Origin: Silvibacterium bohemicum
GTDB taxonomy: Bacteria; Acidobacteriota; Terriglobia; Terriglobales; Acidobacteriaceae
Direction of reading: 5' to 3'
NCBI RefSeq assembly: GCF_001006305.1
Contig: NZ_LBHJ01000012.1
Coordinates: 160,231 to 224,230, forward strand
DNA length: 64,000 nt
A program made the position numbers and the translations under genes. Positions 1 to 64,000 of the stretch are shown in pieces (the stretch's first letter is position 1; every line of letters starts with the position of its first letter). The notes under the pieces were generated by a model. It was given only the letters and a program-made list of their open reading frames with translations. It ran no database searches and was not told where the DNA came from.

Positions 1-3000
1 GAACTGGAGCGCGTTCTGCTTCTGGCATCCATCGAGAATGTTCAGGACGATCAAAGCAACGTTGACGCCAAGCCTGCGCGCAAACGTCGCGCAGGACATC
101 TGCTGCGTCACTTATTCCTGGCGGTGCTGACCCTCGTTGCGACGTCGGTTATGGCAAATGCGCAGTCTACCTTCGGCAGCATTCGCGGCACGGTGCAGGA
201 CGCATCGGGCGCGGTGATTCCCGGTGCGTCGGTCACGGTTCATTCGCTGGACCAGAGCTTCGACCGGAACATCGTGACCAGCGACGCCGGGGAATTCCTC
301 TTCGAAAATCTCAAAGCCGGCCATTATTCGATCACTGTAGAGCACTCCGGATTCACCAAGTCCGTCGTTGAGGGAGCAGCGCTCGAATCACGTCAGGACC
401 TGCGCATCCCGGTGACGATGTCGGTCGCCTCGCAGGCGGAGGTGGTTCAGGTCGTCGCCAACACCGAACAGATCAACACAGAAAACGGCACGCTCGGTGA
501 CTCGAAGAACAACCAGCAGATCACGCAGCTTCCTCTGAACAATCGGGCTACGACGACAAGTCCGCTCGGCGCGCTGCTGCTTTCGCCGAACGTGCAGCAG
601 GATTCCTCCGGCAACATCGCGCTGGGTGGTGCAAGCTCCTCCATGGTGAATTTCTCGGTGGACGGCGTCTCAACCGCAAACGTCCGTCAGAACGGCGCGT
701 TGCAGGATGCCTATCCCTCGCAGGAAGGCATTGCTGGAGTAAGAGTCACATCATTCAACAACAGTGCAGAATTTTCTCAGGTCGGAGACGTCACCTTCAC
801 CACCAAGAGCGGCACCAATGCTTTTCACGGCAGCCTCTTCGAGTACCTTCAAAACGATGTGCTCGACGCAAGCCCATACGGCTTCTCCGGAAAGTCCCCT
901 AAGCACTTCAATACCTTTGGCGGATCGATGGGCGGACCGCTCGTCATTCCTCATCTTTTCGATGGCAAGAACCGGACCTTTTTCTTTTTCGACTACGAAG
1001 GAAACCGTCGTTCCACGGCAGTGGCGCAGCAATTTCTAGTTCCCACTCAGGCCGAACGGAACGGCGATCTTTCGGCGCTGAACGGCCCGACGATCCCGCA
1101 GCAGAATATCAGCCCTACCGCGAAGGCTCTGTTGGCTTATTATCCTCTGCCCAATATCGGAGGTCAGTCGAACTTCAACTATGAGAATTTTCAGTCGACT
1201 CCGGCGCGTACCGATGGTGCCGATATTCGCATCGATGAGACGATCAATGCCAAGCAGTCGGCGTATGCTCGCTTCAGCCGGAAGAACCTTACGGAAGACG
1301 TTGCGAATCCACTGCTGCCGAATGATTCCGACAGTGTGCATAACCGCAGCTTTCTGGTTTCGCATACTTACGCCATTACCCCGCGCATGCTGAATGAGTT
1401 CCGCTTCGGCTTTACCAATGTCATCACCAGTGTGAACTTTCCCATCGAAGGTGCAGCGGCTCTCTCGCAACTAGATCTGACGGGTGTGAACATCAGCCAA
1501 CATCCGACGACTCATGCCTTCCCCACATTTAACTTCAGTTCCGGTACTGGTTTCACGTCAATCGGCCGGGACAAGACAGGCGTGACGCAGTCCAAGACGC
1601 TACAGTTTACCGATAACTTCACTTACACGGTAGGACGTCACACGCTGAAAGGCGGCATCGACATCCGTCGTGTTCGCTACTTCGACATCGAGACCTTTGA
1701 ACCATCGGACGACTTCGGTCAATTCACCTTCGATCCGACCTTTACAGGGAACGCATTCGGTGATTTTTTAGAGGGCACACCGACGAATATCTTCTTCGCC
1801 GTCTCCAGCCCGGATGTCGGCGGCACCGCATGGCAGTACAGTGCGTTCGCACAAGATGAATACCAGGTAACCAGCAAGCTCACCCTGAACTATGGTCTGC
1901 GCTGGCAGATTCTCCCGGGATTCCACGAAGACGGCGGCAATCTGGCGAACTTCGATCAGAGCAATAATTCGATCGTGGTGCCCGATGAGCTCTCGTCGTA
2001 TCTGGCCGCACAAAATATCCAGGCTTCCAACCTCGCCTTTCAGCAGTCCTTCAATGCATGCAATCTCAATAACACCGCTCTGCCTTGCACAAACTACGTC
2101 ACAGCGAGCCAGGATCATCTGTCGCAGAGCCTGCGCAACACTTACAAGGGAAATTTCCAGCCCCGTATTTCGTTGGCTTATCGCCCCTTTAATGACACGA
2201 AGACAGTCATCCGCGCCGGCTTCGGCATTTTCACGATGACCAATCTCGGCCCGCTTTCTTTCAACAACAGCGGTAATCCCACTTCCGCGCTGCACACCTA
2301 TTCGAACTCGCTGACGTCGAACGGCACGCCGTTGATCCAATTTCCGAATACGGCGCCCCCCAGCACTACCGTGCAATATGGAGGAGGCGGACTGGATCAA
2401 GGCGTAGATCCAAACTATCGCGATCCGCAATCGGTCCAGTGGAACCTAACCGTAGAGCGGCAGATCGGCAGTAGCGACAGCGTGCGCGCGAGCTACGTGG
2501 GCATGCACACTTATCGGCTGAACATCACCGAAGACCTCAACCAGATTCCGGCGAGCACAACGCCGTACCAGACCACCGCGGCCAGCCCTTACGTGGATCC
2601 CCGTGCGCCCTATCCCAACTGGTTCACGCTCTACAGCACCTTCAACGCCGGCACGCAGGCCTACAACGCCTTCGAACTGGAAGAGACTCATAAGATGGGC
2701 CACGGTCTCTATTTCGACGCCAACTACACCTTGGCGAAAAACCTCGCGGACAATCAGGGAGACACACCAACCGCATTCGCCGGCGAGGTGAACTACGGCC
2801 TGCCGATCGCAGACCGTTTTCATGTCCATAGCAATTACGGAAACGTGGAAGGAACCCGCCGCGACCGCTTCCTGCTTTCGGGAACTTATCAAATTCCTGT
2901 TGGAGAAGGCCACACTTTCCTGAATACGGGTGGATGGAAAAACGCCGTGCTGGGAGGATGGGAGCTCACCAATGTGACGCTGCTCGAAACCGGACCGTGG

Positions 3001-3429
3001 CTGACGCCAAGCATCAGCGATTCCTTCGACCAGTCCAATACGAATGTCGTAAATCGCGGCGCATTCCTGCGTCCAGACCAGGTTTCGAACAACCTCTATG
3101 GTGGCCAATCGCGGGCGAAATACTTCAATCCCGCCGCCTTCGAGCCCACTCCTGCAGGAGCTGGCCGCTTCGGCAGTGCCGCTGTAGGTTCACTGCAAGG
3201 CCCGGGAACAGAGGCTGTCGCTCTGGGACTGGGCAAGGTGTTCAAAGTCACGGAAGGAGTTCGGCTGCGCTTCGAGTCGACCTTCAGCAACGTGATCAAT
3301 CACACCAACTTTGCTCCTCCTTCGACTCAGCTCGATAACACTTCCACCTTCGGAGTTCTAAGTGCCCCACAGACCGCGGAGAATGCTGGAAATCGAACCG
3401 GGCAAGTAGCCCTGCGTCTGGATTTCTAG
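1..3429 (+). CDS. Oar-like TonB-dependent receptor (5' end outside window)
   Basis: Outer-membrane beta-barrel receptor, probably for large glycan or peptide ligands. The frame is open from base 1 with no stop and no ATG. The first good in-frame start (GTG at 124) would cut off the basic n-region (KPARKRRAGHLLRH) of a signal peptide ending near MANAQS, so the true start is probably upstream of the window. After the signal come a carboxypeptidase-regulatory-like domain (GSIRGTVQDASGAVIPGASV), a plug region and a roughly 800-residue barrel ending in LRLDF, the usual terminal aromatic. The architecture matches the acidobacterial Oar-like expansion. The substrate cannot be told. Confidence 0.9.
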   Translation, partial: ELERVLLLASIENVQDDQSNVDAKPARKRRAGHLLRHLFLAVLTLVATSVMANAQSTFGSIRGTVQDASGAVIPGASVTVHSLDQSFDRNIVTSDAGEFLFENLKAGHYSITVEHSGFTKSVVEGAALESRQDLRIPVTMSVASQAEVVQVVANTEQINTENGTLGDSKNNQQITQLPLNNRATTTSPLGALLLSPNVQQDSSGNIALGGASSSMVNFSVDGVSTANVRQNGALQDAYPSQEGIAGVRVTSFNNSAEFSQVGDVTFTTKSGTNAFHGSLFEYLQNDVLDASPYGFSGKSPKHFNTFGGSMGGPLVIPHLFDGKNRTFFFFDYEGNRRSTAVAQQFLVPTQAERNGDLSALNGPTIPQQNISPTAKALLAYYPLPNIGGQSNFNYENFQSTPARTDGADIRIDETINAKQSAYARFSRKNLTEDVANPLLPNDSDSVHNRSFLVSHTYAITPRMLNEFRFGFTNVITSVNFPIEGAAALSQLDLTGVNISQHPTTHAFPTFNFSSGTGFTSIGRDKTGVTQSKTLQFTDNFTYTVGRHTLKGGIDIRRVRYFDIETFEPSDDFGQFTFDPTFTGNAFGDFLEGTPTNIFFAVSSPDVGGTAWQYSAFAQDEYQVTSKLTLNYGLRWQILPGFHEDGGNLANFDQSNNSIVVPDELSSYLAAQNIQASNLAFQQSFNACNLNNTALPCTNYVTASQDHLSQSLRNTYKGNFQPRISLAYRPFNDTKTVIRAGFGIFTMTNLGPLSFNNSGNPTSALHTYSNSLTSNGTPLIQFPNTAPPSTTVQYGGGGLDQGVDPNYRDPQSVQWNLTVERQIGSSDSVRASYVGMHTYRLNITEDLNQIPASTTPYQTTAASPYVDPRAPYPNWFTLYSTFNAGTQAYNAFELEETHKMGHGLYFDANYTLAKNLADNQGDTPTAFAGEVNYGLPIADRFHVHSNYGNVEGTRRDRFLLSGTYQIPVGEGHTFLNTGGWKNAVLGGWELTNVTLLETGPWLTPSISDSFDQSNTNVVNRGAFLRPDQVSNNLYGGQSRAKYFNPAAFEPTPAGAGRFGSAAVGSLQGPGTEAVALGLGKVFKVTEGVRLRFESTFSNVINHTNFAPPSTQLDNTSTFGVLSAPQTAENAGNRTGQVALRLDF

Positions 3430-3502
3430 ACTTTCGAGAACACCGCACTTAAATCGCAACAAAAGAGTTAATGAAGTTGTATCTCACTGCGACCAGAAAC
3501 AA

Positions 3503-3533
3503 AGAAAGCCTGGGCCCACGGCCCAGGCTTTCT
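3503..3533 (-). terminator. Intrinsic terminator between convergent genes
   Basis: A perfect 13-bp stem (3503-3515 with 3521-3533) encloses a 5-nt loop. Read on the minus strand it is followed by TTTGTTTC, so it best fits as the terminator of the YXWXGXW gene ending at 3543. It can also stop the receptor transcript arriving from the left. Confidence 0.8.
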
Positions 3534-3542
3534 CTGCCTAAG

Positions 3543-4742
3543 TTACTCCGGCTTCTTCTCACCCTCCGGTCTCTTCTCGGGCTCGGGACGCGACTGCTGT
3601 TTCGGCTGCACATGCTGCTGTTGCTGCTGAGGACGCTCCGCCGGCCGAGCCTGCTCCTGCGGTCTCGCCGCGGGAGCGGGACGCGTCTGTGGAGCCGGTC
3701 TGGCAGCGGGCTGCTGCCGTGCTTCCGGACGAGCATTTTCTGCAGGCCGTTCCGCGGGAGCAGGTCGCGCAGCCGGAGCTGGCCTTGCTGCCGGTGCCGG
3801 TCTGTTTGCCGGTGCCGGTCTGTTCTCCGGAGCAGGCCTGTTTTCGGCAGCCGGCCTGGTTTGAGGAGTTGGCTTGGCCGCAGGCGCTGGCCTATTGCCG
3901 GAAGCAGGCCGTCCTTCTGGTTGAGGTCTTGCAGCCGGGCGCGCTGCCGCCTTCGGCAGCGTCTCCGGAGTCGCCTTCACGAAAGGCGCCGGCTTCGCGC
4001 CGCGTGCCGGTACAGCGCGGCTGAAGTCCGCCGGTGAGGTCGCAGGTCTGGCGAGCGCCGCATGCGCCGGAGCACCGTGGTTCACTGAGGCAAAGTTGGC
4101 GCGGTCCTGTTTCGCGAAGCTTACATGCTGCACCTGTGCGGCGGTCGGTTGAATGTGCCGCTCGTTGGCCCAGCCACGCTCCTGTGCTGTGGGCTGCGCC
4201 CGGATGCCCTGCGGGCCGCCGTTGAAGCTGGTCCGGCTATTGTTGACGACGGTGTTGTTGATGATCACCGTCTTGTTGATGTACGTGTTGTGAATGATCG
4301 TCGTATTCACGTTCATCACCGCCGTGTTGTAGGCGAAGGATCCGCCGCGCCACTCGCCGCCCACAAAACCGTTGCCGCCGTAGCCGAAGCCGTAATTCAC
4401 GCCGCCATAGAAGCCAACGTGTGTTCCCCAGTAACCGGCGTTCCATACATACACGCCGCCATCGCCCCAGCCCCAATATCCCGGCGTCCAGAGATACCCT
4501 GGCTGAGGAGCTTCTACCCAGGTTCCGGGCACCCAGTAATAGCCATAGTCTGGGTCATAGGACCAGTAGCCAGGCGTCCAGATGTAGTTCGGTTGCGGGC
4601 ATACCGGCTGCACATACACCGGAAGCACCGGAGGAGCGACGTTGATCGAGATGCCAATCGAAAATTGGCCATAGGATGCGCAGGGTATCGCTGCGAGCAT
4701 CACCGTGAACAGCAGAATGCGGAACAAGCGAGGTAGCTTCAT
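3543..4742 (-). CDS. Exported YXWXGXW-repeat protein with Pro/Ala-rich tail
   Basis: 399 aa. A signal peptide (MKLPRLFRILLFTVMLAAIP..SYGQ) precedes a block of tyrosine/tryptophan repeats (about residues 50-110: YIWTPGYW, YYWVPGTW, YLWTPGYW, VYVWNAGYW), then a glycine-rich and an Asn/Ile-rich stretch. The last 180 residues or so are a low-complexity Pro/Ala/Arg/Gln tail with NRPAP and ARPAP repeats ending KPE. YXWXGXW repeats occur in exported proteins of unknown function in soil bacteria. A good SD (AGGAAAG) precedes the ATG. The tail suggests a wall- or surface-spanning segment, which is inference. Confidence 0.8.
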   Translation of the reverse strand: MKLPRLFRILLFTVMLAAIPCASYGQFSIGISINVAPPVLPVYVQPVCPQPNYIWTPGYWSYDPDYGYYWVPGTWVEAPQPGYLWTPGYWGWGDGGVYVWNAGYWGTHVGFYGGVNYGFGYGGNGFVGGEWRGGSFAYNTAVMNVNTTIIHNTYINKTVIINNTVVNNSRTSFNGGPQGIRAQPTAQERGWANERHIQPTAAQVQHVSFAKQDRANFASVNHGAPAHAALARPATSPADFSRAVPARGAKPAPFVKATPETLPKAAARPAARPQPEGRPASGNRPAPAAKPTPQTRPAAENRPAPENRPAPANRPAPAARPAPAARPAPAERPAENARPEARQQPAARPAPQTRPAPAARPQEQARPAERPQQQQQHVQPKQQSRPEPEKRPEGEKKPE

Positions 4743-4975
4743 GGTTCTTTCCTTTTGCCTCGTCCTTCGCTTACCCTGCTTGCCGCTCTGCTGCGCGGGC
4801 TTCGAGGATCAACCGGCGGTTGTCGTGGGTCCCTCAAAACAATGCGGGCGACTCTATCGGAACACAGATTACGTCATTAAGTTGCCCGCGCGAAGGTTCA
4901 TTACCGAAATGTAATTTCGCGAGTCCGCCTCTGAACCGTCCTCACGAGGCCTTTCTCTTTTTGGCTTTCTCTCGG

Positions 4976-5011
4976 TATATACAGTTAATCTGTACAGGTA
5001 AACTGTATATA
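4976..5011. promoter_or_regulatory. Concentric palindromic operator before marR
   Basis: An 11-bp perfect inverted repeat (tatatacagtt, 4976-4986; aactgtatata, 5001-5011) is centred on the same point as an inner palindrome ctgtacag (4990-4997). Counted across 4976-5011, 16 of 18 pairs match. It lies directly upstream of the putative marR -10 and would cover the -35 region, as expected of an autoregulatory MarR operator. Confidence 0.7.
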
Positions 5012-5014
5012 TGC

Positions 5015-5020
5015 GATAAT
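5015..5020 (+). promoter_or_regulatory. Putative -10 box (GATAAT) of marR, leaderless
   Basis: GATAAT ends exactly 6 nt before the marR ATG and no SD is present between them, so transcription would begin at or next to the A of the start codon. The palindromic operator lies just upstream. Confidence 0.5.
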
Positions 5021-5026
5021 CCATTC

Positions 5027-5479
5027 ATGGGCGATCGCGCCAACCATTCTCAAGCGGAGCGCGCTGCAACACTAGCCGTGGAGCTCCGCGCGCTCTTCAG
5101 CAAGATCAAGAGGAAACTGCGGGAACAGGGCGGCCGCAACGATCTGACTCCTTCGCAGGTCTCGGTTCTGCTCCGTCTCGAGAACGATGGCCCGGCGGCA
5201 GTGTCCAGCCTGGCTCGTGCCGAGGGCATGCGTCCTCAGTCCATGAGCGCCATCGTCACATCCTTGCTTGAAGCTGGATTAGTGGCCGGCTCTCCCGACC
5301 CGAACGATGGACGCCAGACCCTGATTTCGCTCTCCCGGAAATGCGAGAAGCTGCTCAGGGAAGGCCGCGCCGCAAGACAGGATTGGCTCACCAACACCAT
5401 CCAGAAAAAGCTCTCAGCTCAGGAGCAGGAAAAGCTCGCGGCCGCCGTGGACCTGCTCACGCGGCTCGTCGAAGACTGA
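5027..5479 (+). CDS. MarR-family transcriptional regulator
   Basis: 150 aa. Winged-helix repressor: the HTH core is LTPSQVSVLLRLENDGPAAVSSLARAEG, with recognition helix MRPQSMSAIVTSLLEAGLV and the wing motif DPNDGRQTLISLS. The frame continues open upstream to 4820, but ATG 5027 gives the normal MarR length and lies just after the operator. It heads a co-directional set with the isochorismatase-like, small membrane and MFS genes, so it probably represses an efflux/detoxification operon and itself. The inducer is unknown. Confidence 0.88.
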   Translation: MGDRANHSQAERAATLAVELRALFSKIKRKLREQGGRNDLTPSQVSVLLRLENDGPAAVSSLARAEGMRPQSMSAIVTSLLEAGLVAGSPDPNDGRQTLISLSRKCEKLLREGRAARQDWLTNTIQKKLSAQEQEKLAAAVDLLTRLVED

Positions 5480-5536
5480 CGCCTCCTGCGCGAATACTTC
5501 ACTCTCATCCCAATCACGCTCGCGGAGAAGAACCGA

Positions 5537-6100
5537 ATGCCACTCACCACGCTCGATGCAAAGACCGCCATCATCGTCGTTGATCTTCAAAAGGGCATCG
5601 TCAGCCTGCCCACTGTTCACCCTATCGCCGATGTCATCGGGCGCACCCGCATACTGCTTCAAGCATTCCGTCAGCATGATCTTCCCGTCGTCCTCGTCAA
5701 TGTCGATGGAGGCGCACCGGGAAGAACCGAGCAGCCGCGCCGCTTCTCGACCTTCCCCGAAGGATTCAGCGATTTCATTCCCGAGCTCGATCGCCAGCCT
5801 AGCGACATCGTCGTGACCAAGCAGACATGGGGAGCATTCGCGAGCACCGACCTCGAAGCGCAGCTGAAGGCTAAAGGAGTGACGCAGGTCGTCGTCACCG
5901 GCGTGGCAACCGCCACTGGGGTGGAGTCGACCGCACGTCAGGCCTATGAGGCTGGATTCAACGTCACGCTCGCCATCGATGCCATGACCGATATGCGCCC
6001 CGAAGCGCACGCGTACAGCCTCGCTCATGTTTTCCCCCGCCTCGGAGAGACTGGCTCGGCCCAGGACGTCGTCAATCTGCTGGCAACAAGGAGCGTATAA
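5537..6100 (+). CDS. Isochorismatase-like hydrolase family, Cys-less
   Basis: 187 aa Rossmann-like cysteine-hydrolase fold. D16 (VVDLQKG) and K95 (VVTKQTWGAF) of the usual Asp-Lys-Cys triad are present. The nucleophile position in TGVATATGVESTA is Gly128 rather than Cys. True isochorismatases of the PhzD/EntB type also lack this Cys, so either a vinyl-ether hydrolase or a non-amidase role is possible. SD GGAGAAG precedes the ATG. Lies 57 bp after marR and 2 bp before the next gene, so co-transcription is likely. Substrate unknown. Confidence 0.82.
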   Translation: MPLTTLDAKTAIIVVDLQKGIVSLPTVHPIADVIGRTRILLQAFRQHDLPVVLVNVDGGAPGRTEQPRRFSTFPEGFSDFIPELDRQPSDIVVTKQTWGAFASTDLEAQLKAKGVTQVVVTGVATATGVESTARQAYEAGFNVTLAIDAMTDMRPEAHAYSLAHVFPRLGETGSAQDVVNLLATRSV

Positions 6101-6102
6101 CC

Positions 6103-6432
6103 ATGAACTGGCTTCATCTGGTCTCGTACTTCTTTGCCGGAGCGTTCCTCACCAATGCCATCCCGCATCTTGTCAGCGGCATGATGGGACGTGCCTTTCA
6201 ATCGCCCTTCGCAAAGCCCTCCGGCATTGGACTCTCCTCGTCGACCGTGAACGTTCTCTGGGGCTTCTTCAATGCCGCCGTTGGCTACATGCTAGTCGTG
6301 CGCGTTGGCAGCTTTGATCTTCGATCGCTAAGCGACGTTCTCGCGCTCGCAGTCGGAGCACTGCTCATCGGCCTCTTCTCTGCGCAGCACTTCGGCCAGT
6401 TCCACGGAGGCAACGCGCCGGAGCGTTCATGA
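6103..6432 (+). CDS. Small integral membrane protein
   Basis: 109 aa with about three hydrophobic segments (VSYFFAGAFLTNAIPHLVSG; VNVLWGFFNAAVGYMLVV; VLALAVGALLIGLFSA). Strong SD AAGGAG before the ATG. It lies between an isochorismatase-like gene and an MFS gene and overlaps the latter by 4 bp (ATGA), so the two are probably translationally coupled. No family recognised with certainty; an accessory role to the exporter is only a guess. Confidence 0.7.
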   Translation: MNWLHLVSYFFAGAFLTNAIPHLVSGMMGRAFQSPFAKPSGIGLSSSTVNVLWGFFNAAVGYMLVVRVGSFDLRSLSDVLALAVGALLIGLFSAQHFGQFHGGNAPERS

Positions 6433-7679
6433 AAAGTTCAGGAGCTTTCCGCGCTCTGAGCATCTTCAATTTTCGCGTGTGGACCGCAGGCGCTCTGGTC
6501 TCGAACATCGGGACCTGGATGCAGCGTGTCGCTCAGGACTGGCTCGTCCTCACCCAGCTCACGCACCATGACGCATCGGCCGTGGGCATCGTGATGGCGC
6601 TCCAGTTCGCTCCGCAGCTTCTCCTGCTGCCCTGGACCGGCATGGCCGCCGACCGCTTCAACCAACGCAAGCTCGTGATGCTAACCCAGGCAACAATGGG
6701 CATACTGGCGCTGGCCTTGGGAGTTCTCACCATCGCCGGCAGCGTGCAGCTCTGGCACGTCTACGTGTTTGCGTTTCTCTTTGGCTCTGCGGCTGCGCTC
6801 GATGCTCCAGTGCGCCAGACCTTCGTCGCGGAACTGGTTGGCGACGAGCACCTGCATAATGCAGTCGCTCTCAATTCGACATCCTTCAACGCCGGCCGCA
6901 TGATCGGCCCCGCAGTCGCCGGCCTGGTCATCGCGAAAGTCGGAACAGGCTGGGCATTTGCGGTCAACGGCCTGTCCTTCGCCGCGGTTCTCATCTCCAT
7001 GTCGCTCTTCCGCGTGTCTGAACTCTACCCAAACACAAGAACCCGGCGTACAGCAGGCGGATTTATCGAAGGCTTCCGCTATGTCTGGAATCGCTCGGAT
7101 CTCCGCGCGATCCTGCTCATGTTGTTCCTGATCGGAACCTTCGGACTCAACTTCCCCATCTTCATCTCGACCATGGCCGTGAAGGTCTTCCACGCCGATG
7201 CGCGTGGCTTCGGCCTGCTCTCCTCCATCATGGCCGTAGGAACCATCTCCGGCGCGTTGATCGCAGCCGGTCGCGAGAAACCGAAATTTGGCACCCTGCT
7301 GATAGGTTCGGCAATCTTCGGAATAGGCTGCACGCTTGCGGCGCTGGCCCCCGGCTATTGGTGGTTCGCCGCTGCGCTCGTGGTCATAGGTGTCGCCAGC
7401 CTGACGCTGACCAACACCACCAACAGCATGATGCAGCTCTCGACCGAGCCGGCCATGCGAGGCCGGGTGATGGCCTTCCGCCTCGCCGTCGCACTGGGAG
7501 GAACGCCAATCGGTGCGCCCATCGTCGGCTGGGTGGCCAACCATTTCGGCCCGCGCTGGGCGCTGGGCGTAGGCGCATCGTCAGGATTTGCAGCAGCTCT
7601 CGTTGCCATCTATGTCCTGACAAGATCGCCCCAGCAAAGGGATATAGAAGTCGGCTCCGTGACTTCAAGTCCACGCTAA
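6429..7679 (+). CDS. MFS transporter (EntS-like drug/siderophore exporter type)
   Basis: 416 aa, about 12 membrane helices, with the MFS_3/EntS-like features: N-terminal FRVWTAGALVSNIGTWMQRVAQDWLV, loop AADRFNQRKLVM between helices 2 and 3, and LDAPVRQTFVAELV after helix 4. The start overlaps the previous stop. Being last in a MarR-led operon, it probably exports an aromatic or other toxic compound that the repressor senses; this is inferred from context. Confidence 0.88.
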   Translation: MKSSGAFRALSIFNFRVWTAGALVSNIGTWMQRVAQDWLVLTQLTHHDASAVGIVMALQFAPQLLLLPWTGMAADRFNQRKLVMLTQATMGILALALGVLTIAGSVQLWHVYVFAFLFGSAAALDAPVRQTFVAELVGDEHLHNAVALNSTSFNAGRMIGPAVAGLVIAKVGTGWAFAVNGLSFAAVLISMSLFRVSELYPNTRTRRTAGGFIEGFRYVWNRSDLRAILLMLFLIGTFGLNFPIFISTMAVKVFHADARGFGLLSSIMAVGTISGALIAAGREKPKFGTLLIGSAIFGIGCTLAALAPGYWWFAAALVVIGVASLTLTNTTNSMMQLSTEPAMRGRVMAFRLAVALGGTPIGAPIVGWVANHFGPRWALGVGASSGFAAALVAIYVLTRSPQQRDIEVGSVTSSPR

Positions 7680-7781
7680 CGGATAGCGGTGCGCTCCCCG
7701 CGCAGACACGCAGCCATTTCAAAGGCTGTGTCCCCATATCGACATCCTGCCAGCTACAACAAAGCAGTCACAATAAATTCG

Positions 7782-8792
7782 TCATCCGGTTGGCCGGCCC
7801 TTTCGGACGATTTGCGGCGTTGGCGTTGCAGCCTGGGCTTTTGAACGGGAGCGGAAACGCGCCGGAGGAAGTCCGAAGTCGCGTTTGAATGCCCGGTTGA
7901 AGGCAGCTTCAGACTCGTAGCCGACTTCAGAGGCAACTTGCGCCGCGCTGTGGCTGGTGGAGGTCAGCATCTGGGCTGCGAGTTGCAATCTCCACTGCGT
8001 CAGATATGTCATCGGAGGCTGGCCCAGGTAGCGGCGAAATCGCTCTGCAACCACGGAGCGGGACGTTCCCACCTCTTTCGCCAGATCGGCGAGAGTCCAG
8101 GGATGAGCCGGCTGCCGGTGCATCAGCGCCAGGGCCTTTGCAACCTCCGGATCGCGCGCACCCGCCAGCCAACCGGATTGATCCTCGGGCAGCCGGGCTA
8201 TGTAGCGTCGTAGCGTCTCGACAAATAATACCTCCGACAACTTTGAAAGCACGGCTTCGCTTCCAGCGCGCGCCGCGTTCGCCTCGGTAACGGAAAATCG
8301 GATCGAGTTCTCCAGCCAGCCGCCAGCCTGGTCGTCGCGGATGCTGACTTTGAAGAGCCGCGGCAGGCCGCTCAGGAACACTTGGCTCAGCCGGGGTTCG
8401 CAAACCATGTAGCCGCATACGAACTTGGTGATTTCCCCGCCGCCGCCGTGGTACGCCGCCTTAAGACCGTGGGAGAAGATGCGGAGCAGTTCCTTGCCGT
8501 AATCCACGGTTTCGGCGCCCGACCCGTTCTCCAGGATGTGGGCATCGCCGTGAGGAAAAATCACCACGTCGCCTGCTTCAAGAGCGATGCTTTTACCTTC
8601 CTCCAGACGGGCATGGGCTCGGCCCTCAGTCAGCAAGTGATAAATGATGACGTGTCCGGAACCCGGCTGCAGGTAAGACGAGATAGTGCGGGATGGAGGT
8701 GAGCGAAAGCTCCACGGAGAAGAAAACTCCGCGTTGTAAAACAGTGCGCCGTCCAGTCTTACCACTTTCAAGACTTCAGACAAGACATCCAA
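7782..8792 (-). CDS. AraC-family regulator with cupin sensor domain
   Basis: 336 aa from a TTG at 8792, chosen because GGAGG lies 5 nt upstream and the resulting start MDVLSEVLKVVRLDGALF is typical for the cupin-type AraC family; the frame opens further upstream at GTG 8855. An N-terminal cupin (GHVIIYHLL, GDVVIFPHGDAH) is followed by two AraC HTH motifs near the C-terminus (WTLADLAKEVGTSRSVVAERF; AAQVASEVGYESEAAFNRAFK). Divergent from osmC and the SDR, so it probably controls them. Confidence 0.88.
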   Translation of the reverse strand: MDVLSEVLKVVRLDGALFYNAEFSSPWSFRSPPSRTISSYLQPGSGHVIIYHLLTEGRAHARLEEGKSIALEAGDVVIFPHGDAHILENGSGAETVDYGKELLRIFSHGLKAAYHGGGGEITKFVCGYMVCEPRLSQVFLSGLPRLFKVSIRDDQAGGWLENSIRFSVTEANAARAGSEAVLSKLSEVLFVETLRRYIARLPEDQSGWLAGARDPEVAKALALMHRQPAHPWTLADLAKEVGTSRSVVAERFRRYLGQPPMTYLTQWRLQLAAQMLTSTSHSAAQVASEVGYESEAAFNRAFKRDFGLPPARFRSRSKAQAATPTPQIVRKGRPTG

Positions 8793-8986
8793 AAGAGCCT
8801 CCAACTTGCACAGAGCTTCCGGCAAACCAGGGCGGACGCTGAGACAACTAGACACATGGTACCCCCGCCTCCAGCAAGAAAACCAGACGCTCAGACAAGC
8901 GGCCGGCCTGGATTCACCGCATGATGAGAGTGACCCGGCAGGTTACATTGTCAGGTCAATCTGGACATCAGTGAGGAGACATCAAT

Positions 8987-9559
8987 ATGACAACTGCGCG
9001 TGTGCAGCCAACGAATATCAATGGGGTTGCGGTTGACCAGCTCTTTCAGACTATCGATGCCATTAAGGCTGCCCCGGCCATCGCGAAATTCAAATTTCGC
9101 ATTCGCAATCAATGGACGGAGGGAGCTTGCAATAACTCGACGGTGGATACGTACGATGGTGCCGGCCAAAATCTATCCCGGTCCAAGCCATTCGTGCTCG
9201 AAGCAGACGAGCCGTCAGTCCTGCTCGGCAAGGACACCGCTGCCAATCCAGTGGAACATCTGCTTCATGCCCTGGCCGCCTGTTTGACAACGTCCATGGT
9301 GTATCACGCTGCCGCCCAGGGAATTCAAATCCAGGAGGTCGAGTCTTCGCTCGAAGGCGACATCGATTTGCACGGATTTCTCGAACTCGACAGCAATGTC
9401 CGCAACGGATATCAGGGAATTCAGGTCAAGTTCAAGATCAAAGCCGACGTGCCGGACGATCAGCTGGAGAAGATTGGCCAGCTGGGGCCCAGACATTCGC
9501 CTGTCTTCGACTCCCTCACCAAAGGCGTCCCAGTATCGGTAACTGCCGAACGCCTCTAA
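8987..9559 (+). CDS. OsmC-family protein
   Basis: 190 aa OsmC/Ohr-fold protein. The first redox cysteine is kept (C99 in [11 protein letters not shown]). The second position, usually SPVC, reads HSPVFDSL, so a two-cysteine peroxidase cycle is not possible; this puts it in the YhfA-like single-Cys branch. SD GAGGAG before ATG. Followed after 35 bp by an SDR gene, and divergent from an AraC regulator that may respond to an organic stressor. Confidence 0.88.
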
Positions 9560-9594
9560 CAACAAGAACGAAAGACAACAGAGAGGAAAAACAA

Positions 9595-10374
9595 ATGGAA
9601 CAGGAGTTTCGCGGGAGAAAGTTGCTAGTGATCGGCGGCACGAGTGGCATGGGATTGGAAACGGCGCGCAACGTTCTCCGGGGCGGCGGGGAAGTAGTGA
9701 TCATCGGCAGAAATGCCACAAAATCCGCGGGTGCTCAAAAGACATTGTCTCCCCTTGGCCCGGTGGAGGCGATGAATGTCGATATCACCAGTTCGGCAGG
9801 GCTCAAAGACCTGCTGCATACGATCGATGCCCATCACGCGAACGTAGACCTGCTCGTCAATGCCGCCGGAGTTTTCTTTCCGAAGCCATTTCTGGAACAT
9901 CGCGAAGCCGATTACGACCAGTACCAGGGGATCAGCCGGGCCATGTTTTTCATTGCACAGAAAGTTGCATCCAACCTGGTCGCGGCGGGACGCCCCGGTG
10001 CATTCGTCAACATTGGTTCCATGTGGGCCAAACAGGCCGTGGGGATCACGCCGTCATCGGCTTATTCGATGGCGAAGGCAGGGTTGCACGCTCTCACGCA
10101 GCATTTAGCAATTGAGCTCGCTCACCATAAGATCCGGGTGAACTCGGTGTCCACGGGCGTGGTGGAAACACCGATCTATGAGGGTTTCATCGCCAGGGAA
10201 GAAGTGCATGCATCGCTTCAGGCCTTCAACAGCTTCCATCCACTTGGCCGCATTGGAACTGCTCAGGAAGTCGCAGAAGTGATTACCTTCCTGCTGTCGG
10301 ATCGATCCTCGTGGGTCACCGGCGCAATCTGGGACGTTGACGGCGGCGTCATGGCGGGGAGGAACAAGTATTAA
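9595..10374 (+). CDS. SDR-family oxidoreductase
   Basis: 259 aa classical short-chain dehydrogenase. NAD(P)-binding GGTSGMG (14-20), NAAG (89-92), catalytic Ser142, Tyr157 and Lys161 (SSAYSMAK), and the C-terminal GAIWDVDGG signature. SD GAGAGGA. GRN after the second strand, rather than an acidic residue, favours NADP(H). Probably co-transcribed with osmC. Substrate not predictable. Confidence 0.88.
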
Positions 10375-10385
10375 GCGGGAGGGCT

Positions 10386-10420
10386 GACCGGCTAGCCGGA
10401 ACCATTTCCGGCTAGCGGTC
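10386..10420. terminator. Hairpin between convergent SDR and mannosidase genes
   Basis: Stem gctagccgga/tccggctagc extended by gaccg/cggtc with one unpaired base, and a 6-nt loop. It lies in the 73-bp gap between convergent genes. There is no clear U tract, so termination is inferred from position. Confidence 0.5.
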
Positions 10421-10447
10421 GCGTGGCGCGAGTCACATGCGATTTGT

Positions 10448-13400
10448 CTAAGGTTCCGACCGATCCAGCGTGTCGAACAGCGGCGCCGCGGGGATCAACG
10501 ACGGATTGTCGTCAACAACCGACACCGACAGAATGCGAATCTTATCGTTGTCCGGCAACGTAAGCGTGCGCGCGCCCGCAGGCAGATCCAGCGAGTACAC
10601 GAAGAGATACGAATACTGGTACGGCTCATTGAGCCCCTCCGCCGTGTGATGGTGCGACGCATACCAGCCCAGCGAAGCCTGCTTGATGTAGCCAGGCTTC
10701 AATCCCACATAGTCGTCGGGATAGCGCCACGCCGGCGGCTTCGCATCGCTCGCCGCATGGACCGGAGGCCACACGGGGTGATTGGCGGAAACCGCCCAGT
10801 CGCGCTCTGGAGTGTTTTTCCAGATACGCGTATCCCACTGGCCAATCCAGCCTGTCCACGATTGAATGTTCAGATGTTCGACGCGGCTCCCAACACGAAA
10901 AGTAGTCTGCTGATCCTCCATCGAAGATGCAGCCGTCAGCAGATAGACACGGCTGAATCGCCCCGCAGGAAGCGCCAGGGTTTGGCCCCTCGCTGTGACC
11001 GCATTCGGCGCGCCGCTCTTCGCTGCTGCAAGCTCGAATCTGACCGGACCATAGTCGATCACCGCCGGAAGCATCTCCGCCGGCATCGCATTTCCCTCGC
11101 CGTCGATGCCTCCATCTTCGACCTTCGTATCGTCATTGCTGGCGACAGCATGATCGTAGTGCAGTGCAACCGCCTGCGTGTGCGGTCGCGTAAGCAGAAC
11201 CCGCGGCGGCGCGAGCCGCAAAGCAAAGGTGCGCGGCTGATACGGCGTGAAGGATGCAATCAACTCGCCGTGGCTCACTTCAGCCGGTCCAACCGGCTGC
11301 TCCTGCGCATTCACTTCGCGTGCCGACCCAATCGGGGCGGCAAAGGATACGCGGGCATCCGAAGCCGGCCTGCCGTTCAGCTCCACCATGCGAAGAATCA
11401 GCTCATCGCTCTCCTCGGCCTGCTTGAAAGCAAGCACTCGAACCGCAGGATCGCTGACCCGCACCAGGGAAAAGCTCTTGCCGAGCGCGCCCGCGTGCTT
11501 TTCCGTCGTAAACGAAATCACCGGATCGTTCACGCGATAGGCCTGCCACACCGTCTGTTCCTCGCGCCAGTCACCGGAGTGCCCTGCGAGCCCCAGCACA
11601 ATGTCGTGATGTCCCCAGTCCTGCGTTGTCTGATCGCTGTAGTTGCCGGGATGGCCATCGGCAGTGGGCTTCGTGCCTGGAGAACGCAGCAGAGTCACAC
11701 GAATGCTCTCATCCCCCGGCTTGTCCGAGCCATTTTTAACATCGGTCAGCAGGGTCACGCCGAAGCTTCCGCTCTTATCGGTCAGATCGATCCAGCGATG
11801 CGAGCCCAATTCATACTGCCGCGTCTGCGAATTGTTTCTCTGAACCGTCCCGATGTCCCAGCTATAAGTCGCCTTCGGATTCGACGCGCTCAGCGAAAAA
11901 GCAGCTTTGAGGTTTGCGCCCGCAGTCTTCCAGTCGACGGCATAGCGAAGATCGACGCGGTTGCCGGCATCGCCAGCCGCCAGGCTGACGGTCTGCACAA
12001 AGCGCGAACCCTCGGCCTGCCGCGTCACTTCGAGCGAAACGCGGGCCGGCCCATTCTCGCGGATGCGAATCTTTGCAGGTCCGCCTACAAAGGTTCGCGG
12101 AGCCGCCTGCTCCTGCGCGAAATCCATATTCCACGCCGGATAATTGCGAGGAACATCGGTAGAGATGGCGAGCCTCAGAGGCGCGGAGAGCAGCTCCCTG
12201 CCCAGCTTCTTGTCATAGACGCTCGACACGTCGCCATCGTCGTTGAGCAACGCCCGATAGCGCTGATTCTCAAGCGAACGATCGGAGACTCGCAACGTAT
12301 CGTTCGTTGTTGATTGCGTAGCCGGGCGCACATCGAAGACCGCATAGCCCACCGATGGCATCGAAGCCAGGAAGACCACCTTGCCGTCCTCCCACTGCGC
12401 AGGCATCTCTCGTCCATCCGGACCATACACGCGCACCGTCTTTGGAGCACCGCCGGGAAAAACCACCGCAGCCTCGACCAGATCCTGCCGCGCGATGTTG
12501 AGCGCGTTGTAGACCACCACCGGCACGCCTCGCGTGCGCGTATCGAGGCCGGACGCAACAGCAGTGCTGGCGCTGGTGAGCGCCGCGGCAAACTGGTTGG
12601 CGGCGATCACGTCGTCGTTCCACGCGTACTGATAAGCGCGCGGCGTCGATGTCCCCGCTCCCGTGTCGTGAAAGTGCCCCGCCAGCGCCAGCATCCATGC
12701 GTCATTCAGCCGCTGTTGCGGATAGTCCCGCGCGCCCAGCCACCGTGCCGCGATCGAAGCCTTCTCCGCGGCGTCCGCGAGATTCTCATCCTTGATGATC
12801 CAGCGTTTGTGATAAGCCTCCGACGTAAGCGAGCCCGCGGAGTGATCGGTCAGCTCCAGGTCGCCCTCATAGTGCGGCATGTGCGCAGCCATCTCCGGCT
12901 TAATAACCTTGAACATCTGATCGGCAGAAGATTCGATCACATGCACCGGCCCTTCGCCCACGCGCACCGTCACCGAATGCGCAGGAAACGCGGGCGCACC
13001 ATTCAGCTTGGGCAACGACGGCAATACAGTGTCGCTCTTCGTCGTGATAGTTTCGAGCAGCTTGACGGAAGATTCCTGCGGTGCTCCGCCTGTATCCCCC
13101 GTGCCCACGTAGCGGTAATCCGCGAATACGCCCGACGCTTTGCCATTGATGTCGATGCGCTTCACCCAGTCGGTATCGAGCGCAGCTAGCTTGTGCAGCG
13201 CATTGGTCTGCTCTGCCGTGAGCGGTGGTTTTTGTGCGCTGCTCAGCAGCGTCTGCCCGATGGACGTATCGGGCGCTTCGCTCAGGTCGGTGTAGATGCT
13301 GCTGTTATACGCGCCGGGATGCAACGCCGCGATCACGCTCTTGCCGTCCGGCCCCACCCACACGCCGACGTTGAAGGGAACACCGTCCGGCGTCTGCTCC

Positions 13401-14011
13401 GCTGAATTAGGCCCACCGGCTTCTGGGCCCGCAGGCCAGCGCCCGCCAATCTTCTGCGTCGAGAATCCCACGAGTCCGGCATGCGCAAGGATCGTGGGCA
13501 GCGACGCGGGGAAGCCGAAGCTGTCCGGCAGCATGAACTCGTTGCTGGCCTTGCCGAACTCGTGACGGAAATACTCATTGCCATACAGGATCTGGCGAAA
13601 GATTCCTTCAGCGCTCGGCAAATTCACATCGCCTTCTTCCACCGAAGAGCCGGCAGGGAACCACTGTCCGCTCGCCACATATCCTTTCATTCGCGCGTAG
13701 TCGCTCGGGAAGTACTCCTTCATCAGGCGATAGCGGTTCGCACCCGTCCAGTTGAAGACATAGTGAGGATACTTATCCATGTAATCGAAGTTCGTTCGCA
13801 TCGTCGGCAGCAGAAACTGACTGATAGTCTGCGGAAACTCCCATCGCCACTGCGTATCCAGATGAGCGTAAGGGATAACGAAGAGTGTAGGCGTCGTCGT
13901 GATATCCGGCACGGCCATCGTCTGGCCGTCGGCGGCGATTCCTGCGGCAAGCATCGCTGTAGCAGAGAGCAAACGGACAACGGAGCGAACAGCGCGGAAA
14001 GCAACGAGCAT
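10448..14011 (-). CDS. Exported GH38 alpha-mannosidase
   Basis: 1187 aa from ATG 14011 (SD GGGAG 9 nt upstream; a TTG 6 nt earlier is too close to that SD). A signal peptide is followed by the GH38 N-terminal domain with the metal-binding pair H50 and D52 (AHLDTQWRW) and the nucleophile Asp163 in FMLPDSFGFPASLP. The central helical domain contains AGHFHDTG. Long C-terminal beta domains follow. Releases mannose from glycans retained in the periplasm or outside the cell. First gene after a convergent hairpin and next to other exported enzymes on the same strand. Confidence 0.88.
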   Translation of the reverse strand: MLVAFRAVRSVVRLLSATAMLAAGIAADGQTMAVPDITTTPTLFVIPYAHLDTQWRWEFPQTISQFLLPTMRTNFDYMDKYPHYVFNWTGANRYRLMKEYFPSDYARMKGYVASGQWFPAGSSVEEGDVNLPSAEGIFRQILYGNEYFRHEFGKASNEFMLPDSFGFPASLPTILAHAGLVGFSTQKIGGRWPAGPEAGGPNSAEQTPDGVPFNVGVWVGPDGKSVIAALHPGAYNSSIYTDLSEAPDTSIGQTLLSSAQKPPLTAEQTNALHKLAALDTDWVKRIDINGKASGVFADYRYVGTGDTGGAPQESSVKLLETITTKSDTVLPSLPKLNGAPAFPAHSVTVRVGEGPVHVIESSADQMFKVIKPEMAAHMPHYEGDLELTDHSAGSLTSEAYHKRWIIKDENLADAAEKASIAARWLGARDYPQQRLNDAWMLALAGHFHDTGAGTSTPRAYQYAWNDDVIAANQFAAALTSASTAVASGLDTRTRGVPVVVYNALNIARQDLVEAAVVFPGGAPKTVRVYGPDGREMPAQWEDGKVVFLASMPSVGYAVFDVRPATQSTTNDTLRVSDRSLENQRYRALLNDDGDVSSVYDKKLGRELLSAPLRLAISTDVPRNYPAWNMDFAQEQAAPRTFVGGPAKIRIRENGPARVSLEVTRQAEGSRFVQTVSLAAGDAGNRVDLRYAVDWKTAGANLKAAFSLSASNPKATYSWDIGTVQRNNSQTRQYELGSHRWIDLTDKSGSFGVTLLTDVKNGSDKPGDESIRVTLLRSPGTKPTADGHPGNYSDQTTQDWGHHDIVLGLAGHSGDWREEQTVWQAYRVNDPVISFTTEKHAGALGKSFSLVRVSDPAVRVLAFKQAEESDELILRMVELNGRPASDARVSFAAPIGSAREVNAQEQPVGPAEVSHGELIASFTPYQPRTFALRLAPPRVLLTRPHTQAVALHYDHAVASNDDTKVEDGGIDGEGNAMPAEMLPAVIDYGPVRFELAAAKSGAPNAVTARGQTLALPAGRFSRVYLLTAASSMEDQQTTFRVGSRVEHLNIQSWTGWIGQWDTRIWKNTPERDWAVSANHPVWPPVHAASDAKPPAWRYPDDYVGLKPGYIKQASLGWYASHHHTAEGLNEPYQYSYLFVYSLDLPAGARTLTLPDNDKIRILSVSVVDDNPSLIPAAPLFDTLDRSEP

Positions 14012-14074
14012 TCTCAATCTCTCCCGGCAAAAATCGTGTAAGCACGAAACCGTAGGACGCGACCGGCCATCGGC

Positions 14075-15532
14075 TCACCCCACGTCGAACAACATCTGAA
14101 AGCCGCGGTCCATGTGGAACTGGTTGTGGCAGTGAAAGAGCGTCAGCCCCTCCTGCTCCGGAGTCCAATCGGCTTCCATCCGCTGGTGGGGGCCGATCAG
14201 CACCACATCCTTCAGCAGGCCGCTAGTGGCTCTTCCATCGACGCTCGTCAGCTCGAACGAGCTGCGATGCAGATGCAGAGGATGCGCATCGGAGCTGGTG
14301 TTGTGGAAGGCCAATCGATAGCGCACGCCCTTCCGCAACGCCTCGGGCGGAGCGGATGCGCCACCGCTCTTGCCGTTGATCGTCCAGCCTTCCAGGCCGT
14401 CAGAGCCGCCGGGAATGCGCGCGATGACCATCGGCAGCGTGACATCCGCAGAAGACTGCCGCGCCACGCCAAACTGCGTGTAATCCCACGGTGCAACGGT
14501 GGCACGCGCATTCGTCGCGATTCCGCTGTGCCCCGCATACTCGATCAGAATGCCCAAACCCGCGCCGCGCACGTCGTCATCGGTCGAGCCCAGAACCCAC
14601 ACGCCCGGATGGTTCATCTCGACGATCGCATCGACACGTTCGGCAGCGCCCAGATCGAGCGAAGGAACCCTTCGCGGCCGCGGCACCGGATTTCCATCCA
14701 GTGCGGTAACAAGAAATTCGTGACCGGGAAGAGCGAGCTGAATATTTTCGGTCGCACTGGCGTTGAGGATGCGGAACAGAACGCGCTGCCCTTCTTTCAC
14801 GCGGATCGGTTCGCCGTGGCCAAGCGCCTTGCCGTTGATCGAGCCGATGCGGTAGCCGACCTCGACCATGCTCGGTCCCCAATCGGTCTCGCCGAACTCT
14901 TCCACGGCCGTGGGGTTGTCATCGTCGTCCATATCGAAGAAGAAGGGCTCCCACTCATGCGTGGAGAGAAAGATCTCCTGGTCGTAGCGGCCGCGATCCT
15001 CCTTCGGCTCCACGTAGACGAATCCGAACTGGCCGCTGTATGTGCCAACGCTGAGATCGTTCATCGTCATCACATGCGAATGCACCCATCGCGAACCTGC
15101 TGCCCGCGGCGTCATGCGATAGCGCAGATGCCCATGCGCAGGCACAGACAAGCTGCTCTCTTCCTGCGTGCCATCGAGGGCCGCGCTCAGAGGAAAGCCA
15201 TGCCAGTGAACATACTCAGGAATGCCGGTGTCGTTGAAGATGTCCACGGTGGCAGGAACGCCTTCGCGCAGGCGAATCAGCGGCCCCGGCGCGCTGCCGT
15301 TGTATCCCGTGGTGAGGATCGTCTTTCCCGGAGCGACTTCAGCCTTCACCGCGCCAATGCGCAGCGTCACGTCGGCCGGCGTGTTGTCTCTCGATAAAGC
15401 GGCCCACGCCGGCCCTGTTGCAACTCCGGCCGCAGCCGCCGCAGCGCCGGAGAGAAAGCTGCGCCGCGTCAGCCGCCCATCATTCAGGAGTCTGTTATTT
15501 GGTGAGGGTTCGGCGATAGAGTTCACTTCCAT
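14075..15532 (-). CDS. Tat-exported multicopper oxidase
   Basis: 485 aa from ATG 15532, chosen for the SD GGGGA just upstream and because the longer frame (to 15592) would intrude further into the neighbour. A Tat signal LTRRSFLSGAAAAAAG leads into three cupredoxin domains. Copper motifs appear in order: HWHG, HSH, HPLHLH and the type 1/3 motif HCHNQFHMDRGFQ. The Met or Leu axial position near the end reads FQM. Oxidises phenolics or metal ions with O2 in the periplasm. Overlaps the 3' end of the phosphatase gene by 38 bp. Confidence 0.88.
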   Translation of the reverse strand: MEVNSIAEPSPNNRLLNDGRLTRRSFLSGAAAAAAGVATGPAWAALSRDNTPADVTLRIGAVKAEVAPGKTILTTGYNGSAPGPLIRLREGVPATVDIFNDTGIPEYVHWHGFPLSAALDGTQEESSLSVPAHGHLRYRMTPRAAGSRWVHSHVMTMNDLSVGTYSGQFGFVYVEPKEDRGRYDQEIFLSTHEWEPFFFDMDDDDNPTAVEEFGETDWGPSMVEVGYRIGSINGKALGHGEPIRVKEGQRVLFRILNASATENIQLALPGHEFLVTALDGNPVPRPRRVPSLDLGAAERVDAIVEMNHPGVWVLGSTDDDVRGAGLGILIEYAGHSGIATNARATVAPWDYTQFGVARQSSADVTLPMVIARIPGGSDGLEGWTINGKSGGASAPPEALRKGVRYRLAFHNTSSDAHPLHLHRSSFELTSVDGRATSGLLKDVVLIGPHQRMEADWTPEQEGLTLFHCHNQFHMDRGFQMLFDVG

Positions 15533-16895
15533 CCGTCCCCACAAAACTGAGCGCAAGCGTCTTGCTGTCGGCCTCAAGAACCGTGAAGCCATTCACCTTC
15601 TGACGGAAAACCGAACGGTCGTAGGGATTCATCTCGTAGAGGCCGGCGCCGCCGCCGCCGCTTACAAAGAAGTGAACGCTTCCCTCCGGCTTCAGCTCCT
15701 GCAGGTTATGATCGTGGCCGTTCAGATACACATCGACGTGATCCTTCTTAAGGATGGGCAGAAGCCGCGCGATGAGTTCTTTGTTGTCGCCGCGCGTCGC
15801 CGAATAGATGTGGTAGTGGCCGAAGACCACCTTCCACAGCGCCGTGCTTTTCGTCAGCTCCTCATCCAGCCACTTCAACTCCGCCTCGTCGACCGCGGGA
15901 GTATCGAAGGCGAAGAACTGCACCGTGCCGGCCGTGAACGTGTAGTACGGCGCGGGCATGTGCCAGCTCTGGCTCCTGGCCGAATAGAGAATCTCCGCGG
16001 CCGGGCTGTTGGGGCCGCTCCAGTCATGGTTGCCGAGCACTGCATAGAACGGAATGTGCATCGGGCTGTAAAGCTCTTCCCACTGCGTCTGCCAGCGCGG
16101 ATCGTCGGGGCTGTTCAGCCCGCGCGGGTAGAAGTTGTCCCCCAGAGTCAGACCGAAATCGAAGGGATGGCTCTTGGCATACGTCACCATCGCTGCCGCG
16201 GTCTGCTTCTGCGCAGGGGAACCGGTTCCGAAGTCGCCAAAGGCCAGTACGCGAATCGGCTTGCCCGCCGGGGCCACGGAGAAGAGCGGCGGCGGAACAC
16301 GCATGAACGAGGGGAACGCGATGCCGTAGCGCGTCTGCTGCAGCAGCTTCTGCTCGTCCAGCACCAGGCCCGCGCTATGAATATCGCCGGCCGCGACCGC
16401 AGCTCCGAGCCTCGCGTTCAGCAGGCGGCTCAAGGAATCGATGCGCACCGTCTTCAGCATCTCGATCGCGGCGATGGAGACCGTCACGTCAGGGTCCGAC
16501 GACGCATGGCTTTCAAGAATGGATAAGTCCTGGGCATCGCCCTGCCAATGCTTTTCGAGTGCCTGGATGAGGTCGATGCGCAGCGTCGCAGATGGCTCCT
16601 TGTCGAGCCGGTCGAGCAGGAACGCCGACTCCGCAGGCATGTCGCCGAGAACGTGCAGCACGGTTGCCACCAGCTCGTCGTCCGCCATCTTCCCGGCCTG
16701 CTGCTGAATCTCCTCCGGCTGCCTGATCTTCGCCTGAGCCTCGGCGCGATAGTCAGCCGGAATGCGCGCCAGGATCGAATCGGATAACGGCAGCGACGGA
16801 GACTTGGCTGGCACCTGAGCAGCTAACGGCAACGCCATCAAGGGAGCCGCGAAAATCGACAGGAGAACAGGACGGCGTAACAACGATTGCAGCAA
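15495..16895 (-). CDS. Exported purple-acid-phosphatase-like metallophosphoesterase
   Basis: 466 aa with TTG start (AGGAG 8 nt upstream). A signal peptide (to LPLAAQ) precedes a helical, HEAT-like N-terminal region (40-190) and a calcineurin-type phosphoesterase domain: GDFG (220-223), GDNFYPRG (252-259), GNHDW (288-292), GHYHIYS and NGHDHNLQ. Motif order fits the low-molecular-weight purple acid phosphatase/TRAP group. It probably frees phosphate from organic esters. The N-terminal helical addition is unusual for that group. Confidence 0.85.
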   Translation of the reverse strand: MLQSLLRRPVLLSIFAAPLMALPLAAQVPAKSPSLPLSDSILARIPADYRAEAQAKIRQPEEIQQQAGKMADDELVATVLHVLGDMPAESAFLLDRLDKEPSATLRIDLIQALEKHWQGDAQDLSILESHASSDPDVTVSIAAIEMLKTVRIDSLSRLLNARLGAAVAAGDIHSAGLVLDEQKLLQQTRYGIAFPSFMRVPPPLFSVAPAGKPIRVLAFGDFGTGSPAQKQTAAAMVTYAKSHPFDFGLTLGDNFYPRGLNSPDDPRWQTQWEELYSPMHIPFYAVLGNHDWSGPNSPAAEILYSARSQSWHMPAPYYTFTAGTVQFFAFDTPAVDEAELKWLDEELTKSTALWKVVFGHYHIYSATRGDNKELIARLLPILKKDHVDVYLNGHDHNLQELKPEGSVHFFVSGGGGAGLYEMNPYDRSVFRQKVNGFTVLEADSKTLALSFVGTDGSELYRRTLTK

Positions 16896-17288
16896 AATGA
16901 GTGCTCCTACAGATGAGGCGTGAAATCGAACAGCCGGACAGAAGGGAATATCGCACCCCTTTCTTTGTCTTCAGAAAGGGACACACAAGTCGCACCGCAA
17001 ACCGGCGCGAGAGAGGTCGTAGACAGGTCCAAGATAAAGGCCACCTGTTAATCGACGATAAATAATCACATGATTATCGAAAATAATGTCATTAATTACC
17101 AGACCAGAGAGGAGTATAGCTTGGCCTCGGCGATCCAGGCGCCGGTAACAGAGTGTAATGCCCTCCCCACGGATGTTAGAAATCAACATGAGGTTGGGCT
17201 TCTGCGGGCGTTAGAAGTTAGGAGCAAGCGGGAGATCCCTGATCATTCGGATAGCCTCAACTGCGAGTCTCTCCGCTCAGACCCGCTC
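16896..17288. other. Intergenic region with AT-rich palindrome
   Basis: No convincing gene. The notable element is an AT-rich inverted repeat, ataatca-ca-tgattat (17062-17077), nested within cgataa/ttatcg (17056-17079), which could bind a dimeric regulator. The rest shows nothing recognisable. Confidence 0.4.
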
Positions 17289-18020
17289 CTAATGTGTGTG
17301 AGAATGACTCGCAGAATTACCGTCGGCGTTAACAGGCGTTCCGTCCGACCACGCGCCCATCACTACATAGAACTCGGTTATCGGCGCCGTATCCCACTGC
17401 TGATAGTAGATAGGCGTGCCGTCCATATTTGCGCCCCAGGCCGCGCCATCCATGCGTGGAAGATCGAACATCAGGTGGTCGAGGTTATGGGGTGGCCGGT
17501 CGGTAAGGTACGCTTCCTTTGACATCATGTAAATCAACGAGCCCGAGGCCGGAGCGCCCAACTCTTTCTTGTCGACTGCCGCCTTGATTCCATCGAAGAT
17601 CTGAGTCTTGGAAAGTCCCGCCAATACCATCCCCGTCGTCTTCATGACATAGGGCAACACGGATAGCGCAGCCGGAGGGTTGTAGCACTCAGGGCTTCGA
17701 TTCTTGGGATTCCAAAACTCCGGGCTTCCAAATGGAGCCAGCCACGCTCTCCCCACCAGGCATACGAAACCGTTCTTGCCTTCCACTGCGATCTCGTAAT
17801 TCTTTTGCCCCATCACCATAACCTCGGCATCCTTCGATATGGATGCTGGGGCCGCAGTGCGCGCCAACGCTATCTCCGCATCCCGGTCCATCCGGTATTG
17901 TTCAATCGGAGCCATGCTCGGATACGGTTGCTTCGCGTCCTGCGCTTGCATTCGCCATGCTGCCGCGCACAGCACGGCAAGCAGCGCTGCGTACCTCCAC
18001 ACGATCCTGTTTGTTCTCAT
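17289..18020 (-). CDS. Exported protein of unknown function
   Basis: 243 aa. Signal peptide (MRTNRIVWRYAALLAVLCAAAWRMQAQ), SD GGAGG before ATG. The mature part contains a conserved-looking core: KDAEVMVMGQKNYEIAVEGK, FVCLVGRAWL, and a DHLMFDLPRMDGAAWGANMDG segment, ending with a His/Ser-rich SASHSHTH that could bind metal. No family recognised with certainty. Lies 98 bp downstream of the chitinase gene and may be expressed with it. Confidence 0.65.
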   Translation of the reverse strand: MRTNRIVWRYAALLAVLCAAAWRMQAQDAKQPYPSMAPIEQYRMDRDAEIALARTAAPASISKDAEVMVMGQKNYEIAVEGKNGFVCLVGRAWLAPFGSPEFWNPKNRSPECYNPPAALSVLPYVMKTTGMVLAGLSKTQIFDGIKAAVDKKELGAPASGSLIYMMSKEAYLTDRPPHNLDHLMFDLPRMDGAAWGANMDGTPIYYQQWDTAPITEFYVVMGAWSDGTPVNADGNSASHSHTH

Positions 18021-18117
18021 TTACCGCCGCCTCCATGCGCTTGCAAATGCCAGTTGTGCGCGTCGCAAACGATCATTGTGATTCTCACTCGGCCCGCAAA
18101 ACCAAACCGGCGCGGAA

Positions 18118-19395
18118 TTACCTGAGGCCGGCAGCCGTGGTTTTCGTGATGGTGCCGTTGGCGTCGTCGTCCTTGAGAGCCCAGATGAATGCGCCGCCGA
18201 GTCCCCCAGGAACGCGCGTGCGGACGTACGTCGTCTTGAGCCACACCGTGAGTGGGTCATCGTAGGACCAGAAGGTTTGCGTGCTGGGATCATAGAGCCA
18301 CACCGCGAGCCGGCGCTCATCGAAGTGAGCCGTGTAGCCGGTCAGGCCGGTGACCGTGAGATAGGTGATCACGCCGGGCGTCTGCAGAGAATCGGTCGAA
18401 GGAAACGGAGCCGGAGCGGTCGAAGCCTGATATAGGCCATCGTTGGTGCTGGGAACGCCAGTCCAGCCGCGCGCATACGTCGGAATGCCAAGGACGAGCT
18501 TTTCTCCGGGAACACCGGCCTCAAGATACGAGCGAACCGTGTATTCGATGTAGAAATTATCAGAGGCATCGGGATCCTGTCTGTCGTCGAAGAGCGGAGA
18601 CGCGTGATTGGTAGAAGTCTCCCAGGTGCCGTGGTAGTCGTAACCTTGCAGGTTGAAGAAGTCTAACTGGCGCCCGGCTTCGGCTAGCTGGAGGTTAGAG
18701 AAATTCTGCTCGCCGGCGGGTCCGAACATCGTCAGCAGATAATGCTTGTTGTTGGCCCTGCCCAGGGCGTCCAGCTGCTTGCGAAACTCCTTGAGCAGCA
18801 GTGTTGCGTTTACCGTGTCAGTAGCGGCGGGAAATTCCCAGTCAATATCGATGCCATCGAAGACTCCCGCTGCTGAAACTCCGGGCGCGAGATTGCCTTT
18901 GATGAACAGATCGATGCAACTGGCGGCCATGGCCTGACGGCCCGCAGCCGTACTCGCAGCGGCCGAAAAGCCCGCGGCCCCGGAGAGCGAGATCTCCACT
19001 TTCAGATTTGGATGTAGCTGCTTGAGCTGTTGCAGCGCGGCGAAATTCCCGTATAGCGGCCCAGCGTAGGGCGCGCCGCTGACACTTGGAAGATATGGGT
19101 CCTGATAGTCGGCCCAGCTATCCGCAATGGCGCAGCCGGTCGGCGTAGCGTCGCCGAAGGCGTACGTCAGATGCGTGAGCTTATCTGCAACGCCATTGGT
19201 TTGTAGATTGGCAATGTTGTAATCGGCGAAATAGATACTCCACTCTTCGAAGTAGCCGCCGACCACTTTGGATTTTTGGTCATGTCCCAACTCATTGGCG
19301 AGCATGGGACGCGCAAGAAAAAAGGGAATGAGCAGGCTGGCGAGGAAGAAAGTGAAGGCGCGGCCCGGAAAACGGGCAGAGACACGAGTGGGCAT
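18118..19395 (-). CDS. GH18 chitinase
   Basis: 425 aa. Signal peptide (cleavage near ARPMLANE) followed by a single GH18 barrel: KVVGGYFEEW first strand, LKVEISLSGA (SxGG-like region), catalytic DGIDIDWE (180-187, acid Glu187), LMTMFGPAG-type strand and the C-terminal GGAFIWALKDDD. No chitin-binding module seen. Hydrolyses chitin or related beta-1,4-GlcNAc polymers outside the cell. SD GAGG before ATG. Confidence 0.9.
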   Translation of the reverse strand: MPTRVSARFPGRAFTFFLASLLIPFFLARPMLANELGHDQKSKVVGGYFEEWSIYFADYNIANLQTNGVADKLTHLTYAFGDATPTGCAIADSWADYQDPYLPSVSGAPYAGPLYGNFAALQQLKQLHPNLKVEISLSGAAGFSAAASTAAGRQAMAASCIDLFIKGNLAPGVSAAGVFDGIDIDWEFPAATDTVNATLLLKEFRKQLDALGRANNKHYLLTMFGPAGEQNFSNLQLAEAGRQLDFFNLQGYDYHGTWETSTNHASPLFDDRQDPDASDNFYIEYTVRSYLEAGVPGEKLVLGIPTYARGWTGVPSTNDGLYQASTAPAPFPSTDSLQTPGVITYLTVTGLTGYTAHFDERRLAVWLYDPSTQTFWSYDDPLTVWLKTTYVRTRVPGGLGGAFIWALKDDDANGTITKTTAAGLR

Positions 19396-19757
19396 AGACC
19401 TACCTCGAGGAGAGGATGGAAGCTGGCGGGAGGAATATACAGCTATACAGCGTCTCTGGCAACAGACAACATATGTGCCGCCCGTATCGCCGTTCTCGGC
19501 GAGTGCTTCATCGCCAATGCACTTATCAGGCAGGTTGATTGTCTCCTCTATGCCGGCTTATCCACGCCGATGTCCCAATGTGTTTTATCCGGCTCTTGTT
19601 CGTGATGACGGATACGATCGCTCAAGTGCAGGAACACGTGAAAAAATAAGGGAGCGATGCAGATGAACTCCCACGAACGGGGAACCTCAGGTTCTCCATC
19701 GGTGTTCATCCACATCGATTGGCACATTCACCGGATTCACGCTGGGAGTAATACGAG
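19396..19757. other. Intergenic region, divergent promoters expected
   Basis: Lies between the leftward chitinase gene and rightward greB. No gene, repeat or clear operator seen; it must hold both promoters. Confidence 0.4.
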
Positions 19758-20387
19758 ATGCAAAAAGGGTTCACCAGAAGACCACAAGCGGACGAGCCCG
19801 CGTCGGGAGTCAAAAACTACATAACCCCCAGCGGGCTGCAGCGCCTCAAAGATGAGCACCAGTTTCTGCTCACCAGGGACCGCCCCGCCGTAGTGGAGGT
19901 GGTGGCGTGGGCCGCGAGCAATGGCGATCGTAGTGAAAACGCCGACTATCAGTATGGCAAGCGACGACTGCGGCAGATCGATGGGCGGATACGCTTTCTC
20001 TCAAAGCGAATCGAAGCCGCAGAAGTGGTGGATCCGGAAGCTCCGAGATCGGGGCAGCGGCAGACGAGGGCGTTCTTCGGTGCGACCGTGCGCTATGCCA
20101 ATGCCGCGGGAGCGGAGCGAGTGGTGAGCATCGTAGGCGTTGACGAGATCGATCTCGACCGCAACCACATCAGTTGGATGTCACCTCTTGGGCGCGCATT
20201 GATGAAGTCGGCAGCGGGGGACAGCGTAGTTCTTCACGCCCCGGGCGGCACAGAACACTTGACGGTGGAGGAAGTGTGCTACAAGCGCATCCCTGTGGAA
20301 CCGTTTCGTGAACCGCCTGGATCCGAGGCCTCGACCAAAGAACTTCCTCGCCGGCTCTCACTCGACGAAGAAGACGAAACGGCATAA
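19758..20387 (+). CDS. greB: Transcription elongation factor GreB
   Basis: 209 aa Gre factor. The N-terminal coiled coil has the acidic tip GDRSENADYQYGKRRLRQID, which enters the RNA polymerase secondary channel and stimulates transcript cleavage. The C-terminal FKBP-like domain (DEIDLDRNHISWMSPLGRALM, GGTEHLTVEEV) is complete. YGKRRLRQIDGRIRFLSKR favours GreB over GreA. An extra C-terminal acidic tail (about 25 residues) follows. SD GGGAG 9 nt before ATG. Confidence 0.88.
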   Translation: MQKGFTRRPQADEPASGVKNYITPSGLQRLKDEHQFLLTRDRPAVVEVVAWAASNGDRSENADYQYGKRRLRQIDGRIRFLSKRIEAAEVVDPEAPRSGQRQTRAFFGATVRYANAAGAERVVSIVGVDEIDLDRNHISWMSPLGRALMKSAAGDSVVLHAPGGTEHLTVEEVCYKRIPVEPFREPPGSEASTKELPRRLSLDEEDETA

Positions 20388-20841
20388 GCCATGAAAGAGC
20401 GACGACCGTAATAGAACGATATCGGCTCTTGGCAAGCGACGGAAGATGAGTCGCGTCCGCATAAACGCAGGTTGCGGAAGGAATCCATATCGCACGAGAG
20501 CGATGCGAGCCTCCATGAATCCATGCTATCGCCACGCTCAGATCACTTAGAAGAAGTCTGTGAGTCTCCAGCTATTTGTTGGGTTGCGGCAGCGCGCGAT
20601 GTCGGAGGCGCGCAGCCCCAACTTTTTCGAGATCCCGTCCTTCACTCGACAGCTGAAACGTAGTCTTCCCAAACCATAAGCGCCGGAGTACAAATAGATC
20701 ACTCGCGCCGCGTTAGCGGCCGGCGGCGCGGAGCGGGACTCGACCACCGCCGCATTCAGTTCCACAGACATCAGAAGCCCCAAGGGGCAATCACACGCTG
20801 GATCGGGCCTAGAAACTTTCTTTGTAAAAGGAGAGCACGGC
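20388..20841. other. Intergenic region, nothing recognised
   Basis: About 450 bases between greB and the cytochrome gene. No credible gene or repeat seen apart from the AAGGAG SD just before 20842. Confidence 0.4.
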
Positions 20842-21897
20842 ATGCCTGAACGTAAGAGGAAAGCTGTGGGTCTGCCGGCGATCGGCGCGCGGTGTGGAAG
20901 TGATCGCAGCGCGACGCTAAAACATAAGCTGATGCTTGGCGTGATCGGTGCGATGCTGGGCGCTTCGCTTCAAGGCTGCACTGCGGGCAAAGCTCCGTCA
21001 GAGGGAGAGACCAGCCTGGCCAATGCGGCGAAAGACGTCGCCATTCCATTGGAGGCAGGGAAGATGAAGAACCCGCTGCCCGATACGGAAGAGGTCGCGA
21101 GCCAGGGCCAGGAAGTGTTTCTCGGATCGTGCGCGCAGTGTCATGGTCCGGAGGCGCGTGGCGACACCAACATCGGGCGCAACATGGCGCCGCCTGCCAT
21201 GGATCTGACCTCAGCCCACGTGCAGCATTGGAGCGACGCGGAACTGTTTTGGATCATACAAAACGGAGTCCGCCTCACCGGCATGCCGGCATGGAAGTCG
21301 AGTATCTCAGAGAACGACACCTGGAAGCTTACGCGTTACATCCACAACCTTCCCCGCCTCGACGCTGCCTCCGCTTCCACGGCAGGCCCTTCACAGACAC
21401 GAACCGTCACGTCCGCGCAGGACAAGTACACCCTCAAAGTACCGAATGGTCTCGCGTTCGCTGAGTTCAGAGGATACGAAGGCTGGCCCGTGATCGCTCT
21501 TAGCCACAATGGAAACGCGGTAGCTGCGATTCTCGGGAATCCTGTGATGATCGAGGCTTATAAGTCGGGCATTCCCGGTAACGGCAAGCCCTTTCCAGAT
21601 GGCGCCAAGATGGCGAAGGTCCATTGGACTGCGAAGGTCGATGTCGGTGAACCCGGTGCGCCGACCGTGCCAGGCCCGCAGCATGACGTCGATTTCATGG
21701 TGAAGGACAGCAAGAGATTCGCGGACAGCGGCGGATGGGGTTATGGCGTCTTCGAGTATGACGCAGCCTCCGGTCAATTCAGGCTCGGCAACTTGACTGA
21801 CAAGCCGCCGCAGGCGAACGACGCCAAGTGCGGATTCACATGCCACACGAAAGTGAAGACAAAAGATTACGTCTTCACCGATTACGGGCGCAGATGA
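20842..21897 (+). CDS. Cytochrome c / cytochrome P460 fusion lipoprotein
   Basis: 351 aa. AAGGAG supports this start although it leaves a 30-residue n-region; the hydrophobic stretch ends in a lipobox LQGC (Cys46). Residues about 85-170 are a class I cytochrome c domain (CAQCH 97-101, likely axial Met148 in LTGMPAW). Residues about 195-351 match the cytochrome P460 fold, with CGFTCH (330-335) followed by VKTKDYVFTDYGRR. Predicted to be a membrane-anchored di-haem protein passing electrons within one chain. P460 proteins oxidise hydroxylamine or detoxify nitrogen oxides; that role here is inference. Confidence 0.8.
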   Translation: MPERKRKAVGLPAIGARCGSDRSATLKHKLMLGVIGAMLGASLQGCTAGKAPSEGETSLANAAKDVAIPLEAGKMKNPLPDTEEVASQGQEVFLGSCAQCHGPEARGDTNIGRNMAPPAMDLTSAHVQHWSDAELFWIIQNGVRLTGMPAWKSSISENDTWKLTRYIHNLPRLDAASASTAGPSQTRTVTSAQDKYTLKVPNGLAFAEFRGYEGWPVIALSHNGNAVAAILGNPVMIEAYKSGIPGNGKPFPDGAKMAKVHWTAKVDVGEPGAPTVPGPQHDVDFMVKDSKRFADSGGWGYGVFEYDAASGQFRLGNLTDKPPQANDAKCGFTCHTKVKTKDYVFTDYGRR

Positions 21898-21966
21898 AGC
21901 TGTAGCAGCACCCCGCACCTCTCGTTTTGTAGCCAAGCTGAATCGTTGACTCAACGATCCTCAAAG

Positions 21967-21993
21967 TGGACTTCCTCGGAAGTCCAATTTTTT
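21967..21993 (+). terminator. Intrinsic terminator after cytochrome gene
   Basis: Perfect 9-bp arms tggacttcc/ggaagtcca with the centre tc, then ATTTTTTG. Lies 70 bp after the cytochrome stop. Confidence 0.8.
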
Positions 21994-22011
21994 GCGAGAG
22001 AATACAAACCC

Positions 22012-22041
22012 TTGACATCCGGCCGGACACCATTTTAGTCT
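22012..22041 (+). promoter_or_regulatory. Sigma70-type promoter of padR
   Basis: TTGACA (22012-22017) and TAGTCT (22036-22041) are 18 bp apart, upstream of a direct repeat ggtacaaggca that occurs twice at 22051-22076 and could be a regulator site. Confidence 0.55.
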
Positions 22042-22063
22042 AGGCCTGTTGGTACAAGGCATT

Positions 22064-22417
22064 ATGGTACAAGGCAAAGAAACATCGCGTGATCTCTTTC
22101 CCGGTGCGCTCGAGATGATGATTCTCGAATCGCTGCGCCGGCAGCCGGCGCACGGATACGCGCTGGTCCAGCACATCCAGCAGCGCTCCAACAATCTTCT
22201 TCAGGTGGAAGAAGGCTCGCTCTATCCCGCCCTTCAGCGTCTTCTTAAAGACAAGCTGGTCAAGGCGGAATGGGCCATCTCCTCGACCAACCGGCGCATA
22301 AGGATGTACACCATCACCGCTGCCGGTGTGCGTCGCCTGGAGCGCGAGAAGTTGAGTTTCGAGCGCATGTTCGAAGGCATTGCGCTGGTTCTAGGCCCGG
22401 CCAGACAGCAATCCTGA
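22064..22417 (+). CDS. PadR-family regulator, acidobacterial ADOP-linked type
   Basis: 117 aa. Winged helix: GALEMMILESLRRQPAHGYALVQHIQQRS, then EEGSLYPALQRLLKDKLVKAEW, then YTITAAGVRRLEREK. ATG 22064 is chosen over TTG 22049 because AAGG lies 5 nt upstream. This short PadR form placed just before a duplicated permease is the arrangement described for Acidobacteria, where the PadR presumably regulates the permease. Ligand unknown. Confidence 0.88.
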   Translation: MVQGKETSRDLFPGALEMMILESLRRQPAHGYALVQHIQQRSNNLLQVEEGSLYPALQRLLKDKLVKAEWAISSTNRRIRMYTITAAGVRRLEREKLSFERMFEGIALVLGPARQQS

Positions 22418-22440
22418 GAAGAGGAAGCGCGTGGCTGGCT

Positions 22441-22587
22441 ATCGAGCATCTTCCGCGTTCATACGGAAGCGCGAGGATTTTTCTTGCAGCCATTTCAACG
22501 CTGGCGCGATCAGGCCTTATAGCCGCACTGTTGCCGGCGCGCCGCGCCGTATCCATCGGGCCCGTGCAAGCGCTGAGAAACGAGTAG
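22441..22587 (+). pseudogene. Decayed C-terminal fragment of an ADOP permease
   Basis: Between padR and the intact permease one frame reads GLIAALLPARRAVSIGPVQALRNE and then stops at 22587. This is the C-terminal last helix and tail of FtsX/ADOP permeases; compare IASLVPAVRAASIDPMQALRSE in the intact neighbour. Only about 45 codons remain and no start is credible. It is probably the end of an earlier ADOP copy, mostly deleted when the present one arrived or recombined. Confidence 0.7.
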
Positions 22588-22593
22588 CACTCT

Positions 22594-25269
22594 ATGAACC
22601 CATTCAGGCTTATCTTCCGCCGCCGTCGCATCTACAGCGATTTGTCCGAGGAGCTGCGCCAGCACCTCGAAGAGAAGACCGAACAGCTCATGCGTCTCGA
22701 TGGCCTCAGCCGTCAGGAAGCAGAGCAGGCGGCGCGCCGGGCCTTCGGCAATCGCACCGTGATCGAGGAGCGCAGCCGCGCATCGTGGCAATGGCCGGCT
22801 ATCGAGAATTTATTGCGCGACATTGCCTTCTCCGCGCGCCTGCTGCGCCGTTCGCCCGGCTTTACGTTCGTAGCCATACTCACGTTGACATTAGGTGTGG
22901 GCGCGAACACCGCGGTCTTCAGCCTGTTGAACGGACTGCTGCTGCGTCCTCTGCCCGTGCCCGATGCGCAGAGGCTGGTCTTGCTCAAGTTACATCCCGG
23001 GCCGATAGCCTATAGCTTCTGCACACCGCTCTTTCGCGCGCTCGAAGCTCGCCACGATATCTTCCACCACGCCTTTGCTACGAATTCCCATGAGTTTCAA
23101 TTTCGAGGCAAGAACGGCAATGAGCAGGTCGATGGCGCCATGGTGAGCGGACAGTTTTTCGACGCCATGGAGACAGCACCGCAGCTGGGCCGCGCGCTCA
23201 CCCCGGGCGATGATCGCAAGGGTGCAGCTGGGTATGGCGTTGTAATCAGCGACTCCTTCTGGAAGGTGCATTTCGATCGCGACCCGAACGTGTTGGGCCG
23301 CAGGCTCATGCTCGATGGCGTTGCCTTCACCGTCGTCGGTGTCATGCCTCCCGGCTTCATCGGCGCCGATGCCACGCACCGGCCCCGGCTGTACATCCCG
23401 CTGAGCGCCGAGCCGCTGGTGGATGGCCCCTACGCCATGCTGGATCAGTCTTATCAGTCATGGTGGCTGCGCGTGGGCGCCCGCCTCAAGCCCGGCGTCT
23501 CTCTGGCTCAGGCCAATGCGGCGCTGGCGGCGGCTTCTCCGGCGATCATGCGAGAGGTGATCACCGATCCGAAGTGGTCATTTTTCAAGGCGGACCGGGA
23601 AAGTCTCGGCGTGAGCGCCGAATCCGGAGCGGCCGGCTTCTCCAATCTGCGCACCGAGTATCGCAGCCCGTTGTTGATGACCTTCGCGCTCTGCGTGCTG
23701 GTGTTGTTGCTGGCCTGTCTCAATCTGGCCAGCCTGCTGCTGGCCCGCTCCGCATCGCGCGAACGCGAGATTGCCACACGGCTCGCGATTGGAGCTTCGC
23801 GCCGCCGCCTGATTCAGCAATTGATGATCGACAGCCTGCTGCTCGCTGTTCTCGGAACTGGCGCTGGGCTCGCACTCGCGCCGCTTGCCAGCCGCCTGCT
23901 GGTGAACATGTTGACGCACGGCTCGCAGACGCTTTATCTGGATGCGAGCATCGACTGGCGCGTGCTGCTCTTTGCAGCGGGCGCTGCGGTTCTCTCCACC
24001 ATGCTGGTGGGCCTGCTGCCCGCGTTCCAGGCCACGGCCGGCGATCTTGTGCAGCACATGAAGGATGGAGGACGAGGCTCCACGAAGAGCGAACACCGGC
24101 GGCTGTTGCCCAAAGCCCTGCTGACGCTGGAAGTGGCGCTGACCATGGTCCTGGTCACCGGAGCCGGACTGCTCGGGGCCAGCCTCTTCCGGCTTTATCA
24201 CTCCGGCCAGGGCTTCGATGCCCACGGATTGGTCGAAGTGAATATCGATCCCGACCGGCAGCCGCTTGAGGGGCCAGCGGTGATTCGCCTCTATCGCGAT
24301 ATCGCCGAACGCATCTCCGCTCTGCCCGGGGTGCGCGCCGTGGGCTACGCCAGCGTGCCGCCTCTTTCCGGCTCTTCGATGATGAGCAGCGAGCATGCAC
24401 CCGGCGGAGGAGACCGCGACGTCTATACCAATACCATCGGCCCCGGCTACTTTGACGCGATGCGTACGGCAATCCTCGAAGGCCGCGATTTCAACACGCG
24501 AGATTTGCCTGACCAGGGAGGCCGGGTCATCATCAATCACGCAGCGGCAAAGATGTTTTTTCCATCCGGCGATGCGCTGGGCAAGACTCTGGCTGGCTCG
24601 ATACCCGGCAAGCCCGAACGGATCGAGACCATCGTCGGCATTGTCGAAGACACCAAGTACAGCACTTTGAAAGAGCCTGCGCCGCCTACGGTCTACTACC
24701 CCATAAGCGCCGACGGGCATAACAAGAAGCCCAGCTTCACCGCGATGGTTCGCTTCTCTGGCCCCATTGCACCATTGGCAGCGGCGATTCGCGGCATTCT
24801 TACCTCCGTCTCTCCAGACATTCCGGAGCCCAGCTTCCACACCATGGACAAAGAGGTGGACGATTCCATTGCAGCGGAACGGGTGATGGCGCTGCTTTCC
24901 ATCTTCTTTGCCGTTAGCGCGCTGCTGGTCACCGGCATCGGCCTTTACGGCGTGCTCGCTTATTCCACCGCGCGGCGGACCAGCGAGATCGGCATCCGGA
25001 TGGCGTTGGGAGCCGCGCCGTCGCAGGTGATCGGGCTCATCTTCCGCGAAAATGCATGGACCGCGGGCGCAGGCTGCGTGGCCGGACTCATCGCCGCGAT
25101 TCTAGCCTCGCGTGCGGTCGCATCGTTTCTCTACGGAACCTCGGCGCGCGATCCCTGGATCCTCTCCGCGTCGCTCGCCATCCTCTGCCTGATCGCCGCC
25201 ATCGCCTCGCTCGTGCCGGCAGTCAGAGCGGCAAGCATCGATCCCATGCAGGCGCTACGTTCGGAGTGA
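22594..25269 (+). CDS. ADOP (acidobacterial duplicated orphan permease), MacB/FtsX type
   Basis: 891 aa. The N-terminal cytosolic segment EELRQHLEEKTEQLMRLDGLSRQEAEQAARRAFGN is typical of ADOP proteins. Two MacB-type periplasmic domains and two FtsX permease halves follow (about 250-480 and 740-891; CLNLASLLLARSASREREIATRLAIGASR and TARRTSEIGIRMALGAAPSQV). No ATP-binding partner gene lies nearby, hence 'orphan'. It follows padR at 176 bp with an ADOP remnant between. Transport substrate unknown. Confidence 0.9.
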   Translation: MNPFRLIFRRRRIYSDLSEELRQHLEEKTEQLMRLDGLSRQEAEQAARRAFGNRTVIEERSRASWQWPAIENLLRDIAFSARLLRRSPGFTFVAILTLTLGVGANTAVFSLLNGLLLRPLPVPDAQRLVLLKLHPGPIAYSFCTPLFRALEARHDIFHHAFATNSHEFQFRGKNGNEQVDGAMVSGQFFDAMETAPQLGRALTPGDDRKGAAGYGVVISDSFWKVHFDRDPNVLGRRLMLDGVAFTVVGVMPPGFIGADATHRPRLYIPLSAEPLVDGPYAMLDQSYQSWWLRVGARLKPGVSLAQANAALAAASPAIMREVITDPKWSFFKADRESLGVSAESGAAGFSNLRTEYRSPLLMTFALCVLVLLLACLNLASLLLARSASREREIATRLAIGASRRRLIQQLMIDSLLLAVLGTGAGLALAPLASRLLVNMLTHGSQTLYLDASIDWRVLLFAAGAAVLSTMLVGLLPAFQATAGDLVQHMKDGGRGSTKSEHRRLLPKALLTLEVALTMVLVTGAGLLGASLFRLYHSGQGFDAHGLVEVNIDPDRQPLEGPAVIRLYRDIAERISALPGVRAVGYASVPPLSGSSMMSSEHAPGGGDRDVYTNTIGPGYFDAMRTAILEGRDFNTRDLPDQGGRVIINHAAAKMFFPSGDALGKTLAGSIPGKPERIETIVGIVEDTKYSTLKEPAPPTVYYPISADGHNKKPSFTAMVRFSGPIAPLAAAIRGILTSVSPDIPEPSFHTMDKEVDDSIAAERVMALLSIFFAVSALLVTGIGLYGVLAYSTARRTSEIGIRMALGAAPSQVIGLIFRENAWTAGAGCVAGLIAAILASRAVASFLYGTSARDPWILSASLAILCLIAAIASLVPAVRAASIDPMQALRSE

Positions 25270-25302
25270 TGCGACGCCGATGCTCGTTGGCCACCGGTGC
25301 GT

Positions 25303-25350
25303 TGTCATCCCGACCGAAGCGAAGCGAAGTGGAGGGACCTGCAGTTTTCC
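25303..25350. repeat. Interspersed repeat, family B
   Basis: Short repeat of the form tcatcccga..gcgaa..gagggacctgcagt. Further copies lie at 28498, 28638, 31580, 43248 and 53174, all between genes. Confidence 0.7.
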
Positions 25351-25420
25351 TTAAGGCCGTGGAAGAGGCGAGCACGCCGTAAAGGCCGATGCCGGTGACC
25401 AGCAGTGCGCTGACGGGTAG
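25351..25420 (-). pseudogene. Inverted fragment of an ADOP permease
   Basis: The minus strand reads VSALLVTGIGLYGVLASSTA, nearly the same as VSALLVTGIGLYGVLAYSTA in the intact permease (24914-24973 on plus). About 70 bp survive, joined directly to a family B repeat. A second, inverted remnant beside the intact gene. Confidence 0.75.
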
Positions 25421-25427
25421 ATGGTTC

Positions 25428-25463
25428 TGTATCAGGGCATGGCTTCAGCCATGTCCTGATACA
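25428..25463. repeat. REP-like inverted repeat
   Basis: An inverted repeat around gcttcagc: tgtatcagggcatggct/agccatgtcctgataca with a tc centre and one mismatch. It is followed by caggctttcagcgcttcagcc, another common acidobacterial REP-like string. Confidence 0.65.
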
Positions 25464-25513
25464 AACCAGGCTTTCAGCGCTTCAGCCCTTGGGAGATGTT
25501 CCAAAACCCAACC

Positions 25514-25545
25514 GGGTGCCCCACATCTCGATTTTGAGATGTGGG
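25514..25545. repeat. Palindromic repeat, family A
   Basis: gggtgccccacatctcg then attttgagatgtggg. The arms cccacatctc/gagatgtggg pair perfectly. It lies 23 bp past the lipB stop and could also act as its terminator hairpin. Confidence 0.8.
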
Positions 25546-25567
25546 AGCGAACGAGGCAGCTGACTAG

Positions 25568-26314
25568 CTAACCTGCTGACTCGCCGGCCTGCGGAGCCAC
25601 GCCGAGAAGATCCTCGACCGATTCCAACCAGAGCACCTGGTGCTCGAAGACTCGCCCAAAATGGCGAGCCACCGCGTTGATGGCGTTTTCCATCGTAGCC
25701 GGGGAACCCACGTCCGTCTCCTGCTCCAGGCTGGTAACGGTGCGGTCGGAGATGCCGCAAGGCACGATGAGATCGAAATCGCGCAGATCGGTCGTCACAT
25801 TCAACGCGAACCCATGGGAAGTAATGCCGCGAGAGATATGAACTCCAATCGCCGCGACCTTCTTCTCCTCGATCGACCCGCCGGCCAGAGTCCACACTCC
25901 CGTGCGTCCCGCAATGCGCTGCGTACGAACGCCGAAATCGGCGCAGGCGCGAATCAGAACCTCTTCGAGCAGCCGCACATAGTCGACCGCGCCCAACCGC
26001 TTCTCCGATCCACCCAGAGTGAAGCTGCGCAGATCGAGAATGGGATAACCCACCAGCTGGCCCGGCCCGTGGTAGGTGACATCGCCGCCGCGATTGATCT
26101 CATGGATCTCCACTCCGCGGTAAGCAAGAAACTCATCGCTGGCGAGGATATTGCCGCGGCCGGAGTTGCGCCCGTAGGTCAACACCGGCGGATGTTCGAG
26201 CAGCAGCAGCGTGTTGCCGATCAGTCCCGCATGCCGAGCTTTGATCACCTGCTTCTGGATCGAAAGCCCCGAGGCATAATCGACACGGCCGAGATGGACA
26301 AGATTGAGGATCAT
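25568..26314 (-). CDS. lipB: Octanoyl-[acyl-carrier-protein]:protein N-octanoyltransferase
   Basis: 248 aa. Transfers octanoate from acyl carrier protein to lipoyl domains, the first step of lipoate assembly. Motifs: RGGDVTYHGPGQLVGYPI (75-92), Lys152 in KKVAAIGVHI and the acyl-thioester Cys186 in VPCGI. Complete, with a roughly 30-residue C-terminal extension. It shares a strand with lpdA, but a hicBA pair sits between them. No strong SD is seen. Confidence 0.93.
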   Translation of the reverse strand: MILNLVHLGRVDYASGLSIQKQVIKARHAGLIGNTLLLLEHPPVLTYGRNSGRGNILASDEFLAYRGVEIHEINRGGDVTYHGPGQLVGYPILDLRSFTLGGSEKRLGAVDYVRLLEEVLIRACADFGVRTQRIAGRTGVWTLAGGSIEEKKVAAIGVHISRGITSHGFALNVTTDLRDFDLIVPCGISDRTVTSLEQETDVGSPATMENAINAVARHFGRVFEHQVLWLESVEDLLGVAPQAGESAG

Positions 26315-26337
26315 TCGGAATCAGACCGGACACAGCT

Positions 26338-26550
26338 TCACAGAAACTCGCGAAACTGTTCTATCGTCAATCCCGCATCGCGAATAATTCCGCCCATGGT
26401 CAGGGCGTTTACGGGATTATGTCGAGGAATGGTAAGGATACGTTCGCCATTCGTCATCACGACGTGTTTGCCTTGCCGCAAGATTCGGAAGCCCGCTTTC
26501 TCCAAAGCCCGCACTGCATGAAGATGAGCGACCCCAGGCAGCTTGCCCAT
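26338..26550 (-). CDS. hicA: HicA-type mRNA interferase toxin
   Basis: 70 aa, a double-stranded RNA-binding-like fold. Catalytic His29 in RQGKHVVMTNG, then ILTIPRHNPVNALTMGGIIRDAGLTIEQF, the family's conserved C-terminal helix. Its ATG overlaps the hicB stop by one base (TAATG), giving antitoxin-first translational coupling. Begins 23 bp upstream of lipB. Confidence 0.9.
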   Translation of the reverse strand: MGKLPGVAHLHAVRALEKAGFRILRQGKHVVMTNGERILTIPRHNPVNALTMGGIIRDAGLTIEQFREFL

Positions 26551-26750
26551 TAATGAGCGGCTACTTCCACTTCACGAACGTCGCGCCCTCGGGTAAGCTC
26601 TTCGACGGCCTCGAGGTATTCAGCGATAGCCGACTGGATATTCGCCAGCGCTTCTTGTTCCGTAGCACCTTGTGACCAGCAGCCGGGCAAACCCGGGCAA
26701 GAAACCGCGAAACCTTCCTCGGATTTTTGCAGCACCACTCGATAGGTCAT
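26550..26750 (-). CDS. hicB: HicB-type antitoxin
   Basis: 66 aa from ATG 26750: MTYRVVLQKSEEGFAVSCPGLPGCWSQG is the standard HicB start. The frame is open back to 26819, but that start lies upstream of the lpdA terminator hairpin. It consists of the partial-RNase-H-like HicB domain only; no C-terminal DNA-binding domain is seen, so autoregulation would need another mechanism. TATGAT lies 7 nt before the ATG and no SD is present. Confidence 0.88.
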   Translation of the reverse strand: MTYRVVLQKSEEGFAVSCPGLPGCWSQGATEQEALANIQSAIAEYLEAVEELTRGRDVREVEVAAH

Positions 26751-26757
26751 AAAAGGA

Positions 26758-26763
26758 ATCATA
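26758..26763 (-). promoter_or_regulatory. hicB: Putative -10 box (TATGAT) of hicBA, leaderless
   Basis: TATGAT on the minus strand, 7 nt before the hicB ATG and just past the lpdA terminator. Would give a leaderless hicBA mRNA that may also feed lipB. Confidence 0.4.
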
Positions 26764-26768
26764 GAAGT

Positions 26769-26794
26769 GAAAGGGTAGCCGAGGCTACCCTTTC
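26769..26794 (-). terminator. Hairpin terminator after lpdA
   Basis: A perfect inverted repeat gaaagggtagcc/ggctaccctttc, 38 bp past the lpdA stop; the minus-strand run after the stem is CCCTTTC. Separates lpdA from hicBA. Confidence 0.65.
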
Positions 26795-26832
26795 GTCTGT
26801 TTACTAAATCGAAAGTCACTCACCCCGGTCAC

Positions 26833-28263
26833 TTAAACGTTGATCGCCATCCCCTCCACGCTGCTGAAGCCATCCAGCATCGCTTCGGAAAGAGTGGGAT
26901 GAGCGTGAATCGTCCACATCATGTCTTCGACCGTCGCCTCGAGCTCCATCGCCGTCACCGCTTCGGCGATCAGCTCCGTCGCCTGCGGCCCGATGATGTG
27001 AACGCCGAGGATTTCTCCATACTTGGCATCGGCAATCACCTTCACGAAGCCGTCGTGCGAATCGACGATGGTGGCCTTCGAGTTGCCCACGAACGGGAAC
27101 TTGCCCACCTTGATCTCCAGGCCCTTTTCGCGCGCCTTGGCCTCGGTTAGACCCACGCTGCCGATCTGCGGCTCGGTATAGGTGCAGCCGGGAATGCGCT
27201 CGCGCTTGATGGGTCGCGCGTACTTGCCTGCGATCTTGGCCACTGCAACCAGTCCGGCCATGGAACCAGCGTGAGCCAGCTGCGGCATGCCCGCCACGAT
27301 GTCTCCGATAGCGTAGATGCCCGCCTCATCCGTCTGCATGTACTCGTTGACCTTGATGAAGCCGCGGTCCACGGCCACCTTGGTCTTGTCCAGCCCAATG
27401 CCTTCGGTGCGCGGTGCGCGGCCTACGGCCACCAGCACCTTCTCGGCTTCCTTCACCACCTGCTTGCCGTCCGAGCCGGTGAAGGTCACCTTCACGCCGT
27501 CCTTGGTCGTCTCCACCTTCTCCACCTTGGCGCCGACGTTGGTGTCGATGCCGCGCTTGCGGAAGGCGCGAGCCAGCTCCTTGCTGACCTCTTCATCCTC
27601 GGCAGGAACCAGCCGCGGCAAATACTCGATGATCGTGATATCGGAGCCGAAGCTCTTGAAGATCGATCCGAACTCAACGCCCACCGCACCCGCGCCGATA
27701 ATCACCAGCGACTTCGGAATGCTCGCCATCGAGAGGATTTCGATATTCGTCATCACCCGGTCGCTGGCCTCGAGGCCAGGCAGAAGCCGGGCATTGGAGC
27801 CGGTGGCCAGAACCACGTTCTTCGCCTTGACCGTGGTGGCCTTGCCCTTTTCCGCATCCTGCGGCGTAACTTCGATCGAGTGAACGCCGTCTTTTGCCGG
27901 ACCGGTCAGCTTGCCGAAGCCCGGAACCACCGTCACCTTGTTCTTCCGCATCAGGAAGTCCAGACCCTTGGTGTGCCGGGTCACGATCGAGTTCTTGCGG
28001 TCGAGAATCGTCTTCCAGTTCAGAGAGCCTTCGCTCAATCCGTCGATCCCGTAATCCTTCGCATGCTTCAGATGGTCGTAGACCTCGGCATTGAAGAGCA
28101 GGGCCTTGGTCGGGATGCAGCCGACCAGGAGGCAGGTGCCGCCCAGGGCCTTATCCTTCTCAATCAACGCGACCTTCAAGCCGTACTGGCCCGCGCGGAT
28201 GGCTGCGGTATAGCCGGCGGGGCCGCCACCGATGATCGCTACGTCGTAAATGGTCTCTGCCAA
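26833..28263 (-). CDS. lpdA: Dihydrolipoamide dehydrogenase (E3)
   Basis: 476 aa from TTG 28263, chosen because GGAG lies 6 nt before it and FAD-binding IYDVAIIGGGPAGYTAA starts at once; ATG codons farther upstream add a non-homologous stretch. Redox pair C44/C49 in GGTCLLVGCIPTK, NAD site VIIGAGAVGVEFGS, FAD-binding IYAIGDIVAG, and the C-terminal His-Glu base in HAHPTLSE. Reoxidises the lipoamide of 2-oxoacid dehydrogenases or the glycine system. The matching E2 lies at 45.3 kb. Confidence 0.93.
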   Translation of the reverse strand: MAETIYDVAIIGGGPAGYTAAIRAGQYGLKVALIEKDKALGGTCLLVGCIPTKALLFNAEVYDHLKHAKDYGIDGLSEGSLNWKTILDRKNSIVTRHTKGLDFLMRKNKVTVVPGFGKLTGPAKDGVHSIEVTPQDAEKGKATTVKAKNVVLATGSNARLLPGLEASDRVMTNIEILSMASIPKSLVIIGAGAVGVEFGSIFKSFGSDITIIEYLPRLVPAEDEEVSKELARAFRKRGIDTNVGAKVEKVETTKDGVKVTFTGSDGKQVVKEAEKVLVAVGRAPRTEGIGLDKTKVAVDRGFIKVNEYMQTDEAGIYAIGDIVAGMPQLAHAGSMAGLVAVAKIAGKYARPIKRERIPGCTYTEPQIGSVGLTEAKAREKGLEIKVGKFPFVGNSKATIVDSHDGFVKVIADAKYGEILGVHIIGPQATELIAEAVTAMELEATVEDMMWTIHAHPTLSEAMLDGFSSVEGMAINV

Positions 28264-28434
28264 GGGAAACTCCGATCTGAAAATGGGTTCTGCAAGCCAC
28301 ATGCGTGAGCGAAAAGGAGGCAAAAGCCGCCTTCACCCAAACAGTCTTATTGTACGCAAGGGTTCCAAAGTTCAAGATGCACAGCCAGGCGCAAAGATGC
28401 GAGACCACCGTGCGTCGACAGGACGGAATGAGGC

Positions 28435-28682
28435 GGGTGCCCCACATCTCGATCTTGAGATGTGGGATTCCACAAAAGCTGCAACTTCCCACAAACTTGT
28501 CACCCCGAGCGAGCACCGCGAGCCGAGCGCAGAAGTGTAAAGGATCTACAGGGACATTCTGTAAAGAAGGTCATGAGACTGAACACTCACGTTTGAGATG
28601 TGGGATTCAACAAAAGCTACAACTCCCCACACAAATTTGTCATCCCGAGCGAGCACAGCGAGCCGAGGGACCTGCAGTCCCC
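28435..28682. repeat. Tandem composite of palindromic repeats A and B
   Basis: A full family A palindrome (28435-28466) is followed by ggattccacaaaagct and a family B element (28498-28555). Then half of family A (gagatgtggg, from about 28592), the same linker with small changes, and family B again (28638-28680). A unit of roughly 85 bp is thus present twice. The rest of the gap between DUF1348 and lpdA shows no gene. Confidence 0.7.
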
Positions 28683-28701
28683 CTCCGCAGCTGAATAGAA
28701 A

Positions 28702-29178
28702 TTAAAGCCCCAGATCGCTCAACCCAGGATGATCCTCGGGACGCGTTCCCAGGGGCCAGTGATACAGACGCTCCGACTCCTTGATCGCCAGGTCGTTGAT
28801 GCTCGCATGCCGATGCTTCATCAGGCCGTTCTCGTCGAACTCCCAGTTCTCATTGCCATAAGAGCGATACCACTGTCCCGACGCGTCATGGCACTCATAC
28901 GCGAAACGCACCGCAATGCGATTTCCGTCGAAGGCCCAGAGCTCCTTAATCAGCCGGTAATCCAGTTCCTTGGCCCATTTGCGGGTCAGGAAGGCAACGA
29001 TCTCCGTTCGGCCGGTCACAAACTCCGATCGATTGCGCCAGATGCTGTCGACGGTATAGGCCAGCGAGACCTTCTCCGGGTTGCGGGAGTTCCAGCCATT
29101 TTCGCCGGCACGAACCTTCTGGATAGCGGTTTCACGGGTGAAGGGGGGCGCAAGGGTAGTCGCTACGGTCGATGTCAT
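28702..29178 (-). CDS. DUF1348 / SnoaL-like (NTF2-fold) protein
   Basis: 158 aa from ATG 29178, which has SD AGGAGA upstream; the open frame extends to 29247 without one. Core: [58 protein letters not shown], and the ending [22 protein letters not shown]1348 proteins are compact cone-shaped folds of unknown activity. It stands alone, with repeats downstream. Confidence 0.85.
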
Positions 29179-29266
29179 TCGCTTTCTCCTGAATCTTTTC
29201 TCTAGTGAAAGATGCTCCGTGAGCGCTTTTGTTTCTTGAATCTTCAAGCCGTTGTGAGTTGTAACC

Positions 29267-29883
29267 TCATTGTTCGATCAAGCCTAGATCGCGGTCGATT
29301 CTGAATTGAGTCAACGGATAGTGGAGGGAGAGGTAGCAGATTCGACGCGCGTCATTCCAGTGCCAGTCGGATCCACCCGACCAGACGTTGAATCGATTCC
29401 CGAGATGATGCTTGCAAATGAGCAGTGCGCACTGCGCTGCAAGATCATAAGGGCGAAAGCCTGTCTTGCAGTCTTCGAATGGGCGATCGTCGGGATCGTC
29501 GACGGTGAGCGTGCGCGGCTTTACGACACGGGGCAGAAGAAATGGCTCGTAGCTGCAATTCCCGTTACACGTTCTGCGCCGAATCTCCACGCCGATGAAC
29601 CACCGCCCCACAACGGCGTCGTCTGAGGCGCCGACCCCCGATGCCAGTTCAGATGGAAATGGAATCGAGATTTCATCATTTTCAGGATGGCCGCAGGCGC
29701 TGACTCCGTTGAAAGCGATCGACTCCGCGCGGAGATTTGCGGAAGACCGTTGCCGCTGGGACCTGCCAGCGGAACACCCAAATCGTCTAAAGCGAGGATG
29801 CAGCGTTGGAGCTCCGAGACGATCAAGCAAAATGGTTCGGGATCAATATCTGCCGGACGGCGCCAATAGTGATTGGCGCCCAT
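29267..29883 (-). pseudogene. Unknown protein gene interrupted by a frameshift
   Basis: Two minus-strand frames together read as one protein of about 205 aa. The first runs from ATG 29883 (MGANHYWRRPADIDPEPFCL..GVPLAGPSGNGLPQISARS). The second continues from about 29725 (SIAFNGVSACGHPENDEIS..YEPFLLPR..CKTGFRPYDLAAQCALLICKHHLGN) to 29267. The offset fits a one-base deletion in the gcgcggagtcg stretch near 29720-29730. The second half has GHxxN and Cys residues but no family I can name. Begins 11 bp after hemB. A true mutation or a sequence error cannot be told apart here. Confidence 0.6.
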
Positions 29884-29894
29884 ACCAGTCTGCT

Positions 29895-30992
29895 TTAGCC
29901 CAGCACCCGAGCCGCATCCTTAGCAAAATAAGTCACGATAAACCCAGCACCTGCGCGCCGGATCGACAGCAGCGACTCCATCATCGCCCGCTGCGGCTCC
30001 AGCCAGCCCTTGGCAAAGGCCGCCTGCAGCATCGAGTACTCGCCCGACACCTGATACGCCCCGATCGGCGCATCGAAGCGCTCCCGCGCCGCGCGAATCA
30101 CATCCAGATACGGCATCGCCGGCTTCATCAGGATCATGTCCGCGCCCTCGCCCAGATCCTGATCGATCTCGCGCATCGCCTCGCGCAGATTCGCCCCATC
30201 CATCTGGTAGCTGCGTCGGTCGCCGAACTGCGGAGCCGAATCCGCCGCCTCGCGAAACGGCCCATAAAACGCCGATGCGAACTTCGCGGCATAAGACAGG
30301 ATCGGAATCTGCTCGTAGCCTTCCTCGTCCATCTCGTCGCGAATCGCCGCCACGCGCCCATCCATCATGTCGCTCGGAGCCACGATATCCGCACCCGCCG
30401 CAGCCAGCGACACGGCCGTCTTCGAGATCAGGCGCAGGCTCGAATCGTTTTCGATCTCATAGTCGGCATCCGAACCGCTATCCGATTTTCCCGAACCAGC
30501 GGCGGACTTTTTCGCCGCCGCCGACCCCTTCGTTGAAGAACTACTCGCCCCCGAACTGCTCGCCCCCGAACTACTCTTCGTCTTCTTCACGATCCCGCAA
30601 TGGCCATGCGAGGTGTATTCGCACAGGCAGACATCGGCGATGAGCAGCAGCTTCTTCGCCGCCGCCGCCTTCTTCAGCTCGCGCAGTCCGCTCTGCACGA
30701 TTCCATTTTCGTCGTAAGCGCCCGAGCCCTTTTCGTCCTTCGACTCCGGCAGCCCAAAGAGCAGCAGGCCGCCGAGACCAAGCGCCGCAGCCTCTTCAGC
30801 TTCCTTCACCGCTTCATCGATAGAGAGATTGAAGACGCCGGGCATCGAGCCGATCTCTTTGCGCACACCTTCACCGGGGCAAAGAAACAAGGGATAAATC
30901 AGCGCAGAGGGCTCAAGGCTCGTCTCACGCACCAGGCTGCGCATAGCCTCCGAGCGTCGCAGACGGCGCAAACGCGTAACAGGAAATTCCAT
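29895..30992 (-). CDS. hemB: Delta-aminolevulinic acid dehydratase with low-complexity insert
   Basis: 365 aa. Condenses two 5-aminolevulinates to porphobilinogen in haem synthesis. Schiff-base lysines K237 ([14 protein letters not shown]) and K290 ([12 protein letters not shown]). Zinc cysteines C122, C124 and C132 in [14 protein letters not shown]. Immediately after this motif, residues about 137-177 are a Ser/Ala/Gly/Lys stretch where other HemB proteins have a short loop before the EIENDSSL segment. The remaining sequence is standard. TAAAAT lies 6 nt before the ATG and no SD is seen. Confidence 0.93.
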
Positions 30993-30998
30993 ATCTTG

Positions 30999-31004
30999 AT
31001 TTTA
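30999..31004 (-). promoter_or_regulatory. hemB: Putative -10 box (TAAAAT) of hemB, leaderless
   Basis: TAAAAT on the minus strand, 6 nt before the hemB ATG, with no SD between. Same geometry as at marR, mutS2, folC and rlmH. Confidence 0.5.
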
Positions 31005-31017
31005 AAGCGTGCGGGAT

Positions 31018-31422
31018 TCACGGTTTCGTTTGGCAAAATTGCGGCGGAAGGATCGATCGTCCCGGTTGCGAAATGTGCCAGCCCGGTGGCATTACTCTGG
31101 CCATTACGGGCTTCGCTTTACCGTCCCACGTGTACAGGATCGGATATCCCCACACGACGAAGCCGTTCACTACTTTCTTCTTTCCTCGCAGCGGCACAAT
31201 CACCTGAAAGTGATCTCCTTCGCAGACGCGTTTCCGAAACCCCAGCGTGGTTCCAAAGCGTCCCGCGGCGGAAAGCTTTATCCAGCTATCCAGGAAGTCA
31301 TCGGTTGCGTTGAATCCATTTTGAAGCAGATTCAGCTTGACCGTGAACCTGGCCGTTCGAGCTGCCGTCCCACCGGACTCATCTTCGAATAGCGATTCTC
31401 CTTCGTACACGGAACGGATCAT
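31018..31422 (-). CDS. Hypothetical protein
   Basis: 134 aa from ATG 31422, which has AAGGAG 8 nt upstream; the open frame reaches 31440. Content is beta-rich (ARFTVKLNLLQNG, GDHFQVIVPLRGKKKVVNGFVVWGYPILYTW), loosely like a PilZ-type barrel, but no RxxxR/DxSxxG signature is seen. No signal peptide or membrane helix. Its stop lies just upstream of the hemB -10 on the same strand. Function unknown. Confidence 0.55.
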   Translation of the reverse strand: MIRSVYEGESLFEDESGGTAARTARFTVKLNLLQNGFNATDDFLDSWIKLSAAGRFGTTLGFRKRVCEGDHFQVIVPLRGKKKVVNGFVVWGYPILYTWDGKAKPVMARVMPPGWHISQPGRSILPPQFCQTKP

Positions 31423-31579
31423 TGCAGTGCTCCTTGCCAATTGAGTAGATCAAGCTTCTCGGAAAAGGGGCAGTCCCGTCTTCGAGCGACGCAAGGAAAC
31501 GCTTCATTGTGGCAAAGAGTGGCAACGATGGAGACGTCTTGAGCGGACTGTTTTCATGTCAGGGCCGTCCTCCAGACCT

Positions 31580-31672
31580 GTGATCCCGAGCGAGCACCGC
31601 GAGCCGAGGGACCAGCAGTTTCCATCCCTCAAACAAAACCGGGTGCCCCACATCTGGATTTTCAGATGTGGG
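31580..31672. repeat. Family B repeat followed by family A palindrome
   Basis: Family B (31580-31622) and family A (31641-31672; here with tctggattttcaga in the loop, both arms changed together so that pairing is kept). Sits between two minus-strand genes. Confidence 0.7.
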
Positions 31673-31696
31673 TTCTACCCTGCAGTCAAAGTGGAG

Positions 31697-32266
31697 TTAC
31701 AAGAGCGGCTCCCGGCACTTCATCTGCTCATACTCAACCGCGGAAGCCGCCGGAAACAGCGCCCACAGCGTATAGATCGCCAGAGCCGTTCCCGTAATCG
31801 GTTTGATGAGCGTAAGAAAAGCCGCGACCAGCGCCAACATGCGCGCCCACGGCGCTCGCCGCGCCAGCGCAATACCCGTCACCGCGGAAAGAATCGTCCG
31901 CGCAATCGTGGAGAAGAGGATCACAGGCCCTAGCCAGGCCATGCGATTGAAGGGAAACTCCCCAAAGGGCCCATGATTCCAGTGCCCGAAATAATGTCCC
32001 AGCGGTCCGCCCGCAAAGAACGACAGAGCCAGCAGCCCTTGGAACATGGTCCACGCCGCATAGGCGATCCACAACACGCTCACCGCCTGCAGGTGCCGGT
32101 GAACGCGGTTATAAACATAACCAACCGGAGGAATAACCACTCCACCATAAGCCACCGGCCCGCCAACAGGCCCTCCTGCAAGCCCCGCTACCGGAACCGC
32201 CCGCCCGCACCGCAAACAATACTGCTGCCCCGGAGTAATCGGTTGTCCACACCCGCTACAGAACAT
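31697..32266 (-). CDS. Zinc-ribbon membrane protein
   Basis: 189 aa. N-terminal zinc ribbon MFCSGCGQPITPGQQYCLRCG (four Cys in two CxxC pairs), a Gly/Pro/Val linker, then about four hydrophobic segments (SVLWIAYAAWTMFQGLLALSF, WLGPVILFSTIARTILSAVTG, MLALVAAFLTLI, ALAIYTLWALFP). A common but uncharacterised arrangement. The C-terminus is cytosolic if the ribbon is. Flanked by repeats on both sides. Confidence 0.8.
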   Translation of the reverse strand: MFCSGCGQPITPGQQYCLRCGRAVPVAGLAGGPVGGPVAYGGVVIPPVGYVYNRVHRHLQAVSVLWIAYAAWTMFQGLLALSFFAGGPLGHYFGHWNHGPFGEFPFNRMAWLGPVILFSTIARTILSAVTGIALARRAPWARMLALVAAFLTLIKPITGTALAIYTLWALFPAASAVEYEQMKCREPLL

Positions 32267-32328
32267 GTTGGCCCTCCTTTACAACAAAAGAACCTGAAAG
32301 AAAGTACGTATGCAGAGCCGCGCGGGTT

Positions 32329-32535
32329 CCCGCCGGCTAAGAAGCGGTTGGCTAAAAGCCGGTTAGCTAGAGTGCGGTTGGCTAAAAAGCGGTCAGCTAA
32401 AAACCGGGTGCCCCACATCTCGCTTCTGAGATGTGGGTAAACTCTTCTCTTCGGATACCACAACCCCCGCGACCCGCTTCTCAGCCATCCGCCCTTCAGC
32501 CAACCGCTTCCCCCGCGACCCGCTTTTCAGCCGAC
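32329..32535. repeat. Inverted arrays of a 15-17 bp repeat around a family A palindrome
   Basis: Left: several degenerate copies of gcggttggctaaaa (32329-32404). Centre: a family A palindrome (32406-32437). Right: copies of the reverse-oriented unit, cccgcttttcagcc (32469-32535). The right array runs straight into the mutS2 -10 box. The whole 280-bp gap upstream of mutS2 is made of these repeats. Confidence 0.65.
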
Positions 32536-32541
32536 TATCAT
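32536..32541 (+). promoter_or_regulatory. Putative -10 box (TATCAT) of mutS2, leaderless
   Basis: TATCAT ends 6 nt before ATG 32548; no SD is seen. The repeat cccgcttttcagcc abuts it upstream. Confidence 0.5.
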
Positions 32542-32547
32542 GTAAAC

Positions 32548-35145
32548 ATGCCCCTGGCGCATCCTATTCCGTCAATCGTCAGCGATTGTAGCCGTTCCGC
32601 GCTCGAGTGGGATCGTTTTCTCGCGCTGCTCTCCGCCTACGCCCAATCCGCCACCGGCCGCGACTGGCTGCTCGCCCTCGCGCCCTCGACCGACCGCGAT
32701 TGGATCGACCGCCAGCACGCCCTGGTCGCTGAAATGCGCCTGCTGCTCAACGAAGGAGTCCGGCCATCCGTCGGCTCCCTCTTCGATCCCTCGGACCTGC
32801 TGGCCAAGTCGCGCATCGAAGGCGCAGCTCTCGAAGCCGAAGAGATTCGCCGCGTAGTCAACCTCGCCGAAGACGTTTCGGCATGGGCCTCGATCATCGC
32901 CCAACCGCCACAATCGCTCGCCGATGCATTACCTGAGCTCTGCGCTCTGAGCTCTGAGCTCTGCTCGACCCCGCTCACGCCGCTCGTCGAGTCGCTGCGC
33001 GACCGCATCCTGCCCGACGGGAGCCTCACCGATGACGCCTCGCCCGAGCTGCGCCGCATCCGCCGCGAGATGGATCGTCAACAAAAAGCCATCGAAGACA
33101 GCCTGCGCGGAGCCTTGCGCCGCTTCGCCGAAGGCGGCTCGACGCAGGATGACCTCATCACCATCCGCGGCGAGCGCTTCGTCATCCCTGTCAAGGCCGA
33201 GTGGAAGCGCCGTGTGCAAGGCGTCGTTCATGGATCGAGCTCGTCCGGGCAAACGGTCTACGTCGAGCCCCTCGAAACCATCGAGCTCAACAACGACCTC
33301 GTCCGATTATTAGAGGACGAACAGGCCGAGATCCATCGCATCTTCGCGCAGATGACCCGCCAGATAGGCCAGTACGCGCCAACCATCCTGAAGGGCTCCG
33401 AAGTCCTCGCCGAAGTCGACACCCTGCACGCCCGCTCCCGCTTCGCGCAGGAATACAACTGCATCGCCCCAAAGTTCTCGCTAAGCGACACACCGTCCAC
33501 TGCATCGGGTGCCCCACATCTCGATTCTGAGATGTGGGATCAAACCCAGGTAGGAGCGGGCTTCAGCCCGCGGACCGCGCACACCGAGCAGAAAGGGGCT
33601 TTAGCCCCCGAGGCCAACCTAACCCTAAAACACGCCCGCCATCCTCTCCTCGAACATCGCCTCAAAGCCCAGGGAGGAGCCATCGTTCCGGTCAGCCTCG
33701 CGCTCACCACCGACGACCGCCAGCTCATCATCAGCGGTCCCAACACCGGAGGCAAAACCGTCGGCCTCAAGACCACCGGCCTGCTCGCCATCATGGCCCA
33801 GAGCGGCGTGCCCGTCTCCGTCGAAGAAGCCGTCTTCCCCATCTTCGACGCCTTCCTCGCCGACATTGGCGACGCGCAATCCATCGAGCAGAACCTGTCG
33901 ACTTTCTCCGCGCATATCGTGAACCTCAACCGCATCGCCGCCCGCGCAGATTCGGCATCGCTCGTTCTTCTGGATGAATTAGGCTCCGCCACCGACCCCG
34001 AAGAGGGCGCAGCCCTGGCCGTCGCCATCGCCGAGCACTTCCTGCACGCGCGCTGCTGGTCCATCATCTCCACGCACCACACCTCGCTCAAGGTCTATGC
34101 CGAGAACACCGAGGGCGTCATCAACGCCGCCGTGGGATTCAACGAGCAGACCCTCGCCCCCACCTACGAGCTACGCCAGGGCGTGCCGGGAGCCTCCGCC
34201 GGCATCAACATCGCCGCCCGCCTCGGCCTCGCACCGGAGATGGTCGCGTCCGCGCGCCGCCGCCTCAGCACGCAGACCCTCGACATCGGCCGCTTCCTCG
34301 ACAGCCTGCACCAGCAGCTCCGCGAAGTCACCGCCGAGCGCGCCCGCTACCAGATACTTGAAGGCGAATTAAAGAGGGAGAAGCAGAGACTCGAAGCTGA
34401 CGGCATGAAGGAGTGGCGCGCCAAGGTCAAGGAGATGGAGCACCAGCTCGCGTCTCTGCTGAAAGATTTTGAGTACCAGGCGCGCGAGACGGTCAAGGCC
34501 ATCGACGACAAGGCCGCCCAACAAAAGCTAAGTAAGGATGCTGAGCGCCGCATCGCCCGCCTGCGCCGCGAGTTTGCCGAGGGCTTCAACGCCTCGGTCG
34601 TCGCCACGCACACCGGAGCCGACAAGGGCGATGCCCACGCCCAGCCGCACATCGTGCGCCACATCTCCGCGGGGGACACCGTCAAGCTCAAGACGCTGGG
34701 CAAGACCGCCACCGTGCAGCGCCAGATCGACGACAAGAACTTCGAAGTCTCCGTCGGCATCATGAAGATGCGCGTAGCCCGCGACGAGATCGCCGAGGTC
34801 ATCCACTCGCCATCCAATACCAACCAGCGCCAGACGCCGCTCCAGGCCGTACGCCGGCGCAGCGGAGTCTCAGTATCCATGGCCGAACCCGACGCCAGCA
34901 TCAGTTGGGAGATCAACGTAATCGGCCGCACCGCCGACGAAGCTCAGGACGAAGTAGAGAAGTTCTTAGACAAAGCATTCCTGAACGGCCTGCCCAGAAT
35001 AAGAATCATCCACGGGACCGGAATGGGGATCTTAAGAAGAACCCTAAGAGAATGGCTAAAACACCACCCCCAGGTAGCCACAGTAACCGAGCCAGGACAG
35101 AACGAAGGCGGAGCTGGTGCTACGGTGGTGGAGTTTAAAGAGTAA
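32548..35145 (+). CDS. mutS2: Endonuclease/ATPase MutS2, with repeat-derived insert
   Basis: 865 aa from ATG 32548 (earlier in-frame codons lie in repeats). MutS core helices, Walker A GPNTGGKT (397-404), Walker B region LVLLDELGSATDPEEG, STHHTSLK, a long coiled coil, and a C-terminal Smr nuclease domain (EINVIGRTADEAQDEVEKF, IIHGTGMGILR). MutS2 acts on branched DNA or stalled ribosomes depending on species. Residues about 320-357 (GAPHLDSEMWDQ..FSPRTAHTEQKGALAPEAN) are encoded by two intergenic-type repeats inserted in frame, just before the conserved LKHARHPLLEH. Confidence 0.92.
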   Translation: MPLAHPIPSIVSDCSRSALEWDRFLALLSAYAQSATGRDWLLALAPSTDRDWIDRQHALVAEMRLLLNEGVRPSVGSLFDPSDLLAKSRIEGAALEAEEIRRVVNLAEDVSAWASIIAQPPQSLADALPELCALSSELCSTPLTPLVESLRDRILPDGSLTDDASPELRRIRREMDRQQKAIEDSLRGALRRFAEGGSTQDDLITIRGERFVIPVKAEWKRRVQGVVHGSSSSGQTVYVEPLETIELNNDLVRLLEDEQAEIHRIFAQMTRQIGQYAPTILKGSEVLAEVDTLHARSRFAQEYNCIAPKFSLSDTPSTASGAPHLDSEMWDQTQVGAGFSPRTAHTEQKGALAPEANLTLKHARHPLLEHRLKAQGGAIVPVSLALTTDDRQLIISGPNTGGKTVGLKTTGLLAIMAQSGVPVSVEEAVFPIFDAFLADIGDAQSIEQNLSTFSAHIVNLNRIAARADSASLVLLDELGSATDPEEGAALAVAIAEHFLHARCWSIISTHHTSLKVYAENTEGVINAAVGFNEQTLAPTYELRQGVPGASAGINIAARLGLAPEMVASARRRLSTQTLDIGRFLDSLHQQLREVTAERARYQILEGELKREKQRLEADGMKEWRAKVKEMEHQLASLLKDFEYQARETVKAIDDKAAQQKLSKDAERRIARLRREFAEGFNASVVATHTGADKGDAHAQPHIVRHISAGDTVKLKTLGKTATVQRQIDDKNFEVSVGIMKMRVARDEIAEVIHSPSNTNQRQTPLQAVRRRSGVSVSMAEPDASISWEINVIGRTADEAQDEVEKFLDKAFLNGLPRIRIIHGTGMGILRRTLREWLKHHPQVATVTEPGQNEGGAGATVVEFKE
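33507..33618. repeat. Family A palindrome plus REP-like element inside mutS2
   Basis: 33507-33538 is a full family A palindrome, identical in arms to the intergenic copies. 33550-33618 holds ggagcgggcttcagcccgcgg and aaaggggctttagcccccgagg, two REP-like hairpins. The insert has no stop in the mutS2 frame, and conserved protein sequence continues on both sides. Confidence 0.85.
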
Positions 35146-35411
35146 GGTTCTGTCAATGGCTACATCGCGATCGCTTAAACTCACACTCCCATATAGAACA
35201 AATCACGTTCATAGAGTGCATTTTCTGATGCGAAATGCGGCCGCTGGAGATTAATCTGTGCAAGGTGTGAAATTCATTGTTATCGTTGCGTCTAAATCTG
35301 TATGAAAGTTTGAGAATGCCTTCCCGCAGTCGGGGTAAACGTCTTGGTGCCGATAGGAATAACGTGCATCGTCAGACGGAAGGCAGTCTAGGTCGAGATT
35401 GCGGAGGGCAT

Positions 35412-35948
35412 ATGAGCACCTTCAAAAGAGAGAAATTTAAAACGCTTGTTCACTTCATTTGCTCTAGATGCGAGAATCCCTCTCGTTTAGGAGCAACCAA
35501 GTTAAACAAAGTGATTTGGTATACAGAAACCAGTTCTTTTTTGAAAACAGACGAGCCTCTAACTGGCGTGAAGTTCGTCAAGGGAGAATACGGCCCCAGG
35601 GCTCACGCCATAGTTCCGGTTATTAATGAGCTAGTAGAGGATCATGCCATCCTCGTTAAGGATGCTGTCTACTATGGCAAGCCGAAGAAAGAATATATTT
35701 CTCTGACTGAGCCGCAAATAGACGGCCTTTTCACCGCGCAGGAAATAAGCCTTATAGATCGGATGATCACCATGGTGTGCGACCAAAATACCGCGAAGTC
35801 CGTGAGCGATGCCACCCACAACGAGATCTGGAAGGCTGCCGAGATTGGCGAAGAAATTCCTATATATACAGTCTTAGCCAATCGCGGGGAGATAACCGAG
35901 GAGGATGTGCAGTGGGCAGATCGCAAGATTGCGGAACTCACTCGATAA
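35412..35948 (+). CDS. Panacea-domain (DUF4065/SocA-like) putative antitoxin
   Basis: 178 aa from ATG 35412, preceded by SD GGAGGG; an open frame continues upstream without one. KFKTLVHFICSRCENPSRLGATKLNKVIWYTE..LTGVKFVKGEYGPRAHAI is the Panacea signature (LNKLLYY..G..F..-.YGP). Panacea is known as the neutralising module of many unrelated toxins. The next gene starts on the very next base, as expected of an antitoxin-toxin pair. AT content is higher than in surrounding genes, which suggests transfer. Confidence 0.82.
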   Translation: MSTFKREKFKTLVHFICSRCENPSRLGATKLNKVIWYTETSSFLKTDEPLTGVKFVKGEYGPRAHAIVPVINELVEDHAILVKDAVYYGKPKKEYISLTEPQIDGLFTAQEISLIDRMITMVCDQNTAKSVSDATHNEIWKAAEIGEEIPIYTVLANRGEITEEDVQWADRKIAELTR

Positions 35949-36218
35949 ATGCAACTACGGACGTTGATTCATGACCCTGAAGTATCACAAGATATAGACG
36001 CCGCCTCGAAAACATTTCGATTAGTCCACGAATCGATCGAAGCCATAGAGTGGTATTTGAGCCGCAGGCCTGAGGCTGGAACGCATCGGTCAGGCATTTA
36101 TTGGATTTATCGCCAATCTGGATGTAAGGCGCTCAAAATTCCTGACATCACTGTGCTTTATTCATTCACAGATAACGAAGTCACGCTGCATGCAGCTCTG
36201 TTCAGAGGCTCTCAATAG
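35949..36218 (+). CDS. Small protein, putative toxin partner of Panacea gene
   Basis: 89 aa, ATG directly abutting the TAA of the Panacea gene. The sequence SKTFRLVHESIEAIEWYLSRRPEAGT..IPDITVLYSFTDNEVTLHAALFRG resembles the helix-hairpin plus C-terminal strands of RelE/ParE-fold toxins (compare the VLYS..DN.V.I ending). No catalytic assignment is possible. Its size, position and absence of membrane segments fit a toxin. Function is inferred mainly from context. Confidence 0.6.
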   Translation: MQLRTLIHDPEVSQDIDAASKTFRLVHESIEAIEWYLSRRPEAGTHRSGIYWIYRQSGCKALKIPDITVLYSFTDNEVTLHAALFRGSQ

Positions 36219-36223
36219 CGCTC

Positions 36224-36254
36224 GGGTGCCCACATCTCGCCATTGAGATGTGGG
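36224..36254. repeat. Palindromic repeat, family A
   Basis: gggtgcccacatctcg/gagatgtggg just past the Panacea pair, with one C fewer than other copies. Possible terminator. Confidence 0.65.
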
Positions 36255-36261
36255 CTTCCAC

Positions 36262-36346
36262 TTACGACACAACCAACACCTTCCGCGGCCTCCCACCCTT
36301 TAACCCATTCGCCCGTGAAGCCCGCTTCTTGGCCTTGCTCATAACC
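36262..36346 (-). pseudogene. Detached 3' end of a DUF2442 gene
   Basis: The minus strand encodes SKAKKRASRANGLKGGRPRK then VLVVS and a stop, nearly the same as the last 25 residues of the DUF2442 gene at 37608. Both copies are preceded by a family A-like half site and the string ttccacttacgac. It is a duplicated or left-behind gene end, not a gene. Confidence 0.75.
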
Positions 36347-36678
36347 ACCCCTTCGCGTCGGCACGCCGCCAGATTTTCAGGTGTGGGTCTGGATCAATCG
36401 GCGGATAGAAGTCCACTTAGAGAGCCTCCTTCTATCTCGCCTGCTTCTGAATCACCCTACGAAAAGATTTAGGAAACACGCTTCAAGTTTTTTAGAGCCC
36501 TCACGGTTCCAAGGTCATCCCCGGCAACACGTGATGTATAACTGTACGAGAAAAAAAGCGCTAACTTTCTACACGGGACGCGGCGGACTTAGGCCACGCG
36601 GGGAGTGACATCATTACTCCAAGCAGGTCGCCCGGACGGAGTAAACGACTGGCTTAAATCAGATGTCAGGAGAGAGAA
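36347..36678. other. Intergenic region, mostly remnants
   Basis: A weak family A-like string (ccagattttcaggtgtggg, about 36370) and no gene. It ends with the SD of the DUF4239 gene. Confidence 0.4.
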
Positions 36679-37470
36679 ATGTTCACGCTTTATTGGGTTT
36701 ACGATCTCCCCAATTGGTTATTCGCTCTGCTGTGCATTGTAGCCTTTGTCCTCTTCGGCCTCATCGGGCTTCCGCTCACACGAAAGATAGCAAAGCGGGC
36801 CCACTCCGAAGATCATTCACACAATGACATCGTTGGCTACTTTCTTGGCGCGGTGACGGTGTTTTATGGCATTACCTTAGGCCTGGTTGCCGTGGGAACT
36901 TGGACTAACTACTCCGCCGTTCAGGATCGCGTTGATCACGAGGCACAGATTATTGCCTCGCTTTATCGGGATTCGCGCGGTTACCCGGAGCCTGTAAGTT
37001 CGAAGCTAATGGCTGACCTGAGGGCATATACGCGCGAGATCATTGACAAAAGCTGGCCACTTCAGCGCAAAGGCATCAGTCCCGGTGGTGCTGATGAGAT
37101 ACTGTCGAGCGTGCAGGAAGATATTCTGAATTTCGAGCCAAAGTCATTGGGACAACAGGTTCTCCATGCTGAAGTGTTCAGACAGTTCAATCAGTTAGTG
37201 GAGGCAAGGCGTTCAAGGCTGGAAAGTACTGACATGAGCCTTCCACCGTCACTTTGGTGGCTGGTAATTTTTGGAGCGATAATCTCGATCAGTGTCACTT
37301 TCTTTTTCGATATGCGGTCTATGATCATGCACCGCTGGATGACTGGCCTGATGAGCGGTCTGCTAGGACTATTAATCTTCCTCATCGCGGCCTTGGACAA
37401 TCCTTTTAGGGGGAATGTTTCCGTTGGGCCTGAATCTCTGGAGCGCGTATATCAAGCACTCATGAAATAG
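36679..37470 (+). CDS. DUF4239 (bestrophin-like) membrane protein
   Basis: 263 aa. Two N-terminal helices (LFALLCIVAFVLFGLIGLPLT; VGYFLGAVTVFYGITLGLVAV), a soluble central region with DRVDHEAQIIASLYRDSRGYP, and two C-terminal helices (WWLVIFGAIISISVTFFF; GLMSGLLGLLIFLIAALDNPFRG). The ending ALDNPFRG and the topology are those of DUF4239, relatives of bestrophin channels. SD AGGAGAG. The gene is flanked by direct copies of a DUF2442 3' end, so it may have arrived with that rearrangement. Confidence 0.82.
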   Translation: MFTLYWVYDLPNWLFALLCIVAFVLFGLIGLPLTRKIAKRAHSEDHSHNDIVGYFLGAVTVFYGITLGLVAVGTWTNYSAVQDRVDHEAQIIASLYRDSRGYPEPVSSKLMADLRAYTREIIDKSWPLQRKGISPGGADEILSSVQEDILNFEPKSLGQQVLHAEVFRQFNQLVEARRSRLESTDMSLPPSLWWLVIFGAIISISVTFFFDMRSMIMHRWMTGLMSGLLGLLIFLIAALDNPFRGNVSVGPESLERVYQALMK

Positions 37471-37480
37471 GGGCTAGCAG

Positions 37481-37600
37481 CGTGCCCCAGATCTCGCCCT
37501 TGCGATGTGGAAGATCTCAACCATCGTGATGACCACCAGAACGAGCGCCAAAGGCCCAATTGCCTGGACGGCCAGTCCCATCCCGCCTTCGAGATGTAGG
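37481..37600. repeat. Degenerate family A palindromes
   Basis: tgccccagatctcgcccttgcgatgtgg (37483-37510) and a half copy cgccttcgagatgtagg (37584-37600). Both have lost arm pairing. Confidence 0.5.
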
Positions 37601-37607
37601 ATTCCAC

Positions 37608-38042
37608 TTACGACGCCGCGACCACCTTCCGCGGTCGCCCACCCTTCAACCCATTCGCCCGCGAAGCCCGCTTCTTGGCCTTGCTCGTAACCGAACCGCC
37701 GCTGCGTCCGATCTGCGCCATCCAGCGCTTTGTTCCATACACGCCGCGCAGCAGATTCGGCACGTAATAGTCGAGATCGAGAGACGGCCAGTGCAGCCCG
37801 GTTCCATCGCCGAGAATCTCCACCCGCGCAATTTGATCTCGCGTAGCCGATTGCAATCCCTCCAGATCCTCACGCGGAATCAGCAACCGGTGTCCATCGC
37901 TTAATTTGAGGATGAGCAGATCGAGTCCCGGGCTCGGCCTGTATTCAACGGCGGTCACACGCAGCTCGCCTTCAAGGCTCTCCGCACGCGCAATGGCGCG
38001 ATCGATCTCAGCGTCGGTCGTCACGATTCTATGTTTTGCCAT
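37608..38042 (-). CDS. DUF2442 protein
   Basis: 144 aa from ATG 38042 (MAKHRIVTTD). Core of DUF2442: ELRVTAVEYRPSPGLDLLILKLSDGHRLLIPREDLEGL and ILGDGTGLHWPSLDLDYYVPNLLRGVYG. A basic tail TSKAKKRASRANGLKGGRPRK resembles an AT-hook and may contact DNA or RNA. Overlaps the DUF4160 gene upstream by 14 bp. DUF4160-DUF2442 pairs recur in bacteria and behave like a two-gene module, possibly toxin-antitoxin; this is inference. Confidence 0.82.
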   Translation of the reverse strand: MAKHRIVTTDAEIDRAIARAESLEGELRVTAVEYRPSPGLDLLILKLSDGHRLLIPREDLEGLQSATRDQIARVEILGDGTGLHWPSLDLDYYVPNLLRGVYGTKRWMAQIGRSGGSVTSKAKKRASRANGLKGGRPRKVVAAS

Positions 38043-38289
38043 GCATCTTCTCCCACAGCGCCACAAGCTCTTCGAAGCGCAGAGCGGCGGCGTCCAAAAT
38101 ATTCTTTACGTCGGATCGTTTCGCATTCGATGGCCGGATAGCATCCTTGCGATCCGCGAGTGTGATCGATCCATCCCTGCAAAGGTCGGCAATCGCCTCT
38201 GTCTCCCCGAGATATCCATGAACATGCCGCGGTAGATGATCATTGGAGTAGACCACGAACAGGACACCGTCGAATTTTAGTAATCCCAT
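38029..38289 (-). CDS. DUF4160 protein
   Basis: 86 aa. GVLFVVYSNDHLPRHVHGYLGETEAIADL is the DUF4160 signature (the DH.P.H.H string), followed by a helical C-terminus (NILDAAALRFEELVALWEKMHGK). Its stop lies inside the start of the DUF2442 gene, so the two are translationally coupled. The His cluster hints at metal or nucleotide binding, but no activity is known. Confidence 0.85.
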   Translation of the reverse strand: MGLLKFDGVLFVVYSNDHLPRHVHGYLGETEAIADLCRDGSITLADRKDAIRPSNAKRSDVKNILDAAALRFEELVALWEKMHGKT

Positions 38290-38438
38290 AAAATCATAAC
38301 CTAAACATGGTTAGGTTCTATAGCCCCAAAAAAGAAATAGACGCCAACAAAACCAAAGCCGGAGGGCTCCTCATCCCCAGATCAATCGAGGACAAGCAGC
38401 TCAACTCCGGCTCCTGTTTGTTTTCTATCTCGGACGAA

Positions 38439-38972
38439 TCAGCCCCGTGACGGGAAGATTCCCTGCAGCGCGATGATGTAGTTCATGCACAGATACGGCT
38501 GCACCACTCCCAAAGGCTGGTTGCTGCCGGTGAGACCGATCGCGGTGGGAGCCATCGTCTTGGTGGCACTGGTCGCATAGGAGGGGCTGATCGAGGGCTC
38601 GCGGCCTCCCGTGTTCACCTCGGCCCAGAAACCGTTCGTCGGGTCGGCGTTCGGGCCCGGCGTGTTGCTGCAGTTGGCCGGGTGAGTATGCGAGGGCAGG
38701 TTGGCGACCAGCAGAGCGGTCTGCTCCACTCCGCCCACTTGGCCCATCACATACGGGCTTAGGCCCTGGCCCTGGCCTTGATGCACAGGAACCCGGCTCT
38801 GCAGATTGGGCAGCATAAAGTTGCTCACACCGTCTCCTCCGTAGGTGGTTCCAATCAGCGAGAAGAGCGCGGTGTTCTGCGCGATGGAGAGCGTCTGTCC
38901 GTTGCAGAGAGCCCAGCCCTGCGGGGCGAAGTTGAAGGCGACCAGCAGGATTTGGCCAATATAGTTATTCAT
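38439..38972 (-). CDS. Phage-tail-collar (MdpB-like) protein
   Basis: 177 aa. Start MNNYIGQILLVAFNFAPQGWALCNGQTL and GTTYGGDGVSNFMLPNLQSRVPVHQGQG are the Collar-domain hallmarks, then VANLPSHTHPA and the ending GVVQPYLCMNYIIALQGIFPSRG. In phages the domain is part of tail fibres; in bacterial genomes such 'microcystin-dependent protein' relatives stand alone and are poorly understood. SD AAGGAG. It lies 200 bp downstream of a collagen-like gene on the same strand, and no phage genes are nearby. Confidence 0.88.
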   Translation of the reverse strand: MNNYIGQILLVAFNFAPQGWALCNGQTLSIAQNTALFSLIGTTYGGDGVSNFMLPNLQSRVPVHQGQGQGLSPYVMGQVGGVEQTALLVANLPSHTHPANCSNTPGPNADPTNGFWAEVNTGGREPSISPSYATSATKTMAPTAIGLTGSNQPLGVVQPYLCMNYIIALQGIFPSRG

Positions 38973-39172
38973 TCAGCATTCTCCTTATTTCTTCTTGAGC
39001 GAATTTACGGCGTAGTAAGTCGCAGGCGGTGTGCCGGTCGCGCTCTAGATCAAATCGCAACGATGGTTTGGGATCGAGCTTCGAGCCAGACTCCGGCAGC
39101 ATCGCTCATCGATTCATGCCTCGATCCGGATCGTCATAGCGCGGTCCGGACCGGGGCTTGGTCGATAAGCAG

Positions 39173-40489
39173 TTATTGGCAGATGAGAGTGGTCGTGATC
39201 TTCAGGTTGGGGTTGACGTTCGTTTCGGAGTAGGCGAGGTTCAGGATGTCGCCGCCGGCCACGGTGAAGGTGTGGCTCTGGTCGGAACAGCTGGCCCCAT
39301 TGTTATTGACCGTAGTGCTGCACGTCATACTGGTGGCCGTTGTGTTCTTGTAGACGGTGACGGTGACGGTGTCAGTTCCCGTGGGCGCAGCGAAGTTGTT
39401 CGCTCCAACATTGAGTGCGGAGACGGTGCACGCCGAGGGAGCCACCACAAAGTTCGCCTGGGAAAGGATGGATGTGTTGTTGTTGACGTCAATACCGCTC
39501 ACGGCGTCGGGTGCAAGGAAATAGGTGGTTCCTGCCGATCCGCTTCCGGGGTTGACGAAGGCGGCGTTGAGGGAAAAGCCGGACAGATTCGATCCGCCAG
39601 CCGGTCCGGCAGGCCCCGTCGCTCCGGTTGCTCCGGTAGCACCCGTAGGTCCAGCAGGTCCGGCAGGTCCCGCCGGCCCTGCTGGTCCGGTCGCTCCTGT
39701 TGCGCCCGCAGCTCCGGTCGCCCCAGCAGCCCCGGTTGCACCTGTCGGCCCCGCCGGACCCGTCAATCCGATCGGTCCAGCAGGCCCTGTTGCGCCCGTC
39801 GCGCCAGTGGCTCCCGCCGCCCCGGTAAGTCCCGTGGGACCGATAGGTCCGGCTGCTCCTGTCGCTCCGGTTGCGCCGGTCGCCCCTGCCGGCCCGGTCA
39901 ATCCGGTTGGACCCGCCGGTCCGATGGGTCCAGCCGCACCCGTTGCGCCGGCTGGTCCGGTGAGCCCGGTTGCTCCTGTGGCGCCCGTAGGTCCGATCGG
40001 CCCCGCTGGCCCGGCTGCGCCAGTTGCGCCGGCCGGTCCCGTAAGTCCGGTTGCGCCTGTGGCTCCAGCCGGTCCGGCTGCTCCAGTAGCGCCTTTAGCG
40101 CCAGCCGGACCAGTTGGACCAGCTGGACCAGGCAGCCCCATCGGTCCCGCTGGTCCTTGCGGTCCGGCCGCTCCCTGCTGACCGATCGTTGCGGTGAATT
40201 GGGCGACGCGACGGCTCCGGCTATTCCTGAGATAAATCAGGTATGTCCCCGGCGTGGTTCCGCTCGGAACCCTCGCGGTAGCCGCGAGATCGTTGGCGCT
40301 GACTACGCTCAGCTCGGTTTCGCCCAGCGCGACGAAAGGGGCTGTCTTTCCGAAGCCAATTCCGTTGATCGTGATCTGGGTCCCGGCAGCGTTCTCGGTC
40401 ACATCCGAGATCAGCGGAATGGTGTTTTCCTGAGCGAGAAGGAGACTGGGAGCCGCCAGGCACAAGGCAAGACATAGACGTGCGAGCAT
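39173..40489 (-). CDS. Exported collagen-like protein with IPT/TIG domain
   Basis: 438 aa. Signal peptide (to LLLAQ), an Ig-like IPT/TIG domain (about 24-102: [32 protein letters not shown]), about 65 Gly-X-Y triplets (about 104-298; [18 protein letters not shown]), and a C-terminal beta domain of about 140 residues that may trimerise and cap the helix. Bacterial collagens form triple helices rich in GPA/GAT without hydroxyproline. Probably surface-exposed or secreted. SD GAGGA. Stands next to a tail-collar gene. Confidence 0.85.
39598..40180. repeat. In-gene tandem repeat coding Gly-X-Y
   Basis: Degenerate 9- and 18-bp units (ggtccggc., gctcc.gt.) across the collagen region of the gene. Likely to vary in length between strains by slippage or recombination. 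Confidence 0.8.
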
Positions 40490-40823
40490 AACTATCCTCG
40501 AGGTAAGTGAGTAGGCCGTGCCATTAACTGTCGTACATAGATGTAGGCTCGACTAGGTGCTGCGAACCCGCCGCTTCGATGCTGTCTGTTACACAAGAGC
40601 CCAGGCCGGGAGGCAAGATTCCGGTCTAATCCGGGACGCGGGCGATTCTAAGCAGGCGAGATAAGTTTTGTAAAGAAAATATATGCGCGGGATAAGAAGG
40701 GAGGCCGAGAGTGAAGGTAACTACGACTTTCGAGGTGGAAAAGATAAGCTATCGTGAAATAACTTAAAAGTTATTTGATAGGGTTACCCTGACTACAACG
40801 CGAATCCGCGATCTTTCCCTTTT
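40490..40823. other. Intergenic region with AT-rich palindrome
   Basis: 334 bp between the porin and collagen genes. Contains a perfect 20-bp palindrome aaataacttaaaagttattt (40757-40776) in otherwise GC-rich DNA, possibly a regulator site for the collagen-like gene. No gene seen. Confidence 0.45.
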
Positions 40824-42308
40824 CTAGAAGTGGAAAATCAAGTCAGTGGCCGCCGTGAACTGGCTCTGCCGCCTGCCGTTGTCATAGGCTTTGCGATCCC
40901 AGGCGCGATCGAAACGAATCTCCGGCCGAATCTGTATCGTCGATCCGATCCAGTGCGCCAGCATCAGCGTGTTCTCGGTGTACTTTGAATTCACGCCGGT
41001 ACGCTGTCCTTTCTTATCGTCGAGATAGTCGCTGCGGAAGGAGATGAAGTTATGCGGTCCCAGCTCCTTGTTGATGTAGTTCACAGCCGCATACTCCGGG
41101 GCAAAGCAGGTAGTTAAACCTGCATGGCATGCAGCCGCAAAGGTATTCAGCTCCGGCTTGATGGGGCCGAAGACGCTGGGCACGTCGCGCTGCGACATGG
41201 AGTAGACCTCGGTCGCGGTATGCCATGTCTTCGAGAACTTGTGGTACCAGGTTGCGTCGTACTGCTGAACGTTGTTATAGGCATACTTACCGTTGTTGAT
41301 GCCGTTGGCGCAGAGGTAGAAGTTATCGTTCACCGATGCCGTCGTATAGCTCGCGCATACCGTCGCCGATGGTTTCGCGTCCGGGGTCCACGGCGCAACA
41401 TCGTGGCTCGCCGAGATGCCGGTCTGCAGCACCCAGTGGCTGTTCATTTGGATAGTCGCCAGCGCGCCTGTGTCAGTAAAGGGATCGACCGAGTACAGCA
41501 GGGAGTGGCTGTACATATAGTTATTCGGAGCAAGCTGCGCTTCAATTCCGGGTATCGAAATATAGCGCCCCACGCGCAGATTCATGCCTTGCGCAACATG
41601 GGGAAAGTAGACGTCCACATACTCCAGGCTCGGATCGAACCCATATTGGTGCTTGTCCTTGAGCAGCTGAAAGCTTAGATAACCCTTATCCGTCGTGAAC
41701 CGGTAGTCGGTGCCATAAAGAGCGGTCAGGTGAAAGCCGAAATCGACGTGCTCCCGCTGCACGGAGTCTGGCAGGCGCTCCACGTAGAGAACGATCTGAT
41801 CCATCTCCAGGCGGTTCGAGAACAGGTCATTGGCTTCGGGTGAGTTGCTATGCGAAGAGGTGCTGCCGTTGACCGTCGGCTCGACCCACCCATAAACCTT
41901 GGTCCGGCTCTTCGCTCCGTTCCAGGCGGTCATCAGCGGATAGGTATTCGTATCCGCCTCGCCGATGGTCGGCGAGCCTCCATAAGACCAGTCGGCGTTC
42001 GGAAAGGGCGGCGAATCGAGCGGCGAGGGCAATCCGCGTCGCAGCGGAGCTGGACCGGCAGGCTGCGTCGGATGCCAGTCCTCGCGGTACGCCCCGGCGA
42101 GCCGCGCCCAGAAACCCTGCGCCGAAGCCTGCTGCGGAGCCGGGCTCTCCGGAAGGCCCTGATTTCCCTGCGATGCCGGGCTCGGAGACGGCGTCTGGGC
42201 CGCACAGACCCCTCCGCATAGGGTCAGGAGAAGCGACAGCAGAAGAAGCGGTGAATTTCGCCGCGACGGCGCTATTTCTCTGATTGCGATGGATTTCTGG
42301 GGGGTCAT
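40824..42308 (-). CDS. Putative beta-barrel porin (BBP2/OmpL-like)
   Basis: 494 aa from ATG 42308, whose signal peptide (SPLLLLSLLLTLCGGVCAAQ) fits an exported protein; the frame is open to 42467 but the extra part lacks signal features. A Pro/Ser/Gln linker precedes a barrel with alternating aromatic strands: KVYGWVEPTVNGSTSSH, DFGFHLTALYGTDYRFTTDKG, YVDVYFPHVAQGMNLRVGRY, ending DLIFHF. The pattern matches BBP2-type porins of Acidobacteria and Planctomycetes. Substrate unknown. No SD seen. Confidence 0.8.
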   Translation of the reverse strand: MTPQKSIAIREIAPSRRNSPLLLLSLLLTLCGGVCAAQTPSPSPASQGNQGLPESPAPQQASAQGFWARLAGAYREDWHPTQPAGPAPLRRGLPSPLDSPPFPNADWSYGGSPTIGEADTNTYPLMTAWNGAKSRTKVYGWVEPTVNGSTSSHSNSPEANDLFSNRLEMDQIVLYVERLPDSVQREHVDFGFHLTALYGTDYRFTTDKGYLSFQLLKDKHQYGFDPSLEYVDVYFPHVAQGMNLRVGRYISIPGIEAQLAPNNYMYSHSLLYSVDPFTDTGALATIQMNSHWVLQTGISASHDVAPWTPDAKPSATVCASYTTASVNDNFYLCANGINNGKYAYNNVQQYDATWYHKFSKTWHTATEVYSMSQRDVPSVFGPIKPELNTFAAACHAGLTTCFAPEYAAVNYINKELGPHNFISFRSDYLDDKKGQRTGVNSKYTENTLMLAHWIGSTIQIRPEIRFDRAWDRKAYDNGRRQSQFTAATDLIFHF

Positions 42309-42517
42309 GGAGGGAATTTTCAGTACGGCGAATTGTTTTGCATACGAGACCGGCGCCGTTCCGGTTCGTTCGAAGCAGTGATCGTCCCTCTTCGAGCTTA
42401 TCCGTAGCGGCGTAAACGCGGCGATAAATTCAGAAAGATGCACCCATGCAGACAGTTTGCGATTCAAAGAGGAACAGTGCTAGCATTCGGCACGCAATTT
42501 CGGGAGGAGACAGGCCA

Positions 42518-43153
42518 TTGATCCGGGTCATCACTGTCGAACGCGAGTACGGCAGCAAGGGCGCCGAGTACGCCGAGCACCTCGCCGAGCGCCTGGGCTG
42601 GAGGCTGATCGACCAGTGCCTCATCGAGGAGATCGCGCAGAAGGCCGGCGTCACCAAGAAGCTCGCCGAGAGATGCGATGAGCGCCTCGACCCCTGGTAC
42701 CACCGCTTCGGAAAGGCCTTCTGGCACGGCTCGCTGGAGCGCCTCCCCGCCCCCTCCGACCTGGATGTCTTCGACAGCGACCGCATGGTGGAGTTCGTCC
42801 GCGACTATCTCACCGGCATCGCCGAGCAGGGAAGCTGCGTCGTCGTCGGCCGCGGAGCCGCCGCCATGCTGGCCCGCGCGCCGGGAGCCTTCCACGTCTT
42901 CGTCTACGCCTCGATGTGGCGCAAGATTCTCTGGTTTGAGGAGAACTTCCCCGAGCACGCCAGGGAGGCCGAGCAGGAACTGCTGGCCACCGACCGCCGC
43001 CGCGCCGCCTATATCCGCCGCTATTTCGATCAGGATTGGACCGACCGCCGTCTCTACCACCTCATGCTGAACTCCTGCATGGGCTTCGACGCCATGGTGC
43101 AAGCCACCATCGATGGGGCCGGGACACTGGTGACCGAACCCGCGCTGCGCTAA
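42518..43153 (+). CDS. Cytidylate-kinase-like protein
   Basis: 211 aa from TTG 42518, 8 nt after SD GGGAGGAG; an upstream ATG (42446) lacks one. RVITVEREYGSKGAEYAEHLAERLGWRLID replaces the usual GxxGxGKS loop of nucleotide kinases with EYGSKG, as in the Cytidylate_kin2 family. CVVVGRGAAAML and DRRRAAYIRRYFDQDWTDRRLYHLMLNS match the later conserved parts. Role unproven in this family. Divergent from the porin gene. Confidence 0.85.
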   Translation: MIRVITVEREYGSKGAEYAEHLAERLGWRLIDQCLIEEIAQKAGVTKKLAERCDERLDPWYHRFGKAFWHGSLERLPAPSDLDVFDSDRMVEFVRDYLTGIAEQGSCVVVGRGAAAMLARAPGAFHVFVYASMWRKILWFEENFPEHAREAEQELLATDRRRAAYIRRYFDQDWTDRRLYHLMLNSCMGFDAMVQATIDGAGTLVTEPALR

Positions 43154-43247
43154 CCCCGGCGCTTCGATGCGCTCACAACGCGACGGCATTTCAACAAATT
43201 TGCCATCCGCGTGACCGCAAACGGGTCATCTCGCGTCACCAAAAAAT

Positions 43248-43289
43248 TGTCATCCCGAGCGAGCACCGCGAGTCGAGGGACCTGCAGTA
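43248..43289. repeat. Interspersed repeat, family B
   Basis: ttgtcatcccgagcgagcac then cgcgagtcgagggacctgcag. In the 370-bp gap after the kinase gene, which holds no gene. Confidence 0.7.
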
Positions 43290-43454
43290 GTCTGCTGGCG
43301 CATCGGCATCGCCACCGGCGTCACCGAAGAACAAACGCCATTCTTGACGACCGCAGGGAGGAAGAATCCCAGCCAGCTGCGCTGAGATCTCTCTCTAAGC
43401 CCAGAACGAATGACGAAAGAAGCCCTGCCAGACTGCCGCCAAGGCTTCTGAAGG

Positions 43455-43508
43455 GTACGGCCTTGAGGCCGTACATAAGCGGACCAAAAGGAGCGCGGCT
43501 TCAGCCGC
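43455..43508. repeat. Two REP-like hairpins
   Basis: gtacggcc-ttga-ggccgtac (43455-43474) and gcggct-tc-agccgc (43495-43508), the second close to the REP-like hairpin found inside mutS2. Located just past the antiporter stop and may end its transcript. Confidence 0.65.
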
Positions 43509-43524
43509 CGAGGGATCAAAGCCC

Positions 43525-45120
43525 TCAGCTCTTCTCCCAACGCAGATCCAACAAATCCAGCTCCCGCTCCAGATCCCGCAGCGTGCTCTCGCGAAACGTG
43601 CCCTCGCCGCGCAGGCGCAGGATCTGCTCCCGCTCCACCCGCCGCACCTTGGCCGCCAGCTCCTGATACTTGCGCTGCTGGAGCTGCGCCGGTTCGGCGT
43701 CTTGCTTTCTAAGGGCCTCCAGCCGCTGCTCGTAGTAGCGGGTCAGGATTGCGGCCGCACTCCTCTCGCCCTCCTCTTCATCGCCCGGGGTTTCGCGCAG
43801 GGTTTTGAGCGCCGCTTTGAGCAGCACACGGCGTGCCTTGCGCTCCTCGTCCAGCGATTCGTCCGAATCCACCAGCCCCAGCTTGCGGATAATGGCCGGC
43901 AGGGAGAGCCCCTGGCCGACCAGCGTCACCAGAATGACAGTGAAGGCATAAAAGATGATGTGCCCGCGCTTGGGGAAGGGATTGCCGTTATCGAGGAACT
44001 CGGGCAGGGAGAGAGCGGCGGCCAGTGTGAGCACCCCGCGCATCCCGCTCCAGCCGGTAACCACCAGTTCGCGGCTGGTCGGCTTCTCCACCTGCTGGTG
44101 CAGCAAGCGGCGCCGCAGGAACCACGCCAGGTGCGCGCCGGGAAAGATCAGCGCCATGCGGACTGCGATGGCCACAGCGGCAACAAAGGCTGCGCCGGCG
44201 ATCATATGCGGCCAGTTGAGATGCCCGGCCCGATCTCTCATCCCGTTGAGAACCGTAGGCAGTTGCAGGCCGATGACGATGAAGATAAATCCGTTAAGAA
44301 CGAAGTCCAGGGTGTTCCAGATCACGCGGGAATCAAGCCGCGCGCGGGTGGAAAAGGTCTCCGAGGTCGTCCGGCCAAGGTACAGCCCGCACACCACGGT
44401 CGCCAGCACGCCGGAAGAGTGGATGGCTTCGCCCAGCAGGTAGGCAAAGTAGGGTGTAGCAATGCTCACCAGGATGGGCACTTCGCTCGATTGTTGAAAG
44501 AGCCGGAAGAGCAGCCGGTCGAAGCGCGCCACGAACCAGCCAACCAGCAGTCCGGCGGCGACGCCTCCACAGATCAGCCAGATGAATTCGCGAACCCCGC
44601 CCCCGATCGACGGAATCTCCCCCGAAACCACGAGCGCAGTCGTGAACTGCAGGGCCAGCAGTCCGGTGGCGTCGTTCACCAGGCTCTCGCCCTCGATGAT
44701 CTCGAGCACGCGGTGCGGCAGTCCCACGCGGCTGGCGATGGCCGCCACGGCGATGGCGTCCGTCGTCGAGATGACCGCTCCCAGCACCGCGCCGGTGCGC
44801 CAGTCGAACTCCGGCATGAAGAAATGGGCGACCGTCGATATGCCGGCCACCGTAAAGGCCACCAGCCCCAGCCCCAGCATGGCAATGCTCACCAGGTTGA
44901 AGCGGAACTCCCGCCACGCAGTGTTGAGCGAGGCGGCGAAGAGCAGCGGCGGCAGGATGACCAGAAAGACGAATGTGGGATTGATGGAAACGTGCGGAAT
45001 GACGGGAAAGAAGCTGAGAATCAGCCCGCTGAGCACCAGAACGATGGGATAAGGCGTCTTGACCCGTTGCGCCAGAGCGGCCAGCGACGACACCAGCACC
45101 ACCAGGATCAGCAGCGTCAA
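43525..45120 (-). CDS. CPA1-family Na+/H+ antiporter
   Basis: 531 aa with TTG start. About 12 membrane helices followed by a charged cytosolic tail (ERKARRVLLKAALKTLRETPGDEEEGER..). CPA1 motifs: FLVILPPLLFAASLNTAW, the core VISTTDAIAVAAIASRVGLP and EIIEGESLVNDATGLLALQF with the ND ion-binding pair. WSGMRGVLTLAAALSLP later in the membrane part. Exchanges monovalent cations for protons. Divergent from the E2 gene. Confidence 0.92.
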   Translation of the reverse strand: MTLLILVVLVSSLAALAQRVKTPYPIVLVLSGLILSFFPVIPHVSINPTFVFLVILPPLLFAASLNTAWREFRFNLVSIAMLGLGLVAFTVAGISTVAHFFMPEFDWRTGAVLGAVISTTDAIAVAAIASRVGLPHRVLEIIEGESLVNDATGLLALQFTTALVVSGEIPSIGGGVREFIWLICGGVAAGLLVGWFVARFDRLLFRLFQQSSEVPILVSIATPYFAYLLGEAIHSSGVLATVVCGLYLGRTTSETFSTRARLDSRVIWNTLDFVLNGFIFIVIGLQLPTVLNGMRDRAGHLNWPHMIAGAAFVAAVAIAVRMALIFPGAHLAWFLRRRLLHQQVEKPTSRELVVTGWSGMRGVLTLAAALSLPEFLDNGNPFPKRGHIIFYAFTVILVTLVGQGLSLPAIIRKLGLVDSDESLDEERKARRVLLKAALKTLRETPGDEEEGERSAAAILTRYYEQRLEALRKQDAEPAQLQQRKYQELAAKVRRVEREQILRLRGEGTFRESTLRDLERELDLLDLRWEKS

Positions 45121-45263
45121 TTCCGTGTTGTGAATATGCGTAACCAGAGCTGGCCTTCGCAGTCAGTGTTTAGGGCATTTAGGATAGGCATTCAGCCGAA
45201 GACAGTTGTATCAGACAGGTCGGGCGAATGCTGCCGAACAACGTGGGATTGCCGCCCGGACCA

Positions 45264-45307
45264 CGGCCAACCGCCTCTTCGCCACCCGCTTTTCAGCCGT
45301 TTATAAT
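45264..45307 (+). promoter_or_regulatory. Promoter of the E2 gene with mutS2-type repeat
   Basis: gccaaccgc..acccgcttttcagccg followed at once by TATAAT (45302-45307). The same repeat string precedes the -10 box of mutS2. The -35 region falls within the repeat. Confidence 0.5.
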
Positions 45308-45358
45308 CGATTCTTGCGCGTTCACGCTTGATTGCTGTCACACGGGAAAGGGATTTGC

Positions 45359-47023
45359 ATGCCGACGGATGTTCTGATGCCCCAGATGGGCGAGTCGATT
45401 TTTGAAGGCACCATCACCAAATGGCTGAAAAAGCCCGGCGACACCGTCCAGCGCGACGAGCCGTTGTTCGAGATCTCGACCGACAAGGTCGATGCCGAGA
45501 TTCCGTCACCCGCCGCCGGCGTGCTCAAGGAAATCAAGGTTGCCGACGGCGCCACCGTCCAGATCAACACCGTTGTTGGCGTGATCGAAGAAGGCGGATC
45601 GGCATCGGCTTCTGCCGCAGCGCCGGCCCCCGCTCCCAAGGCTGAGCCCACTCCGGCGCCGGTTCCGGCGAGCGATGGCTCCGGTGCATCTGCTGCGCCC
45701 TCAGCTCCAGCCGCGCCTGCCGCAGGTCCCGCAACCGATGTCGTGATGCCGCAGATGGGCGAATCCATCTTCGAAGGCACCATTACCAAGTGGCTCAAGC
45801 AGGTCGGCGATACCGTCCAGCGCGACGAGCCGCTCTTTGAAATCTCCACCGACAAGGTCGATGCCGAAATTCCGTCGCCCGCTGCCGGAACGCTCTCCGA
45901 GATCAAGGTTGAAGCCGGTTCGACCGTGCAGATCAACACCGTGGTCGCGGTGATCGGCGGAGCAGCCGGAGCCAAGGCTGCCGCTCCCGCAACGACTGCG
46001 CCAGCTACCTCAGCCCCAGCAGCACCCGGAGCCCCGGTTCCGGCCGCCGCCTCCGCCGAAGCTGCCGAGACAGAGATCGCGGCTGGCTCTGCCGAGCATG
46101 CCCGCTCCTCGCCGCTGGTGCGCAAGATCGCCAAGGAGAACAACCTCGACCTCAGCAAGGTCTCCGGCAGCGGAGCCGGCGGCCGCATCACCAAGGAAGA
46201 CGTGCTCGGCTATCTCGAAAAGCCCGCCGCCAAGGCTGCTCCGGCAGCAGCGCCCGCCGCGGCTGCACCTTCGGCTCCCGCTCCGGCCGCCGCAAAGCCT
46301 GCTGCTGCGATTCCTGCGCCAGGCGAGCTGGTGCCCCTGTCGAAGATGCGCACCATTATCGCGAATCGCATGGTGGAGTCCAAGCGCACCAACGCGCACG
46401 TCCACACCGTCTTCAAGATCGACTTCACCAGGATCGTGAAGCTGCGCGAGAAAGAGAAGAACAAGTACGAGCAGCGCAACAGCGTGAAGCTCACCTACAT
46501 GCCCTTCATCACGCGCGCCGTCGTGGCCACGCTGCGCAAGATGCCCATCATCAACGCGCAGATGGAAGGCGACGCCATCCGCTACCCCGCGAACATCAAC
46601 ATCGGCATCGCCGTCGCGCTCGACTGGGGATTGATCGTGCCCGTCATCAAGGCCGCCGAAGAGAAGAGCTTCCTCGGCATCGCACGCGGCATCGCCGATC
46701 TGGCCGAGCGCGCCCGCGGCAAGAAGCTCAAGCCCGACGAAGTGGGCTCCGGCACCTTCACCATCACCAACCCCGGCATCTTCGGCGAGCAGTTCGGAAC
46801 GCCGATCATCAACATGCCCGAGTCAGCCATCCTCGGCGTAGGCGGCTTATTCAAGGAGCCAGCCGTAGTCACCGCCGAAGACGGAATGGATTCCATAGCC
46901 ATCCGCCACATGATCCACCTCACGCTAGGCTTCGACCACCGCATCGTAGACGGAGCCGACGCAGGCAAATTCATGGCCGAGGTAAAGAAGTACCTGGAGA
47001 ACTGGTCGGAGGATATTGGGTAG
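45359..47023 (+). CDS. Dihydrolipoamide acyltransferase (E2), two lipoyl domains
   Basis: 554 aa from ATG 45359 (SD AAAGGGA). Two near-identical lipoyl domains (about 1-76 and 123-198), each with the lipoylated lysine in EISTDKVDAEIPSP, are joined by Ala/Pro linkers to a peripheral-subunit-binding domain (SSPLVRKIAKENNLDLSKVSGSGAGGRITKEDV) and the acyltransferase core ending DHRIVDGADAGKF (catalytic His, Asp). The two-domain form is typical of SucB/branched-chain-like E2 of Gram-positive-type complexes, but which 2-oxoacid is used cannot be read. LipB and LpdA in this window would serve it. Confidence 0.9.
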   Translation: MPTDVLMPQMGESIFEGTITKWLKKPGDTVQRDEPLFEISTDKVDAEIPSPAAGVLKEIKVADGATVQINTVVGVIEEGGSASASAAAPAPAPKAEPTPAPVPASDGSGASAAPSAPAAPAAGPATDVVMPQMGESIFEGTITKWLKQVGDTVQRDEPLFEISTDKVDAEIPSPAAGTLSEIKVEAGSTVQINTVVAVIGGAAGAKAAAPATTAPATSAPAAPGAPVPAAASAEAAETEIAAGSAEHARSSPLVRKIAKENNLDLSKVSGSGAGGRITKEDVLGYLEKPAAKAAPAAAPAAAAPSAPAPAAAKPAAAIPAPGELVPLSKMRTIIANRMVESKRTNAHVHTVFKIDFTRIVKLREKEKNKYEQRNSVKLTYMPFITRAVVATLRKMPIINAQMEGDAIRYPANINIGIAVALDWGLIVPVIKAAEEKSFLGIARGIADLAERARGKKLKPDEVGSGTFTITNPGIFGEQFGTPIINMPESAILGVGGLFKEPAVVTAEDGMDSIAIRHMIHLTLGFDHRIVDGADAGKFMAEVKKYLENWSEDIG

Positions 47024-47043
47024 AAAACCGGTCAGCGTTTTGC

Positions 47044-47469
47044 TTAGGCTTTTCTAAGAAGTAATTGGGGCTTGATCTCCGCGGTGATATAAGCCGTAAA
47101 AGGTCGAGCCTCAGTACTTGCTAGCAACATGATTTCGGCTTTTAGTGAACAAATCCGCGGCGCCCATAACTTCGGCCCCTGGTGATTGTTAGTTTGGCAG
47201 AAGACGCCGATTTGCGCGATGGACATTTCCTTGGCCCATCTTCGAGGAAGATCGCTGTCGGCCGTCATCAAGAACCATCCATTCTCTCCACAGGCTCTGA
47301 TCACTTCTGGATCCAGAACATCTTGACGTCTGCCGAAGTGCTCATCGTGAATGATCAGAGCAAATCCGGCCTCACGTAACATGCCGGGAAAGAGTTCGGC
47401 CCCAAGATTTCGGTCTGTAAAGAAAACCGGATCAGGCGGCGTAGTAGTTGATCGCCGCCTTGATCTCAC
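47044..47469 (-). CDS. PIN-like toxin, VapC45 type
   Basis: 141 aa. Acidic PIN-type residues: D19 in VFFTDRNLG, HDEHFGRRQD, and the TADSDLPRRWAKEM stretch. This short PIN-like fold (VapC45 group) cleaves RNA. Its start lies 38 bp inside the 3' end of the antitoxin gene, in another frame, so translation is coupled. The order antitoxin-toxin matches the vapBC45 locus of Mycobacterium tuberculosis. Confidence 0.78.
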   Translation of the reverse strand: MRSRRRSTTTPPDPVFFTDRNLGAELFPGMLREAGFALIIHDEHFGRRQDVLDPEVIRACGENGWFLMTADSDLPRRWAKEMSIAQIGVFCQTNNHQGPKLWAPRICSLKAEIMLLASTEARPFTAYITAEIKPQLLLRKA

Positions 47470-48142
47470 TCGGTTTTAGCCTGAAATCCTTTGCGAGAGT
47501 TTTAACTGTTTCTCCAGCCTTCTTTCGTTTCCAGATTGCTTCAACCATAATTCCACTTTCGGCCAAGGACGGCTTGCCGGCTGAAACGAAGGGATGGATG
47601 ACAATGTTGCGCTTGGCCGACCTTGCTCCGGCTTTCAAGGGGTAAACGCGTGTTGGATTACCGTTCGCGTCCCGTTCGATCCGACTCAAGTATTTCTTTA
47701 AGATGGACCGGAAACCGTATTGGCCGAACTTAGAAACGTTTAATGGATTGCGAAGATTCTTGCCAGAAATATTCTGCAAAAAGATGTCTTGCCCCGAAGT
47801 CTCGAAGACGCAACGTAGAAGAGGTCTCTCTTCTTGGAGAACTTCGCGCATGTACTCAACCGTATGTCTGATCCTTCTGAGCCCAATATTTCGCTCTCTT
47901 GTCGCAGCTAACACCTGAGCTTCCGCTAGGTTATAAAACGACAGTAAGTTGTTTTCAGGGTCAGCCGGTGTGATGACGGGGTTCGCGCGTTTCATCGCAT
48001 GCCTGGTTTGATAAGAGTAGCCAGTCACCCAATTGCGCAAAGTTCTTTTGGGCACGCCAATATACGACGCTACTTGCTCAATGCTGTAGCAGGGGTACTC
48101 TCTTATCTCATCTTGTGTTCTGTCTACCTTTTTACGAGCCAC
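47432..48142 (-). CDS. VapB45-type antitoxin (HTH plus DUF433-like)
   Basis: 236 aa from GTG 48142 (a longer open frame begins at 48205). TATAGT lies 9 nt before this GTG. An N-terminal MerR-like helix-turn-helix YSIEQVASYIGVPKRTLRNWVTG binds DNA. The middle is helical; the C-terminus carries a DUF433-like second HTH (SGIMVEAIWKRKKAGETVKTLAKDFRLKPSEIKAAINYY). Pairs with the overlapping PIN-like toxin. AT content is higher than in the neighbouring genes, which suggests acquisition. Confidence 0.78.
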   Translation of the reverse strand: MARKKVDRTQDEIREYPCYSIEQVASYIGVPKRTLRNWVTGYSYQTRHAMKRANPVITPADPENNLLSFYNLAEAQVLAATRERNIGLRRIRHTVEYMREVLQEERPLLRCVFETSGQDIFLQNISGKNLRNPLNVSKFGQYGFRSILKKYLSRIERDANGNPTRVYPLKAGARSAKRNIVIHPFVSAGKPSLAESGIMVEAIWKRKKAGETVKTLAKDFRLKPSEIKAAINYYAA

Positions 48143-48270
48143 GTCGCACCTACTATAGCCGCTGTCGCGGATGGCACAAGTATCAAGTTTTACACGCCGG
48201 AACATTGAATACCACTAGGATGCAAAGTGACCCGAAACCGAACTGATTGTTCGCGCGCCGGAATGGCATC

Positions 48271-49509
48271 CTAAAGTTGCCTCTGCCCCTCCAACGCCCG
48301 CCGCACCGCCTCATCCGGAGTCGCACCCACCGCCGACAGATGTCCCATCTTCCGTCCCTTGCGCGGATTGTGCTTCTCGTACAGGTGCAGCCGCACGCCG
48401 GGCACGGCGAGCGCCGCATCGAAGCGCGGTTCGCGCGGCGAGCCGTCCTCGTTGAACCAGAGATCGCCCAGCAGGTTCGCAATTGCCGCTGGCTGCACTA
48501 CGGAGACATCGCCCAGCGGCAGGTCGCACACCGCGCGAATCGCCTGTTCGAACTGGCTGGTGACGCAGGCGCGCTCGCTCGCGTGATAGCTGTTGTGTGG
48601 GCGCGGCGCGAGCTCATTCACCAGCAGCTGGCTGGTTCCGTCTGCTCCCGGCTTCGTCACGAACATCTCTACCGCCAACACGCCCTCGAGCTCGAACTCC
48701 GCGGCGATGCGGCACGCAATCTCCTGCGCCTTCGCCTCCATCTCCGCAGGGATGGAAGAGGGAATCACGCTCCACACCAGAATCTGGTTTTCGTGATGGT
48801 TCATCGCCGAAGCAAAGCTCTTCGTCTCGCCATTGGGAGCCCGCGCCACCATCACCGAAATCTCTTTATCGAGATCGATAGCCGCCTCGGCCACGCAAGG
48901 CCGCTCACCCAGCAATCTCCATGCATGAACAGCTGCGGGTGCCCCACGTCTCGAATTTGAGACGTGGGATTCATCCGAGATAGAAGGATCATCGAACCCA
49001 ATCTTCACCTGGCTGCGGCCGTCATACCCGCCCCGCGCGCTCTTCACAAAGAGCTTTCCGCCCAGTGCCGGCACGGCCTCCGCGAGATCGCTTTCCGATT
49101 CAATCGCCCGCCATGGCCCTAGCGGAAAGCCACGCTCGGCCAGCCACGTCTTCTGCACGATGCGATCCTGGACAACACCCATCAACTCCGCAGAGGGACG
49201 CACCGGAGCATATTTTTTCGCCGCCTCCAGAGCCGCGAGAGATACCTGTTCGATCTCCAGCGTGACCACATCGCAGCCGCGCGCCAGGTCGGCCGCTGCT
49301 CGGGCATCGTTCCATCCGCCTTCGAAGCACGCGTCCACCACAAAGCGCGCGGGACACGAAGGGTCGGGGTCCATCACCTGGATGCGGTAGCCCAGTGAGC
49401 GCGCGGCCATGGCCATCATGCGCCCCAATTGGCCGCCACCCAGGATGCCGATGGTCGAGCCGGGCAGGATCGCTTTCGTGGCGCGTTTTGGTTTAGATTC
49501 TTCGCTCAC
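48271..49509 (-). CDS. purK: N5-carboxyaminoimidazole ribonucleotide synthase
   Basis: 412 aa ATP-grasp enzyme, converting AIR, ATP and bicarbonate to N5-[16 protein letters not shown] (21-32), [10 protein letters not shown] (161-170), [16 protein letters not shown] and the closing [19 protein letters not shown]. Residues about 177-192 ([14 protein letters not shown]) come from an inserted family A palindrome between the GYDGR strand and [14 protein letters not shown]. The start overlaps the purE stop by 4 bp (ATGA). Confidence 0.93.
48937..48968. repeat. Family A palindrome inside purK
   Basis: gggtgccccacgtctcg then aatttgagacgtggg. The a-to-g and t-to-c changes in the two arms compensate each other, so the hairpin is kept. 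Read in frame by purK in the opposite orientation to the mutS2 copy. Confidence 0.85.
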
Positions 49510-50114
49510 GACGGCAGCTCCTGCGCCAGCACTTCATCGCGCCGGGATTCGCGCCACTCGCGCAGCTTCTCGCGCAGAGCCTTGTTCGTCGTGGCCAATA
49601 TCTGCGCCGCCAGCAGCGCCGCATTCGCCGCGCCCGGCCTGCCGATGGCCAGCGTGCCCACGGGAATGCCCTTGGGCATCTGCACAATCGATAACAGGGA
49701 ATCGATGCCGTTCAGCATGGTTGCCGGAACCGGCACGCCCAGCACCGGAACCAGCGTCTTCGCCGCCAGCATTCCCGGCAGATGCGCCGCGCCGCCGGCT
49801 GCCGCAATGATCACGCGCAGCCCGCGTCCCTCCGCCTCCTCCGCATATTGAAAGAGCCAGTCGGGAGTGCGATGCGCCGAGACCACGCGCGCTTCGTAAG
49901 GTATGTCGAAGGCTTTGAGAACTTCGATGGCTGGCGCGAGGTATTCGTAATCGCTCTTCGAGCCCATCACCACGCCCACGAGGACTGGCCGTGCAGGCGG
50001 AAGCGCCTCCGGCACCGGGTTTGCAGCCGGGGTTTCCTCTGTAACTTCAGTGACCGCCGATCTCGCAGGTTTGCTTGATTTCTTCACTTCGTATGGCTCC
50101 GTTGAACGTGGCAC
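49506..50114 (-). CDS. purE: N5-carboxyaminoimidazole ribonucleotide mutase
   Basis: 202 aa with GTG start. Moves the carboxyl of N5-CAIR to carbon to give [50 protein letters not shown] and the ending with [10 protein letters not shown] are all standard. An N-terminal extension of about 40 residues rich in Lys/Pro/Glu is not part of the known fold; an internal start nearer [12 protein letters not shown] is possible. Followed by purK with a 4-bp overlap. Confidence 0.92.
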
Positions 50115-50277
50115 ATCTTAGGGTAATCGAAGCCAGGCTTTCGCGGATGCCCCGTCAATCCACGCCTCACGATTTGGGAGTCTCGTTTTCCCGCGTGCTT
50201 CTATAGTCGTTTAGCTCAGCATCAACGCACGGCCCCGACCTCCGAGGCCAGAACGATGAATGCCGTCGACGCGAGAT

Positions 50278-50321
50278 CGCAAAGTTTCCTTGGCGGTCTT
50301 AGCGTCTTAGCGGTGAATAGC
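50278..50321. repeat. Possible interspersed repeat (gcggtcttagcgtcttagcgg)
   Basis: A short internally repetitive string ggcggtcttagcg/tcttagcggtg in the gap between argE and purE. Only one copy is seen in this window, so repeat status rests on its internal repetition. Confidence 0.3.
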
Positions 50322-50363
50322 TGTTATCTGGTAAAGCAAGCGAACTTGAAGCTCCATCCAGTT

Positions 50364-51473
50364 CTAACCGCGCAGCAACGCGCCGACACACTCCACAAAG
50401 GCTTCCAGCTCGGAAACGGGAATGCACTCGCGGTCGCTATGCGCCGTGTGCATGTTGCCGGGCCCGAGGACGACCACCTCGTCGGCAATCGCAGCGAAGC
50501 GTGTCGCCTCCGATCCAAACGAGATGCCGGTGGGCGCAGTGCCGAGCTGGCTGACAAGCGCATTCACAAAGGGCGAATCGGCATCGTAGGCGAATCCTGC
50601 ATCCGCGCGTCGTGCCTCGATGTTGATGGTGCAATCGGGATGGGACTGCACGGCGTCTTCGGCCAGCCGATGCAGCCATGCCACGGCATCCGCGGGGCGC
50701 TCTTCGGGCAGCGGCCGCCACTCCACCAGAAAGCGGCATGCGCCGGGGATGATGTTCTTCGCTGTGCCGCCCTGAATCGTGCCCACATTGAACGTGGTGA
50801 AAGGAGGGTCGAAGAGGGGATTGATCTTGGGATCGATGGCTGCTGCTTCGATCTGCGCAATCATCGCAGCAGCCGCAAAGATCGCCGAGCGCCCCTTATG
50901 CGGGAAAGCGCTGTGCGCCTCTTTTCCCGTGACGGTAACTTCGGCGAGGCCATAGCCCTTGCCCGCAACTGCGGGACGCAGCGACGTCGGCTCGCAAACC
51001 AGCACTCGCCTCGCACGAAGCTGCTCCGAAGCGAGCAGCCTGGTTGCGCCAATGCAGCCGATCTCCTCATCGGCAGTAAGAATAAGCGCAATGTTCTGCT
51101 GAATCGCCGGCGTCTGCGCGATGGCCGCCAGAATCCCGGCCAGCGATCCCTTCACGTCGCATGATCCGCAGCCATGCAGCATGCCATCTTTTTCTATGAG
51201 CGAAGTCGCATCGGGCCATGCCTGCGCGTCGAAGGGGACAGTATCCGTGTGGCAGACGAAGGCGAGATCAAGCTGAGCTGAGCTCTGCCCCGCGGGCTGT
51301 GCGATGAGATTGATCTTCTCTGTCCCATGCGCGTCCGTATAAGGCAGCATGCGCACAGTCCAATCGGCGTCGGCAAGAATGCGCGCAGCTGCTTCGATCA
51401 CCGCGCGATTGCTCATCGCAGAGATCGAGGGAATCGCCACCAGTTCGCGCAGGATTGCAACCGCGCGGGTCAT
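50364..51473 (-). CDS. argE: M20-family deacylase, acetylornithine deacetylase-like
   Basis: 369 aa from ATG 51473 (GGGG 9 nt upstream; TTG 51488 is the alternative). Metal site residues: FVCHTDTVPF, GCGSCDVKGSLAG, catalytic TADEEIGCIGA, and the C-terminal LGPGNMHTAHSDRECI. Removes N-acyl groups from amino acids, classically N-acetylornithine. It follows hutF by 42 bp on the same strand with no other arginine gene nearby, so an N-formylglutamate or N-formimino substrate is conceivable. Confidence 0.82.
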   Translation of the reverse strand: MTRAVAILRELVAIPSISAMSNRAVIEAAARILADADWTVRMLPYTDAHGTEKINLIAQPAGQSSAQLDLAFVCHTDTVPFDAQAWPDATSLIEKDGMLHGCGSCDVKGSLAGILAAIAQTPAIQQNIALILTADEEIGCIGATRLLASEQLRARRVLVCEPTSLRPAVAGKGYGLAEVTVTGKEAHSAFPHKGRSAIFAAAAMIAQIEAAAIDPKINPLFDPPFTTFNVGTIQGGTAKNIIPGACRFLVEWRPLPEERPADAVAWLHRLAEDAVQSHPDCTINIEARRADAGFAYDADSPFVNALVSQLGTAPTGISFGSEATRFAAIADEVVVLGPGNMHTAHSDRECIPVSELEAFVECVGALLRG

Positions 51474-51515
51474 GAACGACAGCCCCAATTCACGCTCGCC
51501 AGCCTGTCATTTGGC

Positions 51516-52895
51516 TCACGCTTGCCATACTTTTCTATACACCGACTGATACGAATTCACGATCTCCTCCTGCAACGGATGCCGGCCATCACGCAGAATA
51601 TGCTCGCCGCCGACCATCACATCGCGAATCGCCGTCCGCGACAGGCCGAAGACGATGCTGGCCAGCAAATCTTCCGGCGAGTTGCCCGCGATCGAGGGAT
51701 CGCCAAGATCGACCGCGAAGAAATCCGCCGGACGCCCAATCGCAATCACGCCGCTGTCGAAGCCCAGCGCCTGCGCCCCGCCTTCTGTCGCATATTGAAA
51801 CAGTCGCTGTGACAAATTCCTGCCGCCGATCTCGTCCAGCACTACGCGCTTCTGAATTTGTAACCGTAAGTGATACTCAATCTCCCGCGCGTCTTCGAGA
51901 GGATCGATCAGCGTCTCGGAATCCGATCCGAAAGCGAAGCGTATGCCGCGCTGCGCCGCCCTGGCCGCGTCGATGATGCCGTCGCCTAAATTACGCTCGG
52001 TGGTCGGGCACGAACAGATCACCGTATCCGCCGCCGCCAGCGCGTCCATTTCTGTTTCGGTGATGTGGATGGCATGCACCAGCGTCATCTTCGATGAGAG
52101 CAGCCCGCGCTCTGCAAGAAGCTGAATCGGTGTCGCACCGTACTCGCGCCTGCAGGCCGCCAATTCGGCCACTTGTTCAGCAGCGTGCATGTGGACCACA
52201 AGCCCGCGCTCACGCGCCCACGCTGCGATTTCCTCAAGTTGCGCAAGCGGCACGGCGCGAATACTGTGTGGAGCAACGCCCACCCATACCTTCTCGCCCA
52301 TAAACTCGGCCGCCAGTACTGCCGTGTTCTCCAGATACTCCTGCGGCGTCTCGTAAAACCGCGCCTGCCCGGCATGCGGAGGCAGCTCGTATCCGGCGCG
52401 CGCATAAGCTACGCGCAGCAACGCAATGCGCAGCCCAACGGACTCGGCTGCCGCGATAATTTTCCGGCTCAGCAGGTTGGGGTCAGGATAAGCAGACCTG
52501 TCCTGCGCACGATGCAGGTAGTGGAACTCGCCCACCGTCGTGGTGCCGGCCATCACCATCTCCAGGAAGGCCATGCGCGCCACGTGATACACATCGTCGG
52601 CATCCACGCTGTTGGCCGCGCGATACATCGCCTCGCGCCATGTCCAGAAGTCGTCGCCGCTCGCCCCGCGCGTCTCCGTGCGTCCGCGAATCAGCCGCTG
52701 AAAGGTGTGCGAGTGGGCGTTGGCGAAACCCGGCAGAAGGGCCTTGCCCACAAGGCGTACGGCCTCATGCTTTTCCGATTCTTTCGCCGGGACAATGGCC
52801 TCGATACGTCCGTCGTTGTTCACCACAACGGCACGGCCAGACTCAAAGCCGCGCTCGGTCAGCACCAGATCGGGATGGTAGATGCGCTTGGTCAT
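51516..52895 (-). CDS. hutF: Formimidoylglutamate deiminase
   Basis: 459 aa amidohydrolase. Converts N-formimidoyl-L-glutamate to N-formyl-L-glutamate and ammonia in histidine breakdown. PGFANAHSHTFQRLIRGRTE, GTTTVGEFHYLHRAQD, VHMHAAEQVAEL, LVHAIHITETEM, and FAFGSDSETLIDPLEDAREIEY give the zinc site and the HutF-specific HYLH. Other hut genes (hutH, hutU, hutI, hutG) are not in the window. No SD seen. Confidence 0.9.
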   Translation of the reverse strand: MTKRIYHPDLVLTERGFESGRAVVVNNDGRIEAIVPAKESEKHEAVRLVGKALLPGFANAHSHTFQRLIRGRTETRGASGDDFWTWREAMYRAANSVDADDVYHVARMAFLEMVMAGTTTVGEFHYLHRAQDRSAYPDPNLLSRKIIAAAESVGLRIALLRVAYARAGYELPPHAGQARFYETPQEYLENTAVLAAEFMGEKVWVGVAPHSIRAVPLAQLEEIAAWARERGLVVHMHAAEQVAELAACRREYGATPIQLLAERGLLSSKMTLVHAIHITETEMDALAAADTVICSCPTTERNLGDGIIDAARAAQRGIRFAFGSDSETLIDPLEDAREIEYHLRLQIQKRVVLDEIGGRNLSQRLFQYATEGGAQALGFDSGVIAIGRPADFFAVDLGDPSIAGNSPEDLLASIVFGLSRTAIRDVMVGGEHILRDGRHPLQEEIVNSYQSVYRKVWQA

Positions 52896-53261
52896 GACAG
52901 GTTGCAGCGGCTATCTTATCTCGCGGCAAGGAAGGAGCAGAACCATTAATCTGCGGCATCAAGCGTCGATGAACCCTGTTTCTATCGTGAAGAAGCTCCT
53001 ATACCGACGATTCAACGGCAAGATGGATTGCGCGCGAATGATCCAATGCTACGCAATGTTCGCCGGGATTCTTTCGCTTCACTCAGAATGACGAGCTGTG
53101 ATCCGAAAATTCGTCTGCGGCATAACGATCCCGAGTCTCCCAAGCTATCGATTCCCTGCATGAAACATAAACTTGTCATCCCGACGAAGCGAAGCGGTGG
53201 GACCTGCAGTTTCTTATCGGAGCCACAACGTTCGATGGAAACAAGCTGAGCGCTCCAGACA
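52896..53261. repeat. Intergenic region with family B-type repeats
   Basis: 366 bp without a gene. Holds gggattctttcgcttcactcagaatgac (about 53066-53093), a common repeat variant, and a family B copy, tcatcccgacgaagcgaagc (53176) ending ggacctgcag. Confidence 0.6.
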
Positions 53262-54167
53262 CTAGCTCTGAGCAGCATCCGCCAAAGCAGCGCGCAGCCT
53301 ACCCTCCGCAGCGGCCAGCCGTGCTTCTGCGGTCGCGCGGTCTAACCCCAGCTTCTGCATCACGATGGCCGTCTTCACCGACCCTGCACGATCGAGCAGC
53401 GTCTCGGCAGCCGCCGTGTCGATGCCGGTCACCGCGGCGACGATCCGCGCCGCGCGGTCGCGCAGCTTGGCGTTGGTCGGCTGCACGTTCACCATCAGGT
53501 TGCCGTAGACATATCCCAGCCGCACCAGGCTTCCCGTCGAGAGCATGTTCAGCACCAGCTTGGTCGCTGTGCCAGCCTTCATGCGCGTCGAGCCGGTGAC
53601 CACCTCGGGGCCGGTCGCCGGCGTAATCTCCAGCTCCGCCGCCTGCGCCAGCTTCGATCCCGGGACGCAGCTCAGGCCGATGGTCAACGCGCCAAGCTCC
53701 CGCGCATACTTGATCCCGCCCAGCACGTAAGGCGTGCGCCCACTGGCGGCGATACCCACCAGCGCGTCCTTATTTGAGAGGCCGCGCTCGGAAAGATCGG
53801 CCCGCCCCTGGGCCTCGTCGTCTTCAGCCCGCTCCACGGAGTTCCGCAGCGCAACGTCGCCGCCCGCGATGATCCCCTGCACCATCTCCCGCGGCGTGTT
53901 GTAGGTGGGAGGACACTCCGACGCGTCCAGAACCCCCAGCCGCCCCGAAGTCCCAGCGCCCAGATAGAAGAGCCGTCCCCCTGCCTGCAAACGCTCGACG
54001 ATGGCATCGATGGCCGCAGCGATCTGCGGCAGCTCCCGCTCGACCGCCGCTGTGGCTTCGCGATCCGCGTCATGAAAGGCGCGAACCAGATCCGCCGTCG
54101 AAAGACTGTCCAGATTCTCCGTCGCCGGATTGCGCGCCTCGGTTGCGAGTTGTGCAAGTTCACTCAT
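53262..54167 (-). CDS. murQ: N-acetylmuramic acid 6-phosphate etherase
   Basis: 301 aa SIS-domain enzyme cleaving the lactyl ether of MurNAc-6-P in peptidoglycan recycling. Start SELAQLATEARNPATENLDSLST, GRLFYLGAGTSGRLGVLDASECPPTY, VGIAASGRTPYVLGGIKYA, and GSTRMKAGTATKLVLNMLST are family hallmarks. The C-terminal helical region is complete. No kinase (AnmK) or MurP is seen nearby. It follows the TonB-domain gene by 14 bp, so the two may be co-transcribed. Confidence 0.95.
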   Translation of the reverse strand: MSELAQLATEARNPATENLDSLSTADLVRAFHDADREATAAVERELPQIAAAIDAIVERLQAGGRLFYLGAGTSGRLGVLDASECPPTYNTPREMVQGIIAGGDVALRNSVERAEDDEAQGRADLSERGLSNKDALVGIAASGRTPYVLGGIKYARELGALTIGLSCVPGSKLAQAAELEITPATGPEVVTGSTRMKAGTATKLVLNMLSTGSLVRLGYVYGNLMVNVQPTNAKLRDRAARIVAAVTGIDTAAAETLLDRAGSVKTAIVMQKLGLDRATAEARLAAAEGRLRAALADAAQS

Positions 54168-54181
54168 AGTTTCTCTCAGGC

Positions 54182-55252
54182 CTATCCGCCGCTTAATCGA
54201 TACATGACCCGGATTTCGGTGCTCACTTCGACCGGATGACCATTCAGCGTATAAGGGGCGTAAGTCCAGTCACGTACTGCCTCGATCGCTGAAAGAGCCA
54301 GTGAGACATCAGGCGCAGACTTTATTCGCAGCTCGTGAATGCGCCCGTCCTCTCCGATCAAGGCAGAGAGGATCACCGTACCTGAGATCCGCGCGCTCTT
54401 CGCGGCGGCTGGATATCGCGGCGCCGATCCGTTCAGTTTGCGGCCCGCAAGAACCTTCCCCTCAACTGTTACCGACTGCTCCGGTAACGCGATTGCATTC
54501 GCCGGCGGAGCAAAAATTGACTCGTCGACGGTCGTCATCAGATTACCCTCGGCCAGATGAAAATCGACGAAAGGCTTCCCGGTATCGGAGATGGAGACAT
54601 CTGTCCCTAAATAGCGTCCGCCCAGCATACCAACCTTCTTATAGAGGGTGTTCAGAAGGCCGAATGATCCACTGAAGCGAAGCATGGGAGCGCTGGGATC
54701 GAAACAGTAGAGAGGAAACAAGCCAACGGGAGACGGACCCAGCTGGTGATCGATCTTCCTTACCAACTCTATGCATGTGAGCTTGGTGTTGGGAAAGGGG
54801 TTGTCGCGGCGCTGCAGTTCTGCGTTGTCCGTGTCCTCTGAACCCGGCATCGGACTCACCAGGCGCTGCCTGACAAGCGATTCCGCGAGCGGCGGTCCAA
54901 CCTCATCCCCGACCCGAAAGGTTCCGGCTTCGGTTACATACTCCGTTCGATTGAAGGTCGAGCTGGTGTAGACCCTCTTATCCTTCTTGGGTCCGGCCCA
55001 CCATTCTTCAAAAGTACCAGTGTGCCCAACTTTGCCTTCGCCGTCGAAAACCTGATAGGCGATCTTGATGTGCCATGGTTTCGCTTCAGGCGAGTCGAGG
55101 CCATTGATTTTGGCCGCCGCGGCCAGGATATCCGCGGGGTTCTTCGGCATTGGCTGGGTATTGGACGGTAGCGAGGCGGATTGAGCTTGGGCTGCAAGCG
55201 TAAAGAAAATACAGCCCATGGACAGGAGAAAAGGCCGACGATCGAAGGTCAT
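54182..55252 (-). CDS. Exported protein with TonB C-terminal domain
   Basis: 356 aa. Signal peptide (MTFDRRPFLLSMGCIFFTLAAQAQ), a roughly 230-residue N-terminal domain of unknown type (IAYQVFDGEGKVGHTGTFEEWWAGPKKDKRVYTSSTFNRTEYV), then a TonB C-terminal domain (about 262-354: GKVLAGRKLNGSAPRYPAAAKSARISGTVILSALIGEDGRI..LSAIEAVRDWTYAPYTLNGHPVEV). It lacks the inner-membrane anchor and proline-rich span of true TonB, so an energy-transducing role is doubtful. The type is frequent in Acidobacteria. Confidence 0.82.
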   Translation of the reverse strand: MTFDRRPFLLSMGCIFFTLAAQAQSASLPSNTQPMPKNPADILAAAAKINGLDSPEAKPWHIKIAYQVFDGEGKVGHTGTFEEWWAGPKKDKRVYTSSTFNRTEYVTEAGTFRVGDEVGPPLAESLVRQRLVSPMPGSEDTDNAELQRRDNPFPNTKLTCIELVRKIDHQLGPSPVGLFPLYCFDPSAPMLRFSGSFGLLNTLYKKVGMLGGRYLGTDVSISDTGKPFVDFHLAEGNLMTTVDESIFAPPANAIALPEQSVTVEGKVLAGRKLNGSAPRYPAAAKSARISGTVILSALIGEDGRIHELRIKSAPDVSLALSAIEAVRDWTYAPYTLNGHPVEVSTEIRVMYRLSGG

Positions 55253-55317
55253 GAAAGTTGAAAGCAGTTTAATCGATTCCTGTGAAACCGGAACGCTGCT
55301 TGTCTTGAAACCTGAGG

Positions 55318-56235
55318 CTACGGTGCGAGCAGGTTGCCAAAGATGCTGTCGAAGTCTTCGAGCTTGGCGTATTCGATGATCACCCGCCCGCGTCCGTTCT
55401 TGTCCTCGATATGGACTTTCAGGCCGAGCTTGCGGGTCAGGCGTTCCTCGGCTTCACGTACATTGGGATCGGCTGCCTCTTTGTTCTCTTTTCCTTTGCC
55501 CTTATCCCGTTTTTCCGGGTTCAGGATTCCCTGAACGTAGCTCTCCGTCTGCCGTACCGACATGGAGAGCGCGCCGACCTTCTGCGCGGCGCTGACAATG
55601 GTTTCGGGATTCTCGAGCGCCAGGAGCGCGCGGGCGTGGCCGAAGGTCAGCTCGCCGGCCTCGACCTTGCCTTGCACCTGCTCCGGCAGCCGGAGCAGCC
55701 GCAGAAAATTGGCCACCGAGGCGCGGTCTTTGCCGGTGCGCTGGGCCATATGCTCCTGCGTCATCTTGAAGTCGCGGCTTAGCCGTTCGTAGGCCCGCGC
55801 CTGTTCCATCGGGTTCAGGTCGGTGCGCTGCAGGTTTTCGACGATGGTCATCTCCATCGCCTGTTCGTCGGAGACCTGGCGCAGGATTGCCGGAATCGTC
55901 TCCTTGCCCGCCTTTTGCGAAGCCAGCCAGCGGCGCTCGCCGGCAATCAGCTGGAAGCGTCCATTGGCCTGCGGCCTGACGAGAATGGGCTGAACGACGC
56001 CCGTTGCCGCAATGGACGCGGCCAGCTCCGCCAGCTGCGCTTCGTCGAAGCGGGTCCGGGTCTGGTAGGGATTGCGGTCGATCTCGCCGACCGGTATCTC
56101 GCGCGGCGTGCCCTCGGCGACTGCCGGAGGCGGCGGCGCGGCCGGCGCTTCCGCTGTGGCCGAGAGGCGCGGGAGCAGCGACTCCAGGCCTCGGCCCAGC
56201 GCCCTGCGTTTCGGATTCTCTACAGCATTTGCCAT
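55318..56235 (-). CDS. parB: Chromosome partitioning protein ParB
   Basis: 305 aa. N-terminal RRALGRGLESLLP (ParA-interacting start), the ParB/CTPase domain with GVVQPILVRP and the nucleotide/arginine motif LIAGERRWLASQKAG, ENLQRTDLNPMEQARAYERL, HTH of parS recognition (MTQEHMAQRTGKDRASVANFLRLLRLP), and a C-terminal dimer domain. SD GGAAG. Directly downstream of parA, with parS sites 1.1 kb away. Confidence 0.95.
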   Translation of the reverse strand: MANAVENPKRRALGRGLESLLPRLSATAEAPAAPPPPAVAEGTPREIPVGEIDRNPYQTRTRFDEAQLAELAASIAATGVVQPILVRPQANGRFQLIAGERRWLASQKAGKETIPAILRQVSDEQAMEMTIVENLQRTDLNPMEQARAYERLSRDFKMTQEHMAQRTGKDRASVANFLRLLRLPEQVQGKVEAGELTFGHARALLALENPETIVSAAQKVGALSMSVRQTESYVQGILNPEKRDKGKGKENKEAADPNVREAEERLTRKLGLKVHIEDKNGRGRVIIEYAKLEDFDSIFGNLLAP

Positions 56236-56294
56236 GGCGCTTCCATTCCTAAGCTAAATTCATTTCGCCAATTCACTTGCCAGACGCCCGGACC

Positions 56295-57140
56295 TCAGCC
56301 GTACGGCCAGAAGCGGACTTTGACCTCGGGCCGCGATGCTGCAGCCTTCTTGCGCTCCTTGGCACGGGGACTTTCGATCTTGTGGCGGCCGAGCAGCTCC
56401 TGCGCCAGGTCGAAATAGCTCTCCGATCCTCGTGATTTCGGATCATAAAGAAGAACCGGCTTCCCGTAGCTGGGCGCCTCGGCCAGCCGCACATTGCGCG
56501 GGATTACCGTCTTGAAGAGCTTCTCCTTGAAGAATTCGCGGAGGTTCTCCGTGACCTGCTGCGCCAGATTGGTGCGGTCGTCATACATGGTCAGCAGAAC
56601 GCCCTCGATTTCGAGGCCGGGATTGAAGGCGGCCTTTACCCGCTCCAGGGTGTGCATCAGCTCGCTGATGCCTTCCAAAGCAAAATACTCCGCCTGCATC
56701 GGGACCAGGAGGCCGTCGGAGGCGACCAAAGCGTTCAGAGTGAGGAGATCGAGCGCCGGAGGGCAATCAAGCAGCACATAATCGTAGGCTGTTTTCTCGG
56801 GATCGAGCGCTTCCTTCAGCCGATAGGCGCGGCGCTCGTGCTGAATCAGCTCGACATTGGCGCCAATCAGATTTTTGCTCGAAGGAATGAGCTGGAGCGT
56901 GTCGATTTCGGTTTTTTGCAGGCTCTCCGCGAGGGTGGCGTCCCCTACAAGGATGTCGTAGATGGATTTTCGCTGTTCATCCTTCGCGAATCCATAGCCG
57001 CCGGTGGAGTTGGCCTGGGGATCGCAATCGATCAGCAGAACCTTCAGTCCCTCGAGAGCCACCGCCGCGGAAAGGTTAATGGCGGTCGTGGACTTTCCGA
57101 CTCCGCCCTTCTGATTGACCACCGCCAGCACTTTTCCCAT
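56295..57140 (-). CDS. parA: Chromosome partitioning ATPase ParA (Soj)
   Basis: 281 aa from ATG 57140, giving [23 protein letters not shown]; the frame extends to 57179 but the extra residues are not homologous. Deviant Walker A KGGVGKS (11-17), [34 protein letters not shown] and the DNA-binding/C-terminal region [22 protein letters not shown]. Works with ParB and parS to move chromosome origins. The basic C-terminal tail [17 protein letters not shown] is unusual. Confidence 0.95.
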
Positions 57141-57361
57141 GAAGATATGAGAGTAGCGACGGGGAGGCCAGAAATGCAATGCAGATGGCCTGTGAAGAAC
57201 CGGGATAAATCTGTGGAAGATTTATTTGCACCCAGCTGATGAAAACCGGAAACACCGCGTGGTTACTGGAGATTCGTGCTGTTGAGAGATTTGTAAATAG
57301 ACGGAAAGGATTAGGAAGGAATGTGGAAATCGTTCTGAAATCTGGATGCATTTTGGACGAA

Positions 57362-57377
57362 TGTTCCACGTGGAACA
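57362..57377. other. parS centromere site 1
   Basis: tgttccacgtggaaca, a perfect 16-bp palindrome matching the bacterial parS consensus TGTTnCACGTGnAACA. Lies upstream of parA. Confidence 0.93.
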
Positions 57378-57426
57378 TTCGTCTGAAGGTAACGATAGTC
57401 AGGTGTAGCAGCAGAGTGAGTTGCAT

Positions 57427-57442
57427 TGTTCCACGTGGAACA
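57427..57442. other. parS centromere site 2
   Basis: An identical 16-bp palindrome 65 bp from the first, ending one base before the rsmG stop codon. Together they fill most of the 303-bp parA-rsmG gap. Confidence 0.93.
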
Positions 57443-57443
57443 A

Positions 57444-58061
57444 TTATTCCGATTTCCTACCCAGGAGGAGAAAAGCGTCGCTCATCCCGGTCATCGGAAC
57501 CGGAGCCTCCCACGCGATCGGTGCGAAATAGGCAGTATCTCTTTCAGCAGTCCCACTGGTGGCGAAGACAATCAACCACCCGCCCGGCGCAACCCGCTCA
57601 AAGGCAGCGGCGTAGGCCGCAGTCATCTTGTCCACGGCCCGGAGTGTCACGACTTCAAACTGTTGCGACGGAGGCATGGCCTCGATACGTCCATCGAAGA
57701 TTGATGCGCTTAATCCAAGGCTGCGAGTCGCTTCACGGAGAAATGCGGCTTTCTTAGCCTGAGATTCTCCGAGGGTCACCGAAATCTCCGGCCGCAAGAG
57801 CGCTACGGGTATCCCCGGAAAGCCCGCTCCCGAACCGAAATCCAAAAGGGATGCGACAGGGGGAATCAGCTGCGCGCATTGAATACACTCGAGAAAGTGC
57901 CGCCGGACAATGTCTTCCGGCGTTCGAATCGCCGTCAGGTTGAGCTTCGCGTTCCACTTGAGGAGCAGCTCCAGATATTGGGCGAACTTCGCGCTCACCC
58001 CAGGAGCCAGAGGATTTAACCCAGCTTCCGCTACCGAGCTTTCAATCTCCCCGGCAGTCAC
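57444..58061 (-). CDS. rsmG: 16S rRNA (guanine527-N7)-methyltransferase
   Basis: 205 aa from GTG 58061: it overlaps the preceding stop (GTGA) and has AGGAAA upstream, whereas the longer open frame (to 58208) would sit inside the neighbour. SAM-binding SLLDFGSGAGFPGIPVALLRPE, then ESQAKKAAFLREATRSLGL and VTLRAVDKM. Located beside parA/parB as in many bacterial origin regions. Confidence 0.93.
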   Translation of the reverse strand: MTAGEIESSVAEAGLNPLAPGVSAKFAQYLELLLKWNAKLNLTAIRTPEDIVRRHFLECIQCAQLIPPVASLLDFGSGAGFPGIPVALLRPEISVTLGESQAKKAAFLREATRSLGLSASIFDGRIEAMPPSQQFEVVTLRAVDKMTAAYAAAFERVAPGGWLIVFATSGTAERDTAYFAPIAWEAPVPMTGMSDAFLLLGRKSE

Positions 58062-58828
58062 TTCGTTTCCTGAGCTGATTCCATTGCCACCGATTCCGGA
58101 ACCGACTCCCGTATCGGCCGGGGCTGCCACGTGGCCGCTGCCTGAACGAAGTTGTCGAAGAGCGCCTTGGAGGCGGGATCGTCCGCAAAGCTTCTCTCGG
58201 GATGCCATTGGACGGCGACGACAAATTGGTCCCCTGTCCCCTCGACCGCCTCGATCACCCCGTCCTCGGTGCTGCGGGCGACTACGCGCAGCCCATCTCC
58301 GGGCCGGTCGATCGCCTGGTGATGACTGCTGTTGACCGCCAATTCCCCGTCCGCGGCCAGCCCTGCGAGCTGCGATCCCTCGGTTATGGATACCCGATGT
58401 GCCTCGACAATGGTGCGTCCCGGCGCATGATTCACTCCGGTCTGCAGATGCTGCATCAGGGAGCCCCCGCGCCAGACGTTCCAGGTCTGCAGCCCATAAC
58501 AGATCCCGAAAATCGGCTTGTGGAGGTTGGCGGCATCCTGCATCAGCAATTCGTCCACAGCCTCGCGCGCCGGATCTGCTTTACCGCACTCCGGAATACG
58601 CTCCTGGCCGTATTTCTCCGGATCGACATCCGCACCGCTTCCCGGCAGCAGCACGCCCTCGCAGGAAGAGGCCAGACGTGCCACTTCGGCAGGAAGAGCC
58701 GACAGGGGAATCTTGACCGCAATGCCTCCCGAAGCCTCGACCGCCTGCGCATACTGCGGCCAGGAGCGCTCGTTGTATTCGGTATCGTTCAAGGTCGGTT
58801 CGGGAATCGCGATGCGCGGTGCTTTCAT
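58058..58828 (-). CDS. Class I glutamine amidotransferase-like hydrolase (peptidase C26)
   Basis: 256 aa, related to gamma-glutamyl-GABA hydrolase PuuD. Start IAIPEP, VLLPGSGADVDPEKYGQ, nucleophile Cys in FGICYGLQTWNVWRGG, and His-Glu in VVAVQWHPERS. The usual G(I)CRG reads GICYG. It overlaps plsC upstream and rsmG downstream by 4 bp each, so the operon is tightly coupled. Substrate likely a gamma-glutamyl compound. Confidence 0.85.
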   Translation of the reverse strand: MKAPRIAIPEPTLNDTEYNERSWPQYAQAVEASGGIAVKIPLSALPAEVARLASSCEGVLLPGSGADVDPEKYGQERIPECGKADPAREAVDELLMQDAANLHKPIFGICYGLQTWNVWRGGSLMQHLQTGVNHAPGRTIVEAHRVSITEGSQLAGLAADGELAVNSSHHQAIDRPGDGLRVVARSTEDGVIEAVEGTGDQFVVAVQWHPERSFADDPASKALFDNFVQAAATWQPRPIRESVPESVAMESAQETK

Positions 58829-59634
58829 TGGGAGTCCTTCAGCGTAATCGCCTCCAGCTGCGGATGCGCCGGCTGTTCGAGATAGGAGTGTTCGTAGAAG
58901 AGCCGGCAGATCTCGTCTTTGACCCGCGCCGTCAGCTCATCGATCTGTCGCATCGTGTAGCCGGTAGTCTCGATCGGCTCGCCGGCCGCGACCGTCACCG
59001 GGACGGGATGAAAGAGCGAGGTGTGAATCGGCAGCAGCTCATGGGTGCCGATCAGGGCGATGGGAATGATGGGCACCTGCGCCCGGATGGCCATGAAGGC
59101 CGGCCCGTTCAGGAAGATTTCCGGGTGTCCGGTCTGCGTTCTTCCACCTTCGGGAAAGATGAATACAGGCATACCTGCCTTCAAGGTGCGAATCGCACTG
59201 CTCAGGCTGGCAATCGAGGCCCGCGGATTCGTTACATTGACCGGAACCTGTCCTGAGCGGGTGAGATGCCAGCCGATGAAGGGCAGCTTGAAGAGCTCGT
59301 GGCGGGCGACGATCCGGAACTGAAAAGGCAGGGTGCCGAAGATCACCGGCGTATCCGAATAAGAGAGGTGGTTGGAGGCATAGATGGCGACCCGGCCATC
59401 CAGCCGTTCGCCATTCACCACGGTGATCCTCGCGCCGCTAATCCTGACGACTGTGCGTCCCCAGACCTGCGCAATCGCGTGCTGTTGCTTGCCGCTCTTA
59501 TCCCAGAGGGAAGCGACGAGCGAGAGGCTCCCGAAGAATCCCGTCGAGAGGAAGAAGACCGGGGCGCGAAGGCCGTAATTCACCAGCCATTCCAGCTTGG
59601 GAATCGGATTGGGACGCGGCTTAAGCTCCTTCAT
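58825..59634 (-). CDS. plsC: 1-acyl-sn-glycerol-3-phosphate acyltransferase family
   Basis: 269 aa from ATG 59634, since AGGA lies 7 nt upstream; ATG 59640 and an earlier frame start are alternatives. One N-terminal hydrophobic segment (LRAPVFFLSTGFFGSLSLVASL), acyltransferase block I NHLSYSD (HX4D), block II/III FIFPEGGRTQTGHPEIFLNGPAF and block IV VPIIPIALIG. Makes phosphatidic acid at the inner membrane. Overlaps folC by 14 bp and the amidotransferase-like gene by 4 bp. Confidence 0.88.
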   Translation of the reverse strand: MKELKPRPNPIPKLEWLVNYGLRAPVFFLSTGFFGSLSLVASLWDKSGKQQHAIAQVWGRTVVRISGARITVVNGERLDGRVAIYASNHLSYSDTPVIFGTLPFQFRIVARHELFKLPFIGWHLTRSGQVPVNVTNPRASIASLSSAIRTLKAGMPVFIFPEGGRTQTGHPEIFLNGPAFMAIRAQVPIIPIALIGTHELLPIHTSLFHPVPVTVAAGEPIETTGYTMRQIDELTARVKDEICRLFYEHSYLEQPAHPQLEAITLKDSQ

Positions 59635-60988
59635 GTCCATATCCTGAGCCGGCCCCTGCCAAATTTTCCCGCAACGCGCCAATCAGGTAGACCGAACCCG
59701 TCACCACGATCAGGCCGTTGGCTGGCGTCGATGCAATCGCCTGCTGCAATGCGGCACTTGGATCGGCAATGGTCTCGAAGGAGACGCCGGTTTTCTCCGC
59801 GGCGGCCTGCAGATCTTCGAGCGAGGCGGCGCGGGGCGAGGGTACCTCGGTCAAAACCACTCTATTGAAGAGCGGAAAGAGAATCTGTGCAATCTCGGAG
59901 ATGGCCTTGTCGCGCAGGCAGCTGAAGACGGCGACAATCTCCTTGGGCTCGGGGTCGAGATGGGAGAGCGCGGCCCGCAAAGCCCATGCGCCGGCAGGAT
60001 TGTGCGCCACGTCCAGCAGCACATCAGCGCGGCCCGCGGCGGAGAATCGTTCCAGCCGGCCCGGCCAGCGTGTCTCGCGAATTCCCTCGGCGATTTGTGT
60101 CGCTGTAATATTGTAACCGTGATTGTTACGTAATTCGCAGGCCGCTGCGATAGCCAGTGCAACGTTCCTCTGCTGGTGCGCGCCGATCAACGGCGATGCC
60201 ACTTCGATGCGCTCGCCGAGCACGTTCAGACTATATTTTCCGAACGCGTCGACATCGGTGTACGGCGGCACATACTCGGCTGCGCTCACTCCGCGCACAT
60301 CCTGCGATACAGCCGCCTCGCCAATCGCCTGGTTGGCTTCAGGATGCTGCGGCAGCGTCACCAGCACGCCATTCGGCCGCAGGATACCGGCTTTTTCGCG
60401 CGCGATCTCGGTGATGGTCGCGCCCAGCCACTCGGTATGGTCGAGAGAGATGTCGGCGATGACGGAGACCAGCGGCTCGACGATGTTCGTCGCGTCCAGG
60501 CGGCCGCCCATGCCCACCTCCAGCACTGCTATATCTACCTTTTTTTCGGCGAAAGCAAGAAAGGCCAGCGCGGTCATGGCTTCGAAGAAGCTGGGATAGG
60601 CGCCCAGCTCGCCTTCTTCCACAAGCTTGCGCGCACAATCGTCAATGCGGAAGTAGAGCGCAGCGAAGTCGTCATCGGAGATGGGAGCGCCGGCAGTCTT
60701 CGGGTCGAAGATCTGCACCCGCTCGTTCACCCGAGAAAGATGCGGCGAGGTGTAGAGGCCAACGCGATATCCCGCTGTGCTGAGGATCGAGGCGAGTGTC
60801 GCCGATGTCGATCCTTTACCGTTGGTGCCCGCAACCAGCACGGAAGGGAACTTGAGCTCGGGATGACCCAGCGCCTCAGCGAGCACGCGCATCTCGTTCA
60901 GCTCGAACTTGCGGCGAGGCTGCCCCGGAGCGGCGTGCAACTCGCCGGCGAGCGCATAAAGACCTTCGATGGCTGCAGCATAAGACAT
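59621..60988 (-). CDS. folC: Folylpolyglutamate synthase / dihydrofolate synthase
   Basis: 455 aa Mur-ligase-like enzyme adding glutamate to folates. P-loop GTNGKGST (54-61), YTSPHLSRVNERV, VLEVGMGGRLDATNIVEP, DHTEWLGATITEIAREKAGI and DVAHNPAGA in the C-terminal domain. TAAAAT is 6 nt before the ATG and no SD is seen. Downstream of accD, an order found in many bacteria. Confidence 0.93.
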   Translation of the reverse strand: MSYAAAIEGLYALAGELHAAPGQPRRKFELNEMRVLAEALGHPELKFPSVLVAGTNGKGSTSATLASILSTAGYRVGLYTSPHLSRVNERVQIFDPKTAGAPISDDDFAALYFRIDDCARKLVEEGELGAYPSFFEAMTALAFLAFAEKKVDIAVLEVGMGGRLDATNIVEPLVSVIADISLDHTEWLGATITEIAREKAGILRPNGVLVTLPQHPEANQAIGEAAVSQDVRGVSAAEYVPPYTDVDAFGKYSLNVLGERIEVASPLIGAHQQRNVALAIAAACELRNNHGYNITATQIAEGIRETRWPGRLERFSAAGRADVLLDVAHNPAGAWALRAALSHLDPEPKEIVAVFSCLRDKAISEIAQILFPLFNRVVLTEVPSPRAASLEDLQAAAEKTGVSFETIADPSAALQQAIASTPANGLIVVTGSVYLIGALRENLAGAGSGYGHEGA

Positions 60989-60994
60989 ACGATG

Positions 60995-61000
60995 ATTTTA
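60995..61000 (-). promoter_or_regulatory. folC: Putative -10 box (TAAAAT) of folC, leaderless
   Basis: TAAAAT on the minus strand with exactly 6 nt to the ATG. Lies in the 175-bp accD-folC gap, indicating that folC has its own promoter. Confidence 0.5.
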
Positions 61001-61163
61001 GTGGATCGACATCGTTTCAGAGCGCTGTGCTATCCCGACGCTATGCTATCCGGGGTGCACACGCGAGCTCCTCTCATCAGAGGCCCTCGGGCCTTCAGGA
61101 TGTGGATCGAAGAGACCGGCCGGCGAGGCCGCGGCTCGCCGCTTACGCCGTCTGTCTTATGTT

Positions 61164-62006
61164 CTATGCCGCCTTCATGAAGTGGAGAGCCCGGCTGAGG
61201 TAATTCTTCAGATCCTTGCGATCGACGACCGCGTCCAGGAAGCCATGCTTCAGCAGGAACTCCGACCGCTGGAAGCCTTCGGGCAGCTTCTGCCGGATGG
61301 TCTGCTCGATTACGCGGGCTCCGGCGAAGCCGATCAGCGCGCCGGGCTCGGCAATATTCAGATCGCCAAGCATGGCAAAGCTGGCCGTGACGCCGCCGGT
61401 GGTGGGGTCGGTCAGCAGCGAGATATAAGGCACCCTGGCGTCGTCGAGCCGCGCCAGCGCCGTCGATATCTTGGCCAGCTGCATCAGGCTGATGATGCCT
61501 TCCATCATGCGTGCGCCGCCCGATGCCGAGACGATGATCAATGGCTGCCGCGTATCGTGGGCGCGATCTACAGCGCGGGCAATGGTCTCTCCTACAACAG
61601 CGCCCATGCTGCCGCCGATGAAGGCGAACTCCATCACGCTGAGCACCACAGGATGATCGCCGAGCACGCCGACCGCATTGCGGACCGCATCGTTGAGGCC
61701 GGTCTTTTTCTGCGCGTCTTTCAGCTTGTTCTTATAAGGTTTTAGGTCGGAGAACTGCAGAGGGTCGGTGGACTGCAGATCGCCGTCGATGAGCTCATAG
61801 CCGGGTTCGAGAAGCATCTCGATACGCGCCAGCGATCCCATGCGGAAATGAAAGCCGCACTTCGGGCATACCCAGAGATTGGCCTCGAGATCGGCCTTCC
61901 AGATCACCTGCTCGCAGGCTTCGCACTTGACCCAAAGCCCTTCGGTGCGGACCGTCTTAGCGCCGGTATCCTCGATCTTGTTGTCTTCCCTGCGAAACCA
62001 GGACAT
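61164..62006 (-). CDS. accD: Acetyl-CoA carboxylase carboxyltransferase, beta subunit
   Basis: 280 aa. Zinc ribbon with Cys28, 31, 47 and 50 (CEACEQ.. VCPKCGFHF), then the crotonase-like carboxyltransferase core: FAFIGGSMGAVVGETIARAVD, VSASGGARMMEGIISLMQLAK, and DPTTGGVTASFAMLGD. Makes malonyl-CoA with AccA/B/C, which are not in the window. SD AAGGGA. Confidence 0.95.
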   Translation of the reverse strand: MSWFRREDNKIEDTGAKTVRTEGLWVKCEACEQVIWKADLEANLWVCPKCGFHFRMGSLARIEMLLEPGYELIDGDLQSTDPLQFSDLKPYKNKLKDAQKKTGLNDAVRNAVGVLGDHPVVLSVMEFAFIGGSMGAVVGETIARAVDRAHDTRQPLIIVSASGGARMMEGIISLMQLAKISTALARLDDARVPYISLLTDPTTGGVTASFAMLGDLNIAEPGALIGFAGARVIEQTIRQKLPEGFQRSEFLLKHGFLDAVVDRKDLKNYLSRALHFMKAA

Positions 62007-62060
62007 CCATTCCCTTCCTATCTGTAACGCGCGTGCATCCGCTGCCGGGAGCCAGAATTC

Positions 62061-62507
62061 TCAATGCCCGGTGTGGTACGGATGCCCACTGAGGATTGTA
62101 AATGCGCGATAGATCTGCTCGCTCAGGACCACCCGCGCCAGCTCATGGGGGAGGGTCATCGGCCCCAGGGAGAGCAGCAGGTTCGCCCGCGCCCGCTCGG
62201 CATCCGACCAGCCGTCCGCCGGGCCGATCGCGAAGACGAGATGTTGTTGCCCTTCATCGCGCTTTTTCCCGATCCAACCTGCCAAGTCCGCAGAGGAGAG
62301 CTGTTTTCCACGCGGATCGAGGAGGACCAGCATGGTTCCCATACGCGACTTCTGCCGGTCCAGAGAATCGAAAAAAGACTCGCTGGTCTTAAACACCATT
62401 ATTTCAATGGGCGCATACGCTTCAACGCGTCCGGCGTAGTCCGAAGTCAGCGTGTCGAAGCGCTCACTCTTGGTCCGGACCGCTATGGAAACCAGAGCCA
62501 GTTTCAT
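62061..62507 (-). CDS. rlmH: 23S rRNA (pseudouridine1915-N3)-methyltransferase
   Basis: 148 aa SPOUT-class enzyme acting on ribosomal helix 69. MLVLLDPRGKQLSSADLAGWI, LVFAIGPADGWSDAERARANLLLSLGPMTLPHELARVVLSEQIYRAFTI with the knot, and the ending GHPYHTGH are hallmark. TAGACT is 6 nt before the ATG. It lies 54 bp upstream of accD on the same strand. Confidence 0.95.
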   Translation of the reverse strand: MKLALVSIAVRTKSERFDTLTSDYAGRVEAYAPIEIMVFKTSESFFDSLDRQKSRMGTMLVLLDPRGKQLSSADLAGWIGKKRDEGQQHLVFAIGPADGWSDAERARANLLLSLGPMTLPHELARVVLSEQIYRAFTILSGHPYHTGH

Positions 62508-62513
62508 CGAGCA

Positions 62514-62519
62514 AGTCTA
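62514..62519 (-). promoter_or_regulatory. rlmH: Putative -10 box (TAGACT) of rlmH, leaderless
   Basis: TAGACT on the minus strand, 6 nt before the rlmH ATG, with no SD. Confidence 0.4.
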
Positions 62520-62971
62520 TCGAAAGAACGAGATAGCGATCGACTTCTTGAAATAGAGCCCATTTCCCATAGATGAGGACGGATATGTATATAAAAAATA
62601 GTAGAAATGTGCTCCCTTGAACTTCCGATCCGGGATGCCACGCACGCCATAAACGGCTCGCAAAAAAAAATAATTAATCTGTAACACTTCAGGGCATGGA
62701 GTTATTCCTTAGTTATCTCCACATTTAGGTCTCGAGTGTCCATTTTCGAGCGGAAAAATCCTCTCAAATCTGCCGATGTGTATTGGCGTTGGCAGTGCGA
62801 TTGCTAGTTCCTCTGCCAAACAGTTGTCATGTCTTGCGGATCCTATCACCGCATGAGCGCAGCCGGTTCGAATTAGGGATCGGAAACAGATGCAGCCACC
62901 GGATCGGGCCGATCGGTCGGGCGGTTTTTGAGCGCGCGAGACGATCGTTTACGCCTTCCGTTGAGGAGCTT
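62520..62971. other. AT-rich intergenic region before second receptor
   Basis: About 450 bp of clearly lower GC than the window average between divergent genes. An imperfect hairpin accggatcgg-gc-cgatcggt (about 62898-62917) is followed by cgggcggttttt, possibly an attenuator or terminator in the receptor leader. No gene seen. Confidence 0.4.
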
Positions 62972-64000
62972 ATGAGATACAAGAATTTCTTTGTGACCGT
63001 TGTTGTTTTTTTCAGTCTGGTTATTTGCGTATCAACAGCGAGCGGCCAGGGAATTACGACTGGCAGTATTACAGGTACGGTAACCGATCAGACGGGCGCG
63101 GTCGTTTCGAATGCCGAAATCACGGCTACGGATATCGCCAAGGGTACGACCATCAAAGCCGCCTCTCAGAGCAGCGGCGTGTTTGCGTTCCACGCAGTTC
63201 CGATCGGCACCTATAAGTTGAGGGTCTCTGCCTCCGGCTTCAGCCCGGGAAATATCGATTCGGTGGTCGTGGTCTCCGGTGTGACCACGGACCTGAAATC
63301 GGTGGAGCTGAGCATCACGGCCACGGAAAGCGTCATCATCACGGGAAATACGTCGCCGCTGCTGCAGATATCGGACTCCCAGGTATCGACTACCTTTTCC
63401 GGGCAGACTTTGGAGAACAGCCCGTTGAATAACGCCTTCGATACAGTGGCGGAAGTGATTCCGGGCGTGGTCAGCACACACGCTGATAACTTCTCCAACA
63501 CCAACGGCGACAATTTTTCGGTGAACGGACAGAGCGGCCGCTATAACAATTTTGAATTTGACGGTCAGTCGGACAACGACAACACCATCGGCGGACCTCA
63601 GATCTTCTTCGGCAACCAGGATGCGATTGCGGAGATCCAGATCATCACCGACGATTTCAGCGCGCAGTACGGAAGAAATTCGGGTGCGGTCATAAACTAC
63701 CTCACCAAATCGGGAACCAACGAGTTCCACGGCAGCGGATTCGAGTATTACCAGGGGCAGTTTCTGAGCTCCTTCGAGAACCAGGAGAAGAGCTCGATCT
63801 TCGGCTTCTGCGCGCCGGGTCAGAATCCCAATACAGGATGCGCGGTTCCAGTTCTCCCCCGGTCAGATGAGAATCGCTATGGCGGAACGCTCGGCGGTCC
63901 GATTCTCAAGGACAAGCTGTTCTTCTTCGGCAGCACTTACTGGGATCGTCAGCGGTCGGGAGTCTCTCCCTCCACTTCCACCACTCTGACTCCCACCCCG
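62972..64000 (+). CDS. Oar-like TonB-dependent receptor (3' end outside window)
   Basis: 343 codons, open to the window edge. ATG 62972 has SD GAGGAG. Signal peptide MRYKNFFVTVVVFFSLVICV..ASGQ, carboxypeptidase-regulatory-like domain (TGSITGTVTDQTGAVVSNAEI..GTYKLRVSASGF), then a plug region (SPLNNAFDTVAEVIPGVVS, FSVNGQSGRYNNFEFDG) and the start of the barrel (GRNSGAVINYLTKSGTNEFHG). Same family as the receptor at the left end but a different paralogue. It has an additional Cys pair near residues 280-293 (FGFCAPGQNPNTGC). Confidence 0.9.
   Translation, partial: MRYKNFFVTVVVFFSLVICVSTASGQGITTGSITGTVTDQTGAVVSNAEITATDIAKGTTIKAASQSSGVFAFHAVPIGTYKLRVSASGFSPGNIDSVVVVSGVTTDLKSVELSITATESVIITGNTSPLLQISDSQVSTTFSGQTLENSPLNNAFDTVAEVIPGVVSTHADNFSNTNGDNFSVNGQSGRYNNFEFDGQSDNDNTIGGPQIFFGNQDAIAEIQIITDDFSAQYGRNSGAVINYLTKSGTNEFHGSGFEYYQGQFLSSFENQEKSSIFGFCAPGQNPNTGCAVPVLPRSDENRYGGTLGGPILKDKLFFFGSTYWDRQRSGVSPSTSTTLTPTP

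Follow-up and report, generated by a model that had tools for sequence, protein, structure and literature searches.

The nearest described counterparts of the insert considered here are the GTAG and CGTC REPs, short palindromes that are mostly intergenic, some of them lying inside open reading frames (ORFs) and coding for amino acids there. In the sections of a 2013 study available to us (PMC3733652), such ORF-internal REPs are documented in many bacteria, Opitutus, Thauera and Xanthomonas included; many of the intragenic copies occupy DNA replication and repair genes, and loops and linkers are named as places that may tolerate them. Two Xanthomonas species carry different REPs at approximately the same site of recB. 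The same sections assign the acidobacterial Y1 transposases to a group with terminal repeats, the TIRYT or TIRtrons, in which the transposase gene lies within inverted terminal repeats; in one case, Koribacter ORF1552, these repeats belong to a repeat family. In the TnpAREP/REP systems, palindromes are processed by HUH transposases (available text of PMC8266576). In the accessible part of a review (PMC10969869), in-frame fusions through intragenic MITEs are described as not unusual, and the palindromic elements of Rickettsia, likewise inserted in frame in genes, are given as about 150 bp long with a conserved peptide. The initial annotation of the locus described below had considered in-frame palindromes well known only in Rickettsia, a claim that was wrong in light of the ORF-internal REPs and in-frame MITEs of these sources; the rest of its interpretation fared better.

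The window, a stretch of 64,000 nucleotides of Silvibacterium bohemicum DNA, contains an intact ORF (32431–35145) whose product is MutS2, scoring 726 bits with NCBIfam TIGR01069, whose cut-off is 400. Read from the ATG at 32548, the gene (mutS2, 32548–35145, plus strand) encodes 865 residues with MutS ATPase, MSSS and Smr domains. At 33507–33618 lies the composite that had been annotated as intergenic-type repeats, a palindrome and two REP-like hairpins, translated as about 37 residues without a stop. Its composition and open frame were both borne out, and the copy numbers of the repeats exceed those of controls. The insert, in frame on the plus strand throughout, begins with a 32-bp palindrome at 33507–33538 that combines the tag GGGTGCC (33507–33513) with CCCACATCTC-GATTCT-GAGATGTGGG (stem-loop 33513–33538) and encodes GAPHLDSEMWD. 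A REP doublet follows, its first hairpin at 33549–33576 (core GGGCTTCAGCCC at 33558–33569) encoding VGAGFSPRT and its second at 33592–33613 (core GGGCTTTAGCCC at 33596–33607) encoding KGALAPE. The RNA of 33501–33625 has a predicted folding energy of −59.9 kcal/mol with a z of −4.37. Two other copies in the genome match the leading 34 bases of the insert exactly, and the full 112-base composite occurs once. A further copy of the tagged palindrome (32406–32437, plus strand) sits upstream of the likely mutS2 start. Rfam gave no match in the window, and a search for related loci gave two distant public ones.

In the protein, the added residues fall at approximately 320–357, counting from the ATG at 32548, with LKHARHPLLEH and the Walker A motif on their C-terminal side; the insert precedes the ATPase domain, as had been proposed. 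Alignment to the MutS2 structure 8qpp, which we take to be that of the Bacillus subtilis protein, ends at query residue 308 and resumes at 358, with seven residues in the structure against 49 here. Residues 309–357 therefore lack a structural counterpart, and judged from the alignment the gap fits a putative variable linker preceding the ATPase domain. The gene has a second small low-complexity place at 32935–32968, where short direct repeats encode ELCALSSELCS, and a nearby HemB-like ORF (29895–30992, minus strand; assigned by eye) has some 40 residues of low complexity, rich in Ser, Ala and Lys, in mid-protein.

The tagged palindrome is one member of a large repeat family. Its exact sequence occurs 50 times in the 6.46-Mb genome and never as the reversed control, a related palindrome pattern is found at 104 forward places when up to three mismatches are allowed, and the wider tag pattern CCCA-N(12–40)-TGGGGCACCC yields 84 matches in this genome and 296 in the sister genome G001 against 0 in controls, nested matches counting some places twice. 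A short palindrome in such numbers is what characterizes a REP. Unlike the described GTAG and CGTC REPs, the tag here is GGGTGCC, and GTAG is absent from the palindrome end. The elements are 32–39 bp long and use both orientations and several reading frames. Their stems occur as CATCTC, CGTCTC, TGTCTC, GGTCTC, CATCCC, CATCTG and CCTTCGCG, each with the opposite arm altered to match; since the arms covary, it is the hairpin, not its letters, that is conserved. Another variant in the window, CCCACATCTG..CAGATGTGGG at 31647–31672, has both arms altered jointly and recurs at two places on contig C16. The exact palindrome is present in 48 copies in G001 and in one to nine copies in five further members of the genus, is absent from G003 and G006, and outside the genus appears in one of the 52 genomes searched (G024). 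The REP doublet represents a separate class, GGGCTTYAGCCC, with 40 genomic copies against two in controls. Such hairpins stand in pairs 34–37 bases apart at four other places, the mutS2 pair being spaced at 38. Judged by eye, the mutS2 copy and a few of 35 copies have GGTAGG ahead of the hairpin, the others differing.

Both families are found beside Y1 transposase genes. Two matches to Y1_Tnp (PF01797) occur in the genome. One, at C4:849185, is a RAYT-type gene of 156 residues with an HFH motif, flanked by inverted tagged hairpins whose inverted repeats span 18 nt at 100% and 18 nt at 94% identity. Similar flanking pairs, with some tag letters changed, accompany two RAYT genes in G002, one in G003 and one of the two in G006, the second G006 gene (L350) having one clear hairpin flank and no visible pair. 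Inverted copies flanking a Y1 transposase gene, another feature by which REPs are recognized, are present in these cases except L350. The hairpins around C4:849185 have the stem CCTTTCGCG.., unlike the CATCTC palindrome, so that the link of the CATCTC subclass to RAYT genes rests on the shared tag and ends. The other Y1_Tnp match (C12:134161–134346) covers part of the profile and appears to be broken across two frames; a GGGCTTCAGCCC hairpin lies 56 bases from its end. RAYT genes of G001, G002 and G008 stand between hairpins of the GGGCTTYAGCCC class, and those of G000 and G004 have such a hairpin on one side. Given these flanks, both insert families resemble the REP-type hairpins that belong to RAYT/TIRYT systems. 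They differ from some TIRYT terminal repeats reported in the accessible text of PMC3733652 in that the GGGGWSAS motif is not matched, GGGGCACC having a C at position 5, and from TnpAREP/REP as presented in the available text of PMC8266576 in their tag and in being known here from sequence alone.

Within the genus, the insert is absent from mutS2 of G001, G002 and G008, as the initial annotation had expected of a recent insertion; the first loops of these genes measure 17, 14 and 17 residues, and the one here has 57. In G004, nine bases separate the matching pieces of mutS2, leaving no room for an insert, and the first loop of G005 has 24 residues and no strong hairpin. That of G007, at 34 residues, holds a tagged hairpin with a different stem, and G006 combines a 16-residue first loop with a second loop, located after HPLLEKRLR, that contains two tagged hairpins. 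The search of G003 turned up no mutS2.

Across a broader sample, the linker loop of mutS2 has repeatedly received hairpins of several unrelated classes. The sample comprised 110 mutS2 loci, 30 from one search and 80 of about 155 places from a wider search in which 220 of 250 genomes matched; 108 could be parsed (L172 and L196 being left out). A first-loop hairpin score of at least 8, a threshold chosen after a first look at the loop list, was reached at 20 of the 108 loci, or 19 without L042, whose hairpin in a short loop looks like chance. Dinucleotide shuffles averaged 2.1 (at most 7 over 20 rounds), and same-length windows elsewhere in the gene 2.05 (at most 4). Strong hairpins were concentrated in loops longer than 25 residues (17 of 32, the other 15 lacking one) as against shorter loops (3 of 76), and the second mutS2 loop reached the threshold in 3 of 108. 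The relatives do not all carry a similar non-repeat loop at this site, the finding that would have spoken against a repeat insertion: many loops are short, and palindromes occupy those 17 long ones. Tagged hairpins occur in the first loops of G000, G007, G067, G065, G135 and G163, and more weakly, with a score of 6, in G216; one of them, CCCACATCTTTTCAAGATGTGGGGCACCC, from another genus, is close in sequence to the window palindrome. The GGGCTTCAGCCC class is present in the mutS2 loops of G017, G115 and G087 and a GACGGGC.. class in those of G032, G035 and G136, with further classes elsewhere. The hairpins of G035 and G136 are themselves genomic repeats, with 90 and 32 matches at up to two mismatches against one and none in controls. 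In L158 (mutS2 of G067), the first loop holds two tag-like hairpins and the second perhaps a degenerate one, judging from the peptide.

The distribution of such hairpins shows no tie to ancestry. In a quick mutS2 tree with many weak forks, built without the loop, the tagged loci of G007, G067, G135/G163 and G065 neighbor loci lacking a strong hairpin. Hairpin presence on the gene tree requires 18 changes against a shuffled-label mean of 17.9 (19 labelled loci, 12 of 53 genera) and so does not follow descent. These observations fit repeated gain and loss.

Two other genes of the genome contain the tagged palindrome in frame. At 48937–48968 (minus strand), a copy with the stem variant CACGTCTC/GAGACGTG lies in the purK ORF (48274–49533, minus strand), within a 15-residue insert; this insert is absent from purK of G001, G002, G005, G006, G007 and G008. 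The murI copy (L155), altered at one tag base, occupies a variable loop about five residues longer than that of G001. Both are read in frames other than that of the mutS2 copy, and no conserved peptide emerges, the three copies encoding differing sequences, IPHLKVEMWST among them. Hairpin scores of at least 8 were found in 2 of 12 parsed murI loops (23 loci), one of them from the window's genome; purK, with 8 loops parsed from 16 loci and the window's copy not among them, gave none. The variable murI loop that holds this palindrome contains in G016 (L273) a strong hairpin of another class. From these small samples, the mutS2 loop may not be exceptional, and variable loops may generally accept such inserts.

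Few of the elements examined were recognized in genes. Among 80 tag or palindrome elements of the genome, three were traced to conserved genes, namely mutS2, purK and murI, a count made short of a full gene annotation, with candidates judged by eye and these three by alignment. The window together with 800 kb chosen regardless of repeats holds 30 elements, and the two known in genes are the window's own. Across 400 kb of G001 there were 40 elements, one of them open in a shared frame, with low coding scores. A looser coding test flagged 8 of the 80 tag elements and 2 of 35 REP hairpins; the flagged tag elements were the mutS2, purK and murI copies, L088, L311 and L060, and the low-scoring L131 and L304, with L343 flagged in G001. 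A strict threshold passed 0 of 115 elements, mutS2 and purK included, and its zeros are therefore uninformative. Four further candidates open in frame, at genes for TatD (L088), an ABC permease (L117, the same as L311), an NfeD-like protein (L060) and a VWA-type protein (L083), were rejected as in-gene hairpins, each probably lying before the gene start as placed by eye.

In all likelihood, RAYT-associated hairpins of two families landed in a tolerant linker of MutS2 and were kept in frame as neutral additions. Two small, REP-like families would have arrived, once or more, between the N-terminal core and the ATPase domain, probably mobilized by a Y1 (HUH) transposase of the RAYT/TIRYT kind, and would have been retained because the frame stayed open. 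Insertions within genes would mostly be lost and variable loops would be where survival occurs, with the consequence that different species would keep different hairpins there. Because unrelated hairpins share the mutS2 site, it is taken to reflect tolerance rather than targeting. We infer that the insert is translated and that a RAYT enzyme mobilized it; the encoded residues would most likely serve as a neutral, flexible linker. Could the family instead be a Rickettsia-like class, spreading as a readable element selected to encode a peptide? The in-frame copies in mutS2, purK and murI would agree with this, as would a possible bias, seen by eye among copies that are not independent, of 8 of 11 tag-reversed hairpins in coding loops toward one frame reading GAP or variants (L029, L030, L158, L168, L173, L174, purK and murI). 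Yet so few of the elements examined were traced to conserved genes, and so few of those in G001 are open in a shared frame, that this is highly improbable; moreover, the elements, at 32–39 bp as against the roughly 150 bp and conserved peptide of the Rickettsia elements in the accessible text of PMC10969869, appear in both orientations and several frames without a fixed peptide. Given the varied frames and the few copies recognized in genes, such a coding module is rejected as the main reading.

Selection could also act on the hairpin in mutS2 itself, either by slowing ribosomes on the mRNA of a rescue factor or by tuning a hinge through the insert. In its favor, one loop has acquired unrelated palindromes again and again, the fold is very stable, and B. 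subtilis MutS2 splits stalled ribosomes (available text of PMC10897456). This reading is very unlikely, however: 88 of the 108 loci fall below the hairpin threshold, presence does not track descent, and murI, which is no rescue factor, carries comparable hairpins, albeit in a small sample. An extension of it, in which the linker would be a selected landing place for RAYT hairpins and hairpin-slowed ribosomes would let MutS2 control itself, any family serving, is a long shot of the same order; if true, such autoregulation would explain why unrelated palindromes arrive repeatedly at one loop. An assembly artefact is the least plausible of all. Short identical repeats can in principle mislead short-read assembly, but the genome has the 112-bp composite a single time, it joins conserved halves in frame, and comparable inserts are present in other genomes.

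Tolerated insertion of RAYT-associated hairpins is of a kind already known; the novelty lies in the tag family, in its copies inside purK and murI, and in the mutS2 linker having been used repeatedly. The main text of PMC3733652 makes no mention of mutS, and neither a family-wide insertion site for many classes nor TIR insertion in genes was found described in the sections available; among the titles and abstract openings covered by a literature search, none dealt with REPs within mutS2 or with hairpins located in acidobacterial genes. Across a bacterial family, the same protein loop has captured hairpin repeats time and again, and the series of mutS2 loops offers natural material for studying the uptake of foreign sequence by proteins. 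With mutS2, purK and murI, the list of genes with REP-like inserts grows, repair genes being unexplainedly common on it, and a family of tagged hairpins linked to RAYT genes is now named. Hairpins of both families also cluster at L060 (811–2928), upstream of the NfeD-like membrane protein and before its likely signal peptide.
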